64,000 bases of DNA from Luteibacter sp. (GTDB lineage: Bacteria > Pseudomonadota > Gammaproteobacteria > Xanthomonadales > Rhodanobacteraceae): the NCBI RefSeq assembly GCF_009912395.1, contig NZ_WNDO01000005.1, forward strand, positions 1 through 64,000. Direction: 5' to 3'. The notes beneath the pieces are model-generated. The model was not told the origin of the DNA, did no database searches, and saw only the letters and a list, made by a program, of their open reading frames with translations. The position numbers and the translations under genes were made by a program. Of the stretch, positions 1 through 64,000 are shown in pieces. Positions within the stretch are counted from its first letter, which is position 1. Every line of letters begins with the position of its first letter.

Positions 1-63
1 TGCCTGCTGCCTGAACTCCAGGCTGAACTCCTGCCCCTTTCTGCCTGCCTTGCTCTTGGTCAT
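1..63 (-). CDS. IS3-type transposase OrfA, N-terminal fragment (cut by window edge)
   Basis: The first 21 residues are visible, beginning MTKSKAGRKGQEFSLEFR. A basic start followed by an F-S-x-E-F-R motif is typical of OrfA helix-turn-helix proteins of IS3-family transposons, which bind the element ends. The start is set by an aggagg ribosome site 6 bases upstream of the ATG at 61-63. The rest lies beyond position 1, so it cannot be said whether the transposase is intact. Confidence 0.5.
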   Translation of the reverse strand, partial: MTKSKAGRKGQEFSLEFRQQA

Positions 64-127
64 CGTCCACCTCCTATTGCGATAGTTAATCGCTTATAGG
101 GGTGTCCGTGAAACGGGGGCAAGATCA
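1..127 (-). mobile_element. Terminal part of an IS3-like insertion sequence (runs off the window)
   Basis: Reading the minus strand from 127 downwards, the sequence begins TGATCTTGCCCCCG, then a short leader and a well-formed ribosome site (aggagg) in front of an OrfA-like start at 63. IS3-family elements usually begin with 5'-TG and place orfA about 50-100 bases inside, which fits. The boundary is inferred from the point where the nuclease-like reading frame upstream loses homology-like sense. The other end, the target duplication and orfB would lie outside the window. Confidence 0.55.
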
Positions 128-265
128 GCCTTTTCCGGTGCCGGTGTGCTCGACCTCGTAGCCTTGCTGGCGGAAGTGTTCGGCGACGAGTCGTTCGAAT
201 TCCTGCCATGACACCCGGGTGAGCGCGTCGTCCTGGCGAAATCGAACGGGCTGGAAGCCGCTCAT
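125..265 (-). pseudogene. Truncated Mrr/DUF2034-like restriction endonuclease N-terminus
   Basis: A 46-codon frame encodes a fragment containing SWQEFERLVAEHFRQQGYEV followed by E-H-T-G-T-G. This matches the opening of Mrr_cat-type nuclease domains, where a W-x-E-F-E helix and a G-Y-x-V strand lead to a G-G-x-D-G-G-V-D catalytic loop. The fragment stops exactly before that loop. Its TGA stop seems to be supplied by the TGA that begins the inserted IS end. Without the catalytic Asp/Glu/Lys residues it cannot cut DNA. The missing 3' part may lie on the far side of the IS, outside the window. The family call rests on motif recognition of a short piece. Confidence 0.5.
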
Positions 266-397
266 CGAGCGGGCTCCGGCGCGAGCTGGATCCTGTGACG
301 CCCGTGGGCGTCCGTGCAGACTTCCATGGCTTTCCCCTGTCCCGATCCTGACGCCCGCCCCCTCGGCCGGCCGGATGGATCAATCGACTATAGCGGG

Positions 398-1129
398 TTA
401 TCGGAGGGGCGCGACCGGGGTTTGGGGGCTGTGGCCGAATTTGGGCAGAGAATCCTCGGAGGCATTGGTAGCGACTTCTTCCATTTGGAGTCGGACGGCC
501 TCCTGCAGCAGCATATCCATTGCATCAAGCTTGAACTTGGTAACTACCGACGTCCAACTGGCGACGTAGAGCGTAAAGATGACGAAAACGATTACGCCAT
601 CAATGATTCCTATGTTCCGATTGGCGAGCGTTACTTTCACCTGGTAGGCCACTGCCAGGGTAAAAGGGAGAATGCCAAGTAGTTGCGCACTCCCGTAAAG
701 GAACGGGGCCTTCATTCCCATACGTTCCCGACGATAGCGAGACATATTGGCGTGAAGCTTCAATAGATCTGTCGGCTGCGATATGAGGTAACGCATCAAC
801 GAGTTGTAGTTCGGGAAATCGAAATCGAGCTGTTCTGCAAACGTTCGGGAGGGTGAGAAATCAAACATCTCACGTCGGATCATCCATAGATGAACCGCGA
901 ATCCGGTGAGCTCAAGGGCCAGCGCAAGATAGACGGTGATCAGCTTCGCAATGGGAGGGATGTCGATGTGGCCCACAGTCATGCCAAGCGCCGCCGCAAT
1001 GAATCCTCCAATGAGCCAGCGCTTTGCCGATTTCGGAGAAGGGCGGCGAGCTTTATCAAAATCAGGCAGAGCATCGATACGGTTGTTCAACTCCGTAAAA
1101 GATAACGGAGCGGCGTCATCAATCATCAT
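398..1129 (-). CDS. Hypothetical inner-membrane protein (243 aa)
   Basis: I do not recognise the family. The protein begins MMIDDAAPLSFTELN and has four likely membrane segments: two around residues 45-90 (beginning WLIGGFIAAALGMTVG and LITVYLALALELTGF) and two around 155-205 (LLGILPFTLAVAYQV and IIDGVIVFVIFTLYVASW). A hydrophilic stretch rich in basic residues lies between the two pairs. The start is chosen at the tandem ATG near 1127 because an agggatg ribosome-like site precedes it; the frame stays open further upstream to 1447 but without sequence that looks coding. It is convergent to nothing and divergent from the next gene. Confidence 0.7.
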   Translation of the reverse strand: MMIDDAAPLSFTELNNRIDALPDFDKARRPSPKSAKRWLIGGFIAAALGMTVGHIDIPPIAKLITVYLALALELTGFAVHLWMIRREMFDFSPSRTFAEQLDFDFPNYNSLMRYLISQPTDLLKLHANMSRYRRERMGMKAPFLYGSAQLLGILPFTLAVAYQVKVTLANRNIGIIDGVIVFVIFTLYVASWTSVVTKFKLDAMDMLLQEAVRLQMEEVATNASEDSLPKFGHSPQTPVAPLR

Positions 1130-1277
1130 GTTGTCATCCCTGTAGAGTCCCACTGCCAGTTTAACGACTGAAAGTGCGCAGCAGGTTTCGTCATGGTTTC
1201 CCAACCCCAACCCATGTCTAATGCGTCCCGAGCGAGGGCGGGCCGTGGTGGTTCGTTGGCGGATGAGGAGTGGGTGG

Positions 1278-2594
1278 ATGAAGGGTTTGGTTGGGTTGGC
1301 GTGGGTGCTTCTGTTGCCGGGCATGGCGAACGCGGCGGGGTTCGATTGCGCCAAGGCGTCGAGCGCGGCGGAGAAGCTGGTGTGTGCCACGCCGAAACTG
1401 TCGACGCTGGATGCGGAGCTGGGTAAGGTGTACCAGGATGCGATCAAGGCGCATCCGGAACTGGCCGAGGCGATCCGGCTCGATCAGCGCCACTGGCTGG
1501 CCGAGCGTGACGACACCACTTGGACCTTCCAGTCCGGCACGCCCGTCGACGAGTTTCCGAAGATGCTGGCGGATTTGTACCAGCGTCGTATCGACATCCT
1601 GAGCCATATCGGCCAGAAGCCGGGTGGTCCGCTCGATGTCGTGCAGAAGGCGCTACCGGATACCGGCGGTGCCTCCGATCTGGTCCAGGCGCTTGCCGCC
1701 CGTCATGTGATCACGCTGGCGAAGGACGTGGAAATCAAGGACGCCAAGTCGCTGCCCTTCCAGCCCGATGCGACGTTGCGCGGCGAGATCAGTTTCGACA
1801 ATGGCAACGTCACCAACCGCGTGCTGGAAGGTTCGCCCATCGGTTCGGCCTATTCGATCGGCGGCACGGCCCACTGCGTGTCGGAAGCGCCGTACCGGCT
1901 CGATGGCAAGAAGGCCGCGGCGGTCGACATGCCGCCGGTCTGGGGCGAGGACTGCATGACCACGCACGCGCTCGCCCGCGTGGGCAACGACATCGTCGCC
2001 CTGCGCATGGACGACGGCAACTTGTCGGAAGTGGTGCTGGCGGCGAGCCAGTGGAAGGGGGCGTCGTTCGGTCCGGCGGTGGAACTGGTGTCGCGCTTCG
2101 ACCGCACGCTGTCGCTGTCCGGCGCGATCTGCGGCCCGAAGGAAATGCCGTGCGCCGATTTCGGCAAGCTTGCCCTGCAATACGCCACGCGTTACGCGGC
2201 ACGTCCGCAGCCGGGCACCATCGACAAGCTCGACAAGGGCATGGACAAGGCGACCTATACGGCCGCCGTGGCAGCGGCGACGGCCCCGGGCGGCATCGCC
2301 CCGAAGGGTTCCGACAATGGGTTTGCCGACCTGCCGATGTTCGGCCAGAACATCGCCGGCTATCGCATGACCGGCTATGCCAGCGAGGCGACGTTCTTCC
2401 CCATCGCCTTCCGTGGCGAGACGCTGCTGGGCATGATCGGCCACGGTCATGTCGGCTGGCGTGCGAACGAAGACTGGCTGGTCTCCGCCTGGCGCTTGAA
2501 GCAGGGCAAGCTGGAGCCGGTCGCCTCGGCTTATATTGAGGTGGCGGCGGGGAAGTTCCTGTACTCCTCGCCGATCCCGGTCAAGGCGCCCTGA
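1278..2594 (+). CDS. Secreted protein with LprI/DUF1311-like N-terminal domain
   Basis: The 438-residue product starts with a signal peptide (MKGLVGLAWVLLLPGMANA, cleavage near residue 20). A domain follows with the pattern F-D-C-x-K-A-x-S-x-x-E-K-L-V-C and then LSTLDAELGKVYQ, which is the DUF1311/LprI-type motif known in lysozyme inhibitors and many periplasmic proteins. The two cysteines probably form a disulfide. The remaining 300 residues are not recognised. The start is set by a gaggag site about 7 bases upstream. The gene precedes a PH-domain gene by 10 bases, so the two may be cotranscribed. Function beyond a periplasmic location is unknown. Confidence 0.75.
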   Translation: MKGLVGLAWVLLLPGMANAAGFDCAKASSAAEKLVCATPKLSTLDAELGKVYQDAIKAHPELAEAIRLDQRHWLAERDDTTWTFQSGTPVDEFPKMLADLYQRRIDILSHIGQKPGGPLDVVQKALPDTGGASDLVQALAARHVITLAKDVEIKDAKSLPFQPDATLRGEISFDNGNVTNRVLEGSPIGSAYSIGGTAHCVSEAPYRLDGKKAAAVDMPPVWGEDCMTTHALARVGNDIVALRMDDGNLSEVVLAASQWKGASFGPAVELVSRFDRTLSLSGAICGPKEMPCADFGKLALQYATRYAARPQPGTIDKLDKGMDKATYTAAVAAATAPGGIAPKGSDNGFADLPMFGQNIAGYRMTGYASEATFFPIAFRGETLLGMIGHGHVGWRANEDWLVSAWRLKQGKLEPVASAYIEVAAGKFLYSSPIPVKAP

Positions 2595-2604
2595 GGTTCG
2601 TGCG

Positions 2605-3087
2605 ATGAAGGTATTCCAGACCAGCATGAGTACGGCCGTCCGCTGGACGGGGCTCCTGACGGTTGTTTTCGCGATCATCGTCGTGGCCGTCATGGCCTCG
2701 CGGCCCAACGGCACCTTCAGCGTGCCGCTGGCCGGCCTGTTGCTCGTGATCCTGTCGATCGCCTATGCGATGTCGCCCCTGCGCTACGACGTTGGCGATG
2801 GGCAGCTCGTGGTGCGTCGCCAGGTGGGGCGGGTGTCCGCCGAGTTGCGCGGGGCGACCATCGAGAGCGATCCGGCGGCGTTCCGCGGCCTGGTCAGGAC
2901 GTTCGGCAATGGCGGCTTTTTTGCCGTGCATGGGATGTACTGGTCGCGTCGGCTGGGCGCGGTGCGCGTGTATGCGCGCAACCGCGATCACGGCGTGGTG
3001 CTGACGCTGGCATCCGGTCGCAAGTGGTTGCTGTCGCCCGACGACCCCGACGCGTTCATCGCGGCGGTGAGGGCCTGGACCCGATAG
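2605..3087 (+). CDS. PH-like domain membrane protein (160 aa)
   Basis: The protein has two N-terminal membrane segments (residues about 14-33 and 40-57), then a soluble part beginning LRYDVGDGQLVVRRQVGRV and ending SGRKWLLSPDDPDAFIAAV. The pattern of a membrane hairpin followed by a beta-rich domain closing with S-P-D-D-P-D-x-F is that of bacterial PH (bPH) domain proteins, whose roles are mostly unknown. The start is 10 bases after the upstream gene, suggesting an operon with the DUF1311-like protein. A REP-like palindrome follows directly and may end the transcript. Confidence 0.7.
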   Translation: MKVFQTSMSTAVRWTGLLTVVFAIIVVAVMASRPNGTFSVPLAGLLLVILSIAYAMSPLRYDVGDGQLVVRRQVGRVSAELRGATIESDPAAFRGLVRTFGNGGFFAVHGMYWSRRLGAVRVYARNRDHGVVLTLASGRKWLLSPDDPDAFIAAVRAWTR

Positions 3088-3092
3088 ATGTC

Positions 3093-3160
3093 TGTAGGAG
3101 CGCGCTTGCGCGCGATGGGTGCTTGCGGTAACCCCCATCGCGCGCAAGCGCGCTCCTACA
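3093..3160. repeat. REP-like inverted pair
   Basis: Two opposed copies of the unit tgtaggagcgcgcttgcgcg (left arm about 3093-3119, right arm about 3134-3160) are separated by about 14 bases. They can form a long hairpin between two convergent genes. The same unit recurs at 25.3, 29.3, 46.9, 58.5 and 62.4 kb. Confidence 0.9.
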
Positions 3161-3178
3161 TAGGATGGTGATCGCTGA

Positions 3179-4552
3179 TCAGGCCTTGCGACGGCGCAGC
3201 AGGTAGCTCACGCCCAGGATGGCGAACCAGACGGGGCTGGCGATCAGCGCCTGGCGGGTGTCGCTTTCCAGGGTGAGCAGCACCAGCACGAAGGCGAAGA
3301 AGGCCAGGCACACCCAGCACATCACGACGCCACCGGGCATCTTGTACGCCGACACGGCATGCAGTTCCGGGCGCTTCTTCCGATACGCGATATACGCGAA
3401 CAGGATCAGCGACCAGACGAACATGAAGAGGATGGCCGAGAGCGTGGTCACCAGGGTGAAGGCCGTGACCAGGTTCGGAATGAGGTATACCAGCATCGCG
3501 CCGCCGAACAGGCAGATGCACGAGAACAGCAGGCCATTGGAGGGCACCGCGGCACGCGACAGCTTCTTGAACGCCTTGGGCGCGTGGTCCTCGTCCGCTA
3601 GGCCGTACATCATGCGGCTGGTGGAGAAGATGCCGCTGTTGGCCGACGACGTGGCCGAGGTGAGCACCACGAAGTTGATCAGGCTGGCGGCGGCGGGGAT
3701 GCCAGCGAGCACGAACAGCTCCACGAAGGGGCTCTTGCCCGGCAGCACTTCGCGCCACGGCATCACCGACATGATGACGATCAGCGACAGCACGTAGAAC
3801 AGGATGATGCGCACGGGGATCGAGTTGATCGCCTTGGGCAGGTTGCGCTCCGGGTTGGCAGTCTCGGCGGCGGTGGTGCCGACCAGTTCGATGCCGACGA
3901 AGGCGAATACCGCGATCTGGAAGCCGGCGAAGAAGCCGCCGATGCCCTTGGGGAAGAAACCGCCGTCGCTCCACAGGTTGGTGAGTGAGGCTTCGTGGCC
4001 GTCCGGCGAGTGGAAGTGCCAGGCAATCATGCCAAAGCCGGTGACGATGAGCGCGCAGATCGCCACGATCTTGATCAGGGCGAACCAGAATTCCAGTTCG
4101 CCGAACAGCTTCACCGTGGTGAGGTTCAGCGTCAGCAGCAGGAGCACGCAGAGCACGGCGGGTATCCACGGTGCCAGCCCGGGGAACCAGAACTGCGCAT
4201 AGGACGCGATGGCGATCACGTCCGCGATGGCGGTGATGATCCAGCAGAACCAGTAGGTCCAGCCGCAGAAGAAGCCGGCCCAGGGGCCGAGCAGGTCGGT
4301 GGAGAAGTCGATGAACGACTTGTACTGGAGGTTGGAGAGCAGCAGCTCGCCCATCGCCCGCATCACGAAGAACAGCATCACGCCGATGATGAGGTAGACG
4401 AAGAGGATCGAGGGGCCTGCCAGGCTGATCGTCTTGCCCGAGCCCATGAACAGGCCGGTGCCGATGGCGCCGCCGATGGCGATGAGTTGCAGGTGGCGGT
4501 TGGAAAGGCTGCGCTGGAGATGCTCGGGCGCGGATTCCTGCGGATGGGACAT
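3179..4552 (-). CDS. cycA: D-serine/D-alanine/glycine:H+ symporter CycA
   Basis: This 457-residue APC-superfamily permease follows Escherichia coli CycA closely along its length: NRHLQLIAIGGAIGTGLFMG at the first helix, LAGPSILFVYLIIG, the MRAMGELLLSN motif, GPWAGFFCGWTYWFCW, FVGIELVGTTAAET and the ending TLESDTRQALI. About 12 membrane helices are expected in the inner membrane, importing D-Ser, D-Ala, Gly and D-cycloserine. An in-frame ATG at 4573 would add 7 residues, but that codon lies at the edge of a stable stem, so 4552 is preferred. The gene lies downstream of, and in the same direction as, the aldo/keto reductase, separated by a hairpin. Confidence 0.9.
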   Translation of the reverse strand: MSHPQESAPEHLQRSLSNRHLQLIAIGGAIGTGLFMGSGKTISLAGPSILFVYLIIGVMLFFVMRAMGELLLSNLQYKSFIDFSTDLLGPWAGFFCGWTYWFCWIITAIADVIAIASYAQFWFPGLAPWIPAVLCVLLLLTLNLTTVKLFGELEFWFALIKIVAICALIVTGFGMIAWHFHSPDGHEASLTNLWSDGGFFPKGIGGFFAGFQIAVFAFVGIELVGTTAAETANPERNLPKAINSIPVRIILFYVLSLIVIMSVMPWREVLPGKSPFVELFVLAGIPAAASLINFVVLTSATSSANSGIFSTSRMMYGLADEDHAPKAFKKLSRAAVPSNGLLFSCICLFGGAMLVYLIPNLVTAFTLVTTLSAILFMFVWSLILFAYIAYRKKRPELHAVSAYKMPGGVVMCWVCLAFFAFVLVLLTLESDTRQALIASPVWFAILGVSYLLRRRKA

Positions 4553-4571
4553 GGGCGACGGCTCGCAAGAC

Positions 4572-4605
4572 ATACGAAGCCCCGGACCATACGGGGGCTT
4601 CGTAT
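4572..4605 (-). terminator. 12-bp stem-loop between aldo/keto reductase and cycA
   Basis: Arms atacgaagcccc (4572-4583) and ggggcttcgtat (4594-4605) are perfectly complementary with a 10-base loop. The stem lies after the reductase stop (4656) and just before cycA. There is no clear T-run after it on the minus strand, so it is either a weak terminator or a 5' leader structure of cycA. Confidence 0.5.
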
Positions 4606-4655
4606 CGGCGGCAAGAGACGAAAGTATCGCCGGGCGTCGGAAAAAGCTTACGAGG

Positions 4656-5720
4656 TCAGGCCGGGCGGACGACGCGCGCCCCGCCCAGTACCTGGTCACG
4701 CACGCGGGGCAGGAACCGGCCCGGGAAGATGGGGGCGATGGCGCTCGCCGCCTCCAGCCGACGGCGCTGATCGTCGTTGAAGGTGATCTCCAGGGCGCCG
4801 AGGTTCTCGGTGAACTGGGCCGCCGTGCGGGCGCCCAGAATGGGGATGACCCGGGGGGCCTGTCGATCGAGCAGCCATGCGATGGCGGTCTGGGCCGGGG
4901 TGTGGCCTACGTCCTCGGCCACCGCCTTCAGGGTGTCCACGATGTCGAGGTTGCGCTCGCTCAACGAGCCCATTGCGGCGGCAACGGCGGCCCGGGTGCC
5001 ATCGAACATGGGCTTGCCTTGCAGGGCGGCAATGTCCGCGCGGCTGTACTTGCCGCTCAGCACGCCGCTGGCCAGTGGCGACCAGGCCAGCACGCCAAGG
5101 CCCAGTTCGTGGGCCATCGGCAGCAGGTCGTGCTCCACCGAGCGCTCCACCAGGCTGTGCTCGATCTGCAGGGCGACCAGAGGCGCCCAGCCGCGCAGGT
5201 CAGCGAGGGTCTGCATGCGCGCCACCTGCCAGGCCGGTGCGTCGGAGATGCCGACGTAGACGATCTTGCCCGCGCGCACCAAGTCGTCGAAGCCGCGCAT
5301 GATCTCGTCCACCGGCGTCAGGTGGTCCCAGACGTGCAGGTAATAGAGGTCGATGTAGTCGGTGCCGAGTCGACGCAGGCTGGCCTCCACGGCGCGAACC
5401 ATGTTGCGCCGGTGGTTGCCGCCGGCGTTGACGTTGCCGGGCTCGGTGTTGAGCGTGTACTTGGTGGCGATCACCGCGCGGTCGCGGCGGCCGGTGAGGA
5501 ACTTGCCCAGCAGGGTTTCCGAGGTGCCGCCGGTATAGAAGTTGGCGGTGTCGATGAAGTTACCGCCGCGCTCCATGTAGGCGTCGAGGATGGCTCGGGC
5601 CTCCGCCTCGGGCGAACCCCAGCCCCAGTCGTCGCCGAAGGTCATCGTGCCCAGCGACACCGGGCTGACACGTAGGCCGGAACGGCCGAGGGTGAGGTAA
5701 TCGTCGAGTTGCAGGCTCAT
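4656..5720 (-). CDS. Aldo/keto reductase
   Basis: The 354-residue protein has the full aldo/keto reductase barrel: LGRSGLRVSPVSLGTMTFG at the N-terminus, then IDTANFYTGG with the catalytic Asp and Tyr, ATKYTLN (Lys), YIDLYYLHVWD (His), and the C-terminal NADPH part VIPILGARTAAQFTENLGAL. It should reduce carbonyl compounds with NADPH in the cytoplasm; the true substrate is unknown. The start has an aagga ribosome site 9 bases upstream. It is transcribed divergently from a LysR-type gene 97 bases away, the usual arrangement for a regulator and its target. Confidence 0.9.
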   Translation of the reverse strand: MSLQLDDYLTLGRSGLRVSPVSLGTMTFGDDWGWGSPEAEARAILDAYMERGGNFIDTANFYTGGTSETLLGKFLTGRRDRAVIATKYTLNTEPGNVNAGGNHRRNMVRAVEASLRRLGTDYIDLYYLHVWDHLTPVDEIMRGFDDLVRAGKIVYVGISDAPAWQVARMQTLADLRGWAPLVALQIEHSLVERSVEHDLLPMAHELGLGVLAWSPLASGVLSGKYSRADIAALQGKPMFDGTRAAVAAAMGSLSERNLDIVDTLKAVAEDVGHTPAQTAIAWLLDRQAPRVIPILGARTAAQFTENLGALEITFNDDQRRRLEAASAIAPIFPGRFLPRVRDQVLGGARVVRPA

Positions 5721-5817
5721 GGGGAGGGTTCCTTCGGAAGACTTGCTTCACGATAGGGCCGGATTTGTCCTAGATAAACGCGGTCAGCGGGCATACCCTT
5801 TGAAGTCATTCTTCACG

Positions 5818-6759
5818 ATGGGTGCCACCGTGCCCGCCGATCTGCTCCCTGCCATCGCCGTGTTCGCCCGCGTGGCCCACCATGCCAGCTTCACCCGTGC
5901 GGCCGCCGAGCTGGGGGTGTCGCCCTCGGCCCTGTCGCAGACCATCCGTATGCTGGAGCGTCGGCTGGGCGTTCGCCTTCTAGATCGCACCACGCGCAAG
6001 GTGGGCGTCACCGAGATCGGCCGGCGATTCCTGGAGGAGGCCCAGCCGGGCCTGGCCGCGATCGATCGCGCCATCGATGGCGTGGACGAGTCGCGCGAGG
6101 CGCCGTCAGGCCTGCTGCGGATCAACCTACCGGAAGTGGTCGCCCGCCTCGTCGTGCTGCCCTACCTGGGCGAATTCGCTGCGAGGTATCCGGATATCGT
6201 CGTAGAGCTGTGCTGTGACAATCGCTTCGTCGACCTGGTGGAGCACGGCTTCGATGCGGGGTTCCGTCTTGGCGAGAGCCTGGCCGCCGACATGGTGGCG
6301 GTTCCCATCGGCCGGGCGGACCGGATCGCCACGTTCGCCTCGCCGGCCTATGTGGCCAGGCACGGTCTTCCTCGGACGCCGGCCGAACTGCTGGACCATC
6401 GCTGCGCCTGCATGCGGCTGGATGCAGGCCGCAGCGTGATTCGCTGAGATTACCAGGAAGACGGGCGCTATATCGATGTGGAGCCCACGCCCGCCCTGAT
6501 CACCAACGACGGCAATCTGATGATCGATGCGGTACGTGCCGGCGTCGGTATCGGCCAGCATTTCGAGCCGCTAGTGCGCGATGATTTCCGTAGCGGGCGT
6601 CTGGTCCCGGTGATGCGCGACTACTGGCCGTCCTTCGGCGCGTTCCACCTGTACTATCCGAGTCGCGTGCACATGCCGAGGAAGCTGCGGGTCTTCATCG
6701 ACTTTCTTCGCGAGCGGCACGCCGATACCGAATTCCCGGAGCTTTCCCGTGACCGATGA
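5818..6759 (+). pseudogene. LysR-type regulator interrupted by an in-frame TGA
   Basis: The N-terminal half has the winged helix-turn-helix (FARVAHHASFTRAAAELGVS, then SALSQTIRMLERRLGVRLLD) and the start of the effector domain. At 6445-6447 the frame meets TGA, then continues without any shift as DYQEDGRYIDVEPTPALITN and on to 6759. In LysR relatives of this group a tryptophan usually sits at that place (V-x-R-W-x-x-x-x-D-G-R), so a single TGG to TGA change explains the break. If translated only to the stop it would give 209 residues: DNA binding plus a partial effector domain. It probably controlled the divergent aldo/keto reductase. A sequencing error cannot be excluded. Confidence 0.85.
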
Positions 6760-7132
6760 CGACAAGAAGACGCTGATCGACGCCTATGTCGCCGCCTATA
6801 ACGGCTTCGACATCGAGGGCATGCTCGCCACGCTGTCCGACGACGTGCGCTTCGAGCACCACGTGGGCGATCAGCTAGCTGTGGCGACACATGGCAAGGC
6901 GGATTTCGAAAAGCTGGCGCGCGTCGGCGCGCAGCTGTTCGCCGCGCGCGAGCAACAGGTCGTATCGCTTGAAAATCGTGAAGGCGCGATCGTCGCGACC
7001 ATCGATTTCCACGGCGAGATCGCGGAAGACATCCCGGACGGCCCGCGCGGTGGCACCGTGATCGAGATGCAGGGGACGTCCGAGTTCGGCTTCGCGGATG
7101 GAAAGATTGCCTGGGTCGTCGACCGGGGCTGA
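6749..7132 (+). CDS. NTF2-like (SnoaL/ketosteroid isomerase-like) protein
   Basis: The 127-residue product has the NTF2-fold pattern: an N-terminal helix (LIDAYVAAYNGFDIEGMLAT), then LSDDVRFEHHVG, and a closing run of beta strands ending FADGKIAWVVDRG. Such proteins are small cytoplasmic enzymes or ligand-binding proteins, and the substrate cannot be read from the sequence. It starts at GTG with a ggag site 7 bases upstream and overlaps the last 11 bases of the LysR frame, so it was probably translated together with that regulator. Confidence 0.75.
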   Translation: MTDDDKKTLIDAYVAAYNGFDIEGMLATLSDDVRFEHHVGDQLAVATHGKADFEKLARVGAQLFAAREQQVVSLENREGAIVATIDFHGEIAEDIPDGPRGGTVIEMQGTSEFGFADGKIAWVVDRG

Positions 7133-7177
7133 GCCTGCGTGGCGTCGGCTACGCCAGGCGTCGACGACTGGCGGGTA

Positions 7178-7549
7178 TCACGCGGACGTCGCGTGTTCCG
7201 TCACTTCCCGTAGCGCGGCGAGCAGCGCTTTCCGATCGTAGGGCTTGGCCAGGTAGCGCATGCCGTGGGTCAGCCACGGATGCTGCTCGCGGGTTTCCCC
7301 CGAGGTCACCAGCACCGGCATGTGGGCATGGCGAAGGGCCAGTTCCTGGCCGGTCAGCTTGCCAGGCATGCGCACATCAGTGAACAGGACGTCGGCCTTG
7401 TTACCCTCTCCCAGTCAGCGCTCGGCGTGGTCGCCGTCGCGTGCGGCGTGCACGATATGGCCTTCGCCTTCCAGCAGCATCGCGGTGAGTTCACGGATGG
7501 TGTCGTCATCTTCGACGAGCAGCACGACGAGGGCAGGATGTGAATTCAT
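7178..7549 (-). pseudogene. Single-domain response regulator with an in-frame TGA
   Basis: The frame encodes a receiver domain: VVLLVEDDDTIRELTAMLL (acidic pocket), then DGDHAER, a TGA at 7415-7417, and on in the same frame LGEGNKADVLFTDVRMPG (phospho-acceptor Asp), MPVLVTSGE and YLAKPYD (conserved Lys). The length without the stop would be about 123 residues, normal for a CheY-like protein. The stop again corresponds to a plausible Trp codon (TGG to TGA). The N-terminal 44-residue product lacks the phosphorylation site. It is divergent from the stressosome-kinase operon and may once have been its output or partner. Confidence 0.85.
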
Positions 7550-7693
7550 GGGCATCCGGAACAGGGTGGCACGGTTAACCGCGAGCAAATATAGCGTTCT
7601 GCGTGAAGGCGATGTCAACGCGAATGGCTGTCATTTACACTATTCCATTGCTTCACGGCTGCACGCATCATAGCCATTTTCCAGGGGATGACC

Positions 7694-8551
7694 ATGTCCA
7701 CACTCAGCCAGCGCACCATCGACGCCATTCGCTCCAACGAGTCCCAGCTGCTGGCGAGCTGGTCGGTCAACCTTGAGGCCAGCGGCGCCTCGCGCGATAC
7801 GCGCATCGGCCATTCCGAATTCGAAGGACAGACGCGTGAGTTCCTCCGCCTGCTGGTCGCGGGTTCGGCGACGGGCGACACCGGCAGCGTGGCGAGCAAC
7901 GAATGGAGCGAGACGCGTGCCTTCCTTGAAAAGCTGTCACGCAGCCGCGCGCTGCAAGGCTTCGATTCGGCGCATACGGCGCACTTCATCTTCTCGCTGA
8001 AACGCCCGCTGTTCGATCTGCTCCAGAAAGAGTACGCGACCGATCCGGCGGAGCTGGCGAACCAGTTGTGGGCCATCTCCGAGATGCTGGATACGCTCGG
8101 CATGCACACTATTCGCACCTTCCAGAAATCGCGCGAGGAAGTCATCGCCCGTCAGCAGGAAGAACTGCTGGAGCTGTCCACCCCGGTGGTGAAGTTGTGG
8201 GATGGCGTCCTCGCCTTGCCGATGATCGGCACGCTCGATTCGCAGCGTACCCAGGTGGTGATGGAGTCCCTGCTGCAGCGCATCGTGGACACGGGTTCGG
8301 AGATCGCCATCATCGATATCACCGGCGTGCCGACGGTGGACACGCTGGTCGCGCAGCACCTGCTGAAGACGGTTACCGCCATCCGCTTGATGGGTGCCGA
8401 TGCGATCATCAGCGGCGTCCGTCCGCAGATCGCGCAGACCATCGTGCACCTGGGTCTGGACCTGCAAGGCATCGTCACCAAGGCCAATCTCGCCGATGCG
8501 CTCGCCCTGGCGCTGAAGCGCTCGGGGTACCAGGTCGGCAAGGCGAGCTGA
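7694..8551 (+). CDS. rsbR: RsbR-type stressosome co-antagonist
   Basis: The 285-residue protein has an N-terminal alpha-helical sensor region (about 1-150, RsbRD-like rather than globin) and a C-terminal STAS domain (about 160-280). The STAS domain carries IIDITGVPTVDTLVAQHLL and GVRPQIAQTIVHLGLDLQ, almost as in Bacillus subtilis RsbR. Threonines in GVPTVDT (214, 217) and AQT (249) lie where RsbT phosphorylates RsbR. The family forms the stressosome shell with RsbS in the cytoplasm and holds RsbT. The ATG at 7694 is preferred over 7688 because of its distance from the aggggatg site. It is the first gene of a six-gene operon. Confidence 0.92.
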   Translation: MSTLSQRTIDAIRSNESQLLASWSVNLEASGASRDTRIGHSEFEGQTREFLRLLVAGSATGDTGSVASNEWSETRAFLEKLSRSRALQGFDSAHTAHFIFSLKRPLFDLLQKEYATDPAELANQLWAISEMLDTLGMHTIRTFQKSREEVIARQQEELLELSTPVVKLWDGVLALPMIGTLDSQRTQVVMESLLQRIVDTGSEIAIIDITGVPTVDTLVAQHLLKTVTAIRLMGADAIISGVRPQIAQTIVHLGLDLQGIVTKANLADALALALKRSGYQVGKAS

Positions 8552-8555
8552 CGCC

Positions 8556-8918
8556 ATGGAACGCATCCCTATCCTGCGCATGGGCGAGTTCCTGCTCGTC
8601 ACCATCCAGGTCGACATGCACGACCAGCTGGCGCTGACCCTGCAGGATGACCTGGCCGAACGTATCAGCCGGACCTCCGCGCGTGGTGTGCTCATCGATA
8701 TCTCCGCGCTGGACATGGTCGATTCCTTCATCGGCCGCATGATCAACACCATCTCCGGCCTGTCGAAGGTGATGGACGCCGAGACGGTGGTCGTGGGCAT
8801 GCAGCCTGCGGTAGCGATCACGCTCGTCGAACTGGGCCTCTACCTGCCTGGCGTCAGCACGGCGCTCAACGTCGAGCGTGGCATGGAACGGCTGCGCGAA
8901 CGGTTGGACGCGCAATGA
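8556..8918 (+). CDS. rsbS: RsbS-type stressosome scaffold (STAS protein)
   Basis: This 120-residue single STAS domain begins IPILRMGEFLLVTIQVDMHD and carries DISALDMVDSFIGRMINTI. Ser57 in D-S-F aligns with the phosphorylated serine (Ser59) of B. subtilis RsbS. The sequence MQPAVAITLVELG is also conserved. RsbS forms the stressosome core and releases RsbT once phosphorylated. It starts 4 bases after rsbR and overlaps rsbT by an ATGA, so the three are translated together. Confidence 0.93.
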   Translation: MERIPILRMGEFLLVTIQVDMHDQLALTLQDDLAERISRTSARGVLIDISALDMVDSFIGRMINTISGLSKVMDAETVVVGMQPAVAITLVELGLYLPGVSTALNVERGMERLRERLDAQ

Positions 8919-9319
8919 GGCCCGAGCGTACCGGCTCGCAACCCGTGCGTTCCGAGCAGGACGTCGTGCTCGCGCGACAGGTCGCGCGCAAGCTTGCCGT
9001 GGAGTGCGGCTTGCGCCTGGTCGACCAGACCAAGCTGGTCACTGCCGCCAGTGAGCTGGCACGCAACACCGTGATCTACGGCGGTGGTGGCGATATGGAT
9101 TGGGAAGTGGTCGAAGAGGGCAGCCGCAAGGGCCTGCGTCTTGTCTTTCGCGACGAAGGCCCCGGCATCGCCGACGTCAAGCTCGCGATGACGGATGGCT
9201 GGACCTCGGGCAACGGCCTCGGTCTTGGCCTCACCGGAACGCGTCGCCTGGTCGACGAATTTTCCCTGGAGAGCGCACCGGGCGTGGGTACGCGGGTGAC
9301 GATCTGTAAATGGAACTGA
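8915..9319 (+). CDS. rsbT: RsbT-type serine/threonine switch kinase
   Basis: A 134-residue GHKL ATPase of the anti-sigma-factor kinase type. It has the N-box ASELARNTVIYGGGG (Asn51), the G1-like DEGPGIADV and G2 GNGLGLGLTGTRRLVDEF. RsbT phosphorylates RsbR and RsbS and, when set free, switches on its partner; in B. subtilis this is the phosphatase RsbU. No RsbU, RsbV, RsbW or sigma-B gene is in the window. The next gene overlaps by 10 bases. Confidence 0.93.
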   Translation: MRPERTGSQPVRSEQDVVLARQVARKLAVECGLRLVDQTKLVTAASELARNTVIYGGGGDMDWEVVEEGSRKGLRLVFRDEGPGIADVKLAMTDGWTSGNGLGLGLTGTRRLVDEFSLESAPGVGTRVTICKWN

Positions 9320-10323
9320 CCTTTACCGGTGGCCTGACCCGCAACGTCCCGGTCGAGGATGCCACCCAGATCGGCCATGCGCGACGCGTGGCGCAACAGG
9401 TCGCCCAGCAGATCGGCTTTGACGAGGGCGACGCGGGGCGCGTCGCCCTGGTCGCCACCGAGCTGGCCAGCAATGTGCTGCGTCATGCGCGCGGGGGCGA
9501 AATCCACATCGCGATCGTGCCGGGCCACGGCACGCAAGGCGTGGAGGTGACCTCGCTCGACCGTGGTCCGGGATTCGTGCTGGCGGAGTGCCTACCTGAC
9601 GGTTACTCCACGGCAGGTTCCCGGGGCGAAGGTCTCGGCGCCATCCAGCGCCAGGCCCAGGTCATGGACATGTATGCCGACGCGCGGGGTGCGGTGGTGA
9701 TGACGCGCCTATACCCGCGCGCTTTCCCGCGCGCGGACGTGCGCTTCGGCGCCACCCAGCAATTGCTGGCCGATGAACCCGTGTGTGGCGACGGCTGGGC
9801 GTTCGCCCTCTGCGCGCAGGGCGCGGCTGCCCTGGTGGTGGACGGCCTGGGGCACGGGCCCGCCGCCCACGAAGCGGCATCCGCCTGCGCGATGGCCTTC
9901 ATGGAAGCGCCATGCGACGAGCCGGTCGAGACCATGGGGCGCCTCGGCGCGGCGATGTCGTCCACGCGCGGTGGCGCGGTCGCGTTGGCGCGCTACGACG
10001 CGCAGGCCGATCGCCTGCGTTTCACCGGTATCGGCAACGTCTCCGCAAGCCTGCAAAGCTTCGAAGGTTCGCGGGGCCTCGCGTCGCATCCAGGTATCGT
10101 GGGCGGGCCGACCCGTCGTGCGCAGGCGTTCGATTTCCCGGAAGCCGGTGGCAAGCTCCTGCTGATGCACAGCGACGGCCTGCAATCGCGCTGGAGCCTG
10201 CGTGACTACCCCGGGTTGCTGACACGCCATCCGGCCGTGATCACCGCGCTGTTGTATCGTGACTTCAGTCGCGGCCGTGACGATGTCACGGTCTTCGCCA
10301 TCGCCCTGGAGGGACGCGCATGA
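9310..10323 (+). CDS. rsbX: ATP-binding SpoIIE-type phosphatase (RsbX-like, fused GHKL domain)
   Basis: The N-terminal half (about 1-135) is a second RsbT/RsbW-like ATPase with an N-box (ALVATELASNVLRHAR) and a DRGPGF motif. The C-terminal half (about 140-337) is a PP2C/SpoIIE phosphatase with Asp-containing motifs CGDGWAF, VVDGLGHG, HSDGLQSRW and RDDVTVFAI, so the metal ligands appear complete. By family it should dephosphorylate RsbR and RsbS and reset the stressosome. The fused ATPase is not present in Bacillus RsbX but is common in proteobacterial homologues. The start overlaps rsbT and the stop overlaps the kinase gene by ATGA. Confidence 0.88.
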   Translation: MELTFTGGLTRNVPVEDATQIGHARRVAQQVAQQIGFDEGDAGRVALVATELASNVLRHARGGEIHIAIVPGHGTQGVEVTSLDRGPGFVLAECLPDGYSTAGSRGEGLGAIQRQAQVMDMYADARGAVVMTRLYPRAFPRADVRFGATQQLLADEPVCGDGWAFALCAQGAAALVVDGLGHGPAAHEAASACAMAFMEAPCDEPVETMGRLGAAMSSTRGGAVALARYDAQADRLRFTGIGNVSASLQSFEGSRGLASHPGIVGGPTRRAQAFDFPEAGGKLLLMHSDGLQSRWSLRDYPGLLTRHPAVITALLYRDFSRGRDDVTVFAIALEGRA

Positions 10324-11171
10324 ACGACAGCGACGATATCGCCCGTCTCCGCGCCGAGAACGAGGCACTGCGTGCCGAACTCGACGAGACCAACCAGGGC
10401 GTGCTGGCGCTCTACGCCGAACTGGACAACCAGGCGGAGCAGCTGCGGCAGGCCTCCGAGCTGAAAAGCCGCTTCCTGTCGTACATGAGCCACGAGTTCC
10501 GCACGCCACTGGACTCGATTCTCAGCATGACGCGATTGCTCGTGGACGAACTCGATGGCCCGCTCAACGAGGAGCAGCACAAGCAGGTCGGCTTCGTGTC
10601 GGGCGCGGCGCGCGAACTGAGCGACATGGTGGACGACCTGCTCGACCTGGCGAAGATCGAGGCCGGGCGCATCACCATCTCTCCGGCATGGTTCGAGTTG
10701 ATGGATCTGTTCGCCGCGTTGCGCGGCATGTTCCGGCCCATCGTGGACAGCACCGAGGCAGACCTCGTCTTTGAGGAGCCGCGCGGCATGCCCAAGCTGT
10801 ATACCGACGACAAGAAGCTTGCCCAGATCCTGCGCAACTTCATTTCCAACGCCCTCAAGTTCACGCCGCGTGGCGAGGTGCGTGTCTCTGCGGAACTGGA
10901 AGCCGCCGATCGCGTGCGGTTCTCGGTGCGGGACACGGGCATCGGCATTCCACCCGATCTCCAGGGCATTCTCTTCGAGGATTTCACCCAGGTGGATTCG
11001 CCCTTGCAGAAGCGCGTGCGTGGCACGGGCCTGGGGCTGTCGCTCTGCCGACAGTTCGCTCATCTTCTGGGGGGTGAAGTGGGCGTCATCAGTGTCCCGG
11101 GCGAAGGTTCCACCTTCCACGTGGTGTTGCCGTTGAAGCTGCCGGCCGAGGTGCCCGATGGAAACGCGTGA
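10320..11171 (+). CDS. Stressosome-linked sensor histidine kinase without transmembrane segments
   Basis: The 283-residue protein starts with a leucine-rich coiled coil (residues about 6-48) and then has the dimerisation and phosphorylation helix LSYMSHEFRTPLDS (His58). The ATPase domain includes LRNFISNALKFTP, DTGIGIPP and GTGLGLSLCRQF. No sensor domain or membrane segment is present, so it should act in the cytoplasm and take its signal from a partner. Its place after rsbT-rsbX with ATGA overlap makes RsbT the likely partner (inference). It overlaps the next hybrid kinase by 14 bases. Confidence 0.9.
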   Translation: MNDSDDIARLRAENEALRAELDETNQGVLALYAELDNQAEQLRQASELKSRFLSYMSHEFRTPLDSILSMTRLLVDELDGPLNEEQHKQVGFVSGAARELSDMVDDLLDLAKIEAGRITISPAWFELMDLFAALRGMFRPIVDSTEADLVFEEPRGMPKLYTDDKKLAQILRNFISNALKFTPRGEVRVSAELEAADRVRFSVRDTGIGIPPDLQGILFEDFTQVDSPLQKRVRGTGLGLSLCRQFAHLLGGEVGVISVPGEGSTFHVVLPLKLPAEVPDGNA

Positions 11172-13092
11172 CCGGCTGCTGATCGTCGACGACAACGTCG
11201 CCACCCGTTATGCCATGCGGCGAACGGTGGAGCATCACGGTTACGTCGCCCTTGAGGCGGGTACGGGTTCGGAAGGCCTGGCCATGCTCGGGGCCAACGA
11301 GGTCGCCGCCGTGATCCTCGACGTGAACCTGCCCGACATGAGCGGGTTCGATGTCGTGCGGCGCTTGCGCGCCATGCCGACGACGGCGCTGTTGCCCGTG
11401 ATCCACGTGTCGGCGGCATCCATCGATACGGGGGACCTCATCACGGGCCTCGACAATGGAGCGGACGCGTACCTCATCCATCCGGTCGACCCGGATGTCC
11501 TGCTCGCGACCATCGGTACGCTGCTTCGCGTGCGTAAGGCGGAAGATGCCTTGCGCGACGCCGAGACGCGCTTCCGCGAGATATTCACCAATATCGCGGC
11601 GCCCATCGCGGTCGTGGATGGCAGCCTGAAAGTCATGGAGGCCAACGACGCCTTTCGTCGGCTGGTCGGCGACGAGGGATGCGACGAGTCCTTGCCGGCG
11701 TGTTTCCAGGAGGGACAGGACGCGATGATCGCCGGGATGCGCGATGCCCTGCATACACAGAAGCGATGGCGCGGTGTGCTGGCCATGCATTCCGCCATGG
11801 GGCTGCGCGAGGCGGAGTGGCGCATCACGCCCTATCGCCCTGGCGCAGGCCTGGTGTTTGTGGACGATGTCACGGATCAGCGGCGTCGCGAACGCGACCA
11901 ACTCGAGCGTATCGATACCGCCAATACACAGCTCGCCATCGAGATCGCCGAGCGCGAGCGCACGGAGTCCCAGTTGTTGCAGGCGCAGAAGATGGACGCC
12001 CTGGGCAAGCTCACGGGTGGCATCGCGCACGATTTCAACAATCTGCTGACCAGCATCATCACCGGTATCGACTTGATCAACCGGCAGGTCGATGCGGGCC
12101 ATACGGACCGCGTGCCGCGCCTTGCCGATGCGGCCCTGGGTTCGGCACGACGTGCGGCCGCGTTGACCCATCGCCTGCTGGCTTTTGCCCGTCAGCAGCC
12201 GCTGGACACGCGACCGACCGATCTCAACGAGCGCGTGCGCTCGCTGGAAGACATGCTGCGTCGGACGATCGGCGAGCACATGGAACTGGTGCTCGAACTG
12301 GCCGATGGCACCGCCGTTGCGAATGTCGATCCCAACCAGTTCGAAAACGCGGTGATCAACCTTGTCATCAACGCGCGTGACGCCATGCCTGCCGGCGGTG
12401 CGATTCGGGTAGGTACGGCGACCGTGTGTGTCCGTGGCGACGCGGAGCTGACCGATGGCGACTATGTGGTGCTGACCGTATCCGACAATGGCTCCGGCAT
12501 TCCCGACGATGTGATCGGCAAGGTCTTCGAGCCGTTCTTCACGACCAAGCCCCTGGGCCAGGGCACCGGCCTGGGCCTGTCGATGATCTACGGTTTCGCG
12601 CGCCAGTCCGGTGGGCAGGCACATATCCGGAGCACCGCAGGGCAGGGGACCGACGTGTCCATGCTGCTTCCCGCCAGCACGCAGGCCGTGCAGGACATTC
12701 CGAAGGTGGGCCGGCGTGTCGAGACCGGGCGTGGCGAGCGTATCCTGCTGGTGGAGGACACCGCGTCGTTGCGCATGATGGCGGCGGAAATCCTCACCGC
12801 GGGCGGCTACGAATGCGTCGCCAGGGCCGAGCCGGAAGAGGCTCTGCACCTGCTTCGCGGCGACGAGCCCTTCGACCTGTTGCTGACCGATGTCGGCATG
12901 CCTGGCATGAGCGGGCGTGAACTGGCCGACGTGGCACGCGCCTGGCGCCCCACGTTGCCGGTGTTGTTCATGACCGGCTACGCGGAGAACGCCATGGAGC
13001 GAGCGCGTTTTCTCGGCGAGGGCATGGACATGATCACCAAGCCCTTCGAGATCGACGACCTTCTGGTGCGGGTCGGACGCATGCTGGCCTGA
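11158..13092 (+). CDS. Hybrid sensor kinase: receiver-PAS-kinase-receiver
   Basis: The 644-residue protein starts with a receiver domain (1-125; acidic pair at 11-12, Asp55 in [10 protein letters not shown]). A PAS-like segment follows (about 135-240), then a short coiled coil and a kinase core with [13 protein letters not shown] (His291), the N-box [19 protein letters not shown] and [13 protein letters not shown] second receiver ends the protein (525-644; Asp578 in [10 protein letters not shown], Lys in ITKPFE). The preceding kinase could phosphorylate the first receiver, forming a phosphorelay. The HDFNN type of kinase is typical of proteobacterial hybrid kinases. No DNA-binding output is encoded in this operon. 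Confidence 0.9.
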
Positions 13093-13102
13093 CCCGCCTT
13101 CC

Positions 13103-14110
13103 TCAGAAGCCTTCCAGCACGATCTTGCCTTTCGCGGTGTGGCTTTCGATGAGCTTGTGCGCGCGTCGCAGGTTTTCCGCGGTGATCTTTCCGAAATGTT
13201 CGCCCAGCGTGGTGCGCAGCGTGCCGTCGTCGATCAGGGACGCGATGCGTTCGAGCAGTTCGTGCTGCTTGATCATATCGGGTGTCTGGTAGGTCGAACG
13301 CGTGAACATCGATTCCGTATGCAGCGAGATGCTCTTGCGCTTCAGCTTCATGCCATCGAGCGTCTTCGGATCGTCGATGAAGGCGAACTTGCCTTGCGGG
13401 CGGATGATCTCGACGAGCTGTTCGTAATACGCGTCGGTGTGGGTCAGACCGATGGCGTAATCGACACCGTCGATGCCGAGGGCTTCGAGCTGCGGGCCCA
13501 GCGGCTTGCCATGGTCGATCACGTGATGGGCGCCCAGCGCCGCGATCCACTGCTTCGTCTCGTCGCGTGACGCGGTGCCGATGACGGTGACGTTCGTGAG
13601 CTGGCGGGCCAGCTGCACGAGGATCGAACCTACGCCGCCGCCCGCGCCGATCAGCAGCAGCGATTCACCCTTGCCGCCCTTCTCGGCGATGCCGAAGCGG
13701 TCGAACAGCAGTTCCCACGCGGTGATGGCGGTCAGCGGCAGAGCAGCGGCGTGCGCGTCGTCGAGCGAGCGCGGCTTGTGGCCGACGATGCGCTCGTCCA
13801 CGAGCTGGAGTTCGGCATTGCTGCCCGGACGGATCAGCGAACCGGCGTAGAACACCTCGTCACCCACCTTGAACAGGCTGACCTCGCTGCCGACGGCTTC
13901 CACGCGACCCACGGCGTCGTAGCCGAGCACGCGGGGCTCGCTCGTGGGCATGCCGTTGCGCACCTTGGTGTCGACGGGGTTGACGGAAACGGCGCGGACA
14001 GCGACCAGCAGGTCGCGCGGGCCGGGGACAGGGCGGGCGAGTTCCACATCGACAAGACTCTGCGGGTCGTCGATGGACAGGCCGTTCTGGAGGTAGGCGA
14101 TCGCTTTCAT
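13103..14110 (-). CDS. Zinc-type alcohol dehydrogenase family / quinone oxidoreductase
   Basis: A 335-residue medium-chain dehydrogenase of the quinone-oxidoreductase group. It has the GroES-like N-terminal fold (VSVNPVDTKVRNG, then LGYDAVGRVEAVGSEVSLFK) and an NADPH-binding Rossmann motif LLIGAGGGVGSILVQLARQL. The cysteines of the structural zinc site are absent, as usual for this subgroup. It likely reduces quinones or enones with NADPH in the cytoplasm. It is convergent with the stressosome operon, with 10 bases between the stops. Confidence 0.9.
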   Translation of the reverse strand: MKAIAYLQNGLSIDDPQSLVDVELARPVPGPRDLLVAVRAVSVNPVDTKVRNGMPTSEPRVLGYDAVGRVEAVGSEVSLFKVGDEVFYAGSLIRPGSNAELQLVDERIVGHKPRSLDDAHAAALPLTAITAWELLFDRFGIAEKGGKGESLLLIGAGGGVGSILVQLARQLTNVTVIGTASRDETKQWIAALGAHHVIDHGKPLGPQLEALGIDGVDYAIGLTHTDAYYEQLVEIIRPQGKFAFIDDPKTLDGMKLKRKSISLHTESMFTRSTYQTPDMIKQHELLERIASLIDDGTLRTTLGEHFGKITAENLRRAHKLIESHTAKGKIVLEGF

Positions 14111-14296
14111 GGGCGGATGTCCGTTGAGGGAATAGGGCTATGGTGCTCCTCGCCATGGAAGGGAAAAACCGGCCCGGGGCGTCATCACTTTCGCCGTTTC
14201 GTTGAAAATGCCGTCCTGCCTAAAAAGCCGATATCCAGTCACTGCGGCCGGCCCTATGATGCGGCCACGGCACACGCCGCATCAGGGGCTATAGGG

Positions 14297-15541
14297 ATGT
14301 CTGAAGGGAAAACAGCGATGCCCCCGGTCGAACGGCAACTGGCCGAGACGATGGACGCCTTGCAGGCGTTCGGCAGGATGGAGCGTGACGCGCAGCTGGG
14401 CGATATCGAAGCCCAGTTCCTTGTCGGTACGGCGTATTTCGACGGTGAGCAGGTGGCTCGGGATCGCCAGCGCTCGGCGCACTGGTTCCGCCGCGCGGCG
14501 GAACAGGGCCACCTGGAAGGGCAATGCCGGCTGGCGGCGCATTATGCCGAGGGGCTCGGTGTGCCCCGCGATCATGCCGAAGCGGTGATCTGGTATCGGC
14601 GGGCGGCGGATACGGGGTACGCCGAAGCGCAGTGCGCGCTGGGTTCAATGTATGCGCGAGGGCATGGCGTGGAATCCAGCCGCGAACAGGCCTTGCACTG
14701 GTGGGGTCTCGCGGCCGACCAGGGGCACGTCCAGGCCTGCGTGAATCTGGGGGTGTCGCATTACTTCGGCCGTGGCGTCCCCCGCGACGCGGAACTGGCT
14801 TTCGCCTTCTACAGCAAGGCGGTGGAGCGCGGAAACCCGGACGCGCGTGGCTACGGCGACGCCCTGTGCAGCGTGGCGCACATGTATTGCGATGGCATTG
14901 GCGTGGCGCGCAGCACGCGTCTTGGCGCGCTGCACTATCGGCGGGCGGCGGAGCTGGGCAACGCCAGCGCCCAGTTCGCGCTCGGCCGCATGTTCATGGA
15001 CGGCAGCGACGGCTTGCCGGTGGATCCGCAGCAGGCCCGGCACTGGCTGGGGTTGGCGGCCGCGCAAGGCGACAATGAGGCCACGCAGCGTCTTGCCTCG
15101 CTCGACGCCGAACCCGCGTCGGTACAGTCGCCCGAGCGCGCGTCACGGTTGGGACCGCAGGATGCCGAAGGGCAGTTCGATCTGGGCCGCCGACTGTCCA
15201 CGGGTGACGGTGTCGCCCGCAACGACCCGGAGGCCGTGCGCTGGCTCGCCCTGGCGGCGGAGCGGGATCATGTCGCCGCGCAATGCCTGCTGGCCCAGAT
15301 GATCGATGGCGGTCGCGGCGTGCCGCGCAACGTCGAGGAAGTGATACGCCTGTATCGCATGGCCGCCACGCAGGGCTATCCCGAAGCCCAGTACGAGTTG
15401 GGCCGCTTCCACGAGAACGGCGATGGCGTGCCGCGAAATCTTTCGGTGGCCCGTGCCTGGTATCGCAAGGCGGCCGCCCGCGGCCACCTGAAGGCCATGC
15501 GTCGGCTGGATCCACGGCCCTGGTGGAAGTTCTGGTCGTAG
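14297..15541 (+). CDS. Sel1-repeat protein
   Basis: The 414-residue product consists of about nine Sel1-like repeats with the pattern A-x-x-x-L-G-x-x-Y-x-x-G-x-G-V-x-x-D-x-x-x-A-x-x-W-Y-R-x-A-A, for example LGSMYARGHGVESSREQALH and LGRFHENGDGVPRNLSVARA. Such alpha-helical solenoids act as scaffolds for protein contacts. No signal peptide or membrane segment is seen, so a cytoplasmic location is likely. The start at 14297 is chosen because the repeats begin soon after and an aggg-type site precedes it; the frame is open far upstream but overlaps the divergent oxidoreductase gene. Confidence 0.85.
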   Translation: MSEGKTAMPPVERQLAETMDALQAFGRMERDAQLGDIEAQFLVGTAYFDGEQVARDRQRSAHWFRRAAEQGHLEGQCRLAAHYAEGLGVPRDHAEAVIWYRRAADTGYAEAQCALGSMYARGHGVESSREQALHWWGLAADQGHVQACVNLGVSHYFGRGVPRDAELAFAFYSKAVERGNPDARGYGDALCSVAHMYCDGIGVARSTRLGALHYRRAAELGNASAQFALGRMFMDGSDGLPVDPQQARHWLGLAAAQGDNEATQRLASLDAEPASVQSPERASRLGPQDAEGQFDLGRRLSTGDGVARNDPEAVRWLALAAERDHVAAQCLLAQMIDGGRGVPRNVEEVIRLYRMAATQGYPEAQYELGRFHENGDGVPRNLSVARAWYRKAAARGHLKAMRRLDPRPWWKFWS

Positions 15542-15623
15542 GTCACCCATGACTTCCGGCGCTTCTCGCCCGGCGTCGGGCGGCGCGACCATCGGGGCAC
15601 TTATCCCCAGGGGCGACACCTCC

Positions 15624-18254
<2,631 letters not shown>

Positions 18255-18266
18255 TGAGGTGAAGGG

Positions 18267-18301
18267 AAACCCCGTCGACCTGCGGTCGGCGGGGTTTTTT
18301 T
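18267..18301 (+). terminator. Rho-independent terminator after M1 aminopeptidase
   Basis: The stem aaaccccgtcgacc / ggtcggcggggttt (one mismatch region) has a three-base loop and is followed by a run of T on the plus strand. It sits 12 bases after the aminopeptidase stop and also faces the convergent PfkB gene, where the A-run on the other side lets it act in both directions. Confidence 0.85.
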
Positions 18302-18317
18302 GTGGGTGCGGACCGGC

Positions 18318-19166
18318 TCAGACGTTGCAGGCGGCGGTCAGGGCATCGCGGAATCGTTCGGCGTCGACGAGCTTCGCCGCCAGCACGCCCTTGAAGCGGT
18401 CGCCCATGCCGCAGGTCGGCAGGCGATACAGCTCGGCATCGTCGCCGCGACGGTCTGCACCGTGCGAGACGAGACAGCTGCGATCCAGCGAGACCACCAC
18501 GGTACCCGCGCAAAGACGACGAGCCAGCGCGTTGATGGTCGTATCGCCCATGCCGGTAACGGCCTGCGCGCTGATGTCGATGTTGAGGAAGTGTCCGCAC
18601 GCATGGGCGAACTCGTAGACATCCAGCAGCAGCACATCGGTGCTGGCGAATTCGCGAACGGATAGCCCCGGCGGCAGCGGGCCCGGGTCGAATAGGCGCA
18701 GCATGCGTCGCTCGCCGGCCAGTTCCAGCGTGGCGGCCACGGTGTCGATATGCGTCTGCGCGGAAACCAGCAACACACGCGCCTCGGCGAAGAGATCGCT
18801 CTGCTTTGCCACAAAGGCGGCGGAAAGATGATCGTTGGCGCCGTGCGACAGCACCGAAAGCGTCGGGCCCTTGCCATCGCCGATCTCGGTGGCCCGACCC
18901 GTGCGTGTGCCGGGCACGAGCTGCCAGCGGGCGACGGTATGGCCGGGCAGGCCGGATGGATCGATCACGTCGTCGCCGATAGCGGCGATCAGGCCGGTGA
19001 CGACACCGCTCCGCGCGGCGGCGACGGCCTGGTGCCAGGCCTTGCCGCCGGGAGAGCGTTCGAAGGCGGAGGCCGTGACCGGCTCGCCGGGACGAGGAAG
19101 ACGTGGCACCCGCCAGCGCTCTTCCTCGTGGTAACCGCCGACGACCAGGAGACGGACGGCGGGCAT
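18318..19166 (-). CDS. PfkB-family carbohydrate/nucleoside kinase
   Basis: The 282-residue protein has a ribokinase fold: LLVVGGYHEEERWRVPRLPR, the substrate loop RSPGGKAWHQAVAAARSG, and a C-terminal GMGDRFKGVLAAKL where PfkB kinases usually have G-A-G-D-x-F; the catalytic Asp is kept. It lies 4 bases downstream of a concentrative nucleoside transporter gene in the same direction. A role in phosphorylating an imported nucleoside, or the sugar released from it, is therefore likely (inference). The substrate cannot be fixed from sequence. Confidence 0.8.
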   Translation of the reverse strand: MPAVRLLVVGGYHEEERWRVPRLPRPGEPVTASAFERSPGGKAWHQAVAAARSGVVTGLIAAIGDDVIDPSGLPGHTVARWQLVPGTRTGRATEIGDGKGPTLSVLSHGANDHLSAAFVAKQSDLFAEARVLLVSAQTHIDTVAATLELAGERRMLRLFDPGPLPPGLSVREFASTDVLLLDVYEFAHACGHFLNIDISAQAVTGMGDTTINALARRLCAGTVVVSLDRSCLVSHGADRRGDDAELYRLPTCGMGDRFKGVLAAKLVDAERFRDALTAACNV

Positions 19167-19170
19167 TCGA

Positions 19171-20475
19171 TCAGAAGCGTTCGAGCACGCCGGCGATGGT
19201 CGCCGTCATGAAGGTGGCGATGGTGCCACCCAGCACGGCGCGCAGGCCGAGACGGGCGAGATCGCCACGACGGTTCGGGGCAAGGCCGCCGATGCCGCCG
19301 AGCTGGATCGCGATGGACGAGAAGTTGGCGAAGCCGCACAGCGCATAGGTGGCGATGAGGCGGCTTTCCGGCTGCAGGTCCTGCAGGTGACGGGCGAGGT
19401 CCGCATACGCCACGAATTCGTTGATGACGACCTTCTGGCCGATGAAGCTGCCGACCAGGGTGGCGTCCTGCCAGGGCACGCCGATGAGCCAGGCGACCGG
19501 CGCGAGGACCCAGCCGAAAATGGTTTCGAGGCTCAGCACCACCGGATGGCCGGCATGCGCCGTCAGCCAGGCGTTGACGCTGTGATCGCCGCCGAGCGTG
19601 CCGACCCACTGCACCGGCGCGTTGACCAGTGCGATGAGGGCGATGAAGGCGAGCAGCATGGCGCCGACGTTCATCGCCAGCTTGAGGCCGTCGCCCGCGC
19701 CACCGGCGGCGGCGTCGATGACGTTGGCGGTGGTCTTCTCGACTTCCATGCGCACCGTGCCGCGGGTCAGCGGCTCTTCGGTTTCCGGCACGAGGATCTT
19801 GGCCAGCACCATGGTAGCCGGGGCGGCCATGACGCTCGCGGTGAGCAGGTGCTTGGCGAAGAACATGCGCTGTGCCGGATCGTCGCCGCCGAGCATGGCG
19901 ACGTACGCGGCCATCACCGAGCCGGCAATATGGGCCATGCCGCCGATCATGACGGTCATCAGCTCGGCCTGGGTCATGCGCTCGATGTACGGCTTGATCG
20001 TGAGCGGGGCCTCGGTCTGGCCGATGAACACGCTGGCGCAGACGCTGGTGGTCTCGGCGCCGGACACGCGCATCACCTTGGTGATGACCCACGCCATGCC
20101 CTTGACGATCTGCTGCATCACGCCCAGGTGGTACAGCACGCCGGTGAGGGCGGCGAAGAACACGATGGTGGGCAGCACCTTCACGGCGAAGATCACGCCG
20201 AACTTCTCGCTGTCGAGCAGGCTGCCGAAGATGAAGCGCGACCCCACGTCCACGTAGTCGAGCAGGCGCACGAAGCCCGTGGCGATGGTGTCGAAGACGT
20301 CGCGGCCCAGGGGCACCTTCAGCACGATCGCCGCGAAGACGATCTGCAGGCCAACACCCGTGGCGACGAGCTTCCAGTCGACCACGCGCTTGTTGTTGGA
20401 AAAACAGAAGGCGATGGCGATCAGCGTCGCCAAACCGAACAGGCCAAACAGTACGTGGCCCAAGAGACCCAGCAT
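19171..20475 (-). CDS. NupC-type concentrative nucleoside transporter (CNT)
   Basis: A 434-residue inner-membrane protein with the CNT hallmarks: an N-terminal gate region, VFIGQTEAPLTIKPYIERMT, MTVMIGGMAHIAGSVMAAYV, and C-terminal SFIGQKVVINEFVAYADLA and CGFANFSSIAIQLGGIGGLA. These motifs line the nucleoside and ion sites in characterised CNT proteins. It should import nucleosides with H+ or Na+. It forms an operon with the PfkB kinase that follows after 4 bases. Confidence 0.92.
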   Translation of the reverse strand: MLGLLGHVLFGLFGLATLIAIAFCFSNNKRVVDWKLVATGVGLQIVFAAIVLKVPLGRDVFDTIATGFVRLLDYVDVGSRFIFGSLLDSEKFGVIFAVKVLPTIVFFAALTGVLYHLGVMQQIVKGMAWVITKVMRVSGAETTSVCASVFIGQTEAPLTIKPYIERMTQAELMTVMIGGMAHIAGSVMAAYVAMLGGDDPAQRMFFAKHLLTASVMAAPATMVLAKILVPETEEPLTRGTVRMEVEKTTANVIDAAAGGAGDGLKLAMNVGAMLLAFIALIALVNAPVQWVGTLGGDHSVNAWLTAHAGHPVVLSLETIFGWVLAPVAWLIGVPWQDATLVGSFIGQKVVINEFVAYADLARHLQDLQPESRLIATYALCGFANFSSIAIQLGGIGGLAPNRRGDLARLGLRAVLGGTIATFMTATIAGVLERF

Positions 20476-20711
20476 CGTGACTTACCCCTTGCGAAGGCCG
20501 GGGGTAGCCCCGTGACCGCTTTAAAAAACGCGAGGTTACGGGAGGTGGGCGCAGGGGGCAAGGCGCGCTGCGGAAAAGCCTTTCGTATCAGCGGAGACAA
20601 CCCGGGGCGACCGGCTCGTCGCACCGGCGCAGGCCGGTGTCCACCGCCTTGCGTCGGGCCAGGCGAAGGCGCCTAATCGGCGATCCCCACCCAAGGCAGC
20701 AGGCCGGCCTC

Positions 20712-21341
20712 ATGAATCTTTTCCTCACCATCGCCCTGGTCCAGCTGGTGGCCCTGATCACCCCGGGTCCGGACTTCTTCTTCGTCTCCCAGCTCGCCGC
20801 CAGCCGCTCGCGACGCGAGGCGATCGCGGGGGTGATCGGCATCGCCCTGGGCGTGGCGGTCTGGGCGGCACTGGCCCTGCTGGGTCTGCAATTGCTGCTG
20901 CATCGCCTGGCCTGGCTGGAACGCGGCATCGCCATCGCCGGTGGCGCCTACCTGTGCTGGATGGGCATCCAGATGCTGCGGGCCTCGTGGAAGGCCAAGC
21001 CGGACGCGGCCGTTCCCGTGGTGGACGTCCACGATTCCAGCCCGGGCCGCGCCCTGCTGCGCGGCCTGTTGACGAACCTCGCCAACCCGAAGGCCGCGAT
21101 CTATTTCGCCTCGATCTTCTCGGCCTTCCTCGGCGAGGGCGTGCAGCCGGCCGCGCGCTGGGGCTTGTGGGCGCTGGTCACGGCGGAAACCGCCCTGTGG
21201 TTCGGTGTGGTGGCGGCCATCTTCGCCCTGCCGGCGATGCGTCGGGGCTATGTGCGCGCCGCGCGCTGGATCGACGGTGGGGCCGGGGCGATCTTCACCC
21301 TGTTCGGCCTGCACCTCATCCTCGGTCGCCGGGCGATCTGA
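20712..21341 (+). CDS. LysE/RhtB-family amino-acid exporter
   Basis: The 209-residue membrane protein begins MNLFLTIALVQLVALITPGP and carries PGPDFFFVSQLAASRSRREA and GLLTNLANPKAAIYF, the two signature regions of the RhtB/LysE family. About six helices are expected. These proteins export homoserine, threonine, lysine or related compounds from the cytoplasm; the substrate is not readable. The ATG at 20712 is chosen because the hydrophobic N-terminus begins there. It is convergent with the MarR gene. Confidence 0.9.
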   Translation: MNLFLTIALVQLVALITPGPDFFFVSQLAASRSRREAIAGVIGIALGVAVWAALALLGLQLLLHRLAWLERGIAIAGGAYLCWMGIQMLRASWKAKPDAAVPVVDVHDSSPGRALLRGLLTNLANPKAAIYFASIFSAFLGEGVQPAARWGLWALVTAETALWFGVVAAIFALPAMRRGYVRAARWIDGGAGAIFTLFGLHLILGRRAI

Positions 21342-21357
21342 GGATCGCCCTCCCTGT

Positions 21358-21897
21358 TTAGCTCTTTTCCAGGTTCCGCCCCACCTGCGCCAGGCTGGTC
21401 GCGAAGCGGGCCAGGTCAGGCGGCAGCATGCCCCGCAGGGCATCCGCCGCCACCTCGGCCACCAGGGTCCTGACCCGGTCGGCCATGCGCTTGCCCAGGG
21501 TGGTCAGCGCGATGTCCACCAGGCGCCGGTCGGCGGTGTTGCGCTCGCGGCCCATCAGGCCCCGTTCGATGCCGGCATCCACGGCATGGGTGACCGTGCT
21601 GGCGTTGACGCCGCAGGCCATGGCCAGTTCCGTGGAGATCATGCTCCGGCGTCCGGCCAGCAGGAGGAGCATCTCGGCCTGCAGGGCCGTGATGCCGAAC
21701 TCCCGCTGGGCGCGGCGTCCCACCGCGTCGCGAAGGCGGGAGCCGGCCAGCATGAGGTCGCGCCCCAGGGCCAGGGCGGCGGAAGGGCTCGTGTCGCGCT
21801 CGATCATGATGTCGCCATGTTCAAAGGCGGGACGATCGGCGTTGGGGGCCGCAGGGGCCTTGGCTTCGACGTCCATCAGTTTGCCGACCTCCGCCAT
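21358..21897 (-). CDS. MarR-family transcriptional regulator
   Basis: The 179-residue protein has a winged helix-turn-helix: LRDAVGRRAQREFGITALQA, SMISTELAMACGVNASTVTH as the recognition part, and the wing MGRERNTADRRLVDIALTTL, where D-R-R is the family signature. The N-terminal 30 residues are a variable extension. The first ATG overlaps the stop of the AraC-type gene upstream by 22 bases, so the two regulators are probably cotranscribed. The target is unknown; the adjacent exporter is a candidate. Confidence 0.85.
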   Translation of the reverse strand: MAEVGKLMDVEAKAPAAPNADRPAFEHGDIMIERDTSPSAALALGRDLMLAGSRLRDAVGRRAQREFGITALQAEMLLLLAGRRSMISTELAMACGVNASTVTHAVDAGIERGLMGRERNTADRRLVDIALTTLGKRMADRVRTLVAEVAADALRGMLPPDLARFATSLAQVGRNLEKS

Positions 21898-22640
21898 GCG
21901 CCCGGCGGGATACCCACGGTGCGGGTGAACACTCGGGTGAAATGGCTCTGCTCGGCGAAGCCGCAGGCCAGCGCGACATCGGCCAGGGTCATGTCGCTGG
22001 AACGCAGCAGGGTCTGCGCGCGCTCGATGCGCCGATCAAGCAGCCAGCGATGCGGTGGCTTGCCCATGCTGCGGCGGAAGGCGCGGGAAAAGTGGTTCAC
22101 CGACAGGCCACAGGCTTCCGCGACGGCGGAGACCGGGAAGGACTGGTCGAGCCGCTCTTCCATGAACGCGACCGCGCGGCGCTCCTGCCAGCCGGCGAGG
22201 CCGCCGCGGGTGATGCCGTTGGGCTCCGGCACGGAAGTGCCGCACGGCAGGATGGCTCGCAGGGCGAGGGCGACGTGGGCGACCAGCGGCGTATTGGGCA
22301 TGTCGGTGCGCAGGCTGTCGAAGAGGATGCTGGCCAGGGTCCGCACGGCCGGGGGGTGGCCTTGCGTGCAGGTCAGCCCCTCCGCATGCCGGCGGAACAG
22401 GATCGCCCCCGTGCCATCGCCGTCCGTGGGACGCGCGGCGCGATAGACCAGCAACAGGTCGTCGGCCGTGCCGTCGAGCACGATTTCGGTCAGGGCGGCG
22501 CGGCCGCGAAGGTTTTCGAGGAGGTTTTCGGCACCGGGGCGGTCGCCACGATCCAGTGCGGCGGAGCGCTGGGCGAGGTCGACGATCACGGTGGCCGGGC
22601 GGGGTGTGGCTTGGGGAAGGGGGTTTTCGATGCGGTACAT
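21876..22640 (-). CDS. AraC-family transcriptional regulator
   Basis: The C-terminal domain (about residues 150-254) has the double helix-turn-helix of AraC proteins: FPVSAVAEACGLSVNHFSRA and MTLADVALACGFAEQSHFTR, followed by RTVGIPPGAWRR. The N-terminal 150 residues are a sensing domain without a recognised fold. The start at 22640 (MYRIENPLPQ) is preferred over 22688 because gagagga lies 8 bases upstream. It forms an operon with the overlapping MarR gene. Its effector and targets are unknown. Confidence 0.88.
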   Translation of the reverse strand: MYRIENPLPQATPRPATVIVDLAQRSAALDRGDRPGAENLLENLRGRAALTEIVLDGTADDLLLVYRAARPTDGDGTGAILFRRHAEGLTCTQGHPPAVRTLASILFDSLRTDMPNTPLVAHVALALRAILPCGTSVPEPNGITRGGLAGWQERRAVAFMEERLDQSFPVSAVAEACGLSVNHFSRAFRRSMGKPPHRWLLDRRIERAQTLLRSSDMTLADVALACGFAEQSHFTRVFTRTVGIPPGAWRRSAN

Positions 22641-22700
22641 CGGGCCGATCCTCTCGGCGCTCGGGGGGAGGATCGAAGCATTGCGCACGCAAAGATTACG

Positions 22701-22723
22701 CCCTACCCCCGAATGGGGTAGGG
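22701..22723. promoter_or_regulatory. 9-bp inverted repeat upstream of the AraC/MarR pair
   Basis: Arms ccctacccc and ggggtaggg are separated by 5 bases (cgaat). The perfect symmetry and spacing are those of a protein operator. It lies between the small membrane protein (stop at 22734) and the AraC gene (start 22640), so it could also be a terminator hairpin, though there is no T-run. Confidence 0.5.
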
Positions 22724-22733
22724 GTCGAAAACG

Positions 22734-22910
22734 TTATGTGACGCAGCGCACGATGGCGACCAGGGCGACTACCAGGATCACCGCGAGGACGATGTGCCGG
22801 AAGTACGGGCCGCCCGATATACCGCCGTCGTAGCTGGCATCGTCGAAATCATGCGATGCGTCACGCGGGTGGCGTACGAAGGGAAGGCGTAGGCGTTTGC
22901 GGCGGGACAT
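22734..22910 (-). CDS. Small single-pass membrane protein (58 aa)
   Basis: The short frame begins MSRRKRLRLPFVRHP, has an acidic and glycine-rich middle (DFDDASYDGGISGG) and ends with one hydrophobic helix (HIVLAVILVVALVAIV) and RCVT. The basic start, the helix at the C-terminus and its fit between two minus-strand genes make a real gene likely. The architecture suggests a tail-anchored protein with its N-terminus in the cytoplasm. I do not recognise it, and no strong ribosome site is seen. Confidence 0.6.
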   Translation of the reverse strand: MSRRKRLRLPFVRHPRDASHDFDDASYDGGISGGPYFRHIVLAVILVVALVAIVRCVT

Positions 22911-22949
22911 GGCGCGATGGTCCGCCGACGCGCGTCAACGCTACGTCGC

Positions 22950-23903
22950 TCAGCGGGCGACGCGCGAGGTGTTTTTCAGCTCGTCGAGCACCTCGGTACC
23001 GCGGACGTCGATATGGTCGAGGTTGTTCACGTAGAACCGCACGAAGGCCGATTCGGCGTTCGTCGGCATCCAGGGCTTGGCCCACGCAAAGACGACGCAG
23101 CGGCCACCCTCGTCGATCAACTTGTCGAGCCGGGCCTTGAGAAGCCTGCGTACGGCATAGGCCTCGATGTCCTTCGCCGCGAGGGTGATCGTGGGGCGTA
23201 GCTCGGTGTCGTCGTGGCGGAAGGGCCGCGAGAAGGTGAGGAAGTAGCCGCCTTCCTTCGTCGCCCGAATGGAGGCCTTGCCCCACCATACGGCGCGCGT
23301 GCCGGTCAGCTCGGCGACCTTCTGCCGGTAGACGTTGCGAAACAGCGCGGCGTAGGTGGTGGTTTCGCCACCGATCTCCACGCTGGCTTCGTCGAGGTCG
23401 TCGTCGCGGCGATGCTCGAGGAACTTCTGCACCAGCGACGAGAGACGGTAGTAATGGCTCGCGCGCTTCGCGGTGCCGGTGACGCCGCTGGTACGACGGG
23501 GGGCTAGCCCGTCGTGCGATACGCTGGCAGGCGCGGTCACGGAAGGCGCGGCGCGGAAATGATCCGCCGGTCGCTGGGCCTCGAAGACGTCGGGTTTGTT
23601 TTCTTCTTTCTCCCCGCCACGCGCGTGCACTACCTCGCAGGTGGCCGCGTGGTCTTCCAGCCGTCGCGAGCGGAAGTACGGGCGGATACGCAGGTTCTGC
23701 TCGGGTTTTTCCAGGCAGGCGCAGATCAGGTGCGCCTCGCAACCCTGGCCCACGCAGAGGAAGGTCGCGTCGGCGCCGAGCAGGTCGGCCCAGTACAGCT
23801 CGTAGGCGCGCTCGGCGCTTAGCCGTTCGTCGCGTTCGGGGGTGATGGCTTCGTCGATCGCCACGTATCCGTTCCATTCCCTGATGGTCGGGGCAATGTA
23901 CAC
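22950..23903 (-). CDS. Hypothetical protein with a CoiA-like Cys/His N-terminal module
   Basis: The 317-residue protein is not a family I can name. Near residues 48-95 it has FLCVGQGCEAHL followed by RIRPYFRSRRLEDHAATCEV. The order C-x(5)-C, P-Y-F-R-S and H-x(4)-C resembles the zinc-binding start of CoiA-type competence proteins, which is followed in those by a nuclease domain. A low-complexity linker (110-150) separates it from a C-terminal alpha/beta part. No signal peptide is seen. It begins at GTG and is divergent from the DUF218 gene. The CoiA resemblance is a pattern, not a proven homology. Confidence 0.65.
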   Translation of the reverse strand: MYIAPTIREWNGYVAIDEAITPERDERLSAERAYELYWADLLGADATFLCVGQGCEAHLICACLEKPEQNLRIRPYFRSRRLEDHAATCEVVHARGGEKEENKPDVFEAQRPADHFRAAPSVTAPASVSHDGLAPRRTSGVTGTAKRASHYYRLSSLVQKFLEHRRDDDLDEASVEIGGETTTYAALFRNVYRQKVAELTGTRAVWWGKASIRATKEGGYFLTFSRPFRHDDTELRPTITLAAKDIEAYAVRRLLKARLDKLIDEGGRCVVFAWAKPWMPTNAESAFVRFYVNNLDHIDVRGTEVLDELKNTSRVAR

Positions 23904-23951
23904 CCCAGGGGGTTGCGCGCAGGTCGTTCGGGTTTGCTACGCTCCGCGCCC

Positions 23952-24725
23952 ATGATCCTGCCCTTCTTTCTGCTGCTCCTCGTCATCGGTCTCCTGCTGC
24001 TGTGGCGTCGCCGCCGCCGTTCGGGGCCGGTCTTCATCGTACTGGCCCTGGCCTGGCTGTTCTTTGCCGGTTGCGGGCCGCTGACCGGCCTGCTGCTGGG
24101 TAACCTGCAGTCGGGTTTCGCCCCCGATGTGGCGACCTGGGGGCAGCGCAACTTCATCATCCTGCTGGGCGCGGGTACCGTGCGCAGTGGTCCTGGCATC
24201 GTGGAGCAGAGCCTCTACGCCAACGGCCGCATCCTGCGGGCCGCCGAGCTGTATCGCTCGTGCAAGGCCACGGGCGCGGAGTGCAAGCTGGAAGTGAGTG
24301 GCGGTGACGCCATGAAGCTGGGGCGCTCCGAAGCCGAGACCTACGCCATTACGCTGGATCGCCTCGGCGTGCCGCGCGCGGACCTGGTCCTGGAAGGCAA
24401 CAGCATGAACACCTTCCAGAACGCGCAATTCACTCGCCCGCTGCTGATGAGCTTCGGCGCGGACAAGGTGGTGCTGGTCTCCTCGGCCGTGCACCTGAAG
24501 CGTTCCGTGCTGTACTTCTCGCATTTCGGCATCCGTGCCGAACCGGTGCGTGGCGATTACGTCACCGCCCGCTACGATTGGCTGCCGTCGTCGGAAAACA
24601 TCTTCTTCGCGGATTTCGCCATCCATGAGTACACCGGCGTGCTTCGCTACAAGCTCTACAACGCCATGGGCTGGAACGTGCCGAAGATTCCTGAAGACTC
24701 TCTGACCGCGCCCACACATACGTAA
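23952..24725 (+). CDS. YdcF/SanA-like DUF218 membrane protein
   Basis: The 257-residue protein has two N-terminal membrane segments (about 1-18 and 26-45) and then a DUF218 domain with IILLGAGTVRSG, YANGRILRAAELY, LEVSGGDAMKLGRSEAETYA and LEGNSMNTFQNA. These motifs are shared with YdcF and SanA, which bind nucleotide-like ligands and influence envelope integrity and vancomycin tolerance. The domain should face the periplasm. The ATG at 23952 is chosen as the start of the hydrophobic segment. Confidence 0.85.
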   Translation: MILPFFLLLLVIGLLLLWRRRRRSGPVFIVLALAWLFFAGCGPLTGLLLGNLQSGFAPDVATWGQRNFIILLGAGTVRSGPGIVEQSLYANGRILRAAELYRSCKATGAECKLEVSGGDAMKLGRSEAETYAITLDRLGVPRADLVLEGNSMNTFQNAQFTRPLLMSFGADKVVLVSSAVHLKRSVLYFSHFGIRAEPVRGDYVTARYDWLPSSENIFFADFAIHEYTGVLRYKLYNAMGWNVPKIPEDSLTAPTHT

Positions 24726-24782
24726 CATTTGGCCGCTTATGCTGGCCCACCCGTCCAGCCACGACCTCCCAAGGAGAAGCCC

Positions 24783-25322
24783 GTGAAACATCGCTACATC
24801 CTCGCCGCGCTGCTGGCCACCGCCTCGCTCGCCCCGGCCGCCTTCGCGCAGCCGCAGAAGGCCGCCCCGGCTCCGCAGGCCCAGCAGGAGGCCGCGCCGG
24901 CCGCCAACCCGGCCGCGCAGATTCCCGCCGCCGACAAGCAGGCCATCCAGAATTACAACCTGAACGACGATGTGTTCAACCGCATCGTGAAGGTGTCGCA
25001 GGAAGCCAAGAAGCAGGGCATCCAGCCGAAGAACGCGCAGACCGACTTCTCGAAGATCCACTCGCTCGACGATCTCGCCAAGCAGATCACCGACTCCGAT
25101 CCGCGCATCGGGCCCCTGATCAAGGCCAATGGCTTCACCCCGCGCGAGTTCCTGCTCGCCAATCTCGCGGTGACCAACGCGGCCATCGCTTCGGAAGCCA
25201 AGAACAACCCGCAGCTGGCCGGCTACGTCGATCAGTCGAAGGTGAACCAGAAGAACGTGGCCTTCTACGAGGCGCACAAGGACAAGATCAACGCCTTGAT
25301 GGCGGAAGACCAGGGTAAATAA
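24783..25322 (+). CDS. Secreted protein of unknown function (179 aa)
   Basis: A GTG start preceded by aaggag opens a frame with a clear signal peptide (MKHRYILAALLATASLAPAA, cleavage after AFA-Q). The next 35 residues are rich in Ala, Pro and Gln. The remaining part is helical and charged, with the sequence DPRIGPLIKANGFTPREFLL that also recurs in other small proteobacterial periplasmic proteins, but I cannot name the family. It lies 57 bases after the DUF218 gene in the same direction and is followed by a REP and a terminator. Confidence 0.75.
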   Translation: MKHRYILAALLATASLAPAAFAQPQKAAPAPQAQQEAAPAANPAAQIPAADKQAIQNYNLNDDVFNRIVKVSQEAKKQGIQPKNAQTDFSKIHSLDDLAKQITDSDPRIGPLIKANGFTPREFLLANLAVTNAAIASEAKNNPQLAGYVDQSKVNQKNVAFYEAHKDKINALMAEDQGK

Positions 25323-25325
25323 ACG

Positions 25326-25373
25326 CATCGCGCGAAAGTGCGCTCCACCAGTAGGAGCGCGCTCGCGCGCGAT
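25326..25373. repeat. REP-like inverted pair, degenerate
   Basis: A diverged left arm (about 25326-25347) and a right arm gtaggagcgcgctcgcgcgc (from 25351) form a hairpin 4 bases after the upstream stop. It is the same family as the copy at 3093, with several changes in the left arm. Confidence 0.8.
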
Positions 25374-25390
25374 AGCCAACGAAGCAAAGA

Positions 25391-25422
25391 AGCGGAGGCC
25401 CGGCAAAGGCCTCCGCTTTTTT
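25391..25422 (+). terminator. Rho-independent terminator
   Basis: The stem agcggaggcc / ggcctccgct with a short loop is followed by six T on the plus strand. It ends the transcript of the secreted protein and lies 6 bases from the convergent PA2169-family stop. Confidence 0.85.
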
Positions 25423-25427
25423 ATGTC

Positions 25428-25886
25428 TTACTTCGAACCATGCAGCGCATGCTTCAGATCACGCATCTGATCATGCCCGCTTTTCACTGAAACGTACGCC
25501 TCGTTGATCAACGAACGCGTACCGGCAGTGACGTCGTTATCCTTCAACGCGTCCTCGTACTTCGCCTTGATATGGTCTTCGCCGCGCTCGACTTCATCGA
25601 CGATGGCGACATCGTCCTTCGAGCCCATCTTCGCGCGCAGTTCGACGAACATGCGATGGGCCTTCGCGAGTACGGTGCCATCGTCCTCGGGCTTGCCGCC
25701 GAGCGAGCTCACCTGCTGCTGCAGACGCGTCGCCACCTGGCGACGTTCGGCGGCGCGCTGCTGAAACGACGCGGCATAACGCGTGTTGTGCGCATCCTTG
25801 GCGGCCTCGCCGTAACCTTCGGCACTGTCGATCGTGGTCTCGATGAGGCCGTTGAGGATCTTGATGTCATGGTCGGTGCTGGTCAT
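25428..25886 (-). CDS. PA2169-family four-helix-bundle protein (DUF2383)
   Basis: The 152-residue protein is all helical and follows the DUF2383 pattern: DHDIKILNGLIETTIDSAEG at the start, then RYAASFQQRAAERRQVATRL and DEVERGEDHIKAKYEDAL. Ferritin-like bundles of this type are often found among stress genes, with no established activity. The start has a ggag site 8 bases upstream. It is divergent from a short-chain dehydrogenase gene, with 154 bases between. Confidence 0.85.
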   Translation of the reverse strand: MTSTDHDIKILNGLIETTIDSAEGYGEAAKDAHNTRYAASFQQRAAERRQVATRLQQQVSSLGGKPEDDGTVLAKAHRMFVELRAKMGSKDDVAIVDEVERGEDHIKAKYEDALKDNDVTAGTRSLINEAYVSVKSGHDQMRDLKHALHGSK

Positions 25887-26040
25887 GGCGTATCTCCGTG
25901 GGTTGCGGGAGGTGCCAGCATCGCGTTCGTGGGCGGCACGGCATCGTGAAGACCCTGTCGCCACCTCCACCACGGACGTGCATTCGTTCATGCTCGTCCG
26001 GTGCATACTCGAGACTGATTCATTGCAGGGAGACGCACCC

Positions 26041-26859
26041 ATGGCATCCAATCGACGCGCGCTGGTGACCGGCGCCTCCGCCGGTATCGGCGAAGCTTTC
26101 GCACGCGAACTCGCGCGCCGCGGCCACGATCTCGTGTTGACGGCGCGTCGCGCGGATCGGCTGGAATCCCTGGCCGCCGAATTGCGCGATCGCCACGGTG
26201 TGGAAGCGATCGTGGCGCCGCTCGACCTGTCGCGCGTCGACGGCCCCGAGGCGCTGGTCGCCGCGCTCGACGCGCAGCATCTGCATGTCGACGTGCTGAT
26301 CAACAACGCCGGTTACGGCTTGCCCGGATACCTCGACGAGCAGCCCTGGGCGGCGCATGCCGCGTTCATCCAGCTGATGATGACGGCGCCCGTCGAACTG
26401 GCCTACCGGCTATTGCCAGGCATGAAGGCGCGCGGCTATGGCCGCATCGTCAATGTCGCCTCGCTGGCGGGGCATATCCCGGGTTCAGCGGGGCATACGC
26501 TCTACGGGGCTTCAAAAGCCTTCCTCATCAAGTTCTCGCAGTCGCTGGCGCTGGAAACCAAGGGCAGCGGGATTCACGTCACGGGGCTCTGCCCAGGGTT
26601 CACCTATTCGGAATTCCACGATGTGAACGGCTCGCGTGACATGGTTTCCAAGATGCCCGGGTATCTGTGGATGGATGCCACCACGGTGGCGAAGCAGGGC
26701 ATGGACGCGGTGGAAGCCGGCAAGGTCGTGCTGGTCAACGGCAAGGTCAATACGGCGATCAAAGTGCTCTTCAAGCTGCTTCCGGACGCCCTGACCCTGA
26801 AGATGGTCGAGCGCCAGGCGCATCGGTTCCGCGTGGGGGGCGACCGGTCGGGACCATGA
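26041..26859 (+). CDS. Short-chain dehydrogenase/reductase
   Basis: A 272-residue classical SDR. The cofactor motif RALVTGASAGIGEAFARELA is followed by basic residues (TARRADRL) that favour NADPH. Next come the NNAG motif (VLINNAGYG), the Ser of the catalytic set (NVASLAGHIPG) and YGASKAF with the Tyr-x-x-x-Lys pair. It should oxidise or reduce an unknown alcohol or ketone in the cytoplasm. The ATG at 26041 immediately precedes the Rossmann strand; the longer open frame before it overlaps the divergent gene. Confidence 0.92.
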   Translation: MASNRRALVTGASAGIGEAFARELARRGHDLVLTARRADRLESLAAELRDRHGVEAIVAPLDLSRVDGPEALVAALDAQHLHVDVLINNAGYGLPGYLDEQPWAAHAAFIQLMMTAPVELAYRLLPGMKARGYGRIVNVASLAGHIPGSAGHTLYGASKAFLIKFSQSLALETKGSGIHVTGLCPGFTYSEFHDVNGSRDMVSKMPGYLWMDATTVAKQGMDAVEAGKVVLVNGKVNTAIKVLFKLLPDALTLKMVERQAHRFRVGGDRSGP

Positions 26860-26952
26860 CCAATGGCATACGCCGGGGCGGTCCCCGGGGGCTAGCCTCG
26901 TCCGGTTCGCGGCGCGACCCGTGCCGCCGTGCCATCACGGGGAATCCCTCCT

Positions 26953-29277
26953 ATGTCCAAACATCATCCGGCGCTGGCTGGTGCCATCTTCTTCGGTCTG
27001 ATCGGGGCCGCCTCCGCCCAGGCGGTGAGCGTCGACGACTATCGCCGCGCCGACAGCATGCTGGCCAACAACACGATGCCGCTGGTCGACCACTCGGTCC
27101 AGCGCGTGAAGTGGATCGACGACGGTCACCTCTGGTACCGCGACCACGACAAAGACGGTGACCAGTACCTGCGCCTGGACCTCGCCACGGGCCAGGCCAG
27201 CCACGCCTTCGATCGCGACAAGCTGGCCAAGGCCCTCGCCACGGCCACCGGCAAGAAGGTGGACGCCGGCAAGCTGCCGGTGAGCGATTTCGTAGTGCGT
27301 CCCGACGACGGCCTCGACGTGACCTCCGGTGGCAAGCAGTACGTCTGCGACAAGCTGCTCGACAAGTGCGACCTGGCAGCGGTGAAGAAGGACCCGAACG
27401 GCAAGCCCTACGGCGAGGAGCCGGGCCTGAAGTCGCCGGACGGCAAGTCCGAAGCCTTCATCCGCGACTGGAACCTCTGGGTGCGCGATATCGCCACCGG
27501 TGCCGAGACTCGCCTGACCACCGATGGTGTCAAGGATTTCGGCTACGCCACGGATAATGCCGGCTGGAAGCACACCGACGAGGCCATCCTCGTGTGGTCG
27601 CCGGATTCAAAGAAGATCGCGACCTTCCAGCAGGACCAGCGCAAAACGGGCGAGATGACGCTGGTCAGCGTCAACGTGGGCCACCCGAAGGTCGATACCT
27701 GGAAGTACCCGCTGCCGGGCGACAAGGACGTGACGATGATTGAGCGCGTCGTGATCGACGTGCCGACCAAGAAGATGGTCCGCTTCAAGATGCCGGCCGA
27801 TCAGCATCGTTCCACACTCTGCGACGACATCTCGTGCAGCCCGGGCGTATGGGATGACGTGCGCTGGGCCGCCGACGGCAAGAGCATTGCCTTCGTGTCG
27901 ACCTCGCGCGACCATACGCATGAGTGGTTCCGCGTGGCGAATCCGGAAACCGGCGCCGTGCGCACCGTGTTCGAGGAAAAGGCCAAGACCTATTTCGAAA
28001 GCGGCAACGGCATGGCCAATTGGCAGTACGTGCCCGAGACCGACCAGGTGATCTGGTTCTCCGAACGGAGCAACTGGGGCCACCTGTATATGTACAGCCT
28101 GAAGACCGGCAAGCTCGAACAGCAGATCACCAGCGGCGACTGGAACGTCACCGAGGTGCTGCGCATCGATCCGAAGACGAAGACGATCTGGTTCCGTGGC
28201 GTCGGCCGCGAGAAGGGCGTCGATCCGTACTACCAGCAGTTCTACAAGGTGGGCTTCGACGGCAAGGGCCTCACGCTGCTCACGCCGGAGAACGCGGACC
28301 ATACGGTCTCGATGTCGAAGGACGGTACGTACTTCTTCGATTCGTACTCCACCATCGATACGCCGCCGGTCGCCCTGGTTCGTCGCGGCGACACGGGTGC
28401 GACGGTGAAGGAAGTCGCACGCGCCGATATCTCGCGCCTGAAGGCTGCCGGTTGGGTGCCGCCGACCGCATTCACCGTGAAGGCGCGCGACGGCAAGACC
28501 GATCTCTACGGCCACATGTTCAAGCCGTCGAACTTCGACGCGTCGAAGAAGTATCCGCTGGTCGTCTACATCTATCCGGGTCCGCAGACCGGTTCGGTGC
28601 GCACGCGCAGCTTCGTGCCCTCGCATGGCGACAACCAGGCGTTGGCCGAGCTCGGCTTCGTCGTGGTCGCGGTGGACGGCATGGGTACGCCGTGGCGTTC
28701 CAAGGCCTTCCATGACGCCTACTTCCAGAACATCGGCGATAACACGCTGCCCGACCAGGTCGCGGCGGTGAAGCAGTTGGTGCAGAAGAACGCCTGGATC
28801 GACGGCAACCGCGTCGGTATCTGGGGCCATTCGGGTGGCGGCAATGCCACGGCCACCGCGATGTTCCGCTATGCCGACGTGTTCAAGGTGGGCATCTCCG
28901 AGTCGGGCAACCACGACAACCGCAACTACGAAGACGACTGGGCCGAGAAGTGGCAGGGCCTGCTGGTTACCGACAAGGACGGCAAGTCGAACTACGACGA
29001 CCAGGCCAACCAGAAGTGGGTCGACGGGCTCAAGGGCCACCTGATGATCGCCCACGGCACCTCGGACGATAACGTGCCGCCGTACGAGTCGCTGCTGGTG
29101 GTGGACGCGCTGATCAAGGCCAACAAGGACTTCGATCTGGTGATGATCCCGAACGCCCATCACGGCTACGGCGCGGCCACGCAGTACATGACCCGTCGCC
29201 GCTGGGATTACTTCGTGCGTTACCTCAAGGAGGAAACGCCGCCGAAGGAATTCAAGCTGACACCGATCGAGCGGTGA
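26953..29277 (+). CDS. Secreted DPP4-like S9 peptidase
   Basis: The 774-residue protein has a signal peptide (cleavage after ASAQA), a beta-propeller region (about 40-520) with repeated W-S-x-D-S-K-K-I and W-x-x-D-G-K-S-I-A-F elements, and a C-terminal alpha/beta hydrolase. The nucleophile is Ser627 in GHSGGGNAT, the Asp is in GTSDDNVP and the His lies in NAHHGYG (736/737). The serine motif differs from the usual G-W-S-Y-G-G of dipeptidyl peptidase IV. It probably releases dipeptides in the periplasm; specificity is not certain. Two REP units follow the stop. Confidence 0.9.
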   Translation: MSKHHPALAGAIFFGLIGAASAQAVSVDDYRRADSMLANNTMPLVDHSVQRVKWIDDGHLWYRDHDKDGDQYLRLDLATGQASHAFDRDKLAKALATATGKKVDAGKLPVSDFVVRPDDGLDVTSGGKQYVCDKLLDKCDLAAVKKDPNGKPYGEEPGLKSPDGKSEAFIRDWNLWVRDIATGAETRLTTDGVKDFGYATDNAGWKHTDEAILVWSPDSKKIATFQQDQRKTGEMTLVSVNVGHPKVDTWKYPLPGDKDVTMIERVVIDVPTKKMVRFKMPADQHRSTLCDDISCSPGVWDDVRWAADGKSIAFVSTSRDHTHEWFRVANPETGAVRTVFEEKAKTYFESGNGMANWQYVPETDQVIWFSERSNWGHLYMYSLKTGKLEQQITSGDWNVTEVLRIDPKTKTIWFRGVGREKGVDPYYQQFYKVGFDGKGLTLLTPENADHTVSMSKDGTYFFDSYSTIDTPPVALVRRGDTGATVKEVARADISRLKAAGWVPPTAFTVKARDGKTDLYGHMFKPSNFDASKKYPLVVYIYPGPQTGSVRTRSFVPSHGDNQALAELGFVVVAVDGMGTPWRSKAFHDAYFQNIGDNTLPDQVAAVKQLVQKNAWIDGNRVGIWGHSGGGNATATAMFRYADVFKVGISESGNHDNRNYEDDWAEKWQGLLVTDKDGKSNYDDQANQKWVDGLKGHLMIAHGTSDDNVPPYESLLVVDALIKANKDFDLVMIPNAHHGYGAATQYMTRRRWDYFVRYLKEETPPKEFKLTPIER

Positions 29278-29281
29278 TCCC

Positions 29282-29370
29282 GTAGGAGCGCGCTGGCGTG
29301 ATCGCGCGCAAGCGCGCTCCTACAAAAGCAGAGCCCCGCTGACCTGTAGGAGCGCGCTTGCGCGCGATCC
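29282..29370. repeat. Three REP-like units
   Basis: An inverted pair (29282-29325; left arm shortened and altered) is followed 19 bases later by a single forward unit (29345-29370). They fill the space between two convergent genes (stops at 29277 and 29377). Confidence 0.88.
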
Positions 29371-29376
29371 CACGCG

Positions 29377-29973
29377 TCAGGCGGCGGATACCGGCACGAA
29401 ACGCATCGCCACCGCGTTCATGCAGTAACGCAGCCCCGTCGGATCGGGTCCATCGTCAAAGACATGCCCCAGGTGCGCGCTGCACCGGGCACAGCTGATC
29501 GCCGTACGATCCTCGAACGCCAGGCTCCGGTCATCACTCTGCACGACGTTCCGCCGCGAGATCGGCTGCCAGAAGCTCGGCCACCCGGTACCCGAATCGA
29601 ACTTCGTCGCCGAGTCGAACAAGGCCGTGTCGCAGCCGATGCAGCGATAGATGCCATTGTCGTGGCGATTCCAGCCAGGCCCGGAATAGGGCCGCTCGGT
29701 GCCTTCTTGCCGGGTGACGACATAGGCACGCGGATCGAGCTTCGCCCGCCACTGCGCGTCCGTCAGCACGACGCGCGGCTCCTTGCAGGCGCCCAGCGGC
29801 TTCTTATCCGGCGCGAAGCAGTCGAGGGTCACCTCGCCGGGCGTGGCCGGCGGCGGCGCCTCGGCGGCGACGGCAGGACGCGTCCCGCGCAACAGGAACG
29901 GCAGGGACACGGAAAAGGCCGCCGTGGCGGCCAGGACGCCGAGGAAACGACGGCGCTCGGGATCGGTGCTCAT
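29377..29973 (-). CDS. msrB: Peptide-methionine (R)-S-oxide reductase, Tat-exported
   Basis: The 198-residue protein starts with a twin-arginine type signal (ERRRFLGVLAATAAFSVSL), unusual for MsrB and pointing to a periplasmic enzyme. The MsrB domain has both zinc CxxC pairs (CIGCD and CARCS), SGTGWPSFWQPI, and the catalytic Cys184 in RYCMNAVAMRF. It reduces the R form of oxidised methionine in proteins. The start has a ggagg site 5 bases upstream. Periplasmic repair systems of this type need an electron donor, which is not encoded nearby. Confidence 0.92.
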   Translation of the reverse strand: MSTDPERRRFLGVLAATAAFSVSLPFLLRGTRPAVAAEAPPPATPGEVTLDCFAPDKKPLGACKEPRVVLTDAQWRAKLDPRAYVVTRQEGTERPYSGPGWNRHDNGIYRCIGCDTALFDSATKFDSGTGWPSFWQPISRRNVVQSDDRSLAFEDRTAISCARCSAHLGHVFDDGPDPTGLRYCMNAVAMRFVPVSAA

Positions 29974-30047
29974 ACAACCTCCGGGAGCAGGGAAGGGCGC
30001 CATCGCGCCCCTCCCATCAAGACCGGTCGTCCCGCGTTCGCCTTACA

Positions 30048-30392
30048 TCAATCGTCCACCCAGTGGCATTCGCGCTTGGTGGTGTAGGTGGCGTTCTTGT
30101 CCTGGTGGTTCTTCTGGATCTGGTTGCCCGCGTAGCCGCCGCCTACCGCACCGGCCACGGTCGCCAGGGTCTTGCCCTTGCCGCCGCCCACCTGGTTGCC
30201 CATCAGTCCGCCCGCGACGGCGCCGACACCGGTACCGATCAGGCGGTTGTCGTCCTTCGAGTTGATCTGCTTGACCTGCACGTCGCGGCAGACCTGATGC
30301 TGGCTGCGGCGGGCCTGGGCTTGGGCGGGAGCGGTCGCGACGGTACCTGCGGCGAGGGTGAGCGCGGCGGCTGCGATGAGGTGGAGCTTCAT
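30048..30392 (-). CDS. Glycine-zipper 2TM outer-membrane-type protein
   Basis: The 114-residue product has a signal peptide (ending APAQAQA) and a glycine-zipper region (GTGVGAVAGGLMGNQVGGGKG then GAVGGGYAGNQIQ) of the kind found in SlyB/Rick_17kDa-like proteins. It may sit in or at the outer membrane; no lipobox is present. The ATG overlaps the stop of the YihY/BrkB gene (ATGA), so the two are translated together. Confidence 0.85.
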   Translation of the reverse strand: MKLHLIAAAALTLAAGTVATAPAQAQARRSQHQVCRDVQVKQINSKDDNRLIGTGVGAVAGGLMGNQVGGGKGKTLATVAGAVGGGYAGNQIQKNHQDKNATYTTKRECHWVDD

Positions 30393-31327
30393 GGCGTGTC
30401 CTCCTTTTCGGTGGCCTCCACTAGTACCGCCGGTGCCGTGACAGCCGGGTCAACAGCGGACGCCTTGGTGGACATGGCGTAGGGACGCGGACGGATCGGC
30501 GTACCACGCGCCTCGGCCACGGCTTCGGTCAGTTCGGCCCCTAAAAGCAGGATCAGCGCGGAGTAATAGACCCAGACCAGCAGCACCACCACGCCGCCGG
30601 CCGGTCCATACGGACCGCCGACATTGCTGCGTTCCAGATAAATGCCGATCGCGAACTTGCCCACCACGAAGAGCAGGGCCGTGAGACTGGCGCCGATCAC
30701 GGCATCGCGCCATTCGATGATGGCGTCGGGAAGCACCTTGTAGATCGCGCCGAAGACCACGATGAACACGGCCAGCGAAACGATCATCTCCAGCACGTGC
30801 CAGCCCGTGGTGCCGCCGCGGACGAAGACGGCGATCATGGCGCTCGCCGAGAAGGAAATGACCAGCAGGAAGGCCACGGACAGGAGCAGGCCGAGCGCAT
30901 GCAGGCGGGCGCGCAACCAGCCCAGGATCGCCCGGCTGGTGTTGCCCGGCCTGGGTTGCAGGTTCCACACGCGGTTCAGCGCCCCCTGGAGCTGGGCGAA
31001 CACGGCCGAGGCGCCGATCAGGGTGACCCCCAGGCCGATCACGCCGGCCATGCTGCCAACGCTGGGTTTCTCCTTGGCGTTGGCGATCAACAGCTTCACG
31101 GCGTCGGAGGCGCGCGGGCCCACGAGGCCGTTGAGGCTGTCCACGAGTTGGGCCTGCCATTCCGGGCGCAGCGACGCCACCACCCAGAGCAACAGCACGA
31201 GCAGCGGCGCGAAGGAAAGGGCGGAATAGAACGCCAGCGCCGCCGCGCGGGTCATCAGCTCGTCGTCGCTGAAGCCTTTGGCGGTGGTCCGGACGACCTG
31301 CCAGCCGAGTTTGATCCGTCGATCCAC
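30389..31327 (-). CDS. YihY/BrkB-family membrane protein
   Basis: The 312-residue inner-membrane protein shows the family motifs RAAALAFYSALSFAPLLVLL and LMGAS-type helix GVTLIGASAVFAQLQGALNRVW, then YKVLPDAIIEWRDAVIGA and GPAGGVVVLLVWVYYSALIL. About six helices are expected. Older names as ribonuclease BN are wrong for this family; the true role is unknown. It is the first gene of a pair with the glycine-zipper protein. Confidence 0.88.
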   Translation of the reverse strand: MDRRIKLGWQVVRTTAKGFSDDELMTRAAALAFYSALSFAPLLVLLLWVVASLRPEWQAQLVDSLNGLVGPRASDAVKLLIANAKEKPSVGSMAGVIGLGVTLIGASAVFAQLQGALNRVWNLQPRPGNTSRAILGWLRARLHALGLLLSVAFLLVISFSASAMIAVFVRGGTTGWHVLEMIVSLAVFIVVFGAIYKVLPDAIIEWRDAVIGASLTALLFVVGKFAIGIYLERSNVGGPYGPAGGVVVLLVWVYYSALILLLGAELTEAVAEARGTPIRPRPYAMSTKASAVDPAVTAPAVLVEATEKEDTP

Positions 31328-31401
31328 GCGTGTCCTCCGTCGGTACGGGGACAGGGTGGTAGGTGGGGCGCGAAAGAAACGTGGAGCGAGGGGCGGAGGC
31401 C

Positions 31402-32118
31402 TCAGCCCATCTGCGCGATGGCCTCCGGAATCCCCGCCGCGCCGCGCACTTCCACCACGCGCTCGGTCATCGTGAAGCCGGTCACCACTTCGTGCGCCCA
31501 GGTGCTGTGATAAGGCATGTATACGCCCCAGCCGCCCAGTTCCACGACCGGCGCGATGTCGGATTTCAGCGAGTTGCCGACCATGGCGAAGCGCTCGGCC
31601 GGCACGTCGAACTCCCGGAACAGGCGCGCATAGGCGGCCGGGTCCTTCTCGGAGACGATCTCGATGCGGTGGAACACGTCGGCGAGGCCGCAGCGGGCGA
31701 CCTTGTTTTCCTGGTGGAACAGGTCGCCCTTGGTGATGAGCACCACGCGGTGGGTCTTCGCCACGGTCTCCACGGCGTCGCGGATGCCGGGTAGCAGGTC
31801 CACGGGGTGGGCCAGCACGTCCTTGCCCAGGCGCACGATGCGGTGGATGTCACGGGCCTCGATGCGGCCCTCCGTCAGTTCGATGGCCGATTCGATCATC
31901 GACAGGGTCATGCCCTTGGCGCCGTAGCCGAACAGCGCGATGTTGCCGCGCTCGGTCGCGAGCAGGCTGTCGTGCAGGCCGTGGCTGCCCAGGTCGATGT
32001 ACTTGCCGAGGATGGCCTCGAACTCGTCCTGGGCGCGATCGTAGAACTCCTGGCTGTGCCAGAGAGTGTCGTCGCCGTCGAAGCCGATGAGTTCGATCAT
32101 GGAGTAGGTATCCGTCAT
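31402..32118 (-). CDS. HAD-family hydrolase
   Basis: The protein has the HAD motifs in order: FDGDDTLWHS (nucleophile Asp14, Asp16), VVLITKGD (motif II), and FAMVGNSLKSDIAPVVELGG (motif IV with the Lys). It should be a Mg-dependent phosphatase; the substrate is unknown. Start choice is open between 32118 (MTDTYSMIEL) and 32100 (MIEL), as neither has a good ribosome site. It is divergent from the CPXCG gene, with 24 bases between if 32118 is right. Confidence 0.85.
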   Translation of the reverse strand: MTDTYSMIELIGFDGDDTLWHSQEFYDRAQDEFEAILGKYIDLGSHGLHDSLLATERGNIALFGYGAKGMTLSMIESAIELTEGRIEARDIHRIVRLGKDVLAHPVDLLPGIRDAVETVAKTHRVVLITKGDLFHQENKVARCGLADVFHRIEIVSEKDPAAYARLFREFDVPAERFAMVGNSLKSDIAPVVELGGWGVYMPYHSTWAHEVVTGFTMTERVVEVRGAAGIPEAIAQMG

Positions 32119-32142
32119 GCCGCAACGGCGTAGCATAGCGCC

Positions 32143-32334
32143 ATGTACGAATTTACCGATATTGCCTGTCCCTACTGCGGCGAGACCATCGAGGTCGCCG
32201 TGGACACCTCCGCCGGCAGCCAGACCTACATCGAGGACTGCCAGGTCTGCTGCCGCCCCATCGTGATGCGGCTGGTGGTGGACGAAGGGGATGACACCTT
32301 CGACCTCTCCGCCTCGGCGGAAAACGAGGGGTGA
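32143..32334 (+). CDS. CPXCG-motif cysteine-rich protein
   Basis: The 63-residue protein has CPYCGETIEV and C-Q-V-C-C-R-P-I-V, two Cys pairs that should bind one zinc or other metal. This CPXCG family is conserved in gammaproteobacteria with unknown role. The start ATG lies 24 bases from the divergent HAD gene. A strong terminator follows 9 bases after the stop. Confidence 0.88.
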   Translation: MYEFTDIACPYCGETIEVAVDTSAGSQTYIEDCQVCCRPIVMRLVVDEGDDTFDLSASAENEG

Positions 32335-32343
32335 TCCAACGAA

Positions 32344-32368
32344 AAGGCCCGGGGATGCCCCGGGCCTT
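32344..32368. terminator. Strong hairpin between convergent genes
   Basis: The perfect 11-bp stem aaggcccgggg / ccccgggcctt has a 3-base loop. It is flanked by AAAA on one side and sits between the CPXCG stop (32334) and the porin stop (32374), so it may end transcription from both sides. Confidence 0.75.
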
Positions 32369-32373
32369 GTGGA

Positions 32374-33687
32374 TCAGAACGCGACGCTGGTCTTCAGGCC
32401 CAGGATGAACGCGTTGTCGCGCTTGTTGCTGCCGCCCGGATCCTGAATGTACTGCAGGTTGGGACGGATGGCGATCGAGGGGATCGGCGACCAGCTGTAG
32501 AACACTTCGGTCACCTTCTCGTAGCCACTCTGCACGATCTGCGCCTGGCCCGGGTTGGCGGCGTTGAACAGGCGCTGGCGCTTGGCGTACTCGCCGTTGG
32601 CATGCGAACCGCCGAACGCCACGCCGATGAAGTCGTTCGGGCGATCGAAGATGCCCTTGTACTCCATGCCCAGCGCGATCTGGTTGTTGGTCTGCGAGGT
32701 CGAGTGGTCGGCCGAGGTGATGTTCAGGAACACCGTGGCGCCCTTGCCGCCGGCTTCGCCGGTGATCTGCTGCTGGAAGGTGATCCACGCGCCCTGGCGC
32801 GAGTCATGCTGCAGCGGCTTGGCGTCGGTGAGGGCGATCGGCTGGTGGTTCACGTCGTAGAACAGGTCGTTGCCCTTGGACGTGTTGTACCAGACGCCGA
32901 CGCGGTACGAACCCGGCAGGCCGTTGACCATGGGCTTCCAGCCGAACTCCAGCGGGATCAGCGCACCGGTGGTGCCGCCCGGGTTGTTGAGCTTCCAGCC
33001 GTTGCGACGGGCCCACTGGTCGTTCACGTAGTTCGGGTTGACCTGGTAGGCCGCGATCTGCACGAAGGTGTCCTTCGTGGTGTCGAGCTTGAGGATGGTG
33101 GCCCACTGGCTGGTCGGCCAGTTGACCCAGTAATCGCCCACGATGTTGCCGGGCTGGGCGCCGCAGAAGGTCAGGTTCTGGAAGTCGCAGGAGAACGAGC
33201 CGATGTTCTCGCCGACCGGCAGGCGGCCGATCGTCCAGGTCAGGCGGTCGTTGAAGAACTTCTGCTCCAGGGCGAACATCGTCAGATGCCAGGTCTGGCC
33301 GCGGCCGTAGACTTCCTGGATCAGCTGGTTGTTGCCGATGTTGGCGTCGGCGCCGATGTTGCGGCCGTTACGGTCGGTGATGATCAGCTTGAAGGTGCCG
33401 CCGCGCCAACCCCAGAGCTTGTCCAGGTCGAAGGTGCTGCCGAACTTCCATTGGTCGGTGTAGCGGGTGATGTGCTTGTCACCACCGGAGAAGTTATGTG
33501 CCGCCTCGAAACCGTAGCCGAAGTCGAACGTGATGCCCTTCTCGGCGAGGCGGGTGCGCTCGCCACCCCAGTCGCCGAACAGGTATTTGCTGTTGGCAAG
33601 GTCGTCGGCATGGGCCGCGGAAGCGGCGAAACCGAGGCAGGCGACCATGAGCCCGGCAAGTGGCCGTTGTTTGAGATTAATGCGCAT
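32374..33687 (-). CDS. OprB-type carbohydrate-selective porin
   Basis: The 437-residue product has a signal peptide (cleavage after SAAHA) and the OprB pattern: YLFGDWGGERTRLAEKGITF near the mature start, many amphipathic beta strands with aromatic girdles, and a terminal Phe (KTSVAF) as needed for outer-membrane insertion. OprB porins let sugars cross the outer membrane. The gene follows iolA in the same direction after 120 AT-rich bases, so it is probably induced with the inositol genes and may admit inositol (inference). The start at 33687 has gagaaggg upstream. Confidence 0.9.
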   Translation of the reverse strand: MRINLKQRPLAGLMVACLGFAASAAHADDLANSKYLFGDWGGERTRLAEKGITFDFGYGFEAAHNFSGGDKHITRYTDQWKFGSTFDLDKLWGWRGGTFKLIITDRNGRNIGADANIGNNQLIQEVYGRGQTWHLTMFALEQKFFNDRLTWTIGRLPVGENIGSFSCDFQNLTFCGAQPGNIVGDYWVNWPTSQWATILKLDTTKDTFVQIAAYQVNPNYVNDQWARRNGWKLNNPGGTTGALIPLEFGWKPMVNGLPGSYRVGVWYNTSKGNDLFYDVNHQPIALTDAKPLQHDSRQGAWITFQQQITGEAGGKGATVFLNITSADHSTSQTNNQIALGMEYKGIFDRPNDFIGVAFGGSHANGEYAKRQRLFNAANPGQAQIVQSGYEKVTEVFYSWSPIPSIAIRPNLQYIQDPGGSNKRDNAFILGLKTSVAF

Positions 33688-33807
33688 GTACCCTTCTCCC
33701 TGAAATGACAAAATTACGCTTTTTCGTGATTGGGTTTTGATTATTTAAGTTGCAACGCACAACATTTTCACGGCGTTCAACCGGCGCATTCTAAGGGTTT
33801 TGTCTTA
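33688..33807 (-). promoter_or_regulatory. AT-rich leader of the porin gene with GTTGCAAC palindrome
   Basis: The 120 bases between iolA and the porin are much richer in A+T than their surroundings. They contain the 8-bp palindrome GTTGCAAC (33749-33756). Read on the minus strand it continues as GTTGCAACTTAAAT; a near copy, GTTGCAACTTGCAT, lies in the iol divergent promoter at 43967. A separate promoter for the porin under the same regulator is plausible. Confidence 0.5.
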
Positions 33808-35331
33808 CTAATGCGTCGGCATGGCGAATTCCGCGCCGGCGCTTTCATCGTGGTTCAGCCAACGCTGTGTAATGGCCTTCTGTTTTGTGTAGAAGCGCAC
33901 GGATTCCGGGCCGTGGGCGTGGTGGTCACCCATGAGACTCTTCTTCCATCCACCGAAACTGTGGAATGCCATGGGCACCGGAATGGGAATGTTTATGCCG
34001 ATCATGCCTACTTGTACACGGTGTCCGAATTCGCGTGCGATTTGTCCATCCCGCGTGAAGATCGCCGTGCCATTACCATATTCATGTTCGTTGATCAGGT
34101 TCAATGCGCTGGCGAAATCCGGCACACGTACGACGCACAGTACCGGTCCGAATATCTCCTCTTTGTATATGCGCATATCGGGAGTAACGCGGTCGAACAG
34201 GGTTCCCCCTACGAAGAAGCCTTGCTCGCAGCCCGGTACTTGGTAGCCGCGCCCGTCCACCACCAACTCGGCGCCGGCGACCACGCCGTCGTCGATATAG
34301 CCGGTGATGCGGTCGCGGTGGACACCGGTGACTACCGGACCCATCTCGATACTTTCGTCCAAGCCCTGGCCGATGCGCAGGGCTTCCACGCGCGGCTTCA
34401 GCTTGGCCACGAGGGCATCGGCGGTGGCCTGGCCCACGGCGACGGCCACGGAAATGGCCATGCAGCGTTCACCCGCCGCGCCGTAGCCGGCACCCATGAG
34501 CGCGTCGGCGACCTTGTCGAGGTCGGCGTCCGGCATGATCACCATGTGGTTCTTGGCGCCGCCCAGCGCCTGGACGCGCTTGCCGTGGGCGGTACCGCGC
34601 GCGTAGATGTACTCGGCGATGGGCGTGGAGCCCACGAAGCTGACCGCTCGCACCAGGTCATGGTCGAGCAGGGCATCCACGGCGGTCTTATCGCCGTTGA
34701 CCACGTTGAACACGCCGTCCGGCAGGCCGGCTTCCTTGAGCAGCAGGGCCAGCTCAAGGGCTAGAGAGGGATCGCGTTCGGAGGGCTTGAGCACGAACGT
34801 GTTGCCGCAGGCGATGGCCATGGGGAACATCCACATGGGCACCATGGCTGGGAAGTTGAAGGGGGTGATGCCGGCGCAGACGCCGAGCGCCTGGCGCATC
34901 GTCCACGCGTCGATGCCGTTGGAGATCTGTTCGGTGTACTCGCCCTTGAGCAGTTCGGGGATGCCGCAGGCGTACTCGACGACCTCAAGACCGCGCACCA
35001 GTTCGCCCTTGGCATCGGAGAGCACCTTGCCATGCTCGGCGACGATGACCCGGGCGAGCCGATCCATGTCGCGCTCGATCAGCTCCTTGAAGCGGAACAT
35101 CACGCGCGCGCGGCGCAGGGGCGGGGTCTGCGACCACGTGCCGAAGGCGGCATGCGCGGCGCGCACGGCGGCGTCGACATCGGCGACGGAGGCGAGGTCC
35201 ACCTCGGCGGCCACTTGGCCGTGGGCGGGGTTGTAGACGGGGGCGCTACCGATCGGCGCGCCGCCGTAGGGCTTGCCGGCGATGAAATGACCGATGCGGG
35301 GAAGGGACTGGCTGGACGGCTGGGCGGACAT
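33808..35331 (-). CDS. iolA: CoA-acylating methylmalonate-semialdehyde dehydrogenase
   Basis: The 507-residue protein is an aldehyde dehydrogenase of the MmsA/IolA type: [16 protein letters not shown], the NAD site [28 protein letters not shown], and the catalytic Cys290 in GERCMAIS. It turns malonate semialdehyde (or methylmalonate semialdehyde) and CoA into acetyl-CoA (or propionyl-CoA) and CO2, the last step of inositol breakdown. The start at 35331 gives the usual family length; the open frame continues upstream in another frame of iolB and is not real. It follows iolB by 23 bases. Confidence 0.94.
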
Positions 35332-35354
35332 GTTCGCTGTACTCCGATCGCGCG

Positions 35355-36152
35355 TCAGCGCGCGATCATCCATTCGTGGGCGGGATCGTTGCGGAAGTGC
35401 CATTCGCGGCGCGGGCCGGCCATCACGTTGAGGTAATAGCCGCGGTAGCCGTGCGGCATCACCACGGGGTGGTAGCCACGCGGCACCATGACCACGTCGT
35501 GATCGCCGACGGCCATCGATTCGTCGATGTCGCGCTCGTCGGTGTAGACGCGCTGGAAGGCGAAGCCCTGCGGCGGATCGATGCGGTGGTAGTAGGTTTC
35601 CTCGAGCACGCTCTCTTCCGGTAGCGCGTCGGTATCGTGCTTGTGCGGCGGATAGCTGGACGAATGGCCGGCAGGCGTGAGTACCTCCACCACCAGCAGC
35701 GACTCGGCGGCTTCCGTCTCGGGAAGGATGTCGCAGACGTAGCGCGTGTTGGCACCCGTACCACGCACCGAGCGCTTCATCGTGGCCGGATCGATCAGGC
35801 GCACCGGCAGCTTGCCGGTGGCGGGCGCGCTGGCGATCGCCAGTTCGGCGTCGCTGGAGGCGCGGATGCGGTACACGGAAGAAGGCGGTGCGTAGACGGC
35901 GTGCGGCGAACGATCGTCGAACACGCTGCTCCGGCCGCCAAGGTTCTTGAAGTCCTGGCCGTCCACCGAGATGTCGACGGTACCCGTGAGCACGACGAGG
36001 CAACCCTCGCGGTCGGCCGGCAGGCTCACCGTCGTGGATTCGCCGGCACGCACGCGGCGTGCCTCGAAGCCGACGTGCTTCCAGTGAGCGGACTCCGGCG
36101 TGACGGTGACGATGGTTTCACCACGATCCGCCGCTTTGACAAGCAGGCTTAT
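35355..36152 (-). CDS. iolB: 5-deoxy-glucuronate isomerase, start codon ATA or downstream GTG
   Basis: IolB isomerises 5-deoxy-glucuronate to 5-dehydro-2-deoxy-gluconate. The cupin core is clear: [43 protein letters not shown] and [20 protein letters not shown] (metal His/Glu). The reading frame matches the family from its first residues ([20 protein letters not shown]), but the first codon is ATA (36150-36152), not ATG. It overlaps the iolE stop as ATAA, where the rest of the operon uses ATGA. The nearest standard start, GTG at 36051-36053 with gagg upstream, would remove 33 residues. The full length of 265 residues is normal. Confidence 0.88.
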
Positions 36153-37057
36153 GCGACCTCCTGGACCGTTTCGCGGTCGAGCAGCGAGCGCAGGGTGCGA
36201 TAGCCCTTGTTGGCGAACTCGTAGCTCGGGGCGACCGAGGGATCCTGTTCGGCCTCGACGACCAGCCAGCCGCGGTAGCCGTGCGACTTCAGGCGTTCGA
36301 TGATGGCGGCGAAGTCGATGATGCCGTCACCCGGTACGGTGAATGCACCGTTGAGCACCGATTGCAGGAACGTCCAGTGGCGATTGCGCGCGATTCGCAC
36401 GACGCCCGGGCGGACATCCTTGCAATGCACGTGGCAGATGCGTTCGATATGACGATCGAGCACGGTCAGCGGGTCGCCGCCACCGAAATAGGTATGGCCG
36501 CTGTCGAACAGCAGGCCGACATCGTCGCCGGTATTTTCCATCAGGCGATCAACATCATCGGGCGATTCCACATAGGCGCCCATGTGATGGTGATACGCGA
36601 GGCGTACGCCGTGCGACAGCGTGAACTTCGCGAATTCGGTGAGACGGTCACCGTAGGCCTTCCACTCGGCGGCCGTACGGAAGCGGGGGCGCTTGTAGAG
36701 CGGTACGGCTTCGCCCTGGATGGCATCGGCCACTTCACCGTAAACCATCACCTTGCAACCGTTCTCCGCGAGCAGGCGAAGATGCTTGCCGACGGCTTCG
36801 CATTCCTCCTTCGCGCTGCGCGCCGCGACGCGACCGGAGTACCAGCCCGAGACCACGTCGAGGCCGTAACCGGCCATCAGCTCGCGCAGCTCGGTGGGAT
36901 CCTTCGGGAACTTGTTGCCCAGCTCGAAGCCTTCGTAGCCGATGGCCTTACCTTCGGTGAGCGCGGTGGAGAGCGGCGTTTCACCACCCAGCGACGGAAG
37001 GTCGTCGTTGCTCCAGGAGATAGGATTGATGCCGATGCGTATGGGATCGTTCTTCAT
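36149..37057 (-). CDS. iolE: myo-Inosose-2 dehydratase
   Basis: The 302-residue TIM-barrel protein of the xylose-isomerase-like fold has GINPISWSNDDLPSLGG, GYEGFELGNKFP, VMVYGEVADAIQ, LAYHHHMGAYVE, LLFDSGHTYFGG and ICHVHCKDVRP, with metal ligands in the His/Glu/Asp motifs. It dehydrates 2-keto-myo-inositol to a diketone. The ATG overlaps the iolD stop (ATGA). Its own stop is TAA and overlaps the presumed iolB start. Confidence 0.95.
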   Translation of the reverse strand: MKNDPIRIGINPISWSNDDLPSLGGETPLSTALTEGKAIGYEGFELGNKFPKDPTELRELMAGYGLDVVSGWYSGRVAARSAKEECEAVGKHLRLLAENGCKVMVYGEVADAIQGEAVPLYKRPRFRTAAEWKAYGDRLTEFAKFTLSHGVRLAYHHHMGAYVESPDDVDRLMENTGDDVGLLFDSGHTYFGGGDPLTVLDRHIERICHVHCKDVRPGVVRIARNRHWTFLQSVLNGAFTVPGDGIIDFAAIIERLKSHGYRGWLVVEAEQDPSVAPSYEFANKGYRTLRSLLDRETVQEVA

Positions 37058-38937
37058 GCTGACGTGTTCCTGGCCTTGCGGCCCACGGTGGCGGATTCGT
37101 AGCCGGCACGCGCGTCGCGCACCGATTCCCGCGTGGAGACTTCCGGCACGGCCACTTCCCACCAGGCGCCGCCATCGGCGGTGGTGCGCGTGTGATCGGT
37201 GTCGATGCTGATGAGGTAGGTGCGGTCCGCGGCCCGGGCGCGCTCCATGGCGGCTTCAAGGCCGGCGATGTCCGCGACGTGCTCGGCGATGGCGCCCATG
37301 GCGCGGGCGTGCGCGGCGAAGTCGATATGCGGCGCGCCGTGACGGCCTTGCACGCAGTGATCGAACATGTTGTTGAACGGGGCGCTGCCGGTGGCCTGCT
37401 GGAGACGATTGATGCAACCGTAGCCGCGATTGTCGAGGACGACGACGATGAGCTTGGCATCCAGCATCACCGAGGTGGCGATTTCGGAATTCATCATGAG
37501 ATAGCTGCCGTCGCCGACCATCACGATCACTTCGCGATCCGGTGCGGCCATTTTCGCGCCGAGGCCACCGGCGATCTCGTAGCCCATGCACGAGTAGCCG
37601 TATTCCATGTGGTAGCCGCCGGCCGTCTCGGTGCGCCAGAGTTTTTCCAGTTCGGCAGGCAAGGTACCGGCCGCGCAGACCACGATGTCGCGCTGCGCGG
37701 AGAGCGGCGACGAGCGCTGTACGGCGCCGATGACCTCGCCGTCGTAAGGCAGCTGTCCGGGAGGCGCCTTGCGCTCGCCGGTGATGCGGGTGACGGTGTC
37801 GACCCATTCGCGTGCCGCGTCGCGGGCACGCTGGGTCCAGGTCTCCGGTGCGGCCCAGCCCTCCAGGCCGAAGCTCAGGTCGTCGAGCACCACGGCCGCG
37901 TCGCCGACCACCTCCACGCCATCGCCCTTGAGCGAATCGAAGGCGTTGACGTTGACCGAGAGGATCGGCACATGGCGGAACAGCGCATTGGAACCGGTGG
38001 TGAAATCCTGCAGGCGCGTACCGACGGCGATCACGAGGTCGGCATCGCGAAGCAACGTGTTGGCAGCGGTGGAACCGGTGACGCCGGCGGGGCCCAGTTG
38101 CAGCGGATGGTTCCACGGCATCGCGCCCTTGCCGGCCTGCGTCTCGCAGACGGGCACGCCGTGGCGATCGGCGAAGGCGATCAGTTCGGGCGTGGCCCGG
38201 GCATAGAGGGTGCCGCCGCCGGCGACGATCACCGGCCGCTCCGAGGCTTCGATGGCGTCGAGGGCCGCCATCAGCTCGTCGTCGGTGGGGATCGGCGCGC
38301 GGAAGACGATTTCGCGCGGTTCGAAGAAGGACGCGGGGAAGTCGTAGGCCTCGGTCTGCACGTCCTGCGGGAGGGCGAGCGTCACGGGGCCGCAGGCGGC
38401 GGCGTCGGTCAGCGCGCGGATGGCGCGCGGCAAGGCGGTGAGCAACTGTTCCGGTCGGACGATGCGATCGAAGTATCGCGACACCGGTCGCAGGCAGTCG
38501 TTGACCGAGACGGTGCCGTCGGAGAAATCCTCCAGCTGTTGAAGCACGGGGTCCGGCGCGCGCGACACGAAGATGTCGCCCGGCAACAGCAGCACGGGCA
38601 GGCGGTTGACGTGCGCGAGCGCGGCGGCGGTGACGAGGTTGGTGGCGCCGGGGCCGATGGAGGTCGTGACCGCCATCATGCGGTGACGCATGTTTGTCTT
38701 GGCGTAGGCGATAGCGGCATGGGCCATTGCCTGTTCGTTATGTGCGCGGAACGTGGGCAGCTCGTCGCGCGCCGCATGCAGTGCTTCGCCGAGACCGGCC
38801 ACGTTGCCGTGCCCGAAGATCGCGAAGACGCCACCGAACAGCGGCACGGCGTTCTCCTCATCCGCGTCGCGACAGCGCAACGCGGCGAGGTAGCGCACCA
38901 GGGCCTGGGCACAGGTGAGGCGGACGGTGGCACTCAT
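37054..38937 (-). CDS. iolD: 3D-(3,5/4)-trihydroxycyclohexane-1,2-dione hydrolase
   Basis: The 627-residue thiamine-diphosphate enzyme shows VPLFGGVFAIFGHGNVAGLG (with the family's catalytic Glu just after, in ARDELPTFRAHNEQ), TTSIGPGATNLVTAAALAHV, and the ThDP/Mg motif VGDGSYLMMNSEI. It opens the ring of the diketone to 5-deoxy-glucuronate. Both ends overlap the neighbours by ATGA (iolC upstream, iolE downstream), giving tight translational coupling. Confidence 0.95.
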   Translation of the reverse strand: MSATVRLTCAQALVRYLAALRCRDADEENAVPLFGGVFAIFGHGNVAGLGEALHAARDELPTFRAHNEQAMAHAAIAYAKTNMRHRMMAVTTSIGPGATNLVTAAALAHVNRLPVLLLPGDIFVSRAPDPVLQQLEDFSDGTVSVNDCLRPVSRYFDRIVRPEQLLTALPRAIRALTDAAACGPVTLALPQDVQTEAYDFPASFFEPREIVFRAPIPTDDELMAALDAIEASERPVIVAGGGTLYARATPELIAFADRHGVPVCETQAGKGAMPWNHPLQLGPAGVTGSTAANTLLRDADLVIAVGTRLQDFTTGSNALFRHVPILSVNVNAFDSLKGDGVEVVGDAAVVLDDLSFGLEGWAAPETWTQRARDAAREWVDTVTRITGERKAPPGQLPYDGEVIGAVQRSSPLSAQRDIVVCAAGTLPAELEKLWRTETAGGYHMEYGYSCMGYEIAGGLGAKMAAPDREVIVMVGDGSYLMMNSEIATSVMLDAKLIVVVLDNRGYGCINRLQQATGSAPFNNMFDHCVQGRHGAPHIDFAAHARAMGAIAEHVADIAGLEAAMERARAADRTYLISIDTDHTRTTADGGAWWEVAVPEVSTRESVRDARAGYESATVGRKARNTSA

Positions 38938-40820
38938 GCGGCGGCGCCTTCCTTCAGTGCGGGATGCGAGGTCTTCCGGCCCTGGCGCCACAGTTCGATC
39001 ATCCGCTCGAAGGCGGCACGTGCCTGGGCGATGAAGGTGGCATCGTCGATGCGGCCGGCCAGCCATTCGCCAGCGGGTTCCTTGAACAGCGTGCGGCCCA
39101 CGGCGAAGCCACGGCAGGTGCGGCTGCCGGCGGCGGCCACGAAACCTTCGGCCAGCGTTTCCACCGGCGCGTTGAGGCCGAGCAGGACGACGCCACGGCA
39201 GTAGGGATCGCGTTCCTCGATCAGCGCGTCGACGGCTTGCCAGGTGTCGCGACCCAGCGGGCACAGCTTCCACCAGTCGGGCTTGATGCCGATGTTGTAG
39301 ATGCGCTTGAGCGAGCGCAGCGTGAGCTCGTCACGATGCGCCTGGTCACGGCAGTTCGGCGGAATGACTTCGAGCAGCAACTCGTGGCCGCTGATCTTCG
39401 CCGCGTCGTACAGGGCGTGAAGCTGGGTTTCCTGTTCCAGGCGATGCATGGCCGGTGCGTCGGGATCGAACGCGACCAGGCACTTGATGACGTGTTCCTT
39501 CGGCCAGCTGACGAGCTGGCTGCCGATCGAGCGACCGCGTTCGAATTCGAGTGGGTTGGAACCGGGCAACTCGACCGGGCGACCGATCCACCAGCCACGC
39601 CCCGTGGCGGCGTTGAGCGCGTCCTGGCCGTAGCGATCGTCGGAGAGCAGGCCGACGTGGCCGTGCAGCTTGCCGGCCTGTTCGGTATCGGCGATGACCT
39701 GGACCAGTAGTTCCTTCAGCCGTGGGATGCGCGCTTCGTCGCCGCCGACCTCGCGCGCCAGTTCGAAGAACGGGGTGCGGTGATCGAAAGCGAACACGTA
39801 CAGCTCGTCCCACACCTTGCGAGCGATGGCGGTGCGATGCAGGTGGGACAGTTCGGCGTCGAGGTCCGGGCGGCGGATGGCACCGTCGCGTGCGAGCAAG
39901 GCGTCGAGTTCGTCGCGGCACGGCATGGCCGGTGCGCAGGCATGCCGGGAAACGACGATGGCGCCGCAGGCGTTGGCGAAGGCGCAGGCGCGTTCCAGCG
40001 ATTCGCCGCCGAGCCAGCCGGCGAGGAAGCCCGACAGAAAGGCGTCGCCAGCGCCGAGCACGTTCAATACGTCGACGCGGCTGCCGCGATAGGTTGGGGC
40101 GTCGTCGATGTCGGCGGGCACGGGGCCGTCGACGATGCTGCATCCCAGCGGGCCGCGCTTTACGACGAGGGTGGCCTCGCTGACGGCACGAACCGCACGC
40201 AACGCCGCGATCAGGTCGGCGCTGCCGCCGGCGATGAAGCGTTGCTCGCCATCGGCACGGCCGGTGAGCCCCCACAGGACCGGGCGATAGTCGATATCCA
40301 GCACGGTGCGGACATCGTGCTTGCGGGCCAGTTCCAGCGCGCGGCTGGCGGCGGCATGCACGCCGGGCTGCGAGAAATGCGTGCCGGTGATGGCGAGCGC
40401 ACGGCAACCGGCAAGGAAACCCTCGTCGATATCGTCGGGCGTCAGCGCCATGTCGGCGCAGTTCTCGCGATAGAACAGCAGGGGGAAGGTCTCGCGATCC
40501 TTGATACCCAGGATCGCCAGGGCGGTGAGGTGGTCCGGATCGACATGGATCTGGCTGGTGTCGCTACCTTCGCCGGCCAGTGTCTCGGTAAGGAATCGCC
40601 CCATGTGGTCGTCGCCGACGCGGGCCAGCATGGCCGAGCGCAGGCCGAGGCGCGCGGTGCCGAAGGCTACGTTGGCCGATGAGCCGCCCAGGTACTTGGC
40701 GAAGCTGGTGACGTCCTCGAGACGCGCACCGATCTGCTGGGCATAAAGGTCCACCGCGAGGCGGCCGAGGCAGGCCACGTCGATGGGACGGGAGGAGGAA
40801 CGGGGCAGGGGGCTACGCAT
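38934..40820 (-). CDS. iolC: Bifunctional 5-dehydro-2-deoxygluconokinase / DUF2090 aldolase-like protein
   Basis: Residues about 1-320 are a PfkB kinase: CLGRLAVDLYAQQIGARLED, AKYLGGSSANVAFGTARLGL and VLNVLGAGDAFLSGFLAGW with the catalytic Asp. Residues about 330-628 are a DUF2090 domain (ELYVFAFDHRTPF, HVIKCLVAFDPDA, IYNIGIKPDWWKL). In fused IolC proteins this part is annotated as the 5-dehydro-2-deoxyphosphogluconate aldolase. The protein would thus phosphorylate the keto-acid and split it to dihydroxyacetone phosphate and malonate semialdehyde. No separate iolJ is present, in line with this. It starts 15 bases after the ATPase gene. Confidence 0.92.
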   Translation of the reverse strand: MRSPLPRSSSRPIDVACLGRLAVDLYAQQIGARLEDVTSFAKYLGGSSANVAFGTARLGLRSAMLARVGDDHMGRFLTETLAGEGSDTSQIHVDPDHLTALAILGIKDRETFPLLFYRENCADMALTPDDIDEGFLAGCRALAITGTHFSQPGVHAAASRALELARKHDVRTVLDIDYRPVLWGLTGRADGEQRFIAGGSADLIAALRAVRAVSEATLVVKRGPLGCSIVDGPVPADIDDAPTYRGSRVDVLNVLGAGDAFLSGFLAGWLGGESLERACAFANACGAIVVSRHACAPAMPCRDELDALLARDGAIRRPDLDAELSHLHRTAIARKVWDELYVFAFDHRTPFFELAREVGGDEARIPRLKELLVQVIADTEQAGKLHGHVGLLSDDRYGQDALNAATGRGWWIGRPVELPGSNPLEFERGRSIGSQLVSWPKEHVIKCLVAFDPDAPAMHRLEQETQLHALYDAAKISGHELLLEVIPPNCRDQAHRDELTLRSLKRIYNIGIKPDWWKLCPLGRDTWQAVDALIEERDPYCRGVVLLGLNAPVETLAEGFVAAAGSRTCRGFAVGRTLFKEPAGEWLAGRIDDATFIAQARAAFERMIELWRQGRKTSHPALKEGAAA

Positions 40821-40835
40821 GAGTGGTTTCCGTGT

Positions 40836-41624
40836 TCAGGCCGCGCGGCCTTCCAGTTCGTCGACGAGGCTTTGGATCTCGGTGCCGCCGGCCATCATGT
40901 CGAGCACTTCTTCCTTCGAGATGTCGCTCTTGGCGAAGGTGCCCATGGATTGGCCACGGTTGAGCAGCGTGAAGCTGTCGGCGATGGGATAGGCGTGATG
41001 TACGTTGTGGGTGATGAAGATCACCGAGATGCCGCGCTCGCGGGCCTTGTGGATCAGCTTGAGCACGTTGCACGACTGCTTGACGCCAAGAGCGGCCGTC
41101 GGTTCGTCGAGGATCAGCACCTTGGCGCCGAAATGGATCGCGCGGGCGATGGCGAGGCACTGCCGTTCGCCGCCGGACATGGTGCCCACGGCCTGGCCGG
41201 CGTCGCGCACGAAGATGCCCATCTCGGCCAGCTTCTCGCGTGCCGTCTCGTTGGCGTAGTTCATGTCGATCACGGGGATCACGCCGAACAGCTTGCGACG
41301 CGGCTCGCGACCGGCGAAGAAATTGCGGGCCACGCTCATCAGGGGTACCAAAGCAAGGTCCTGGTAGACCGTGGCGATGCCGCGATCGAGCGCTTCGCGC
41401 GGTGAGCCGAAGCGAACCGCCTGGCCTTCCACGCGGTACTCGCCGCTGCTGGGCTGGTGCACGCCGGCGAGCGTCTTGATGAGGGTGGACTTGCCTGCAC
41501 CGTTGTCGCCGAGCAGGCAATGGACCTCGCCGCGCTTCAAGCGCAGGGTGACGCCTTGCAGGGCGATCACCGTGCCGAAGAACTTGCTGACGTTGTCCAG
41601 TTCGAGGATGTATTCGTCGGCCAT
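40836..41624 (-). CDS. ABC importer ATPase for inositol/sugar
   Basis: The 262-residue protein has one nucleotide-binding domain: Walker [19 protein letters not shown], signature [16 protein letters not shown], Walker [17 protein letters not shown] and the switch His in ITHNVHHAY. Sugar importers of the CUT2 class often have a double-domain ATPase, but the single-domain FrcA/IatA-like form is known. With the permease and binding protein upstream it forms a complete importer. It starts 11 bases after the permease stop. Confidence 0.93.
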
Positions 41625-41635
41625 GGCGGCGGTCC

Positions 41636-42796
41636 TCACTTGTTGCTCGCAGCGCGGCTGCGAATGTAGTGGTTGAACAGCACCGCCAGCAGCAACATGC
41701 CGCCGAGGAATACGCGGTACCAGTCCGAATCGATGTTGGTGTACGAGATGCCGATCTGCACGACGCCGAAGATGAGCGCGCCGAAGCAGGCGCCGATCAC
41801 CGAACCGAAGCCGCCGGTCAGCAGCGTGCCGCCGATGACCACGGCGATGATGGCCTCGAACTCCTTCTGCAGGCCGCGATCGGCCGCCGCCGAACCCACG
41901 TCGGCCACCTGCAGCACGCCGAACAGGCAGGCGCAGAAGGCGGTGAGCACGAACAGGGAGATCTTCACGCGACGCACGGGTACGCCGACGTTCTTGGCGG
42001 CGTTGGAGTCGCCGCCGACCATGTAGATCCAGTTGCCGAAGCGCGTACGGGCAAGCACGAAGCCGGCGACGATGGCCATGGCGGCCCACCACAGCAGCAC
42101 CTTCGGAATGCCGCCCACGACCGGGTCGCCGCTAGGCAGCTTGTCGATCAGGTTCATGCCGGCCAATGCAGTGAACAGCCAGTGCATCGTGGTGCCGGAG
42201 AACAACGCGCTGATGACCGGGTCGCTGGTGAACTTGTCGCCCACGCCGCTGACGATGGTGCTGTTGGCGAAGCCGGTGGACAGCACCAGCGTCAGGCCAC
42301 GCAGGATGAACATGAAAGCGAGGGTGACGATGAACGACGGCAGCTTCGTGCGGACCACGAGGTAGCCGTTGAGCCAGCCCAGCGCCATGGAGGCGACGAA
42401 GGAAAAGATCACCGCCGCCCACAGGGGCCAGCCGAGGTACATGGGGGGAATGGCGACCAGGACGCCGGAGAATCCGATCATCGAACCCATCGATAGATCG
42501 AATTCGCCGGCGATCATGAGCAGGCAGGCACCTACGGCGAGAATGCCGAGATAGCCTGCCACCTGGGCCCAGTTGATGACGCCATCGAGGGCGAACATGC
42601 CGGAGCCGCCGGCAGTGAAGCCGAAGAACACGAAAACGAGCACGGTGCCCGCGATCGAGCCCAGCTCGGGTCTCTCCAGGAGGATGCGCCAGGGGGATAC
42701 CTTCCTGACCCGCTCATCCGAGGGTTTCGTGGCTTGCGGCGCTTGCGCGCGCTGACTCTGGATCATTTGCGTGACGCTCTCGTTGATGGCGCTCAT
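41636..42796 (-). CDS. ABC importer permease (CUT2/RbsC type)
   Basis: The 386-residue protein has about ten membrane helices after a 45-residue cytoplasmic start. The family motifs are [59 protein letters not shown] (cytoplasmic contact loop), [20 protein letters not shown] and a closing [18 protein letters not shown]. It belongs to the BPD_transp_2 group that moves ribose, inositol and similar compounds. Context points to inositol. Confidence 0.93.
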
Positions 42797-42812
42797 GTTC
42801 GACTCCCGACGG

Positions 42813-43856
42813 TCAGCGGTACTGGCCGGCGTATTTCTCCACGGTGGCGACGTTGTCCTTGGTCACGAACGCGGGACCCGAACTGACGCCGGTGGCGGTA
42901 TAGATGGGCTTGAGGTCGTACTGCTTGAGGCGGGCCTGGAACTTCGGATTGGCCTTGAGCGCGGCGATGATCTTCGCCGGGTCGTTGGTCTTCTGGTCGT
43001 GGGCGATCACCAGGGCGGCGATGCCCATGTAGCCCTGCAGATAGGGCTGCTGGTCGATGGCGTACTGGATCGTGCCGGACTTGATGCCGTCGATGATGGC
43101 TGGCGACAGGTCGAAGGTGCCGAAGTTGATCTTGCCGACCAGGTGCATGTCTTGCACGACCTTGATGGCCGGTTCCGCCGCGTTCGGGCCCAGGGCGAGG
43201 ATCGCCTGGGTCTTCGGGTTGGCGCGCAGGTAGGCGCTGAGCTTGCTGGCGACCACCGTCGGGTCCATGCCCGTGTCGATCATCGAGGTCTTGCGCCAGT
43301 CCTTCAGGCCGATGGCGTCGGCGAAGCCCTGGCAGCGCTCGAACGAGGCGTTGTTGGTGGCGTAGTGGTTCACGCAGACGAAGCTGGTGATGCCGGCGGC
43401 CTTGGCGCGGTCACCGGCCGCCTTGCCGGCGTCGTATTCGCCCTGGCCCACATGCATGATCGCGCCGAGCTTCTTGCTCTCGTCCCGCGTGCCGGAGTTG
43501 ATGGTGACGATGGGGATGCCCTTGGCGGAGATCTTGGCGGCGGGCGCCTTCAGCACCGCGAAGCTGGCGATGTCGAACGACACGCCCTGGTAGTTGCGGG
43601 CGGCCGCAGATTCCAGCTGGCGGGCCATTTCGCTCAGGTCGCCGTTGCCGGAGCCGCGGTAGTCGACGGCCACGCCGAAGTCTTCGCCGGCCTGCTTGAT
43701 CGCGTTCTTGATGGTGTTCCACCAGGAATCCGAGTCGGCGGCGTGGGAGACCAGCACGTAGCGGTCGCCGGGGGCGGCATGGGCGGAAGGGGTGGAAAGA
43801 CCGAGGCCCAGGGCCAGGGCGGCCGCCAATGAGGCGTGGAACAGTTTGGATCGCAT
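42813..43856 (-). CDS. Periplasmic sugar/inositol-binding protein
   Basis: The 347-residue protein has a signal peptide (MRSKLFHASLAAALALGLGL, cleavage after AHA) and the peripla_BP_4 fold: VLVSHAADSDSWWNTIKNAI, GVSFDIASFAVLKAPAAK, IPIVTINSGTRDESKKLG, TQAILALGPNAAEPA, and QYAIDQQPYLQGYMGI. It is in the ribose-binding class and, as first gene of the iol operon, probably binds myo-inositol. The start has ggagg 5 bases upstream. Confidence 0.92.
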   Translation of the reverse strand: MRSKLFHASLAAALALGLGLSTPSAHAAPGDRYVLVSHAADSDSWWNTIKNAIKQAGEDFGVAVDYRGSGNGDLSEMARQLESAAARNYQGVSFDIASFAVLKAPAAKISAKGIPIVTINSGTRDESKKLGAIMHVGQGEYDAGKAAGDRAKAAGITSFVCVNHYATNNASFERCQGFADAIGLKDWRKTSMIDTGMDPTVVASKLSAYLRANPKTQAILALGPNAAEPAIKVVQDMHLVGKINFGTFDLSPAIIDGIKSGTIQYAIDQQPYLQGYMGIAALVIAHDQKTNDPAKIIAALKANPKFQARLKQYDLKPIYTATGVSSGPAFVTKDNVATVEKYAGQYR

Positions 43857-44056
43857 AGTGCCTCCACAGGTGGCCGGGAGCCCGGCCGGGGATGGTGTCG
43901 AACGCGATACGGCCTCGCGGCCGCTGTTTGCCGAAAGCGGGCCGAGCATGGCTCCGTGGAATGCCGGTTGCAACTTGCATTGCAGCAAAAAAATAATTGG
44001 AAAAAATGTTCCATCGCGTGCTTCAATGCCGTCCGTCCCCCGACACGGAGCCATTC
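43857..44056. promoter_or_regulatory. Divergent iol promoter with IolR-like palindrome
   Basis: The 200 bases between the binding-protein gene and the RpiR gene drive both arms of the inositol locus. They hold GGAA-AAAATG-TTCC at 43999-44012, which fits the GGAA-N6-TTCC operator reported for the RpiR-type IolR of Sinorhizobium meliloti. They also hold GTTGCAACTTGCAT at 43967-43980. An A-rich tract (43987-43997) lies between the two. The positions would let a repressor block both directions. Confidence 0.65.
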
Positions 44057-44923
44057 ATGGCCAAACGCAGCGAAGCCGACGCGCTCATGCAGCGCATCGC
44101 CGAGGAGTTCGAGGCCCTGCCGCGCCAGTTGCAGGGTGTCGCCCGGTACCTTGAGGAACACCGCAGTTCCATCATGGTCCAGAGGGTGGGTGAGATCGCG
44201 GAGGGTTGCGGCGTGCACGCCTCGGCCGTGGTCCGCTTCGCCCAGCGCTTCGGCTATTCCGGCTTCACCGAGATGCAGGCCGTGTTCCGTAACGCCTGGA
44301 CCGCCCAGGCCTCGCCGGCGCGTAGCTACCAGCAGCGAATCCGCAAGGTGATCGAGGACCGCGACAGCGCGATGCCCGCCGTGGAGATCGCCTCGCGCTT
44401 CATCGACGCCAGCCGCGCGGGCCTGGACGAACTGGCCCACGAACTCGACGAGCCGCGTTTCCAGAAGGCGATGGAACTGCTCGCCGCCGCCGAGAACATC
44501 TACGTGGTCGGCGTGCGCCGCTCGTTCGCCATCGCCACCTACATCGCCTACGCCCTGCAGCACACGCAGAAACGCGTGCACCTGGTCGACGGCCTGGGCG
44601 GCATGTACCGCGAGCAGCTGCGCAGCATCCGCAAGGGCGATGCGCTGATCGCCATCAGCTTTCCGCCGTTCGGCAAGGAAACCCTCTATGCGATGCGCGT
44701 GGCGCAGCAGCATCGCGCGAACGTGCTGGCGATCACCGAGAGCGATCTCGGCCCGCTGGCACGCCACTCGGATGTGTTGCTGAAGGTGAAGGAGGGCAGC
44801 GCGTTCGCTTTCCGTGGCCTCACCAGCACGATGTGCCTGTGCCAGGCGCTGTTCGTCGCGCTGGCCTACAAGCTTGAACTGACCGTCGAAGAAACGATTT
44901 CCCGAGGAGAATACGATGATTGA
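44057..44923 (+). CDS. iolR: RpiR-family regulator of inositol genes
   Basis: The 288-residue protein has an N-terminal RpiR helix-turn-helix (about 1-75; SIMVQRVGEIAEGCGVHASA then VRFAQRFGYSGFTEMQAVFR) and a C-terminal SIS sugar-phosphate-binding domain (about 125-270; NIYVVGVRRSFAIATYIAYA and KGDALIAISFPPFGKET). Such regulators answer to sugar phosphates. In inositol clusters they repress until a 2-deoxy-5-keto-gluconate 6-phosphate type intermediate binds. The ATG at 44057 has ggag 8 bases upstream. It overlaps iolG by 8 bases. Confidence 0.88.
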   Translation: MAKRSEADALMQRIAEEFEALPRQLQGVARYLEEHRSSIMVQRVGEIAEGCGVHASAVVRFAQRFGYSGFTEMQAVFRNAWTAQASPARSYQQRIRKVIEDRDSAMPAVEIASRFIDASRAGLDELAHELDEPRFQKAMELLAAAENIYVVGVRRSFAIATYIAYALQHTQKRVHLVDGLGGMYREQLRSIRKGDALIAISFPPFGKETLYAMRVAQQHRANVLAITESDLGPLARHSDVLLKVKEGSAFAFRGLTSTMCLCQALFVALAYKLELTVEETISRGEYDD

Positions 44924-45908
44924 AGTTGCCGTTTTCGGTGCCGGTCGCATCGGCAAGATCCATGCGGGCAACGTCGCCCGACATCCCGAAGCGAAGCTGC
45001 GCTACGTGGTGGACGTGCACGAGCCCTCGGCGAAGGAATTGGCCGCGAAGCACGGCGCGAAGGTCGCCAGCGTCGATGAGGCGCTGAACGATCCGGCGGT
45101 GGGCGCGGTGGTGATCGGTTCCAGCACCGACACGCATGCCGACCTGATCCAGCGCGCGGCGGCCGCCGGCAAGGCGATCTTCTGCGAGAAGCCGGTGGAC
45201 CTCGACGTGGAGCGCGCGCGTGCCTGCCAGGCCGCGGTGGAGAAGGCGGGCGTGGTCTGCATGATCGCCTTCCAGCGTCGCTTCGATCCCACGTTCTCGT
45301 CGCTGAAGAAGCGACTGGACGACGGTGAGATCGGCACGCCGGAAGTGCTGGTGGTGACCAGCCGCGATCCGGGCGCGCCGCCGGTGAATTACATCAAGAG
45401 CTCGGGTGGCGTGTTCAAGGACATGCTGATCCACGACTTCGACATCTTCCGCTGGGTGCTCGGCGACGTGGCGGTGAGCGTGCACGCGGCCGGTAGCTGC
45501 CTGACCGATCCGGCGATCGAAGGTGCGGGCGACATCGACACCACCGCCGTCACCATCCGCACCAAGAGCGGCAAGCTGTGCCAGATCAACACCTCGCGTC
45601 GCGCCGCCTACGGCTACGACCAGCGTTTCGAGGTGCTCGGCAGCAAGGGCATGCTCCAGGCCGGCAACGTCACGCCGACCCAGGTCGTGGCGCATACGGC
45701 CACTAACATCGCGCACGACCTGCCCGAGCACTTTTTCCTTGAGCGTTACCGCGATGCCTATGCGGCGGAGATCGCGCATTTCTTCGACGCGCTGGCCGCC
45801 GGCACGCCGGTGCGCACGACCATCGCCGACGGCATCAAGGCGCTGGAATTGGCCGAAGCCGCCGCGCGTTCCTGGCGCGAAGGCCAGGCCGTGCAGGTGA
45901 ACATCTAA
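44916..45908 (+). CDS. iolG: Inositol 2-dehydrogenase
   Basis: A 330-residue Gfo/Idh/MocA protein with the NAD fold FGAGRIGKIHAGNVARHPEA, the catalytic-Lys motif CEKPVDLDVE, MIAFQRRFDPTF, SSGGVFKDMLIHDFDIFRWV (Asp and His of the active site) and a family-typical end. It oxidises myo-inositol to 2-keto-myo-inositol (scyllo-inosose) with NAD, the first step of the pathway. The ribosome site gagga lies inside the 3' end of the regulator gene, which overlaps it. Confidence 0.93.
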   Translation: MIEVAVFGAGRIGKIHAGNVARHPEAKLRYVVDVHEPSAKELAAKHGAKVASVDEALNDPAVGAVVIGSSTDTHADLIQRAAAAGKAIFCEKPVDLDVERARACQAAVEKAGVVCMIAFQRRFDPTFSSLKKRLDDGEIGTPEVLVVTSRDPGAPPVNYIKSSGGVFKDMLIHDFDIFRWVLGDVAVSVHAAGSCLTDPAIEGAGDIDTTAVTIRTKSGKLCQINTSRRAAYGYDQRFEVLGSKGMLQAGNVTPTQVVAHTATNIAHDLPEHFFLERYRDAYAAEIAHFFDALAAGTPVRTTIADGIKALELAEAAARSWREGQAVQVNI

Positions 45909-45919
45909 AGGCCACGCCC

Positions 45920-46936
45920 ATGACCACCCTTCGTATCGGTCTCGCCGGCCTCGGCCGGCTTGGCCAGCGCTATGCCGAAAACCTCGCCCGGGCGGTGCCT
46001 CGGGCGGAACTGGTCGCCGTGTGCAGTCCTGTCGAAAGCGAACGCGACTGGGCGCGCGACACGCTGGGCGTGGCGACCATCCACGACAGCTACGAGCGCA
46101 TGCTCGCCGATCCGTCCATCGACGCCGTGTTCCTGGTGACACCCACGTCGCTGCACCCGGCGCAGATCGAACAGGCGCTGGACGCCGGCAAGCACGTGTT
46201 CTGCGAAAAGCCGCTGTCGCTCGATCTCGACGAATGCCGCCGAGCCGCCGCCCACGCGGCGAAGGCGAGCAAGCGCGCGATGGTTGGCTTCGTGCGTCGT
46301 TTCGACGAGAGCTATCGCAACGCGTATAAGCACATCGCCGCGGGCGGCATTGGCCATCCCTTCCTCGTGTACTCGCAGACGGCGGATCTTGCCGACCCCT
46401 CCGGCGCGTTCCTCAAGTTCGCGCCGACCAGCGGTGGCATTTTCCTCGATTGCAGCGTGCACGACGTGGACCTGGCGCGCTGGTTGCTCGGTCGTCCGAA
46501 GGCGGTAAAAGCCTATGCCACCGGCACCGTCGCGATGTATCCGCCGCTGAAGGACATCGGCGATGTCGACAACGGTATCGCCATCGTCGAGTTCGAAGGC
46601 GGCCGCATGGCGATGTTCCATGCCTCGCGCACGCAGGCGCACGGGCACGACACGCATACCGACGTCACCGGCACGGCCGGCAAGGTGAGCGTGGGGCGTA
46701 ACCCGCGCGCGGACCGGATCGAGATTTCCGACGCGGCGGGCGTACGCAACACGGTCGTGCCGTCGTTCTACGAGCGCTTCGCCCCGGCCTTCGTGACCCA
46801 GGCGAAGCACTTCGTGGATGCGGTCCTCGACGACACGCCGTTCGACATGACGATGGACGACGCCGTGGAAGCCACCCGCATCGCCATCGCCATGCGCGAA
46901 TCATTGCAGAGCGGCAAGCCGGTGATGCTGGACTGA
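45920..46936 (+). CDS. Second Gfo/Idh/MocA dehydrogenase of the iol locus
   Basis: The 338-residue paralogue of IolG has LAGLGRLGQRYAENLARAVP, CEKPLSLDLDECRRAAAHAA, MVGFVRRFDESYRNAYKHIA and SGGIFLDCSVHDVDLARWLL. It lies 11 bases after iolG. Such second dehydrogenases in iol loci act on scyllo- or D-chiro-inositol, or on a related polyol, and feed the same pathway. The exact isomer cannot be told from the sequence. Confidence 0.88.
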   Translation: MTTLRIGLAGLGRLGQRYAENLARAVPRAELVAVCSPVESERDWARDTLGVATIHDSYERMLADPSIDAVFLVTPTSLHPAQIEQALDAGKHVFCEKPLSLDLDECRRAAAHAAKASKRAMVGFVRRFDESYRNAYKHIAAGGIGHPFLVYSQTADLADPSGAFLKFAPTSGGIFLDCSVHDVDLARWLLGRPKAVKAYATGTVAMYPPLKDIGDVDNGIAIVEFEGGRMAMFHASRTQAHGHDTHTDVTGTAGKVSVGRNPRADRIEISDAAGVRNTVVPSFYERFAPAFVTQAKHFVDAVLDDTPFDMTMDDAVEATRIAIAMRESLQSGKPVMLD

Positions 46937-46943
46937 ACCGTCA

Positions 46944-46986
46944 CGCGCAAGCCCGCTCCTGATGTAGGAGCGCGCTTGCGCGCGAT
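46944..46986. repeat. REP-like inverted pair, left arm degenerate
   Basis: A shortened left arm (about 46944-46960) and a full right arm gtaggagcgcgcttgcgcgc (46964-46986) follow the last iol gene by 7 bases and may end that transcript. Confidence 0.85.
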
Positions 46987-46996
46987 TTCCCCGTCC

Positions 46997-47060
46997 GCAT
47001 GAAAAAAGCTTCATGCGACACGATGACGCACTGCAGCAACGACGCCTATAATAGGTAGCC
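46997..47060 (+). promoter_or_regulatory. Promoter of MFS gene, probably leaderless, with 7-bp inverted repeat
   Basis: A perfect TATAAT lies at 47047-47052, only 8 bases before the ATG at 47061, so the transcript should begin at or next to the start codon. The -35 region (about 47022-47029, atgacgca) is poor. Upstream the arms gcatgaa (46997-47003) and ttcatgc (47010-47016) form an operator-like inverted repeat. Confidence 0.6.
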
Positions 47061-48293
47061 ATGTCCTTCCCCCCTCTCGTTCCCCATCGTGGACGGCGAT
47101 TCGCCGTCACCGCGCGCATCCTTTCCGCGGTCGTCTTCACGTTCGTGTGCTACTTCAGCATCGGCATACCCCTCGCGGTGCTGCCGGGCTTCGTACACGC
47201 GAACCTGGGCTATGCCACCGTGCTCGCCGGCCTGGCGGTCAGCGCGCAGTATCTTGCGACTCTGCTGAGCCGACCGCACGCGGGACGCATGGCCGACGCC
47301 ATGGGACCCAAACGCACCGTCATCGCCGGATTGATCGTGCTGGCACTCTCGGGCCTGTTCCTGGCCCTCGCAGCCCTCGTGCCGACCATGCCCGTGCTGT
47401 CGTTGGCACTCGTGCTGATGAGCCGCCTCGGTCTGGGCTTTGCCGAGAGCTGGGTGAGCACCGGCTCGATCACCTGGGGCATCGGCGGTATCGGCGGCGA
47501 GCACACCGCACGGGTGATCTCCTGGAACGGCATCGCCACCTACGGCGGTATCGCGCTGGGCGCGCCGCTGGGCGTGACATTGGCAGGCCACTTCGGTTTC
47601 ATTTCGCTGGGCATCCTCACCTTTGCGCTGGGCCTTGTCGCGCTGCCCTTGGCGTTCTGGAAGGCCCGCGTGCCGCCAAGCCATGGCGAGCGCCTGCCGT
47701 TCAAGAGCGTGCTGTCCCGCGTGATGCCCTACGGCGCGGGCCTTGCCCTTGGCTCGATCGGCTTCGGCTCGCTGTCCACTTTCGTGGCGCTGTACTACGC
47801 GAGCCGTGGCTGGGCCGACGCGGCGCTGTCGCTGTCCGTGTTCGGCGGCTGTTTCATCGGCATGCGGCTGGTCTTCGGCAACACCATCGGCCGCTTCGGC
47901 GGCTACCGGGTGGCCATCGCCTCGCTGCTGGTGGAGTGCGTCGGCCTGGCCATGCTGTGGCTGGGCGACACCCCGCACCTGGCGCTGGCCGGTGCCACCC
48001 TGACCGGCTCGGGCTTCGCGCTGATCTTCCCCGCCCTGGGCGTGGAGGCCGTCAGCCGGGTGAGCATGCATAACCGAGGCGCGGCTTTGGGCGCGTATTC
48101 GGTCTTCCTTGACGTGGCGCTGGGCCTTACCGGTCCGGTGGGTGGCTGGGTTGCGGGCCGTTTCGACTATCCGGCGATCTTCCTGCTGGCGGGCATGGCC
48201 TCGCTGGCGGCGGTGGCTCTGTCCCTGTCGCTCTACCTGCGTTTCGGCCGCGACGAGCCTGAACGCGAATCCCGGGCCGACGCCCGGGCATAA
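47061..48293 (+). CDS. MFS transporter, YfcJ/YhhS-like (UPF0226)
   Basis: The 410-residue protein has twelve likely helices and the MFS loop 2-3 motif GRMADAMGPKRTV. The stretch RLGLGFAESWVSTGSITWGI is characteristic of the YfcJ/YhhS-type transporters, some of which export arabinose-like or toxic compounds. No ribosome site stands before the ATG, in agreement with a leaderless mRNA. The substrate is unknown; nearness to the iol genes is probably chance. Confidence 0.88.
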   Translation: MSFPPLVPHRGRRFAVTARILSAVVFTFVCYFSIGIPLAVLPGFVHANLGYATVLAGLAVSAQYLATLLSRPHAGRMADAMGPKRTVIAGLIVLALSGLFLALAALVPTMPVLSLALVLMSRLGLGFAESWVSTGSITWGIGGIGGEHTARVISWNGIATYGGIALGAPLGVTLAGHFGFISLGILTFALGLVALPLAFWKARVPPSHGERLPFKSVLSRVMPYGAGLALGSIGFGSLSTFVALYYASRGWADAALSLSVFGGCFIGMRLVFGNTIGRFGGYRVAIASLLVECVGLAMLWLGDTPHLALAGATLTGSGFALIFPALGVEAVSRVSMHNRGAALGAYSVFLDVALGLTGPVGGWVAGRFDYPAIFLLAGMASLAAVALSLSLYLRFGRDEPERESRADARA

Positions 48294-48323
48294 TGCGCTC
48301 CTGAACCTTCAAGAGAGCGTTGC

Positions 48324-48719
48324 ATGCCATACGATCGCAGCTGGATGGGCTACGGCATCGACGGTGCCCTGGAAGCGGGCGGCATCGCCCTGCTCGTCGG
48401 CATCGTGATCTACCTGCTGGTGCGCTTCCTGTTCGGCAAGAGCGGTGGCTGGAGTGCGGGCAAGGAGCTCTCCATCGCCTATGTGCTCACCCTGGTCGTT
48501 GCCGGTGGCGAGGACATGTGGAACCTCTTCTACTTCAACGTGGTGCCGATGCAGTCCACCACGCTGCTGCGATTGAAGCTGGCCGCCGTGCACGATCCCG
48601 ACGCCATCGGCCTGCGCGTGCTGTTCGAGCTGGTGGGCGCGCTGATCGGCGTCTGCATCGGCTGGGCCCTGTTCTCCGGCGGTTTCAAGCGCCTGATGGG
48701 GCACGTGCGCGGCTCCTGA
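48324..48719 (+). CDS. Hypothetical membrane protein (131 aa)
   Basis: Three or four membrane segments are visible: ALLVGIVIYLLVRFLF, LSIAYVLTLVVAGGED and FELVGALIGVCIGWALF. An agag site stands about 8 bases before the ATG. It follows the MFS gene by 30 bases in the same direction. I do not recognise the family. Conserved acidic and aromatic residues in GGEDMWNLFYFNV look functional. Confidence 0.65.
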   Translation: MPYDRSWMGYGIDGALEAGGIALLVGIVIYLLVRFLFGKSGGWSAGKELSIAYVLTLVVAGGEDMWNLFYFNVVPMQSTTLLRLKLAAVHDPDAIGLRVLFELVGALIGVCIGWALFSGGFKRLMGHVRGS

Positions 48720-48733
48720 GCGAGCCGGCCGGA

Positions 48734-49495
48734 TCAGCGTTTCTGCGCGAACATCCAGGTCCACAGGTCGGGCGTCGCATAAGCCTTGTCCCACGAGCCG
48801 TGATTCACGCCGGGGAACTCGGTGTATTTCACCTTGGCGTGGCGCGCGGTGAGCGCGGCGTCCATCCGCCGGGACTGCTCGGTCGGCACCACGTCGTCGT
48901 CGCCCCCATGGAACAGCCAGACCGGTAGCTTGCCGACCTTCTTCGCCGTCCAGGCGTAGGCATCCTCGCCTTCCGGCACGCCGTGGACATACAGGGCGCG
49001 ACCGTTGAGGCGTGCCGTGACGCCACCGCAGATGATGGCTGCCGCCGCGAAGGTGTGCGGGTGGTCCACGGCAAGCTGCCAGGAGCCGTAACCGCCCATG
49101 GACAGACCGGTGAGATAGAGCCGGTGGCGGTCGCCGTGGAATTCCTCGACACTTTTTTCCAGCGCGGCCATGGCCATCGCGGCGTTCGCCGGATCGGTCC
49201 ATTCCTGCTCATCGGGCACCTGCGGAATGACCACCACGGCGGGAAAGTCCGGATGCGTCTCCAGCCAGGGCGGCAGGCCCTGGGCCAGTTGCTTCGTGTT
49301 GTCGTCGCCGCGCTCGCCGCTGCCATGCAGGAAGAGCACCACGGCCGGATGCTTCGACGACACCGTGGGAACGAAGACGCGGTAACGATAGGTGCGGCCC
49401 TGGACGTCCACGCTGCGCTCGACGAAGCGATCCGACGCGGCGAAGGCGGGGGCGGTCATGGCGGCGACGCCGAGGAAGAACAGGGTGCGCAACAT
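48734..49495 (-). CDS. Secreted alpha/beta-hydrolase esterase
   Basis: The 253-residue protein has a signal peptide (cleavage after AFA) and a prolyl-oligopeptidase-like hydrolase fold. The oxyanion region is VVLFLHGSGERGDDN, the nucleophile lies in LTGLSMGGYGSWQLA, and FHGGDDDVVPTEQSRRM and GVNHGSW carry the Asp and His. It resembles periplasmic phospholipase/carboxylesterase-type enzymes. The substrate cannot be told. It is convergent with the membrane protein (stops 14 bases apart). Confidence 0.85.
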   Translation of the reverse strand: MLRTLFFLGVAAMTAPAFAASDRFVERSVDVQGRTYRYRVFVPTVSSKHPAVVLFLHGSGERGDDNTKQLAQGLPPWLETHPDFPAVVVIPQVPDEQEWTDPANAAMAMAALEKSVEEFHGDRHRLYLTGLSMGGYGSWQLAVDHPHTFAAAAIICGGVTARLNGRALYVHGVPEGEDAYAWTAKKVGKLPVWLFHGGDDDVVPTEQSRRMDAALTARHAKVKYTEFPGVNHGSWDKAYATPDLWTWMFAQKR

Positions 49496-49552
49496 GCGAT
49501 ATCTCCGAAACCTTGTCGCAGTGGAGCGAAGTAACGGGGTTTGCGCAAGGCG

Positions 49553-50971
49553 TCAGAGCACGGGGTCGAACAGCCGCGCGACATGCAGCGACACGCGCCG
49601 GAAGTAGGACAGGCGCCGGTAGTCGTTCGGATTCACCTCGTCGCTTTCCGCGAAATCCCTTTCCAGCATCGCCTCGACATCGGCCGCGAACCCCTCGTCG
49701 ACATTCAACGCGGTGATCTCGAAATTCAGCCGGAAACTGCGGTTGTCCAGGTTCATGCTGCCCACCACTGCGGTGTCGTCGTCGATGAGCATGACCTTCT
49801 GGTGCACGAAGCCGGGTCGGTAGCGGAACATGCGGATACCCGCGAGCGTGGCCTCGTGCGCGTACAGCGTGGAGGCCATGAAGACGGTGCGGTGGTCGGG
49901 GCGGATGGGAATGAGGATGCGAACGTCCACGCCACGGAACACGGCCAGCCGCAGCGCGCCGAACACGGCCTGGTCGGGCACGAAGTAGGGCGTCGTGATC
50001 CACACGCGCTTCTTCGCCGCATGGATGGCCGTGGTGAAGAACAGCGAACAGCTTTCCTGCCGGTCAGCCGGACCAGTGGCGACGATCATCGTATTCGCGC
50101 GGCCGCAGCGTTCCTGCGGAGGCTGCGAAGGAGGACGCTCACCAGTCACCCAGTACCAGTCTTCCGCGAACGCGCGTTGCAGGTCGGCCACCGCCGGCCC
50201 TTCGATGCGCATGTGGGTATCGCGCCAGGGCGCCAGCGGCGGCTTCTCGCCGAGGTATTCGTCGCCGGCGTTGAGGCCGCCGACGAAACCGTGCGTGCCA
50301 TCCACCACCAGCACCTTGCGATGGTTGCGGAAGTTGAGCTGGAAGCGGTTGCGCCAGCGCCGCGTCGCGAAGGGATGCACGCGGACACCGCCGTCGCGGA
50401 GCGTGGCGACATAGCTGTCGGGCAACGCGTGGCTGCCGATGCCATCGTAGAGCACGCAGACCTCGACGCCGGCCGCCGCGCGTTCGAGCAAGGCATCGCG
50501 CAGCCGGCGCCCAAGGCCGTCGTCGTGGATGATGAAGAACTGCACGAGCAGGTAACGCTCGGCCTTGCCGATGGCGGCGAACATCGCGTCGAAGGCTTCG
50601 TCGCCGTCCACCAGCAAGGTGAGGGCGTTGCCGCCGTGCATGGCGGTCTTCAGCATCCGGCCGATCGCCGCATACCGCTCGTCCTGGACCGCGGGCGGAT
50701 GGGGGAGCAGGGCATTCTGGGTCTTGCCGGCTTCTTCGTGGAGCATGAAGAAGCGCGCCTGGCGCTGGCGGTGCAGGTCGACATAGCCGCCAAAATGGCT
50801 GGCGCCCAGGAACAGGTAGGGCACGAGGGTGACGTAGGGCAGCAGCACGAGGCCGAGCACCCAGGCGAAGGCGCCCTGCGCGGTGCGGGTGTGCATCACG
50901 GCGTGCATGGCGGCGAAGACGCCGGCGACATGCAGGCCCAGGGCCGTGAGGGCAATCAGGGTGATGATCAC
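49553..50971 (-). CDS. cls: Cardiolipin synthase
   Basis: The 472-residue protein has two N-terminal membrane helices (about 2-20 and 33-55) and two phospholipase-D motifs: NHRKVLVVDGTHGFVGGLNA and VHQKVMLIDDDTAVVGSMNL (H-x-K-x4-D). A GSMNLDNRSFRLNFEI sequence follows, as in bacterial Cls. The enzyme joins two phosphatidylglycerols to form cardiolipin at the inner membrane. The gene precedes the secreted esterase by 57 bases in the same direction. Confidence 0.92.
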   Translation of the reverse strand: MIITLIALTALGLHVAGVFAAMHAVMHTRTAQGAFAWVLGLVLLPYVTLVPYLFLGASHFGGYVDLHRQRQARFFMLHEEAGKTQNALLPHPPAVQDERYAAIGRMLKTAMHGGNALTLLVDGDEAFDAMFAAIGKAERYLLVQFFIIHDDGLGRRLRDALLERAAAGVEVCVLYDGIGSHALPDSYVATLRDGGVRVHPFATRRWRNRFQLNFRNHRKVLVVDGTHGFVGGLNAGDEYLGEKPPLAPWRDTHMRIEGPAVADLQRAFAEDWYWVTGERPPSQPPQERCGRANTMIVATGPADRQESCSLFFTTAIHAAKKRVWITTPYFVPDQAVFGALRLAVFRGVDVRILIPIRPDHRTVFMASTLYAHEATLAGIRMFRYRPGFVHQKVMLIDDDTAVVGSMNLDNRSFRLNFEITALNVDEGFAADVEAMLERDFAESDEVNPNDYRRLSYFRRVSLHVARLFDPVL

Positions 50972-51087
50972 GGGGCGGCCCCTTCGATCTTCAAGTTTGC
51001 GGCAACAATCTTTGTCGCGTAGAGGAGTTTTTGCATGCCTGGCCCGGCCGGAGAATGGACACCATCGCTTTCTTCCGAGCCTATCCT

Positions 51088-52278
51088 ATGCATACCCCGT
51101 CGTCCCGTCTGCCCCTGCTGGCGTTGTCGGTGGCCGCTTTCGCCATTGGCACCACCGAGTTCGTCATCATGGGTCTGTTGCCCGAGGTGGCCGCCGACCT
51201 GAAGGTGAGCATCCCTTCCGCCGGCATGCTGGTGTCCGGTTACGCCCTGGGCGTTGCGGTCGGCGCGCCGGTACTGGCCGCCCTCACCGCGAAGCTCGAA
51301 CGTAAGCGCGCCCTGTTGCTGCTGTTGGGCCTGTTCATCCTGGGCAATCTCCTCTGCGCCGTAGCGCCCGGCTACGACGTGCTGATGGCGGCTCGTGTCG
51401 TGGCCGCGTTCTGTCATGGTTCGTTCTTCGGCATTGGCGCCGTGGTGGCGGCGCACCTGGTGCCCGCCAACCAGCGCGCCCGCGCCATCGCGATGATGTT
51501 CGCCGGCCTTACCCTGGCCAATGTGCTGGGTGTGCCGTTCGGTACCTTCCTTGGCCAGTGGGCTGGCTGGCGCTCCACGTTCTGGGCGGTGACCTTGCTC
51601 GGTGTGATCGCGGCGGTGGCGGTGGTCCGTTTCGTCCCGGCCCTGCCGAACCTCAAGGCGCCGGACATGGCACGTGAACTGAAGGTGCTGCGCGAGCCGC
51701 AGGCCTTGATCGCGCTGGCGATGACCGTGCTGGGCTTCGGTGGTGTGTTCACCGTGTTCACCTATATCGCGCCGATCCTCCAGGAGCAGTCGCACATCAG
51801 CCCGCAGTGGACGGGTGCCGTGCTGGTTCTGTTCGGTCTGGGCACCACCATCGGCAACATGCTCGGTGGCCGCCTGGCCGACTGGAAACTCATGCCGTCG
51901 CTGATGGGCATCCTCGTGGTGCTGGCCGTGCTCATGGCCGCCTTCGCCTGGACGATGCACTCGACCGTCGCGTCGATCGTCACGGTTTTCGTCTGGGGCG
52001 TCGCGGCATTCGCCACGGTGGCACCGTTGCAGTCCCGCGTGGTGCATGTGGCGGGCGACGCGCCGAACCTCGCCTCGACGCTGAATATCGCGGCGTTCAA
52101 TCTCGGTAACGCCGGTGGTGCGTGGTTGGGCGGTGCGGTGATCGCCGCGGGTTACGCGCTGCCGGTCGTCAGCCTGGCGGGCGCCGCCGTGACAGTGGCT
52201 GGCTTGCTGGCGACGATTGTGAGCGTGGCGCTGGAGCGACGTGCGGCGACGACGGCTGTCACCGCCGGTTGCGTTTGA
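51088..52278 (+). CDS. MFS efflux transporter, YdhP/AraJ-like
   Basis: The 396-residue protein opens with LLALSVAAFAIGTTEFVIMG and continues GLLPEVAADLKVSIPSAGML and FFGIGAVVAAHLVPANQRAR, as in E. coli YdhP and AraJ (DHA1 family). Twelve helices are expected. These are proton-driven exporters of sugars or drugs with unclear natural substrates. The start at 51088 is chosen for match to the family N-terminus. It is divergent from cls. A long tandem repeat array begins about 35 bases after the stop. Confidence 0.88.
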   Translation: MHTPSSRLPLLALSVAAFAIGTTEFVIMGLLPEVAADLKVSIPSAGMLVSGYALGVAVGAPVLAALTAKLERKRALLLLLGLFILGNLLCAVAPGYDVLMAARVVAAFCHGSFFGIGAVVAAHLVPANQRARAIAMMFAGLTLANVLGVPFGTFLGQWAGWRSTFWAVTLLGVIAAVAVVRFVPALPNLKAPDMARELKVLREPQALIALAMTVLGFGGVFTVFTYIAPILQEQSHISPQWTGAVLVLFGLGTTIGNMLGGRLADWKLMPSLMGILVVLAVLMAAFAWTMHSTVASIVTVFVWGVAAFATVAPLQSRVVHVAGDAPNLASTLNIAAFNLGNAGGAWLGGAVIAAGYALPVVSLAGAAVTVAGLLATIVSVALERRAATTAVTAGCV

Positions 52279-52311
52279 TATGGCGTAAACGAGCAAGGCT
52301 GCGACAGCCTC

Positions 52312-53345
52312 ACTCGTCGTTCCTGTGAAAACAGGAACCCAGCGCCTCGGTTCGCCAGTAGGGCGAGGGCGCTGGATCGGCTCTACGTAGGAGGCCGCGA
52401 CGCGACAACCGATCGCCCCGCGCTGGGTTCCAGCGTTCGCTGGAACGACGGTTCGCTCGCTCGTCGTTCCTGTGAAAACAGGAACCCAGCGCCCCGGTTC
52501 ACCAGCATGGCGAGGGCGCTGGATCGGCCTTTGCGTAGGAGGCCGCGACGCGACAACCGATCGCCCCGCGCTGGGTTCCAGCGTTCGCTGGAACGACGGT
52601 TCGCTCGCTCGTCGTTCCTGTGAAAACAGGAACCCAGCGCCCCGGTTCACCAGCATGGCGAGGGCGCTGGATCGGCCTTTGCGTAGGAGGCCGCGACGCG
52701 ACAACCGATCGCCCCGCGCTGGGTTCCAGCGTTCGCTGGAACGACGGTTCGCTCGCTCGTCGTTCCTGTGAAAACAGGAACCCAGCGCCCCGGTTCACCA
52801 GCATGGCGAGGGCGCTGGATCGGCCTTTGCGTAGGAGGCCGCGACGCGATAGCCGATCGCCCCGCGCTGGGTTCCAGCGTTCGCTGGAACGACGGTTCGC
52901 GAGCTCGTCGTTCCTGTGAAAACAGGAACCCAGCGCCTCGGTTCACCAGCACCGCGAGGGCACCGCATCGGCTTGTGCGTAGGAAGCCTCGACGCGATAG
53001 CCGATCGCCCCGCGCTGGGTTCCAGCGTTCGCTGGAACGACGGTTCGCGAGCTCGTCGTTCCTGTGAAAACAGGAATCCAGCGCCTCGGTTCGCCAGTAG
53101 GGCGAGGGCGCTGGATCGGCTCCACGTAGGAGGCCGCGACGCGACAACCGCTCGCCTCGCGCTGGGTTCCAGCGTTCGCTGGAACGACGGATCGCGAGCT
53201 CGTCGTTCCTGTGAAAACAGGAACCCAGCGCCTCGGTTCGCCAGTAGGGCGAGGGCGCTGCATCGGCCTTTGCGTAGGAGGCCGCGACGCGACAACCGCT
53301 CGCCTCGCGCTGGGTTCCAGCGTTCGCTGGAACGACGATAGGTGG
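52312..53345. repeat. Seven tandem copies of a 147-148-bp repeat
   Basis: The element tcctgtgaaaacagga starts at 52321, 52468, 52616, 52764, 52912, 53060 and 53207, giving periods of 147-148 bases. A degenerate piece of an eighth unit follows at about 53350. Each unit has inner dyad symmetry: aacccagcgc near the start is mirrored by gcgctgggtt and cgttcgctggaacg near the end. Copies 2-4 are nearly identical; the outer ones differ in about 5-10 %, with two variants (gccttTGCGtagg and gctCTACGtagg types) mixed. Short open frames in both strands of this array are by-products of its composition and not genes. Confidence 0.95.
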
Positions 53346-53377
53346 GCTATCGTTGCTTTGAAAACAGAAACCTGAAA

Positions 53378-53404
53378 GGCGACGACGCTACTTCGTCGCC
53401 TTTT
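53378..53404 (-). terminator. Hairpin that contains the stop codon of the FAD protein
   Basis: Arms ggcgacga and tcgtcgcc flank a loop of about 7 bases that includes the TAG stop of the FAD-protein gene (53388-53390). The minus-strand side is followed by TTT. It could end transcription from both sides, since TTTT also follows on the plus strand. Confidence 0.6.
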
Positions 53405-54818
53405 CCGGCTTGTTGGACACCAGCATGTTCGCCACCGACTGCGCCTGCCTTCGGATCTCGGGGATGGCCGTGGATTCCCACAGCGCACCGCGCAGCAGGC
53501 TGCCGATAGCGAAGAGGTTCGCGCGTGGCTTGCCATCGTGATCGAGCAGGTGACCGTCGCGTTGCGCCTTCAGGCCAAGGCCCAGCGAATCGGGCAGCAC
53601 GAGATTGTCGACGATCAACTGCCGTACCAGGGGATGCTTAGTACGCAGCGTATCGGTGTTGAGGCCGACGGTCTGCACGACGATGTCGTAGGTTTCGGTG
53701 ATTTCGTTGCCGCCGGGCAGGGCGCGCAGCACCGCGAGTTCACCGTCAGGCGAGAGGCTCACCGAGCGCATGCGACCGCGCAGGCGCTTCAGGCGGTCGG
53801 CCTTTTCGAGCTTGATCACCGCGTCGGTGACCTGCGGCGGCATACGATGGCGTGCACGTTCCCACGCCCAGCGCGCATGGCGCAGAAACCTGGCGCGTTC
53901 GGCCACGGGAAGGTCGGCCCACAAGGACTGCGTGTGCGGACGCATGCCGTCGATGACGGTACGCCAGTCCACGGCGCGTTCTTCGTCGCTGTTGGCGCCG
54001 TGCGCGTAGCGACCCAATCCCATCGCCTTGCGCAGGCGCTTCGACCAGTTGCGTGCGTTGGGATCGTCGCGCAGCGCCTCGATAAGGTCGCTGCCGTCGT
54101 CACCGGGTACCGACGGTGAATCCAGGTGCGGTTCCGGCAGCTTGCCGTGGCGCGATAGCGCGGTGAATCGCGCATTGGGCCACTTCGCCGACAGCTCCAG
54201 CAGGACATCGACGGCGGTGAGGCCCAGCCCGATCACGAGGACACGCAAGGGCCTGTCGTCTTCGGAGGCCGAGGCCAGGTAAGGCCACGGATCGGTGACA
54301 TAGCGACCGCTGGCCATCGCCGCGTCCTGCACGCCCGGCAGCGGGCGCGGAGGCAGCGAACCGATCGCGAGCACGGCCGCGTCCGCATGGGCGGACTCGT
54401 CGCCGTAGCCGATGGTGATGCCTTCCTTCGAAGGCACCAGCGAATCGGCGGTGAACGGCACGACGTTGATGTGGTGCTTGAACGTGTGGGCGTTTCCGAT
54501 CGCCTGCTCGACACGCGATCGCAGGAAATCGCCGTACAACTTGCGCGGCAGGAAATCGGAACCCTTGACGTGCGGGTCGAGCGACTGCGCGTACTCGAGG
54601 AAACCGCCAGGTTTGCTGACGAACATGCCCATCGAAGCGGCACGTACGTTGAGCAGGTGACGCTCCGACGGCGTGCCATAGGCGACGCCGCGACCGGCGT
54701 CGGGTCGACCGGCGTACCAGTCGAGATGGAGCGGCTTGGGGGTTCGCCGCTCCAGTAATTCACTCACCAGCGTCGCCGCTGCTGCGCCACCGCCGATGAT
54801 GGCGACTTTCTGAAACAT
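53388..54818 (-). CDS. FAD/NAD(P)-binding protein (COG4529-like)
   Basis: The 476-residue protein starts with a dinucleotide fold (KVAIIGGGAAAATLVSELLE) and has GRGVAYGTPSERHLLNVRAA near residue 45-65, then a second nucleotide motif VLVIGLGLTAVDVLLELSAK and a closing ANLFAIGSLLRGALWESTAI. This set is that of the FAD-dependent COG4529 family (related to HpnW/monooxygenase-like proteins) with unknown substrate. The gene follows a cysteine dioxygenase-like gene in the same direction by 46 bases, which suggests a joint role in thiol oxidation (inference). Confidence 0.85.
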   Translation of the reverse strand: MFQKVAIIGGGAAAATLVSELLERRTPKPLHLDWYAGRPDAGRGVAYGTPSERHLLNVRAASMGMFVSKPGGFLEYAQSLDPHVKGSDFLPRKLYGDFLRSRVEQAIGNAHTFKHHINVVPFTADSLVPSKEGITIGYGDESAHADAAVLAIGSLPPRPLPGVQDAAMASGRYVTDPWPYLASASEDDRPLRVLVIGLGLTAVDVLLELSAKWPNARFTALSRHGKLPEPHLDSPSVPGDDGSDLIEALRDDPNARNWSKRLRKAMGLGRYAHGANSDEERAVDWRTVIDGMRPHTQSLWADLPVAERARFLRHARWAWERARHRMPPQVTDAVIKLEKADRLKRLRGRMRSVSLSPDGELAVLRALPGGNEITETYDIVVQTVGLNTDTLRTKHPLVRQLIVDNLVLPDSLGLGLKAQRDGHLLDHDGKPRANLFAIGSLLRGALWESTAIPEIRRQAQSVANMLVSNKPEKATK

Positions 54819-54864
54819 GTGTTGGTCCTTCGCCCGTAGGGTGGGGTGGAGGGCCGTGAGACCG

Positions 54865-55443
54865 TCAGGCCGTCAGGCGTCCCGCAATGATCGACTGCCT
54901 CGGTCGTGCGATCCAGTGTCCGGAGGGACCGGGCTGCTCATACGCGAGGTACTGTGCCAGATCGCCACCATACACGTGAAGCGTGAGGGCCGTGTCGTGC
55001 CGCGACAGATTGCGGCAGCGATGTGCATGGGTTTCCGCACCGTCGAACCAGGTGGCGTCGCCCGGACCCAGCCAGGTGCGGCCGCTGCTGCGCAGGGAGT
55101 GCTCGTCGTCGCCCTTGTCGAACGACTCGACCTCGAGCGCGCCGGCAATGGTGGCTTCGAGCCCCCACAATCCGCCATGGTCGTGCACGGGGGTGGAGTA
55201 ATCCGGTGGCCACGCCATAACCAGCACGCTCACGGGTGGCTTGGAACGCTCGGCCAGCATCCAGCGCTCGAAGCCGCGGCGACGCTCGCGAAGCGCTCCC
55301 AGGGATGCCAGGACCTCGCCGTTGCGCGCGTGCAGCTCGCGCCCGATCTCGCGCCCCATGGAGGCCAGGTCCGGGTGTTCGCCGTCCGACAGGTCGAACG
55401 CGATGTCGCGCAAGCTGGTGATGATGGATGAACGTTTACCCAT
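54865..55443 (-). CDS. Cysteine dioxygenase-family protein
   Basis: The 192-residue cupin has the iron triad of thiol dioxygenases: His87 and His89 in TPVHDHGGLWGLEATIAG and a later His (139 or 141) in ETHAHRCRNLS. The core LTLHVYGGDLAQYLAYE is close to bacterial cysteine or 3-mercaptopropionate dioxygenases. It would oxidise a small thiol to its sulfinate with Fe(II) and O2 in the cytoplasm. It is upstream of the FAD-protein gene and may form an operon with it. Confidence 0.85.
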   Translation of the reverse strand: MGKRSSIITSLRDIAFDLSDGEHPDLASMGREIGRELHARNGEVLASLGALRERRRGFERWMLAERSKPPVSVLVMAWPPDYSTPVHDHGGLWGLEATIAGALEVESFDKGDDEHSLRSSGRTWLGPGDATWFDGAETHAHRCRNLSRHDTALTLHVYGGDLAQYLAYEQPGPSGHWIARPRQSIIAGRLTA

Positions 55444-55605
55444 GGAAGGGCCCGCCCCGTAAATCGACTGGGGGAAAGTGGAGCATGGGGGCTGTTAAAC
55501 ACTCGTAACCCCCGGTCGCGAAAACGTCTTTAAACTCTTTTGCGAAAGGCCGCATCCAAGGAACGAACCGCCCACGGGCGGCCTTGCGTAACGGAGAGCT
55601 TCGCC

Positions 55606-55896
55606 ATGATCGTCCTCACTTCGCTCGTCGTCCTCGCCGCCGGTTTCTGGCTGGTCTTCGCCCTGATCGGCGCGATGCTGAAACTGGTGTTCGGTATCGT
55701 CGGTGGCGTGTTCAGCCTGGTCGGCAGCCTGCTTGGCGCCCTGGTGGGCGGCGTGGCGATGCTGCTGGTCGCCCCGGTGGTCGCCCTGGCCCTGATGCCG
55801 ATCCTGTTACCGGTGGGCCTGCTGGTGCTGCTGGTGTGGGGCATCGCCCGGGCCACCCGCAAGCCGGACGTGGTGGTGACGCCGGCGTCGCGCTGA
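55606..55896 (+). CDS. Small hydrophobic membrane protein (96 aa)
   Basis: Almost the whole protein is hydrophobic (MIVLTSLVVLAAGFWLVFAL, then a glycine-rich VGGVFSLVGSLLGALVGGVA and LMPILLPVGLLVLLVW), with a short basic tail. Three membrane segments are likely. A ggagag site lies 8 bases upstream. It is convergent with the TonB gene, with 16 bases between stops. I do not recognise a family. Confidence 0.7.
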   Translation: MIVLTSLVVLAAGFWLVFALIGAMLKLVFGIVGGVFSLVGSLLGALVGGVAMLLVAPVVALALMPILLPVGLLVLLVWGIARATRKPDVVVTPASR

Positions 55897-55912
55897 CGCC
55901 GGCGCCCTTGCT

Positions 55913-56578
55913 TCAGAGTTGTCTCAGATCGAACGACACGGGGATGCGCGCCCAGGCGCGCACCGCCTTGCCGTCGGCCGTGGCGGGCTGGAAGCGCCAC
56001 GCGGCGAGCACCTGGTCGCGTGCGGTGATGTCCAGGATCGAGTGCCCGCTGCTTTTTTCGATCTCGACCTGCACGGGCTTGCCCGTCTCGTCGACAAGCA
56101 CCCGCAAGGTCACCGTGCCTTCCATGCGCCGCGAGATCGCCGCCCTCGGGTAGGCCGGTGCGGGCGCCGACACATAAGCTAGGTGGGCCTCCACCGGTGC
56201 CGACACCACGGCCGGGGTCGTGGGTGCGGCATCGGCCGTTGGGGCGGGCGTCATCGGCGCACTGCCTTCCTCGGTGGGTGTTGCCTGGGGCGGCGCTACG
56301 GGTTGTGGCCTGGTCACCACGGGCGGTGCCACGTCATGGCGCACGACGGGCACCGGTTTGAGGTCGATCGGCGGCGGTGGCACGACCTTGGGTTCCGTCG
56401 GATGGTCCACGAGACGGATCACCGGTGCGATCAGCGGGGCGGTTTCGATATGCGCCACCATGGGCCGCATCACGGCGATCAGGGCGGCAGCGTTGAGGGC
56501 GATCGCCGCGCTCATCGCGACGATACGGACGGTATCCGGGTGAACCCCGGCCAGGGACTGCGGACGAGCGAACGACAT
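55913..56578 (-). CDS. TonB-type energy transducer
   Basis: The 221-residue protein has one N-terminal membrane helix (about 18-38), a proline-rich spacer (about 58-125) and a C-terminal TonB domain with APAYPRAAISRRMEGTVTLR, VLVDETGKPVQVEIEKSSGH and LAAWRFQPATADGKAVRAW. It spans the periplasm and powers TonB-dependent receptors. No exbB or exbD is adjacent, so it probably is one of several TonB paralogues. Confidence 0.92.
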   Translation of the reverse strand: MSFARPQSLAGVHPDTVRIVAMSAAIALNAAALIAVMRPMVAHIETAPLIAPVIRLVDHPTEPKVVPPPPIDLKPVPVVRHDVAPPVVTRPQPVAPPQATPTEEGSAPMTPAPTADAAPTTPAVVSAPVEAHLAYVSAPAPAYPRAAISRRMEGTVTLRVLVDETGKPVQVEIEKSSGHSILDITARDQVLAAWRFQPATADGKAVRAWARIPVSFDLRQL

Positions 56579-56765
56579 GAGCCACCTCCTGCGACGTGAG
56601 GGGAAGGTGATGCGCGGTCGGGAACACGGCCGGGTGGGGGCCGGCGGGGATCGTGTTCAGGTCCGGTTTCAGATTAGGCTCAGTGCGCAGGATCTTGCAA
56701 TAGGATTCGCGGGGCGAATCGATGTTGCGATGACGGCCTCGGCTTATCCGTAGGCCCGCTGCCGC

Positions 56766-56792
56766 GGGATCGCCGCTGAAGCGGCTCCCACA
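56766..56792. repeat. Short REP-like hairpin of a second type
   Basis: The sequence gggatcgccgctgaagcggctcccac has a 6-bp stem (gccgct/gcggct region) and matches a common REP type of gammaproteobacteria that differs from the gtaggagcgcg family here. Only one copy is in this window. It lies in the 229-base gap between the TonB and universal stress protein genes. Confidence 0.55.
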
Positions 56793-56807
56793 GCGCGCAT
56801 TCGTTCG

Positions 56808-57635
56808 TCAATGGGCGACGAGCATTGGCACGTCGGACTGCATGAATAGGTAGCGGGTGGTGCCGCCGAGCACCATCTCGGAGAGGCGCGAGCGGCCCCA
56901 GGCGCCCATGACGATGAGGTCGGCGCCTTCCCGGTGGGCGATGTCGAGCAAGGCGGGGCCGGGCGACGACAGGGACGCATCGTCGAGGCGGCGTACCTCG
57001 GCCTTGACCCCGTGGGTATCGAGCCAGCCACAGATGTCGGTGTCGGGCAGGGCGCAGGTGCCGGTGTCTTCGTCGCGGCTGCCGTCGATGACGGTCACAC
57101 GGGAGGCCTTGCGCATCAGGGGAAGGGCGGAGCGTACGGCGAGCGCGGACTCGCGACTGCCGCTCCAAGCCACCAGCACGTGCTCGCCGAGAGTGTCGAC
57201 GGGCGCGTTGTCCGGCACTACCAGCACGCCCCGGCTGGACGCGAACACGGTGCGCGAGACCACGCCGAAGCCTACGGGCGCGTCGCCACGCATGGTGGAC
57301 GAGCGCTCCATCACCACCAGGTCGTAGCCCGCGGACGCGTGTGCCAGCAACGTCACCGTGTCGCCCGTGCCGACGCGCCAGTTGCCCTTGAGACCACGCG
57401 AGGTGACCAGGGCGGACCAGTCATCGGAGATCGCCTTGGCGTCAGTGGTGCGCTGGCGCACCGCGTCCAACTGCATCGGCACCGCTTCGGGAACGGTGAA
57501 GGCCGTCGCCGGCAGGTCGACCACGTGGAGGGCGTCCAGCCGTGCGCCGATGCGCGAGGCCATGGCCAATGCGGCGCGCAGGCCGGCGCCCTGGGGCGGG
57601 AGACGTGCGATATGCAGCAGCAGTTCGAGGGTCAT
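56808..57635 (-). CDS. Tandem universal stress protein
   Basis: Two UspA-like halves are visible (about 1-140 and 150-275). The second has VLVAWSGSRESALAVRSALP and the nucleotide-binding end VMGAWGRSRLSEMVLGGTTR (G-x2-G-x9-G). The first half keeps LVVMERS and a less clear binding motif. Such proteins bind ATP and help under stress. The start could also be at 57650 (5 residues more). It is divergent from the hemolysin III gene. Confidence 0.88.
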   Translation of the reverse strand: MTLELLLHIARLPPQGAGLRAALAMASRIGARLDALHVVDLPATAFTVPEAVPMQLDAVRQRTTDAKAISDDWSALVTSRGLKGNWRVGTGDTVTLLAHASAGYDLVVMERSSTMRGDAPVGFGVVSRTVFASSRGVLVVPDNAPVDTLGEHVLVAWSGSRESALAVRSALPLMRKASRVTVIDGSRDEDTGTCALPDTDICGWLDTHGVKAEVRRLDDASLSSPGPALLDIAHREGADLIVMGAWGRSRLSEMVLGGTTRYLFMQSDVPMLVAH

Positions 57636-57778
57636 GACGGCATGGAACACCGCCAGACAGGCAAGGTCAATGGCCGTTCCGTGACGACAGGCAAAAATTG
57701 CCCGATGAGAGCGGTTCTCGACAAGCGGCCCCCTGCGGTACCCTCGGATACTCCCTCTTCGCTCCGCTGGAACCTTCC

Positions 57779-58444
57779 ATGACCCTCGACAGCGCCCGGC
57801 CGCGCTACCCCTTTGCCGAAGAAGTCGCCAGCAGCGTGATCCACGGCATCGGCGTGGTGCTCAGCATCGCCGGACTCGCCGTGCTGGTCGCCTTCTCGGC
57901 GATGTACGGGAATGTCCGCACGGTGGTCGCCAGTTCGGTCTTCGGCAGCACCCTGATCCTGCTGTACACCGCCTCGACGCTCTATCACTCGGTCCCGGGC
58001 GAGATGCCCAAGCGCGTGCTGCGCACGCTCGACCATATCGCCATCTTCCTGCTTATCGCGGGCACCTATACGCCGTTCACCTTGCTGGCGCTGCCCGGCG
58101 CATGGGGCTGGGGGCTGTTCGGCACGATCTGGACGCTGGCCATCGTCGGCAGCGCCGCGGAGCTGGGCATGCTCAAGCGCTACCGCAAGGCGGCGGTGGT
58201 GATGTACGTGCTGATGGGCTGGGTCGCCGTGGTGGCGATCCAGCCGCTACGCGAGAACGTGGAGACCGGCGGCCTGGTGCTGCTGTTCGCCGGTGGCGTG
58301 GCCTATACGGCGGGCGTGCCGTTCTACGTGGCGAAGAAGCTGCCGTTCGGCCACGCGATCTGGCATTTGTTCGTGCTGGCGGGCAGCGTGCTGCATTACC
58401 TGGCGATCTTGCTTTACGTCATTCCTGACGCGCCGTCGCATTGA
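57779..58444 (+). CDS. Hemolysin III family (TrhA-like) membrane protein
   Basis: The 221-residue protein has seven likely helices and the PAQR/HlyIII motifs: EEVASSVIHGIGVVLSIAGL (His), LYHSVPGEMPKRVLRTLDHI (Ser-His-Asp), GTYTPFTLLAL and the closing GHAIWHLFVLAGSVLHYLAI with metal His. Members act in membrane energetics homeostasis in E. coli (TrhA); the lytic role is doubtful. The gene begins 143 bases from the divergent stress-protein gene. Confidence 0.92.
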   Translation: MTLDSARPRYPFAEEVASSVIHGIGVVLSIAGLAVLVAFSAMYGNVRTVVASSVFGSTLILLYTASTLYHSVPGEMPKRVLRTLDHIAIFLLIAGTYTPFTLLALPGAWGWGLFGTIWTLAIVGSAAELGMLKRYRKAAVVMYVLMGWVAVVAIQPLRENVETGGLVLLFAGGVAYTAGVPFYVAKKLPFGHAIWHLFVLAGSVLHYLAILLYVIPDAPSH

Positions 58445-58493
58445 GCTCCATGGCGACGGCGCGAACGCCATGGATCGCGGCAACCCTTTTTTT

Positions 58494-58561
58494 TGTAGGA
58501 GCGCGCTTGCGCGCGATGCCAGGCTGACGCAAGCCCCATCGCGCGCAAGCGCGCTCCTACA
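58494..58561. repeat. REP-like inverted pair
   Basis: Left arm tgtaggagcgcgcttgcgcg (from 58494) and right arm cgcgcaagcgcgctcctaca (to 58561) flank about 20 bases. A run of eight T lies just before the left arm. It sits between the convergent HlyIII (58444) and DUF885 (58565) stops. Confidence 0.92.
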
Positions 58562-58564
58562 GGA

Positions 58565-60328
58565 TCATTTCTTTTGTTGCTCGGGTATGAAGCGTGTGCG
58601 CACCGCTTCGGCTAGCAGGTCCGGCGGCAACAGGCCCTGGGCGATCAGGAAATCGTTGAAGGCCTTGCGGTCGAACTTGTCGCCAAGCTTGGTCTGGGTT
58701 TCCGCGCGCAGCTGCAGGATGCGCGAGTACCCGTAGAAGTACGACGTGGCCTGGCCCGGCGAGTTCAACGTGTAGCGATCCAGTTCCTGGCGGGCCATCG
58801 GCTCGGACAGGCCGACGTCGTGCACGAGGATGTCGTGCGCTCGCTCGCGGGTGACCATGCCCAGGTTGAGCATCGGGTCGAGGAAGGCACGGGCGGCGCG
58901 CAGCAGGTGCAACTGCAAGGCGATGAACTGGCCGGCCGGCGGCTCGTACGGCACCATTTCCGTCTCGGCGTAGAGCGCCCAGCCTTCGACGTTCACGCTG
59001 TTGAAGGCGAACAGGCTGCGGGTGAGCGACACGCCTTGCTCCACCATCGCCGCGAATTGCAGTTCGTGGCCCGGGCGTCCCTCGTGCGCGGTGAGCGTCC
59101 ACGCCGCGGCCTCGAAGGTGAAGTCGTCGTACATCTGCGACGTGTCGCCGTTGGCCGGCGGATTACCCGTGGTCAGCACGAAGGTGCCGCGCTGCCCCGT
59201 GTTGTTGATGAAGGGCGGCGGATCCATGTGCGGCGCGGGCGTGCGGGCGTTCTCCGCTTCCGAGGCCAGGCGCATCGCGAGCTGGCGCTTGGGCAGCTCG
59301 ACGATGCGCTGCTTGCGGATGATGTCCTCGATCTTGCCGATCACCGTGTGGTAGGTCGGCTCGACCTTGTCCTTGGGCAGCTGTTTCTTCTTCAACGCCT
59401 TGAGCACGTCGCGGTAGTCGCCGTCCGGCAGGCCTTCGGCCTTCGCCACCACGGGAGCGAGCGATTGCAGAGCGTAGGTGGTCTCCATGAATTCGAGCTG
59501 CGCGCGGCCGATCAGGTCACGCGGCGAGATATCCAGGCCCACCTGCTCCAGGTTGTACGCGTAGAGCGGTTCCGGCAGGCGGAAGTCGGTGCGCGCGCGG
59601 GGCAGTACGGTCTGCTTCACCCAGGCATTGTAGTCCTTGAGCTGCTGGTCGAGCTTGGCCATCGCAGCGTCGCTGCCGGCGACCTTCTTGTCCGCGAACA
59701 GCTTGCGGATACCGTCGACATAGCGCTGCGTGTTGCCGAGCTTCTGTTCCACGTCGGCTTTGACCGGGCCCAGCAGCGCCTTGTCGCCCAGGGCGGCGGT
59801 GGTACGCGCGCGGGCCTGGTCCACCAGGGCGGTGCAGCCCGGGGTGATGCCGGTGTAGCACTGCAGGCGGCCGAGCGCGGCCTTGTTCTGTTCCGGCGTG
59901 CTCTCGGCATTCAGCAGGGAGAATTCGCCGCTGAAGACGATCTGGCCGGCGTCGAACCAGGGCAGGAGATACTTGTCGTTGAGGTCGATCCCCTTGATGT
60001 TGCCGTCGATCTGCTTGATCAGAATCTGCAGGTCCTGGTGGACGTTGGGGTCCTTTTCCTCGGCCAGGCGCGCGGAGAGCTTCTGCTTCGCGTCGACCAG
60101 CGCGGCACGCTGGCGCTTTTCGGCGTCGGCGCTGAGGTCGGCGATCTTCTCGTCGTAACCCTTGATGCCGATGTCGGTCGCCGATTCGGGGCTGAATCGC
60201 GCGGTGATGTCCAGCAGTATCTGCGCGTCAGCGTTGCTGCGGGCGATCCAGGCCGGCTGCGCGGGCGCGGCGTGAAGGCTGCCGACCGCGAAGGTCACGG
60301 CGGCGGCAAGGGTGAGTCGTCGGAACAT
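58565..60328 (-). CDS. Secreted DUF885 putative metallo-carboxypeptidase
   Basis: The 587-residue protein has a signal peptide (cleavage after LHA) and the zinc motif HEGRPGHELQF (HExxxH type, His415 to His420) followed by a glutamate region FNSVNVEGWALYAETEM. This is the DUF885 family, related to M32-type carboxypeptidases, found in the periplasm of many Xanthomonadales relatives. The C-terminal motif ATSYFYGYSRILQLR is also family-typical. It probably degrades peptides for nutrition. Confidence 0.9.
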   Translation of the reverse strand: MFRRLTLAAAVTFAVGSLHAAPAQPAWIARSNADAQILLDITARFSPESATDIGIKGYDEKIADLSADAEKRQRAALVDAKQKLSARLAEEKDPNVHQDLQILIKQIDGNIKGIDLNDKYLLPWFDAGQIVFSGEFSLLNAESTPEQNKAALGRLQCYTGITPGCTALVDQARARTTAALGDKALLGPVKADVEQKLGNTQRYVDGIRKLFADKKVAGSDAAMAKLDQQLKDYNAWVKQTVLPRARTDFRLPEPLYAYNLEQVGLDISPRDLIGRAQLEFMETTYALQSLAPVVAKAEGLPDGDYRDVLKALKKKQLPKDKVEPTYHTVIGKIEDIIRKQRIVELPKRQLAMRLASEAENARTPAPHMDPPPFINNTGQRGTFVLTTGNPPANGDTSQMYDDFTFEAAAWTLTAHEGRPGHELQFAAMVEQGVSLTRSLFAFNSVNVEGWALYAETEMVPYEPPAGQFIALQLHLLRAARAFLDPMLNLGMVTRERAHDILVHDVGLSEPMARQELDRYTLNSPGQATSYFYGYSRILQLRAETQTKLGDKFDRKAFNDFLIAQGLLPPDLLAEAVRTRFIPEQQKK

Positions 60329-60401
60329 GGAGGTCTCCCCGGTGGAATCGCAGGGAGACTAGCCCCAGCGGCACGCTGCCGCCAATGGTCCTTCCGGGGG
60401 A

Positions 60402-60884
60402 TCAGCTGAAAAGCAGCGCCACGCAGGCCATGCCGATCATGAGGAAGGAGATCACGACCTTGGCGATGATCCCCAGCAGCATGCCGATCCAGGTGCTCAC
60501 GCCGACGTGGGCGGAGCGCAGGACGCTTTGCCCGGACCACAGCTCGCCCACCATCGCGCCGATGAACGGGCCGAGGAGCAGGCCGGGGATGCCGAAGAAC
60601 ATGCCCACCACCGTCCCCGCGCCAGCGCCCCACAGCGCGCGCGGACTGGCGCCGATGCGCTTGGCGCCCAGCGAGGCCGAGACGAAATCCAGGCCGACGC
60701 CGATCGCGCCCGCGACGCCGATCGCCACCAGCCAGCCCCAGCCCAGGTGCCGGTATTCGTCCACCGCCGCGGCGAGCCAGATACCCCCGAAGATCATGGG
60801 AATACCCGGCAGGACCGGCAGGATCGCACCCGCGACACCGCCGATGACCAACACCGCCGAGAGCAGGTAGAGGGCGATCTCCAT
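60402..60884 (-). CDS. DUF456 membrane protein
   Basis: The 160-residue protein has four or five helices and the family motifs GAILPVLPGIPMIFGGIWLA, GLDFVSASLGAKRIGASP and FFGIPGLLLGPFIGAMVGEL. Its function is unknown. The start ATG shares one base with the stop of the upstream lipoprotein gene (TGATG-type), so the two are cotranslated. Confidence 0.88.
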   Translation of the reverse strand: MEIALYLLSAVLVIGGVAGAILPVLPGIPMIFGGIWLAAAVDEYRHLGWGWLVAIGVAGAIGVGLDFVSASLGAKRIGASPRALWGAGAGTVVGMFFGIPGLLLGPFIGAMVGELWSGQSVLRSAHVGVSTWIGMLLGIIAKVVISFLMIGMACVALLFS

Positions 60885-61654
60885 CAGCGGAAGGCCTCTC
60901 GGTACTCGGGCTTGAGGTACGCGGAAAACGCGTCACTGGGCACGTCCACCGCCTGCGGCCCGGCCGAATAGGCCGCCACCTGGTAGGGCGGGAAGATCAG
61001 CGTGACGCCGTGGGCCTTGTCGTCGGGGCCTGTCAGCAGGCTGAAGACCCGGAAATGATCCTTGCCGGGTGTCGTGCCCTGGTCGATCTGCTGGCTGTCC
61101 GACGCCAGGGGTTCGTCCTCGTCGTCCAGTGCGCCGATGAGTTGGCGGCGGGCCTCGGTGGCGAAGGCGCCCTCGGCGGCGTCGGGGTCGGTGAAGAGAT
61201 CGCGCAGGTGCACCACGCGCTGCTCGTCGAGGTCGAACGTGAAGCTGTCCACGATAGGCGCCGGGTGCGCGCCGCCGGTGAAGGCCGAGCCGTCCACCTG
61301 CACGTTGATGAAGCGGTCCGTGCGCGAGGCGACGGCGATGTCCAGGTTGAGGTCCCAGGGCAGCTCGCGGGCACGCTCGTGCGCGCCGGGCTGGTCGAGG
61401 CTGGCGAGGAAGCTGCGCTTTTGTCCGTCCACGTACCGGTCGATCGCCGTGCGCAGGGGCGCGGCCCGCTCGGGCAACTGGGGAAGCGTCACTTCCACGG
61501 TATAGAGGCCTTCATGGCTCGATTGGGTATCCTTGTCGACACTCGTCCGGGTGGACGGTGGCGTATCAGCGCCGTTCGTCCGGTCGGCACCATCGCGGCA
61601 GGCGGCAAGCCCGGCGGTGGCAAAGACCAGCGACAGGATGTGTCGCACCAGCAT
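60884..61654 (-). CDS. Lipoprotein with DUF3298/DUF4163-like domain
   Basis: The 256-residue protein starts with a lipoprotein signal (LVFATAGLAAC lipobox, Cys19). Then a DUF4163-like part (YTVEVTLPQLP... SFTGG-like DGSAFTGGAHPAPIVDSFTF) and a DUF3298 part (VTLIFPPYQVAAYSAGPQAV) follow, the same order as in RsiV-type and periplasmic lysozyme-responsive proteins. The true role here is unknown. It is upstream of, and coupled to, the DUF456 gene. Confidence 0.85.
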   Translation of the reverse strand: MLVRHILSLVFATAGLAACRDGADRTNGADTPPSTRTSVDKDTQSSHEGLYTVEVTLPQLPERAAPLRTAIDRYVDGQKRSFLASLDQPGAHERARELPWDLNLDIAVASRTDRFINVQVDGSAFTGGAHPAPIVDSFTFDLDEQRVVHLRDLFTDPDAAEGAFATEARRQLIGALDDEDEPLASDSQQIDQGTTPGKDHFRVFSLLTGPDDKAHGVTLIFPPYQVAAYSAGPQAVDVPSDAFSAYLKPEYREAFR

Positions 61655-61736
61655 TTCGACTTATCTTCCTGCAAGGTCGGCATCTTAGCGTAGCCGTCGC
61701 GCAGCGGAGAGGATGTCAACGAAACGAAGGAACACC

Positions 61737-62399
61737 GTGTACGACGCGATGACGGAAACCGTCACCCTGCTCAAGGCCGACGAACTCGGTCGGATCGAAC
61801 GCGTGGAGCGCGACGGCCAGGTGGTGATTCGCCGCGATATCGCCGCGGCCCGCTGGTGGGCGCGTGGTTTCGCGCGACGTGCCGCGGCCCGCGAAGCGCG
61901 GGCCCTGGCCCGTCTCGATGGCATCGACGGCGTGCCGCGCCTGCTGGCCTGGAACGGACGCGTGCTGGAGCGCAGCTACATGGCCGGCCTGCCCATGCAG
62001 CAGGGCCAGCCGCGCGATGCGGCCTACTACCGCGATGCCCTGCGCCTGCTCGCGACGCTGCATCGCCGGGGCATCGTGCACAACGACCTCGCCAAGGAGC
62101 CCAACTGGCTCGTACGCGAAGACGGCTCCCCGGGCCTGGTGGATTTCCAGATTGCCTGGACGCGCGGCCGGCGTGGCGCCCTGTTTCGCCTGCTGGCGCG
62201 CGAAGACCTCCGCCACCTGCTCAAGCACAAGCGCACGTACATCGCCGACAGGCTCTCGATGCGGCAAAAGGCCATCCTCGCGCAGCCCGCGCCGCATTCG
62301 CGCCTGTGGCGCGCGACGGGCAAGCGCCTTTACAAGCTGATCGCGCGGAAGATATTCGGGTACTGGGACAACGAGGGGCAGGGCCGCATACGCCGCTGA
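61737..62399 (+). CDS. Small RIO/KdkA-like protein kinase
   Basis: The 220-residue protein has a reduced kinase fold: VVIRRDIAAARWWARGFARR in the ATP-binding part, the catalytic loop GIVHNDLAKEPNWLVREDG (H-x-D-L-x4-N) and LVDFQIAW as the metal-binding D-F motif. It resembles RIO-type and lipopolysaccharide Kdo-kinase-like proteins of gammaproteobacteria. Substrate unknown. The GTG at 61737 is chosen because gaagga lies 5 bases upstream; an ATG at 61713 has its ribosome site too close. A perfect palindrome follows. Confidence 0.8.
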   Translation: MYDAMTETVTLLKADELGRIERVERDGQVVIRRDIAAARWWARGFARRAAAREARALARLDGIDGVPRLLAWNGRVLERSYMAGLPMQQGQPRDAAYYRDALRLLATLHRRGIVHNDLAKEPNWLVREDGSPGLVDFQIAWTRGRRGALFRLLAREDLRHLLKHKRTYIADRLSMRQKAILAQPAPHSRLWRATGKRLYKLIARKIFGYWDNEGQGRIRR

Positions 62400-62409
62400 C
62401 ACGCGGTTT

Positions 62410-62457
62410 CTGTAGGAGCGCGCTTGCGCGCGATCGCGCGCAAGCGCGCTCCTACAG
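62410..62457. repeat. Perfect 48-bp palindrome (two REP units head to head)
   Basis: Two full units, ctgtaggagcgcgcttgcgc continuing gcga and its exact complement tcgc to ctacag, meet with no spacer at 62433/62434. It lies between the convergent kinase (62399) and ferredoxin reductase (62460) stops and ends 2 bases before the latter. Confidence 0.95.
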
Positions 62458-62459
62458 TC

Positions 62460-63275
62460 TCATTTCTCGACGAACGCTCGCTCGATCACGTAATCGCCCG
62501 GCTCACGCGTGCGCGGCGAGGCCTGGAAGCCTTCGCCATCGAGCAGCACGCAGATGTCCTCGAGCATCGAGGGGCTGCCGCACAGCATCACGCGGTCTTC
62601 CGCCGGGTTGATCTGCGGCAGGCCGGTGGCGCGGGCCATCTCGCCGTCGGCGATGGCATCGGTGATGCGGCCACGATTGCGGAACGGTTCGCGGGTCACC
62701 GTCGGGTAGTAGACGAGCTTCTCGCGCACCAGGTCGCCCAGGTACTCGTGGTTCGGCAGCTCGTTCTCGATGTAGTCGGAGTAGGCCAGGTCGTTGACGT
62801 GGCGCACGCCGTGGGCGAGCACGATGGTGTCGAAGCGCTCGTAGGTTTCCGGATCGCGGATGATCGACATGAAGGGCGCCAGGCCCGTGCCGGTGCCCAG
62901 CAGGTAAAGACGCTTGCCGGGCTTGAGGTCGTTGAGCACCAGCGTGCCGGTAGGCTTGCGGCTGACGATGACCGGGTCGCCGGGCTTGAGGTGCTGCAAC
63001 CGCGAGGTGAGCGGGCCGTCCTGCACCTTGATGCTGAAGAACTCCAGGTGCTCCTCGTAATGCGCGCTGGCGATGGAATAGGCGCGCATGAGTGGGCGTC
63101 CGTCGACTTCCAGGCCGATCATGACGAAGTGGCCGCTCTCGAAGCGGAAGCCGGGATCGCGGGTGGTGCGGAAGCTGAAGAGCGTGTCGTTCCAGTGGTG
63201 CACGTCGATGACGTGCTCGGTCGCCAGTGCCACCATGGTTTGCTTGAACCTCGGATACGAAAAGGGTTGGGCCAT
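62460..63275 (-). CDS. fpr: Ferredoxin--NADP reductase
   Basis: The 271-residue flavoprotein follows the bacterial FPR pattern: DTLFSFRTTRDPGFRFESGH, the FAD motif MRAYSIASAHYEEHLEF, the NADP region LYLLGTGTGLAPFMSIIRDP, then VMLCGSPSMLEDICVLL and a C-terminal end FVEK as in Azotobacter and Pseudomonas FPR. It exchanges electrons between NADPH and ferredoxin or flavodoxin, often in oxidative stress defence. The start at 63275 is chosen over upstream codons in a GC-rich leader. Confidence 0.93.
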   Translation of the reverse strand: MAQPFSYPRFKQTMVALATEHVIDVHHWNDTLFSFRTTRDPGFRFESGHFVMIGLEVDGRPLMRAYSIASAHYEEHLEFFSIKVQDGPLTSRLQHLKPGDPVIVSRKPTGTLVLNDLKPGKRLYLLGTGTGLAPFMSIIRDPETYERFDTIVLAHGVRHVNDLAYSDYIENELPNHEYLGDLVREKLVYYPTVTREPFRNRGRITDAIADGEMARATGLPQINPAEDRVMLCGSPSMLEDICVLLDGEGFQASPRTREPGDYVIERAFVEK

Positions 63276-63469
63276 CGCGCGACGCGCTGGCCTCGTGGTC
63301 GGCTGGGGAAGCGGCCCGTGGGCCGCGCTGCCTCGCGCGTCGCGCCGCACCCCCTGTAGGGACGCGGGCGGATAGCGCCAAGGATACCACCAGGCGTGTC
63401 CCGCGGCCGGACGTGGCGTCTCGCGGTGGTCTAAGATCGGCTGACACCCACTTCAAGGACGGCGACCGC

Positions 63470-63862
63470 ATGCCCCGACCCGAGTACGCCCTCAACCAAG
63501 CCTGGACCTACCACGCGCGTCCCGGGGAGGACGCCTCCCGACTGATGATCCGTCGGATCGACATCGAGCCGGAAGACGGCGAGATCTTCCATGTCTCCCT
63601 CCTGGGCGTGAAGCTCCGCAACCACCGGGTACCTGGTGGGCTCCAGCCGGCGATGCACCATGCGGTCATGACTCGCGCAGCGCTGAATGAAAGCGTCGTG
63701 GAGATGATCGGCGAAGCCGATGCCGACGAAGCCTGGAAGGACGGCTACGCCGTCTGGCGGCAGGCTTACGACAACGGTGACGCCGGAGTCTTCGATATCC
63801 CTGCCGAGAAGATCCTCGGCTACATCGAGCAGGTCGTGGCCGCTTCCGGGGAAGCGCATTGA
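63470..63862 (+). CDS. Hypothetical cytoplasmic protein (130 aa)
   Basis: The protein begins MPRPEYALNQAWTYHARPGE and has SRLMIRRIDIEPEDGEIFHV in the next part. It is soluble, acidic and without signal peptide. I do not recognise a family. An aagga site lies about 11 bases before the ATG. Its stop overlaps the ATG of the following lipoprotein gene by one base, so the two are cotranscribed. Confidence 0.7.
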   Translation: MPRPEYALNQAWTYHARPGEDASRLMIRRIDIEPEDGEIFHVSLLGVKLRNHRVPGGLQPAMHHAVMTRAALNESVVEMIGEADADEAWKDGYAVWRQAYDNGDAGVFDIPAEKILGYIEQVVAASGEAH

Positions 63863-64000
63863 TGGGCCGCTTGTTCGTTGTGGCCTTCTGTTTGCTGCTG
63901 ACCGCGTGCGCCCACACGCCGCCCGTTCCGAAAACGGAGGCGTCCAAGGACGGGCAGGTGAGCTACGAGGCGTTGCCGGCAGGCGCGGAAGGCAGGTACA
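63862..64000 (+). CDS. Lipoprotein, N-terminal part (cut by window end)
   Basis: The visible 46 residues begin MGRLFVVAFCLLLTACAHTP, a lipoprotein signal with lipobox LTAC (Cys16). A Pro-rich linker and acidic residues follow. The residue after the Cys is Ala, so sorting to the outer membrane is likely. The domain type cannot be seen. Confidence 0.7.
   Translation, partial: MGRLFVVAFCLLLTACAHTPPVPKTEASKDGQVSYEALPAGAEGRY

Follow-up and report, generated by a model that had tools for sequence, protein, structure and literature searches.

A Luteibacter stressosome locus followed by two histidine kinases, with a conserved linker helix as a candidate target of RsbT

Described stressosome outputs and the Luteibacter locus

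The Bacillus stressosome has a sigma factor as its output, and in Bacillus subtilis the messenger is RsbT, which orders a flexible coiled-coil linker in the PPM phosphatase RsbU (PMC12143880). How stressosomes deliver their signal without RsbU, RsbV, RsbW and SigB was stated as an open question by Heinz et al. 2022, who listed HisKA/REC phosphorelays among eleven architectures found after rsbRSTX (PMC9237108). Because such modules of a stressosome with histidine kinases and receivers (Ruegeria and others; their Fig. 3 legend), of the same output class as the locus described here, are in print, the general idea is not new. In Vibrio vulnificus, too, rsbRSTX is followed by a two-component pair, D1-D2, with no sigma factor (PMC9237108, PMC10014275), and the earlier note on this DNA went too far in calling the output route undescribed. 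In the RsbK-RsbM system of Bacillus cereus, a stress response is likewise governed by a hybrid histidine kinase that contains a signalling helix, but through helix methylation and SigB and with no stressosome-linked relay (PMC4574943). An annotation-style literature search on loci of this kind returned no paper. Related clusters may also be found in Pane-Farre 2005 and 2017.

We analyzed a stretch of 64,000 nucleotides (the window) from Luteibacter, a soil bacterium. Six plus-strand open reading frames were found in the order rsbR-rsbS-rsbT-rsbX-K1-K2 (Table 1), overlapping at four of the five junctions (rsbS/rsbT by 4 bases, rsbT/rsbX by 10, rsbX/K1 by 4 and K1/K2 by 14), with a gap of 4 bases between rsbR and rsbS. 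A promoter and terminator scan of the locus yielded nothing informative. The RsbRST module is complete, with adjacent genes for an RsbR of sensor and STAS domains (Pfam RsbRD_N, STAS), an RsbS consisting of STAS, and an RsbT of the GHKL type (HATPase_c). By alignment to Listeria RsbR, Ser185 and Thr219 of RsbR occupy phosphosite positions, the first of them held by serine rather than threonine, and RsbS Ser57 aligns with the serine replaced by alanine in PDB chain 9o4r_a. We take these three residues to be phosphosites on the strength of the family literature.

Table 1. Features of the locus, in window coordinates.
Feature	Position	Strand	Description
rsbR	7688..8551	+	RsbRD_N sensor domain and STAS
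rsbS	8556..8918	+	STAS
rsbT	8915..9319	+	GHKL switch kinase; N-box and DxGxG both present
rsbX-like	9310..10323	+	N-terminal RsbT-type ATPase domain and RsbX/MtX-type PPM phosphatase
K1	10320..11171	+	soluble histidine kinase without sensor domain; phospho-acceptor His58
K1 linker, residues 20-36, ELDETNQGVLALYAELD	10377..10427	+	proposed RsbT-responsive transmitter
K2	11158..13092	+	REC1 (Asp55)-PAS-HisKA (His291)-HATPase-REC2 (Asp578)
K2 REC1	11173..11532	+	proposed K1 phosphoryl acceptor; 11/51 invariants altered in K1-less G011
K2 REC2	12733..13089	+	proposed relay exit

The fourth gene (HATPase_c_2 and SpoIIE) had been read as an RsbX-like phosphatase, which holds for its PPM domain (3zt9, which we take to be Moorella MtX, E = 5.8e-10; RsbX 3w40, E = 1.9e-7). 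It differs from a single-domain RsbX in the ATPase domain fused at its N-terminus, whose N-box and DxGxG motifs were found in 49 of 49 rows with loose patterns. Both kinases agree with their first description in domain content (HisKA and HATPase_c in K1; REC-PAS-HisKA-HATPase-REC in K2) and in the numbering of His58 and Asp55. K1 has the H-box histidine, N-box, G1 and G2 of a histidine kinase, and H58, N173, N177, D205, G207, G209, G235, G237 and G239 are invariant in 24 rows. For K2, alignment confirmed the receiver Asp55 and the H-box, and the positions of His291 and Asp578 were counted off the same alignment. The V. vulnificus system differs in its globin RsbR, its single-domain RsbX and a predicted c-di-GMP output, against RsbRD_N, the ATPase-PPM fusion and a predicted kinase-to-hybrid relay, the likely output in Luteibacter. 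The clusters of Heinz et al. were also found through globin RsbR, and RsbX is described there as a single-domain protein (PMC9237108).

Occurrence of the block in relatives and on plasmids

The same six genes recur in relatives with their order unchanged. K1 was detected in 24 of 233 family genomes and follows R-S-T-X directly in every one of the 24. The earlier note had counted kinases unlinked from rsbRST as evidence against the wiring; such separation was seen for K2 in 1 of 24 genomes (G011) and for K1 in none of the genomes that have it. Within the genus, a stressosome-free K1 was rejected, the 17 genomes (of 23) with K1 being exactly those with RsbX. A chance neighbourhood was likewise rejected: of 45 locus identifiers having R, S, T and X, 42 have a kinase with the linker next in line. 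Two of the 45 are duplicates, L038 and L039 denoting places also listed as L079 and L082. The other three are L045, which lies at a contig end, L111 and L112. Across 398 genomes of the phylum, the linker profile matched 17, always directly after an RsbX located in a separate search, and six of these 17 are not rows of the profile.

A tblastn search of 72,556 plasmids with one linker query returned 24 records. It was noted that 21 of them fall among the best 30 of the 87 RsbX-fusion records listed, and the remaining three carry annotated rsbT and phosphatase genes just upstream of the linker gene. Of the 87 plasmid records with an RsbX fusion, two linker queries matched 24 and 3. Most of the linker-less records are from Phaeobacter (55 records), and the one inspected (L176) encodes an RsbT-like/HWE kinase without the linker motif. 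Inspection covered 10 of the 87 records, together with four places reached by accession or linker match. As read from these sequences, the linker motif is not obligatory in RsbX-fusion loci.

The K1 linker as a candidate target of RsbT

The 17-residue linker lies near the N-terminus of K1 and ranks 6th of 268 in conservation along the protein, a rank somewhat flattered because the K1 rows were picked by the linker motif itself; L038, L039, L042, L043 and L044 were dropped before this ranking and the K2 alignment. It contains an invariant Thr24, and the heptad register is most hydrophobic with Thr24 at position d. It resembles the S-helix, a parallel coiled coil that precedes the catalytic domain and bears polar residues at positions c, d and e of a central heptad (PMC1592074), but has ETN-x-G there instead of the ERT signature and is confined to stressosome loci in these searches. 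RsbU_N gave no match at E 0.01 on K1, on nine other effectors, or on L111, L112, L168 and L103, and the best PDB match to the linker profile reached an E of only 0.14. We regard this short conserved helix as a likely plug between sensor and kinase.

In the scheme that we propose, RsbR would act as sensor, RsbS as scaffold and RsbT as switch kinase, with the two-domain RsbX-type phosphatase resetting the complex. Under stress, RsbT would phosphorylate RsbR and RsbS and then be released. Free RsbT would act on K1 at its N-terminal coiled-coil linker, altering the packing of this linker as it does with that of RsbU, though the effector would here be a histidine kinase. K1 would autophosphorylate at His58 and transfer the phosphoryl group to the first receiver of K2, REC1, at Asp55; phosphorylated REC1 would gate the transfer within K2 from His291 to Asp578 of REC2, and REC2 would finally hand over to an unlinked HPt or regulator. 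We infer every contact and every phosphotransfer from sequence, and give the whole chain, from stressosome to unlinked partner, somewhat better than even odds (about 0.55). The evidence observed consists of a gene order that is conserved, a linkage to rsbRSTX that holds for K1 and for the linker in all cases examined, natural fusions of an RsbT-like domain, linker and kinase, and a selective change of REC1 in G011, the one genome that has lost K1; the linkage, fusions and REC1 change lend partial support to the original suggestion that RsbT acts on K1 and K1 feeds K2. Counting against the chain, Vibrio RsbT was paired in a two-hybrid assay with the kinase encoded after it, and the outcome was not positive (PMC9237108). 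The RsbX-fusion loci that lack the linker motif count against it as well.

Other lineages have kinases with an RsbT-like domain fused ahead of the linker, and in 13 rows this domain has its motifs. The fused domains cluster with RsbT, apart from the RsbX ATPase domains (100/98), in a tree built after thinning out 16 loci, which mostly belong to the same genus, and excluding L045; the row labelled L112_T in it represents the domain fused to the kinase of L112. In five relatives (L101, L168, L172, L173 and L191), the fused domain reads as lacking the catalytic motifs and keeps its N-terminal half together with the linker. The linker was also encountered ahead of another kinase core (L103, L106 and L169) and a GAF-SpoIIE phosphatase (L172), and a diverged form of it precedes PAS-GGDEF-EAL (L111). 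L112 (HWE) and L175 (HisKA) possess the RsbT-like domain without the linker motif.

These arrangements bear on how RsbT would reach K1. Phosphorylation of K1 by RsbT on Ser/Thr, which Heinz et al. propose for downstream kinases without RsbU_N (PMC9237108), is an unlikely alternative to binding of the linker. The N-box and DxGxG of RsbT and the invariant Thr24 would allow such a reaction, but the retention of the N-terminal half and linker in the five catalytically lost fusions fits docking better than kinase action. We also consider it improbable that the partner of K1 is the ATPase domain of the RsbX fusion, coupling the reset phosphatase to the output kinase; the rsbX-like gene does lie directly upstream of K1 and overlaps it, and its ATPase motifs are widely kept, but in the tree the effectors' fused domains fall with RsbT and not with the ATPase domains of RsbX.

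At slightly less than even odds, the linker could be a portable plug for stressosomes, a single conserved coiled-coil switch to which either RsbT itself (in trans) or a fused RsbT-like domain (in cis, sometimes a dead kinase) would be the reader. Evolution would have moved it, in three phyla or more, to histidine kinases with two types of core, to a SpoIIE phosphatase and, as a diverged version, to a diguanylate cyclase/phosphodiesterase. If true, this would explain how the stressosome signal reaches effectors without RsbU_N, which Heinz et al. left open; the section of their article that lists the architectures mentions neither the linker nor an RsbT-like/kinase fusion (PMC9237108). With a likely direct target marked by the linker, fusions in cis and a natural upstream loss, the question of signal delivery becomes testable.

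K2, the proposed relay exit and the rest of the genome

A further reading holds that K1 and K2 are merely co-transcribed with the stressosome, the linker being an ordinary signalling helix and K2 being driven by its own PAS domain. The S-helix resemblance fits it, as does G011, which has lost rsbRSTX-K1 and retained K2, and K2 therefore has some function of its own. However, a generic helix would be expected in unlinked kinases too, and none was found at E<=0.001 in 398 genomes (up to 17 candidates scored in each). In G011, a single genome, moreover, 11 of 51 otherwise invariant REC1 residues of K2 are altered, compared to just one among 126 elsewhere in the protein (PAS 0/18, core 1/83, REC2 0/25; Fisher p = 4.6e-6). 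Synonymous change in REC1 is also up (pS 0.63-0.74, against 0.44-0.66 in the other K2 domains), so that pN/pS is not raised. A leave-one-out control on a distant row, L041 (Stenotrophomonas), gave alterations in core (8/91), PAS (4/22) and REC1 (3/54); spread-out change in K2 thus occurs elsewhere, and the pattern restricted to REC1 was seen in G011. An altered REC1 where K1 is lost argues against mere co-transcription, which we judge quite unlikely.

The earlier note had also stated that RsbU, RsbV and RsbW are absent, which is true of the locus; contig C1 of the same genome carries a separate dCache-HAMP-SpoIIE / HATPase_c_2 / STAS set. That RsbT signals to this SpoIIE phosphatase, with the kinases as a side branch, is very unlikely, as the phosphatase has dCache and HAMP matches and no RsbU_N match and is unlinked to rsbRST. 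On the output side of the proposed relay, no dedicated output regulator was found. A dependence of HPt number on block presence was rejected, there being no correspondence across the 23 genus genomes, each of which encodes 8-11 HPt domains.

The rsbRSTX-kinase block and its conservation

The six open reading frames named in the earlier note were confirmed in the order rsbR-rsbS-rsbT-rsbX-like-K1-K2, K1 being a sensorless soluble histidine kinase and K2 a hybrid with two receivers, REC1 and REC2. The contig belongs to a 5.39 Mb genome, and among named relatives Luteibacter anthropi comes closest, its RsbX-like protein being 79% identical.

Genes of the stressosome block and its downstream neighbor
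Gene	Position	Strand	Domains
rsbR	7688-8551	+	RsbRD_N + STAS
rsbS	8556-8918	+	STAS
rsbT	8915-9319	+	HATPase_c
rsbX-like	9310-10323	+	HATPase_c_2 + SpoIIE
K1	10320-11171	+	HisKA + HATPase_c
K2	11158-13092	+	REC-PAS-HisKA-HATPase-REC
gene after K2	13103-14110	opposite direction	

RsbS was aligned over its full length with a chain named RsbS in the PDB table, which we take to be that of Listeria, and its Ser57 aligns to the serine replaced by alanine in PDB chain 9o4r_a. In the alignment with RsbR chains, Ser185 of RsbR falls at the first phosphosite, where the three chains displayed have Ala, Thr or Glu, and Thr219 lies within 'VDT'; from the family literature, Ser57, Ser185 and Thr219 are presumably phosphosites. 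RsbT possesses the N-box and DxGxG, and the PPM part of the RsbX-like ATPase-PPM fusion (X) matches 3zt9 and RsbX 3w40. It was noted that another contig of the genome (C1:341000-351000, ~2371-5262) carries a second partner-switching set apart from this stressosome, comprising a dCache-HAMP-SpoIIE protein together with one HATPase_c_2 and one STAS protein.

RsbX and K1 were present in the same 17 of 23 genus genomes, and K2 in these 17 plus genome G011. The earlier note had tied both kinases to rsbRST. Across the family this linkage held for K1, which was found in 24 of 233 genomes and directly after R-S-T-X in every one (18 + 6 from two locus sets), but it failed for K2 in G011: K2 also occurs in 24 of 233 genomes, as the gene after K1 in 23 and alone in G011. 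Genome G880 carries K1 on a contig that stops just inside K2. All six genes were also encountered in Frateuria, Stenotrophomonas, Pseudomonas and Variovorax, and on pXVH29 of Xanthomonas vasicola.

The earlier note was right that two-component genes in stressosome modules are known, but the output it considered undescribed, rsbRSTX followed by HisKA/REC proteins, already appears in PMC9237108. Most downstream proteins considered there are without RsbU_N; stressosome-operon kinases with RsbU_N have also been published (PMC12143880).

The K1 linker and a candidate relay

We examined the linker of K1 (residues 20-36), an S-helix-like stretch before the kinase core. E20, T24, N25, G27, A30, L31, Y32 and E34 are invariant in all 24 aligned kinases. 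Among the seven registers, the linker core is most hydrophobic with Thr24 at heptad d, which places Glu23-Thr24-Asn25 at c-d-e, whereas S-helices have ERT there (PMC1592074). In RsbU, a flexible coiled coil is ordered by RsbT (PMC12143880), and this pair is the source of the step proposed here. The stressosome probably drives a K1-K2 relay through the linker: stress would release RsbT, which would act on the linker; the phosphoryl group would pass from K1 His58 to REC1 Asp55, then from K2 His291 to REC2 Asp578, and would leave through an unlinked HPt or regulator.

The K2 of G011 (L192:7025-8959) occupies the same chromosomal place with rsbRSTX and K1 gone, between an aldo/keto reductase and a gene we read as LysR-like upstream and an M1 aminopeptidase gene downstream. 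In this one genome, REC1 is changed at 11 of the 51 positions that do not vary among the remaining 25 K2 rows, versus 0/18 in PAS, 1/83 in the core and 0/25 in REC2 (Fisher p 4.6e-6). Leave-one-out over the other rows gave at most 5 REC1 changes (Frateuria; mean 0.64). REC1 of G011 averages 59% identity to the 17 Luteibacter rows, which average 80% among themselves, against 62/64% for PAS, 73/75% for the core and 67/70% for REC2. The changed residues include acidic-pocket Asp11 and several others, both immediately following it and at 109-111; as we take it from two-component structures, these regions make up the kinase-receiver interface. Because synonymous differences are also higher in this REC1, its divergence may instead reflect recombination or a faster-evolving region.

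Distribution of the linker

RsbX fusions were found in 20 of 398 phylum genomes (E<=1e-20), with R, S, T and X all present at 19 of the 20 loci. A profile of the 49 residues preceding the K1 H-box, searched against the same genomes, gave one match each in 17, all just downstream of RsbX within the 19 loci; 6 of these linkers lie outside the profile's own rows. In one rival reading, the kinases would simply be co-transcribed with the stressosome. The profile was without a match in two of the 19 loci: in G172 the gene after X encodes an RsbT-like/HWE kinase, and in G103 it begins with a diverged linker (ELADSSQGLIAITLELEN) followed by PAS-GGDEF-EAL.

One linker searched against 72,556 plasmids returned 24 records, in Deinococcus, Variovorax, Caballeronia, Sphingomonas, Xanthomonas, Embleya and Nonomuraea. 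Twenty-one are among the best 30 of 87 RsbX plasmid matches listed, and the other three are Deinococcus radiodurans, with annotated rsbT-like and phosphatase genes just upstream, the phosphatase split or shortened. At these three D. radiodurans loci (L190, L209 and L210), the annotation gives the X gene as two pieces or shortened, and rsbT and the linker kinase are kept. The Streptomyces form of the linker gave three plasmid records, each from Streptomyces and each carrying RsbX. Weighing the other way, RsbX fusions occur in 87 plasmid records, and the linker was found in 27 of them. Phaeobacter contributes 55 of the records without a linker match; the single one inspected encodes an RsbT-like/HWE kinase without the motif. 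The motif is a tandem pair in Nonomuraea (L173:8257-8403) and Embleya (L191:3978-6218).

Fused RsbT-like domains and other outputs

An RsbT-like domain precedes the kinase in one polypeptide at L101, L102, L103, L105-L109 and L115, and in Sphingomonas and two Deinococcus; a weak, degenerate match precedes the effector in Caballeronia, Streptomyces, Nonomuraea and Embleya. No prior description of the linker or of the RsbT-like/linker/kinase fusion was found in the literature searched, which covered reviews incompletely.

RsbT could instead phosphorylate K1, phosphorylation by RsbT being a possible route for downstream proteins in PMC9237108. Catalytic motifs are present in 13 of 13 labelled fused-domain tree rows, and are gone, with the N-terminal half kept, in five other fused domains (L101, L168, L172, L173, L191). 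Another rival has the ATPase domain of X acting on K1; in a tree of 98 RsbT-type domains, whose root is not fixed, X ATPase domains fall on one side (100/98) and fused domains with RsbT. Nineteen RsbT rows from loci with an unfused histidine kinase, the window's own RsbT included, cluster (93/87, below the tool's star), and the simplest reading of this clustering is a single loss of the fused domain.

At L103, L106 and L169 the linker, a K2-type kinase and a receiver form a single protein, so that K1 and REC1 are skipped; L172 joins the linker to GAF and SpoIIE. If linker position means target, K2-REC2 would be the terminal unit of the window relay. A last rival would send the signal to the other SpoIIE set.

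In fourteen other genomes of the class (L114, L116-L128), an ATPase-PPM fusion adjoins an RsbR-type STAS protein, and neither a separate rsbT nor a same-strand kinase was recognised at the locus; at L116 we read a GGDEF-like protein upstream. These loci look like a separate c-di-GMP variant. On a Paraburkholderia sp. D15 plasmid (L175), a stressosome with an RsbT-like/kinase fusion without the linker motif adjoins katE, with two Hsp20 genes nearby.
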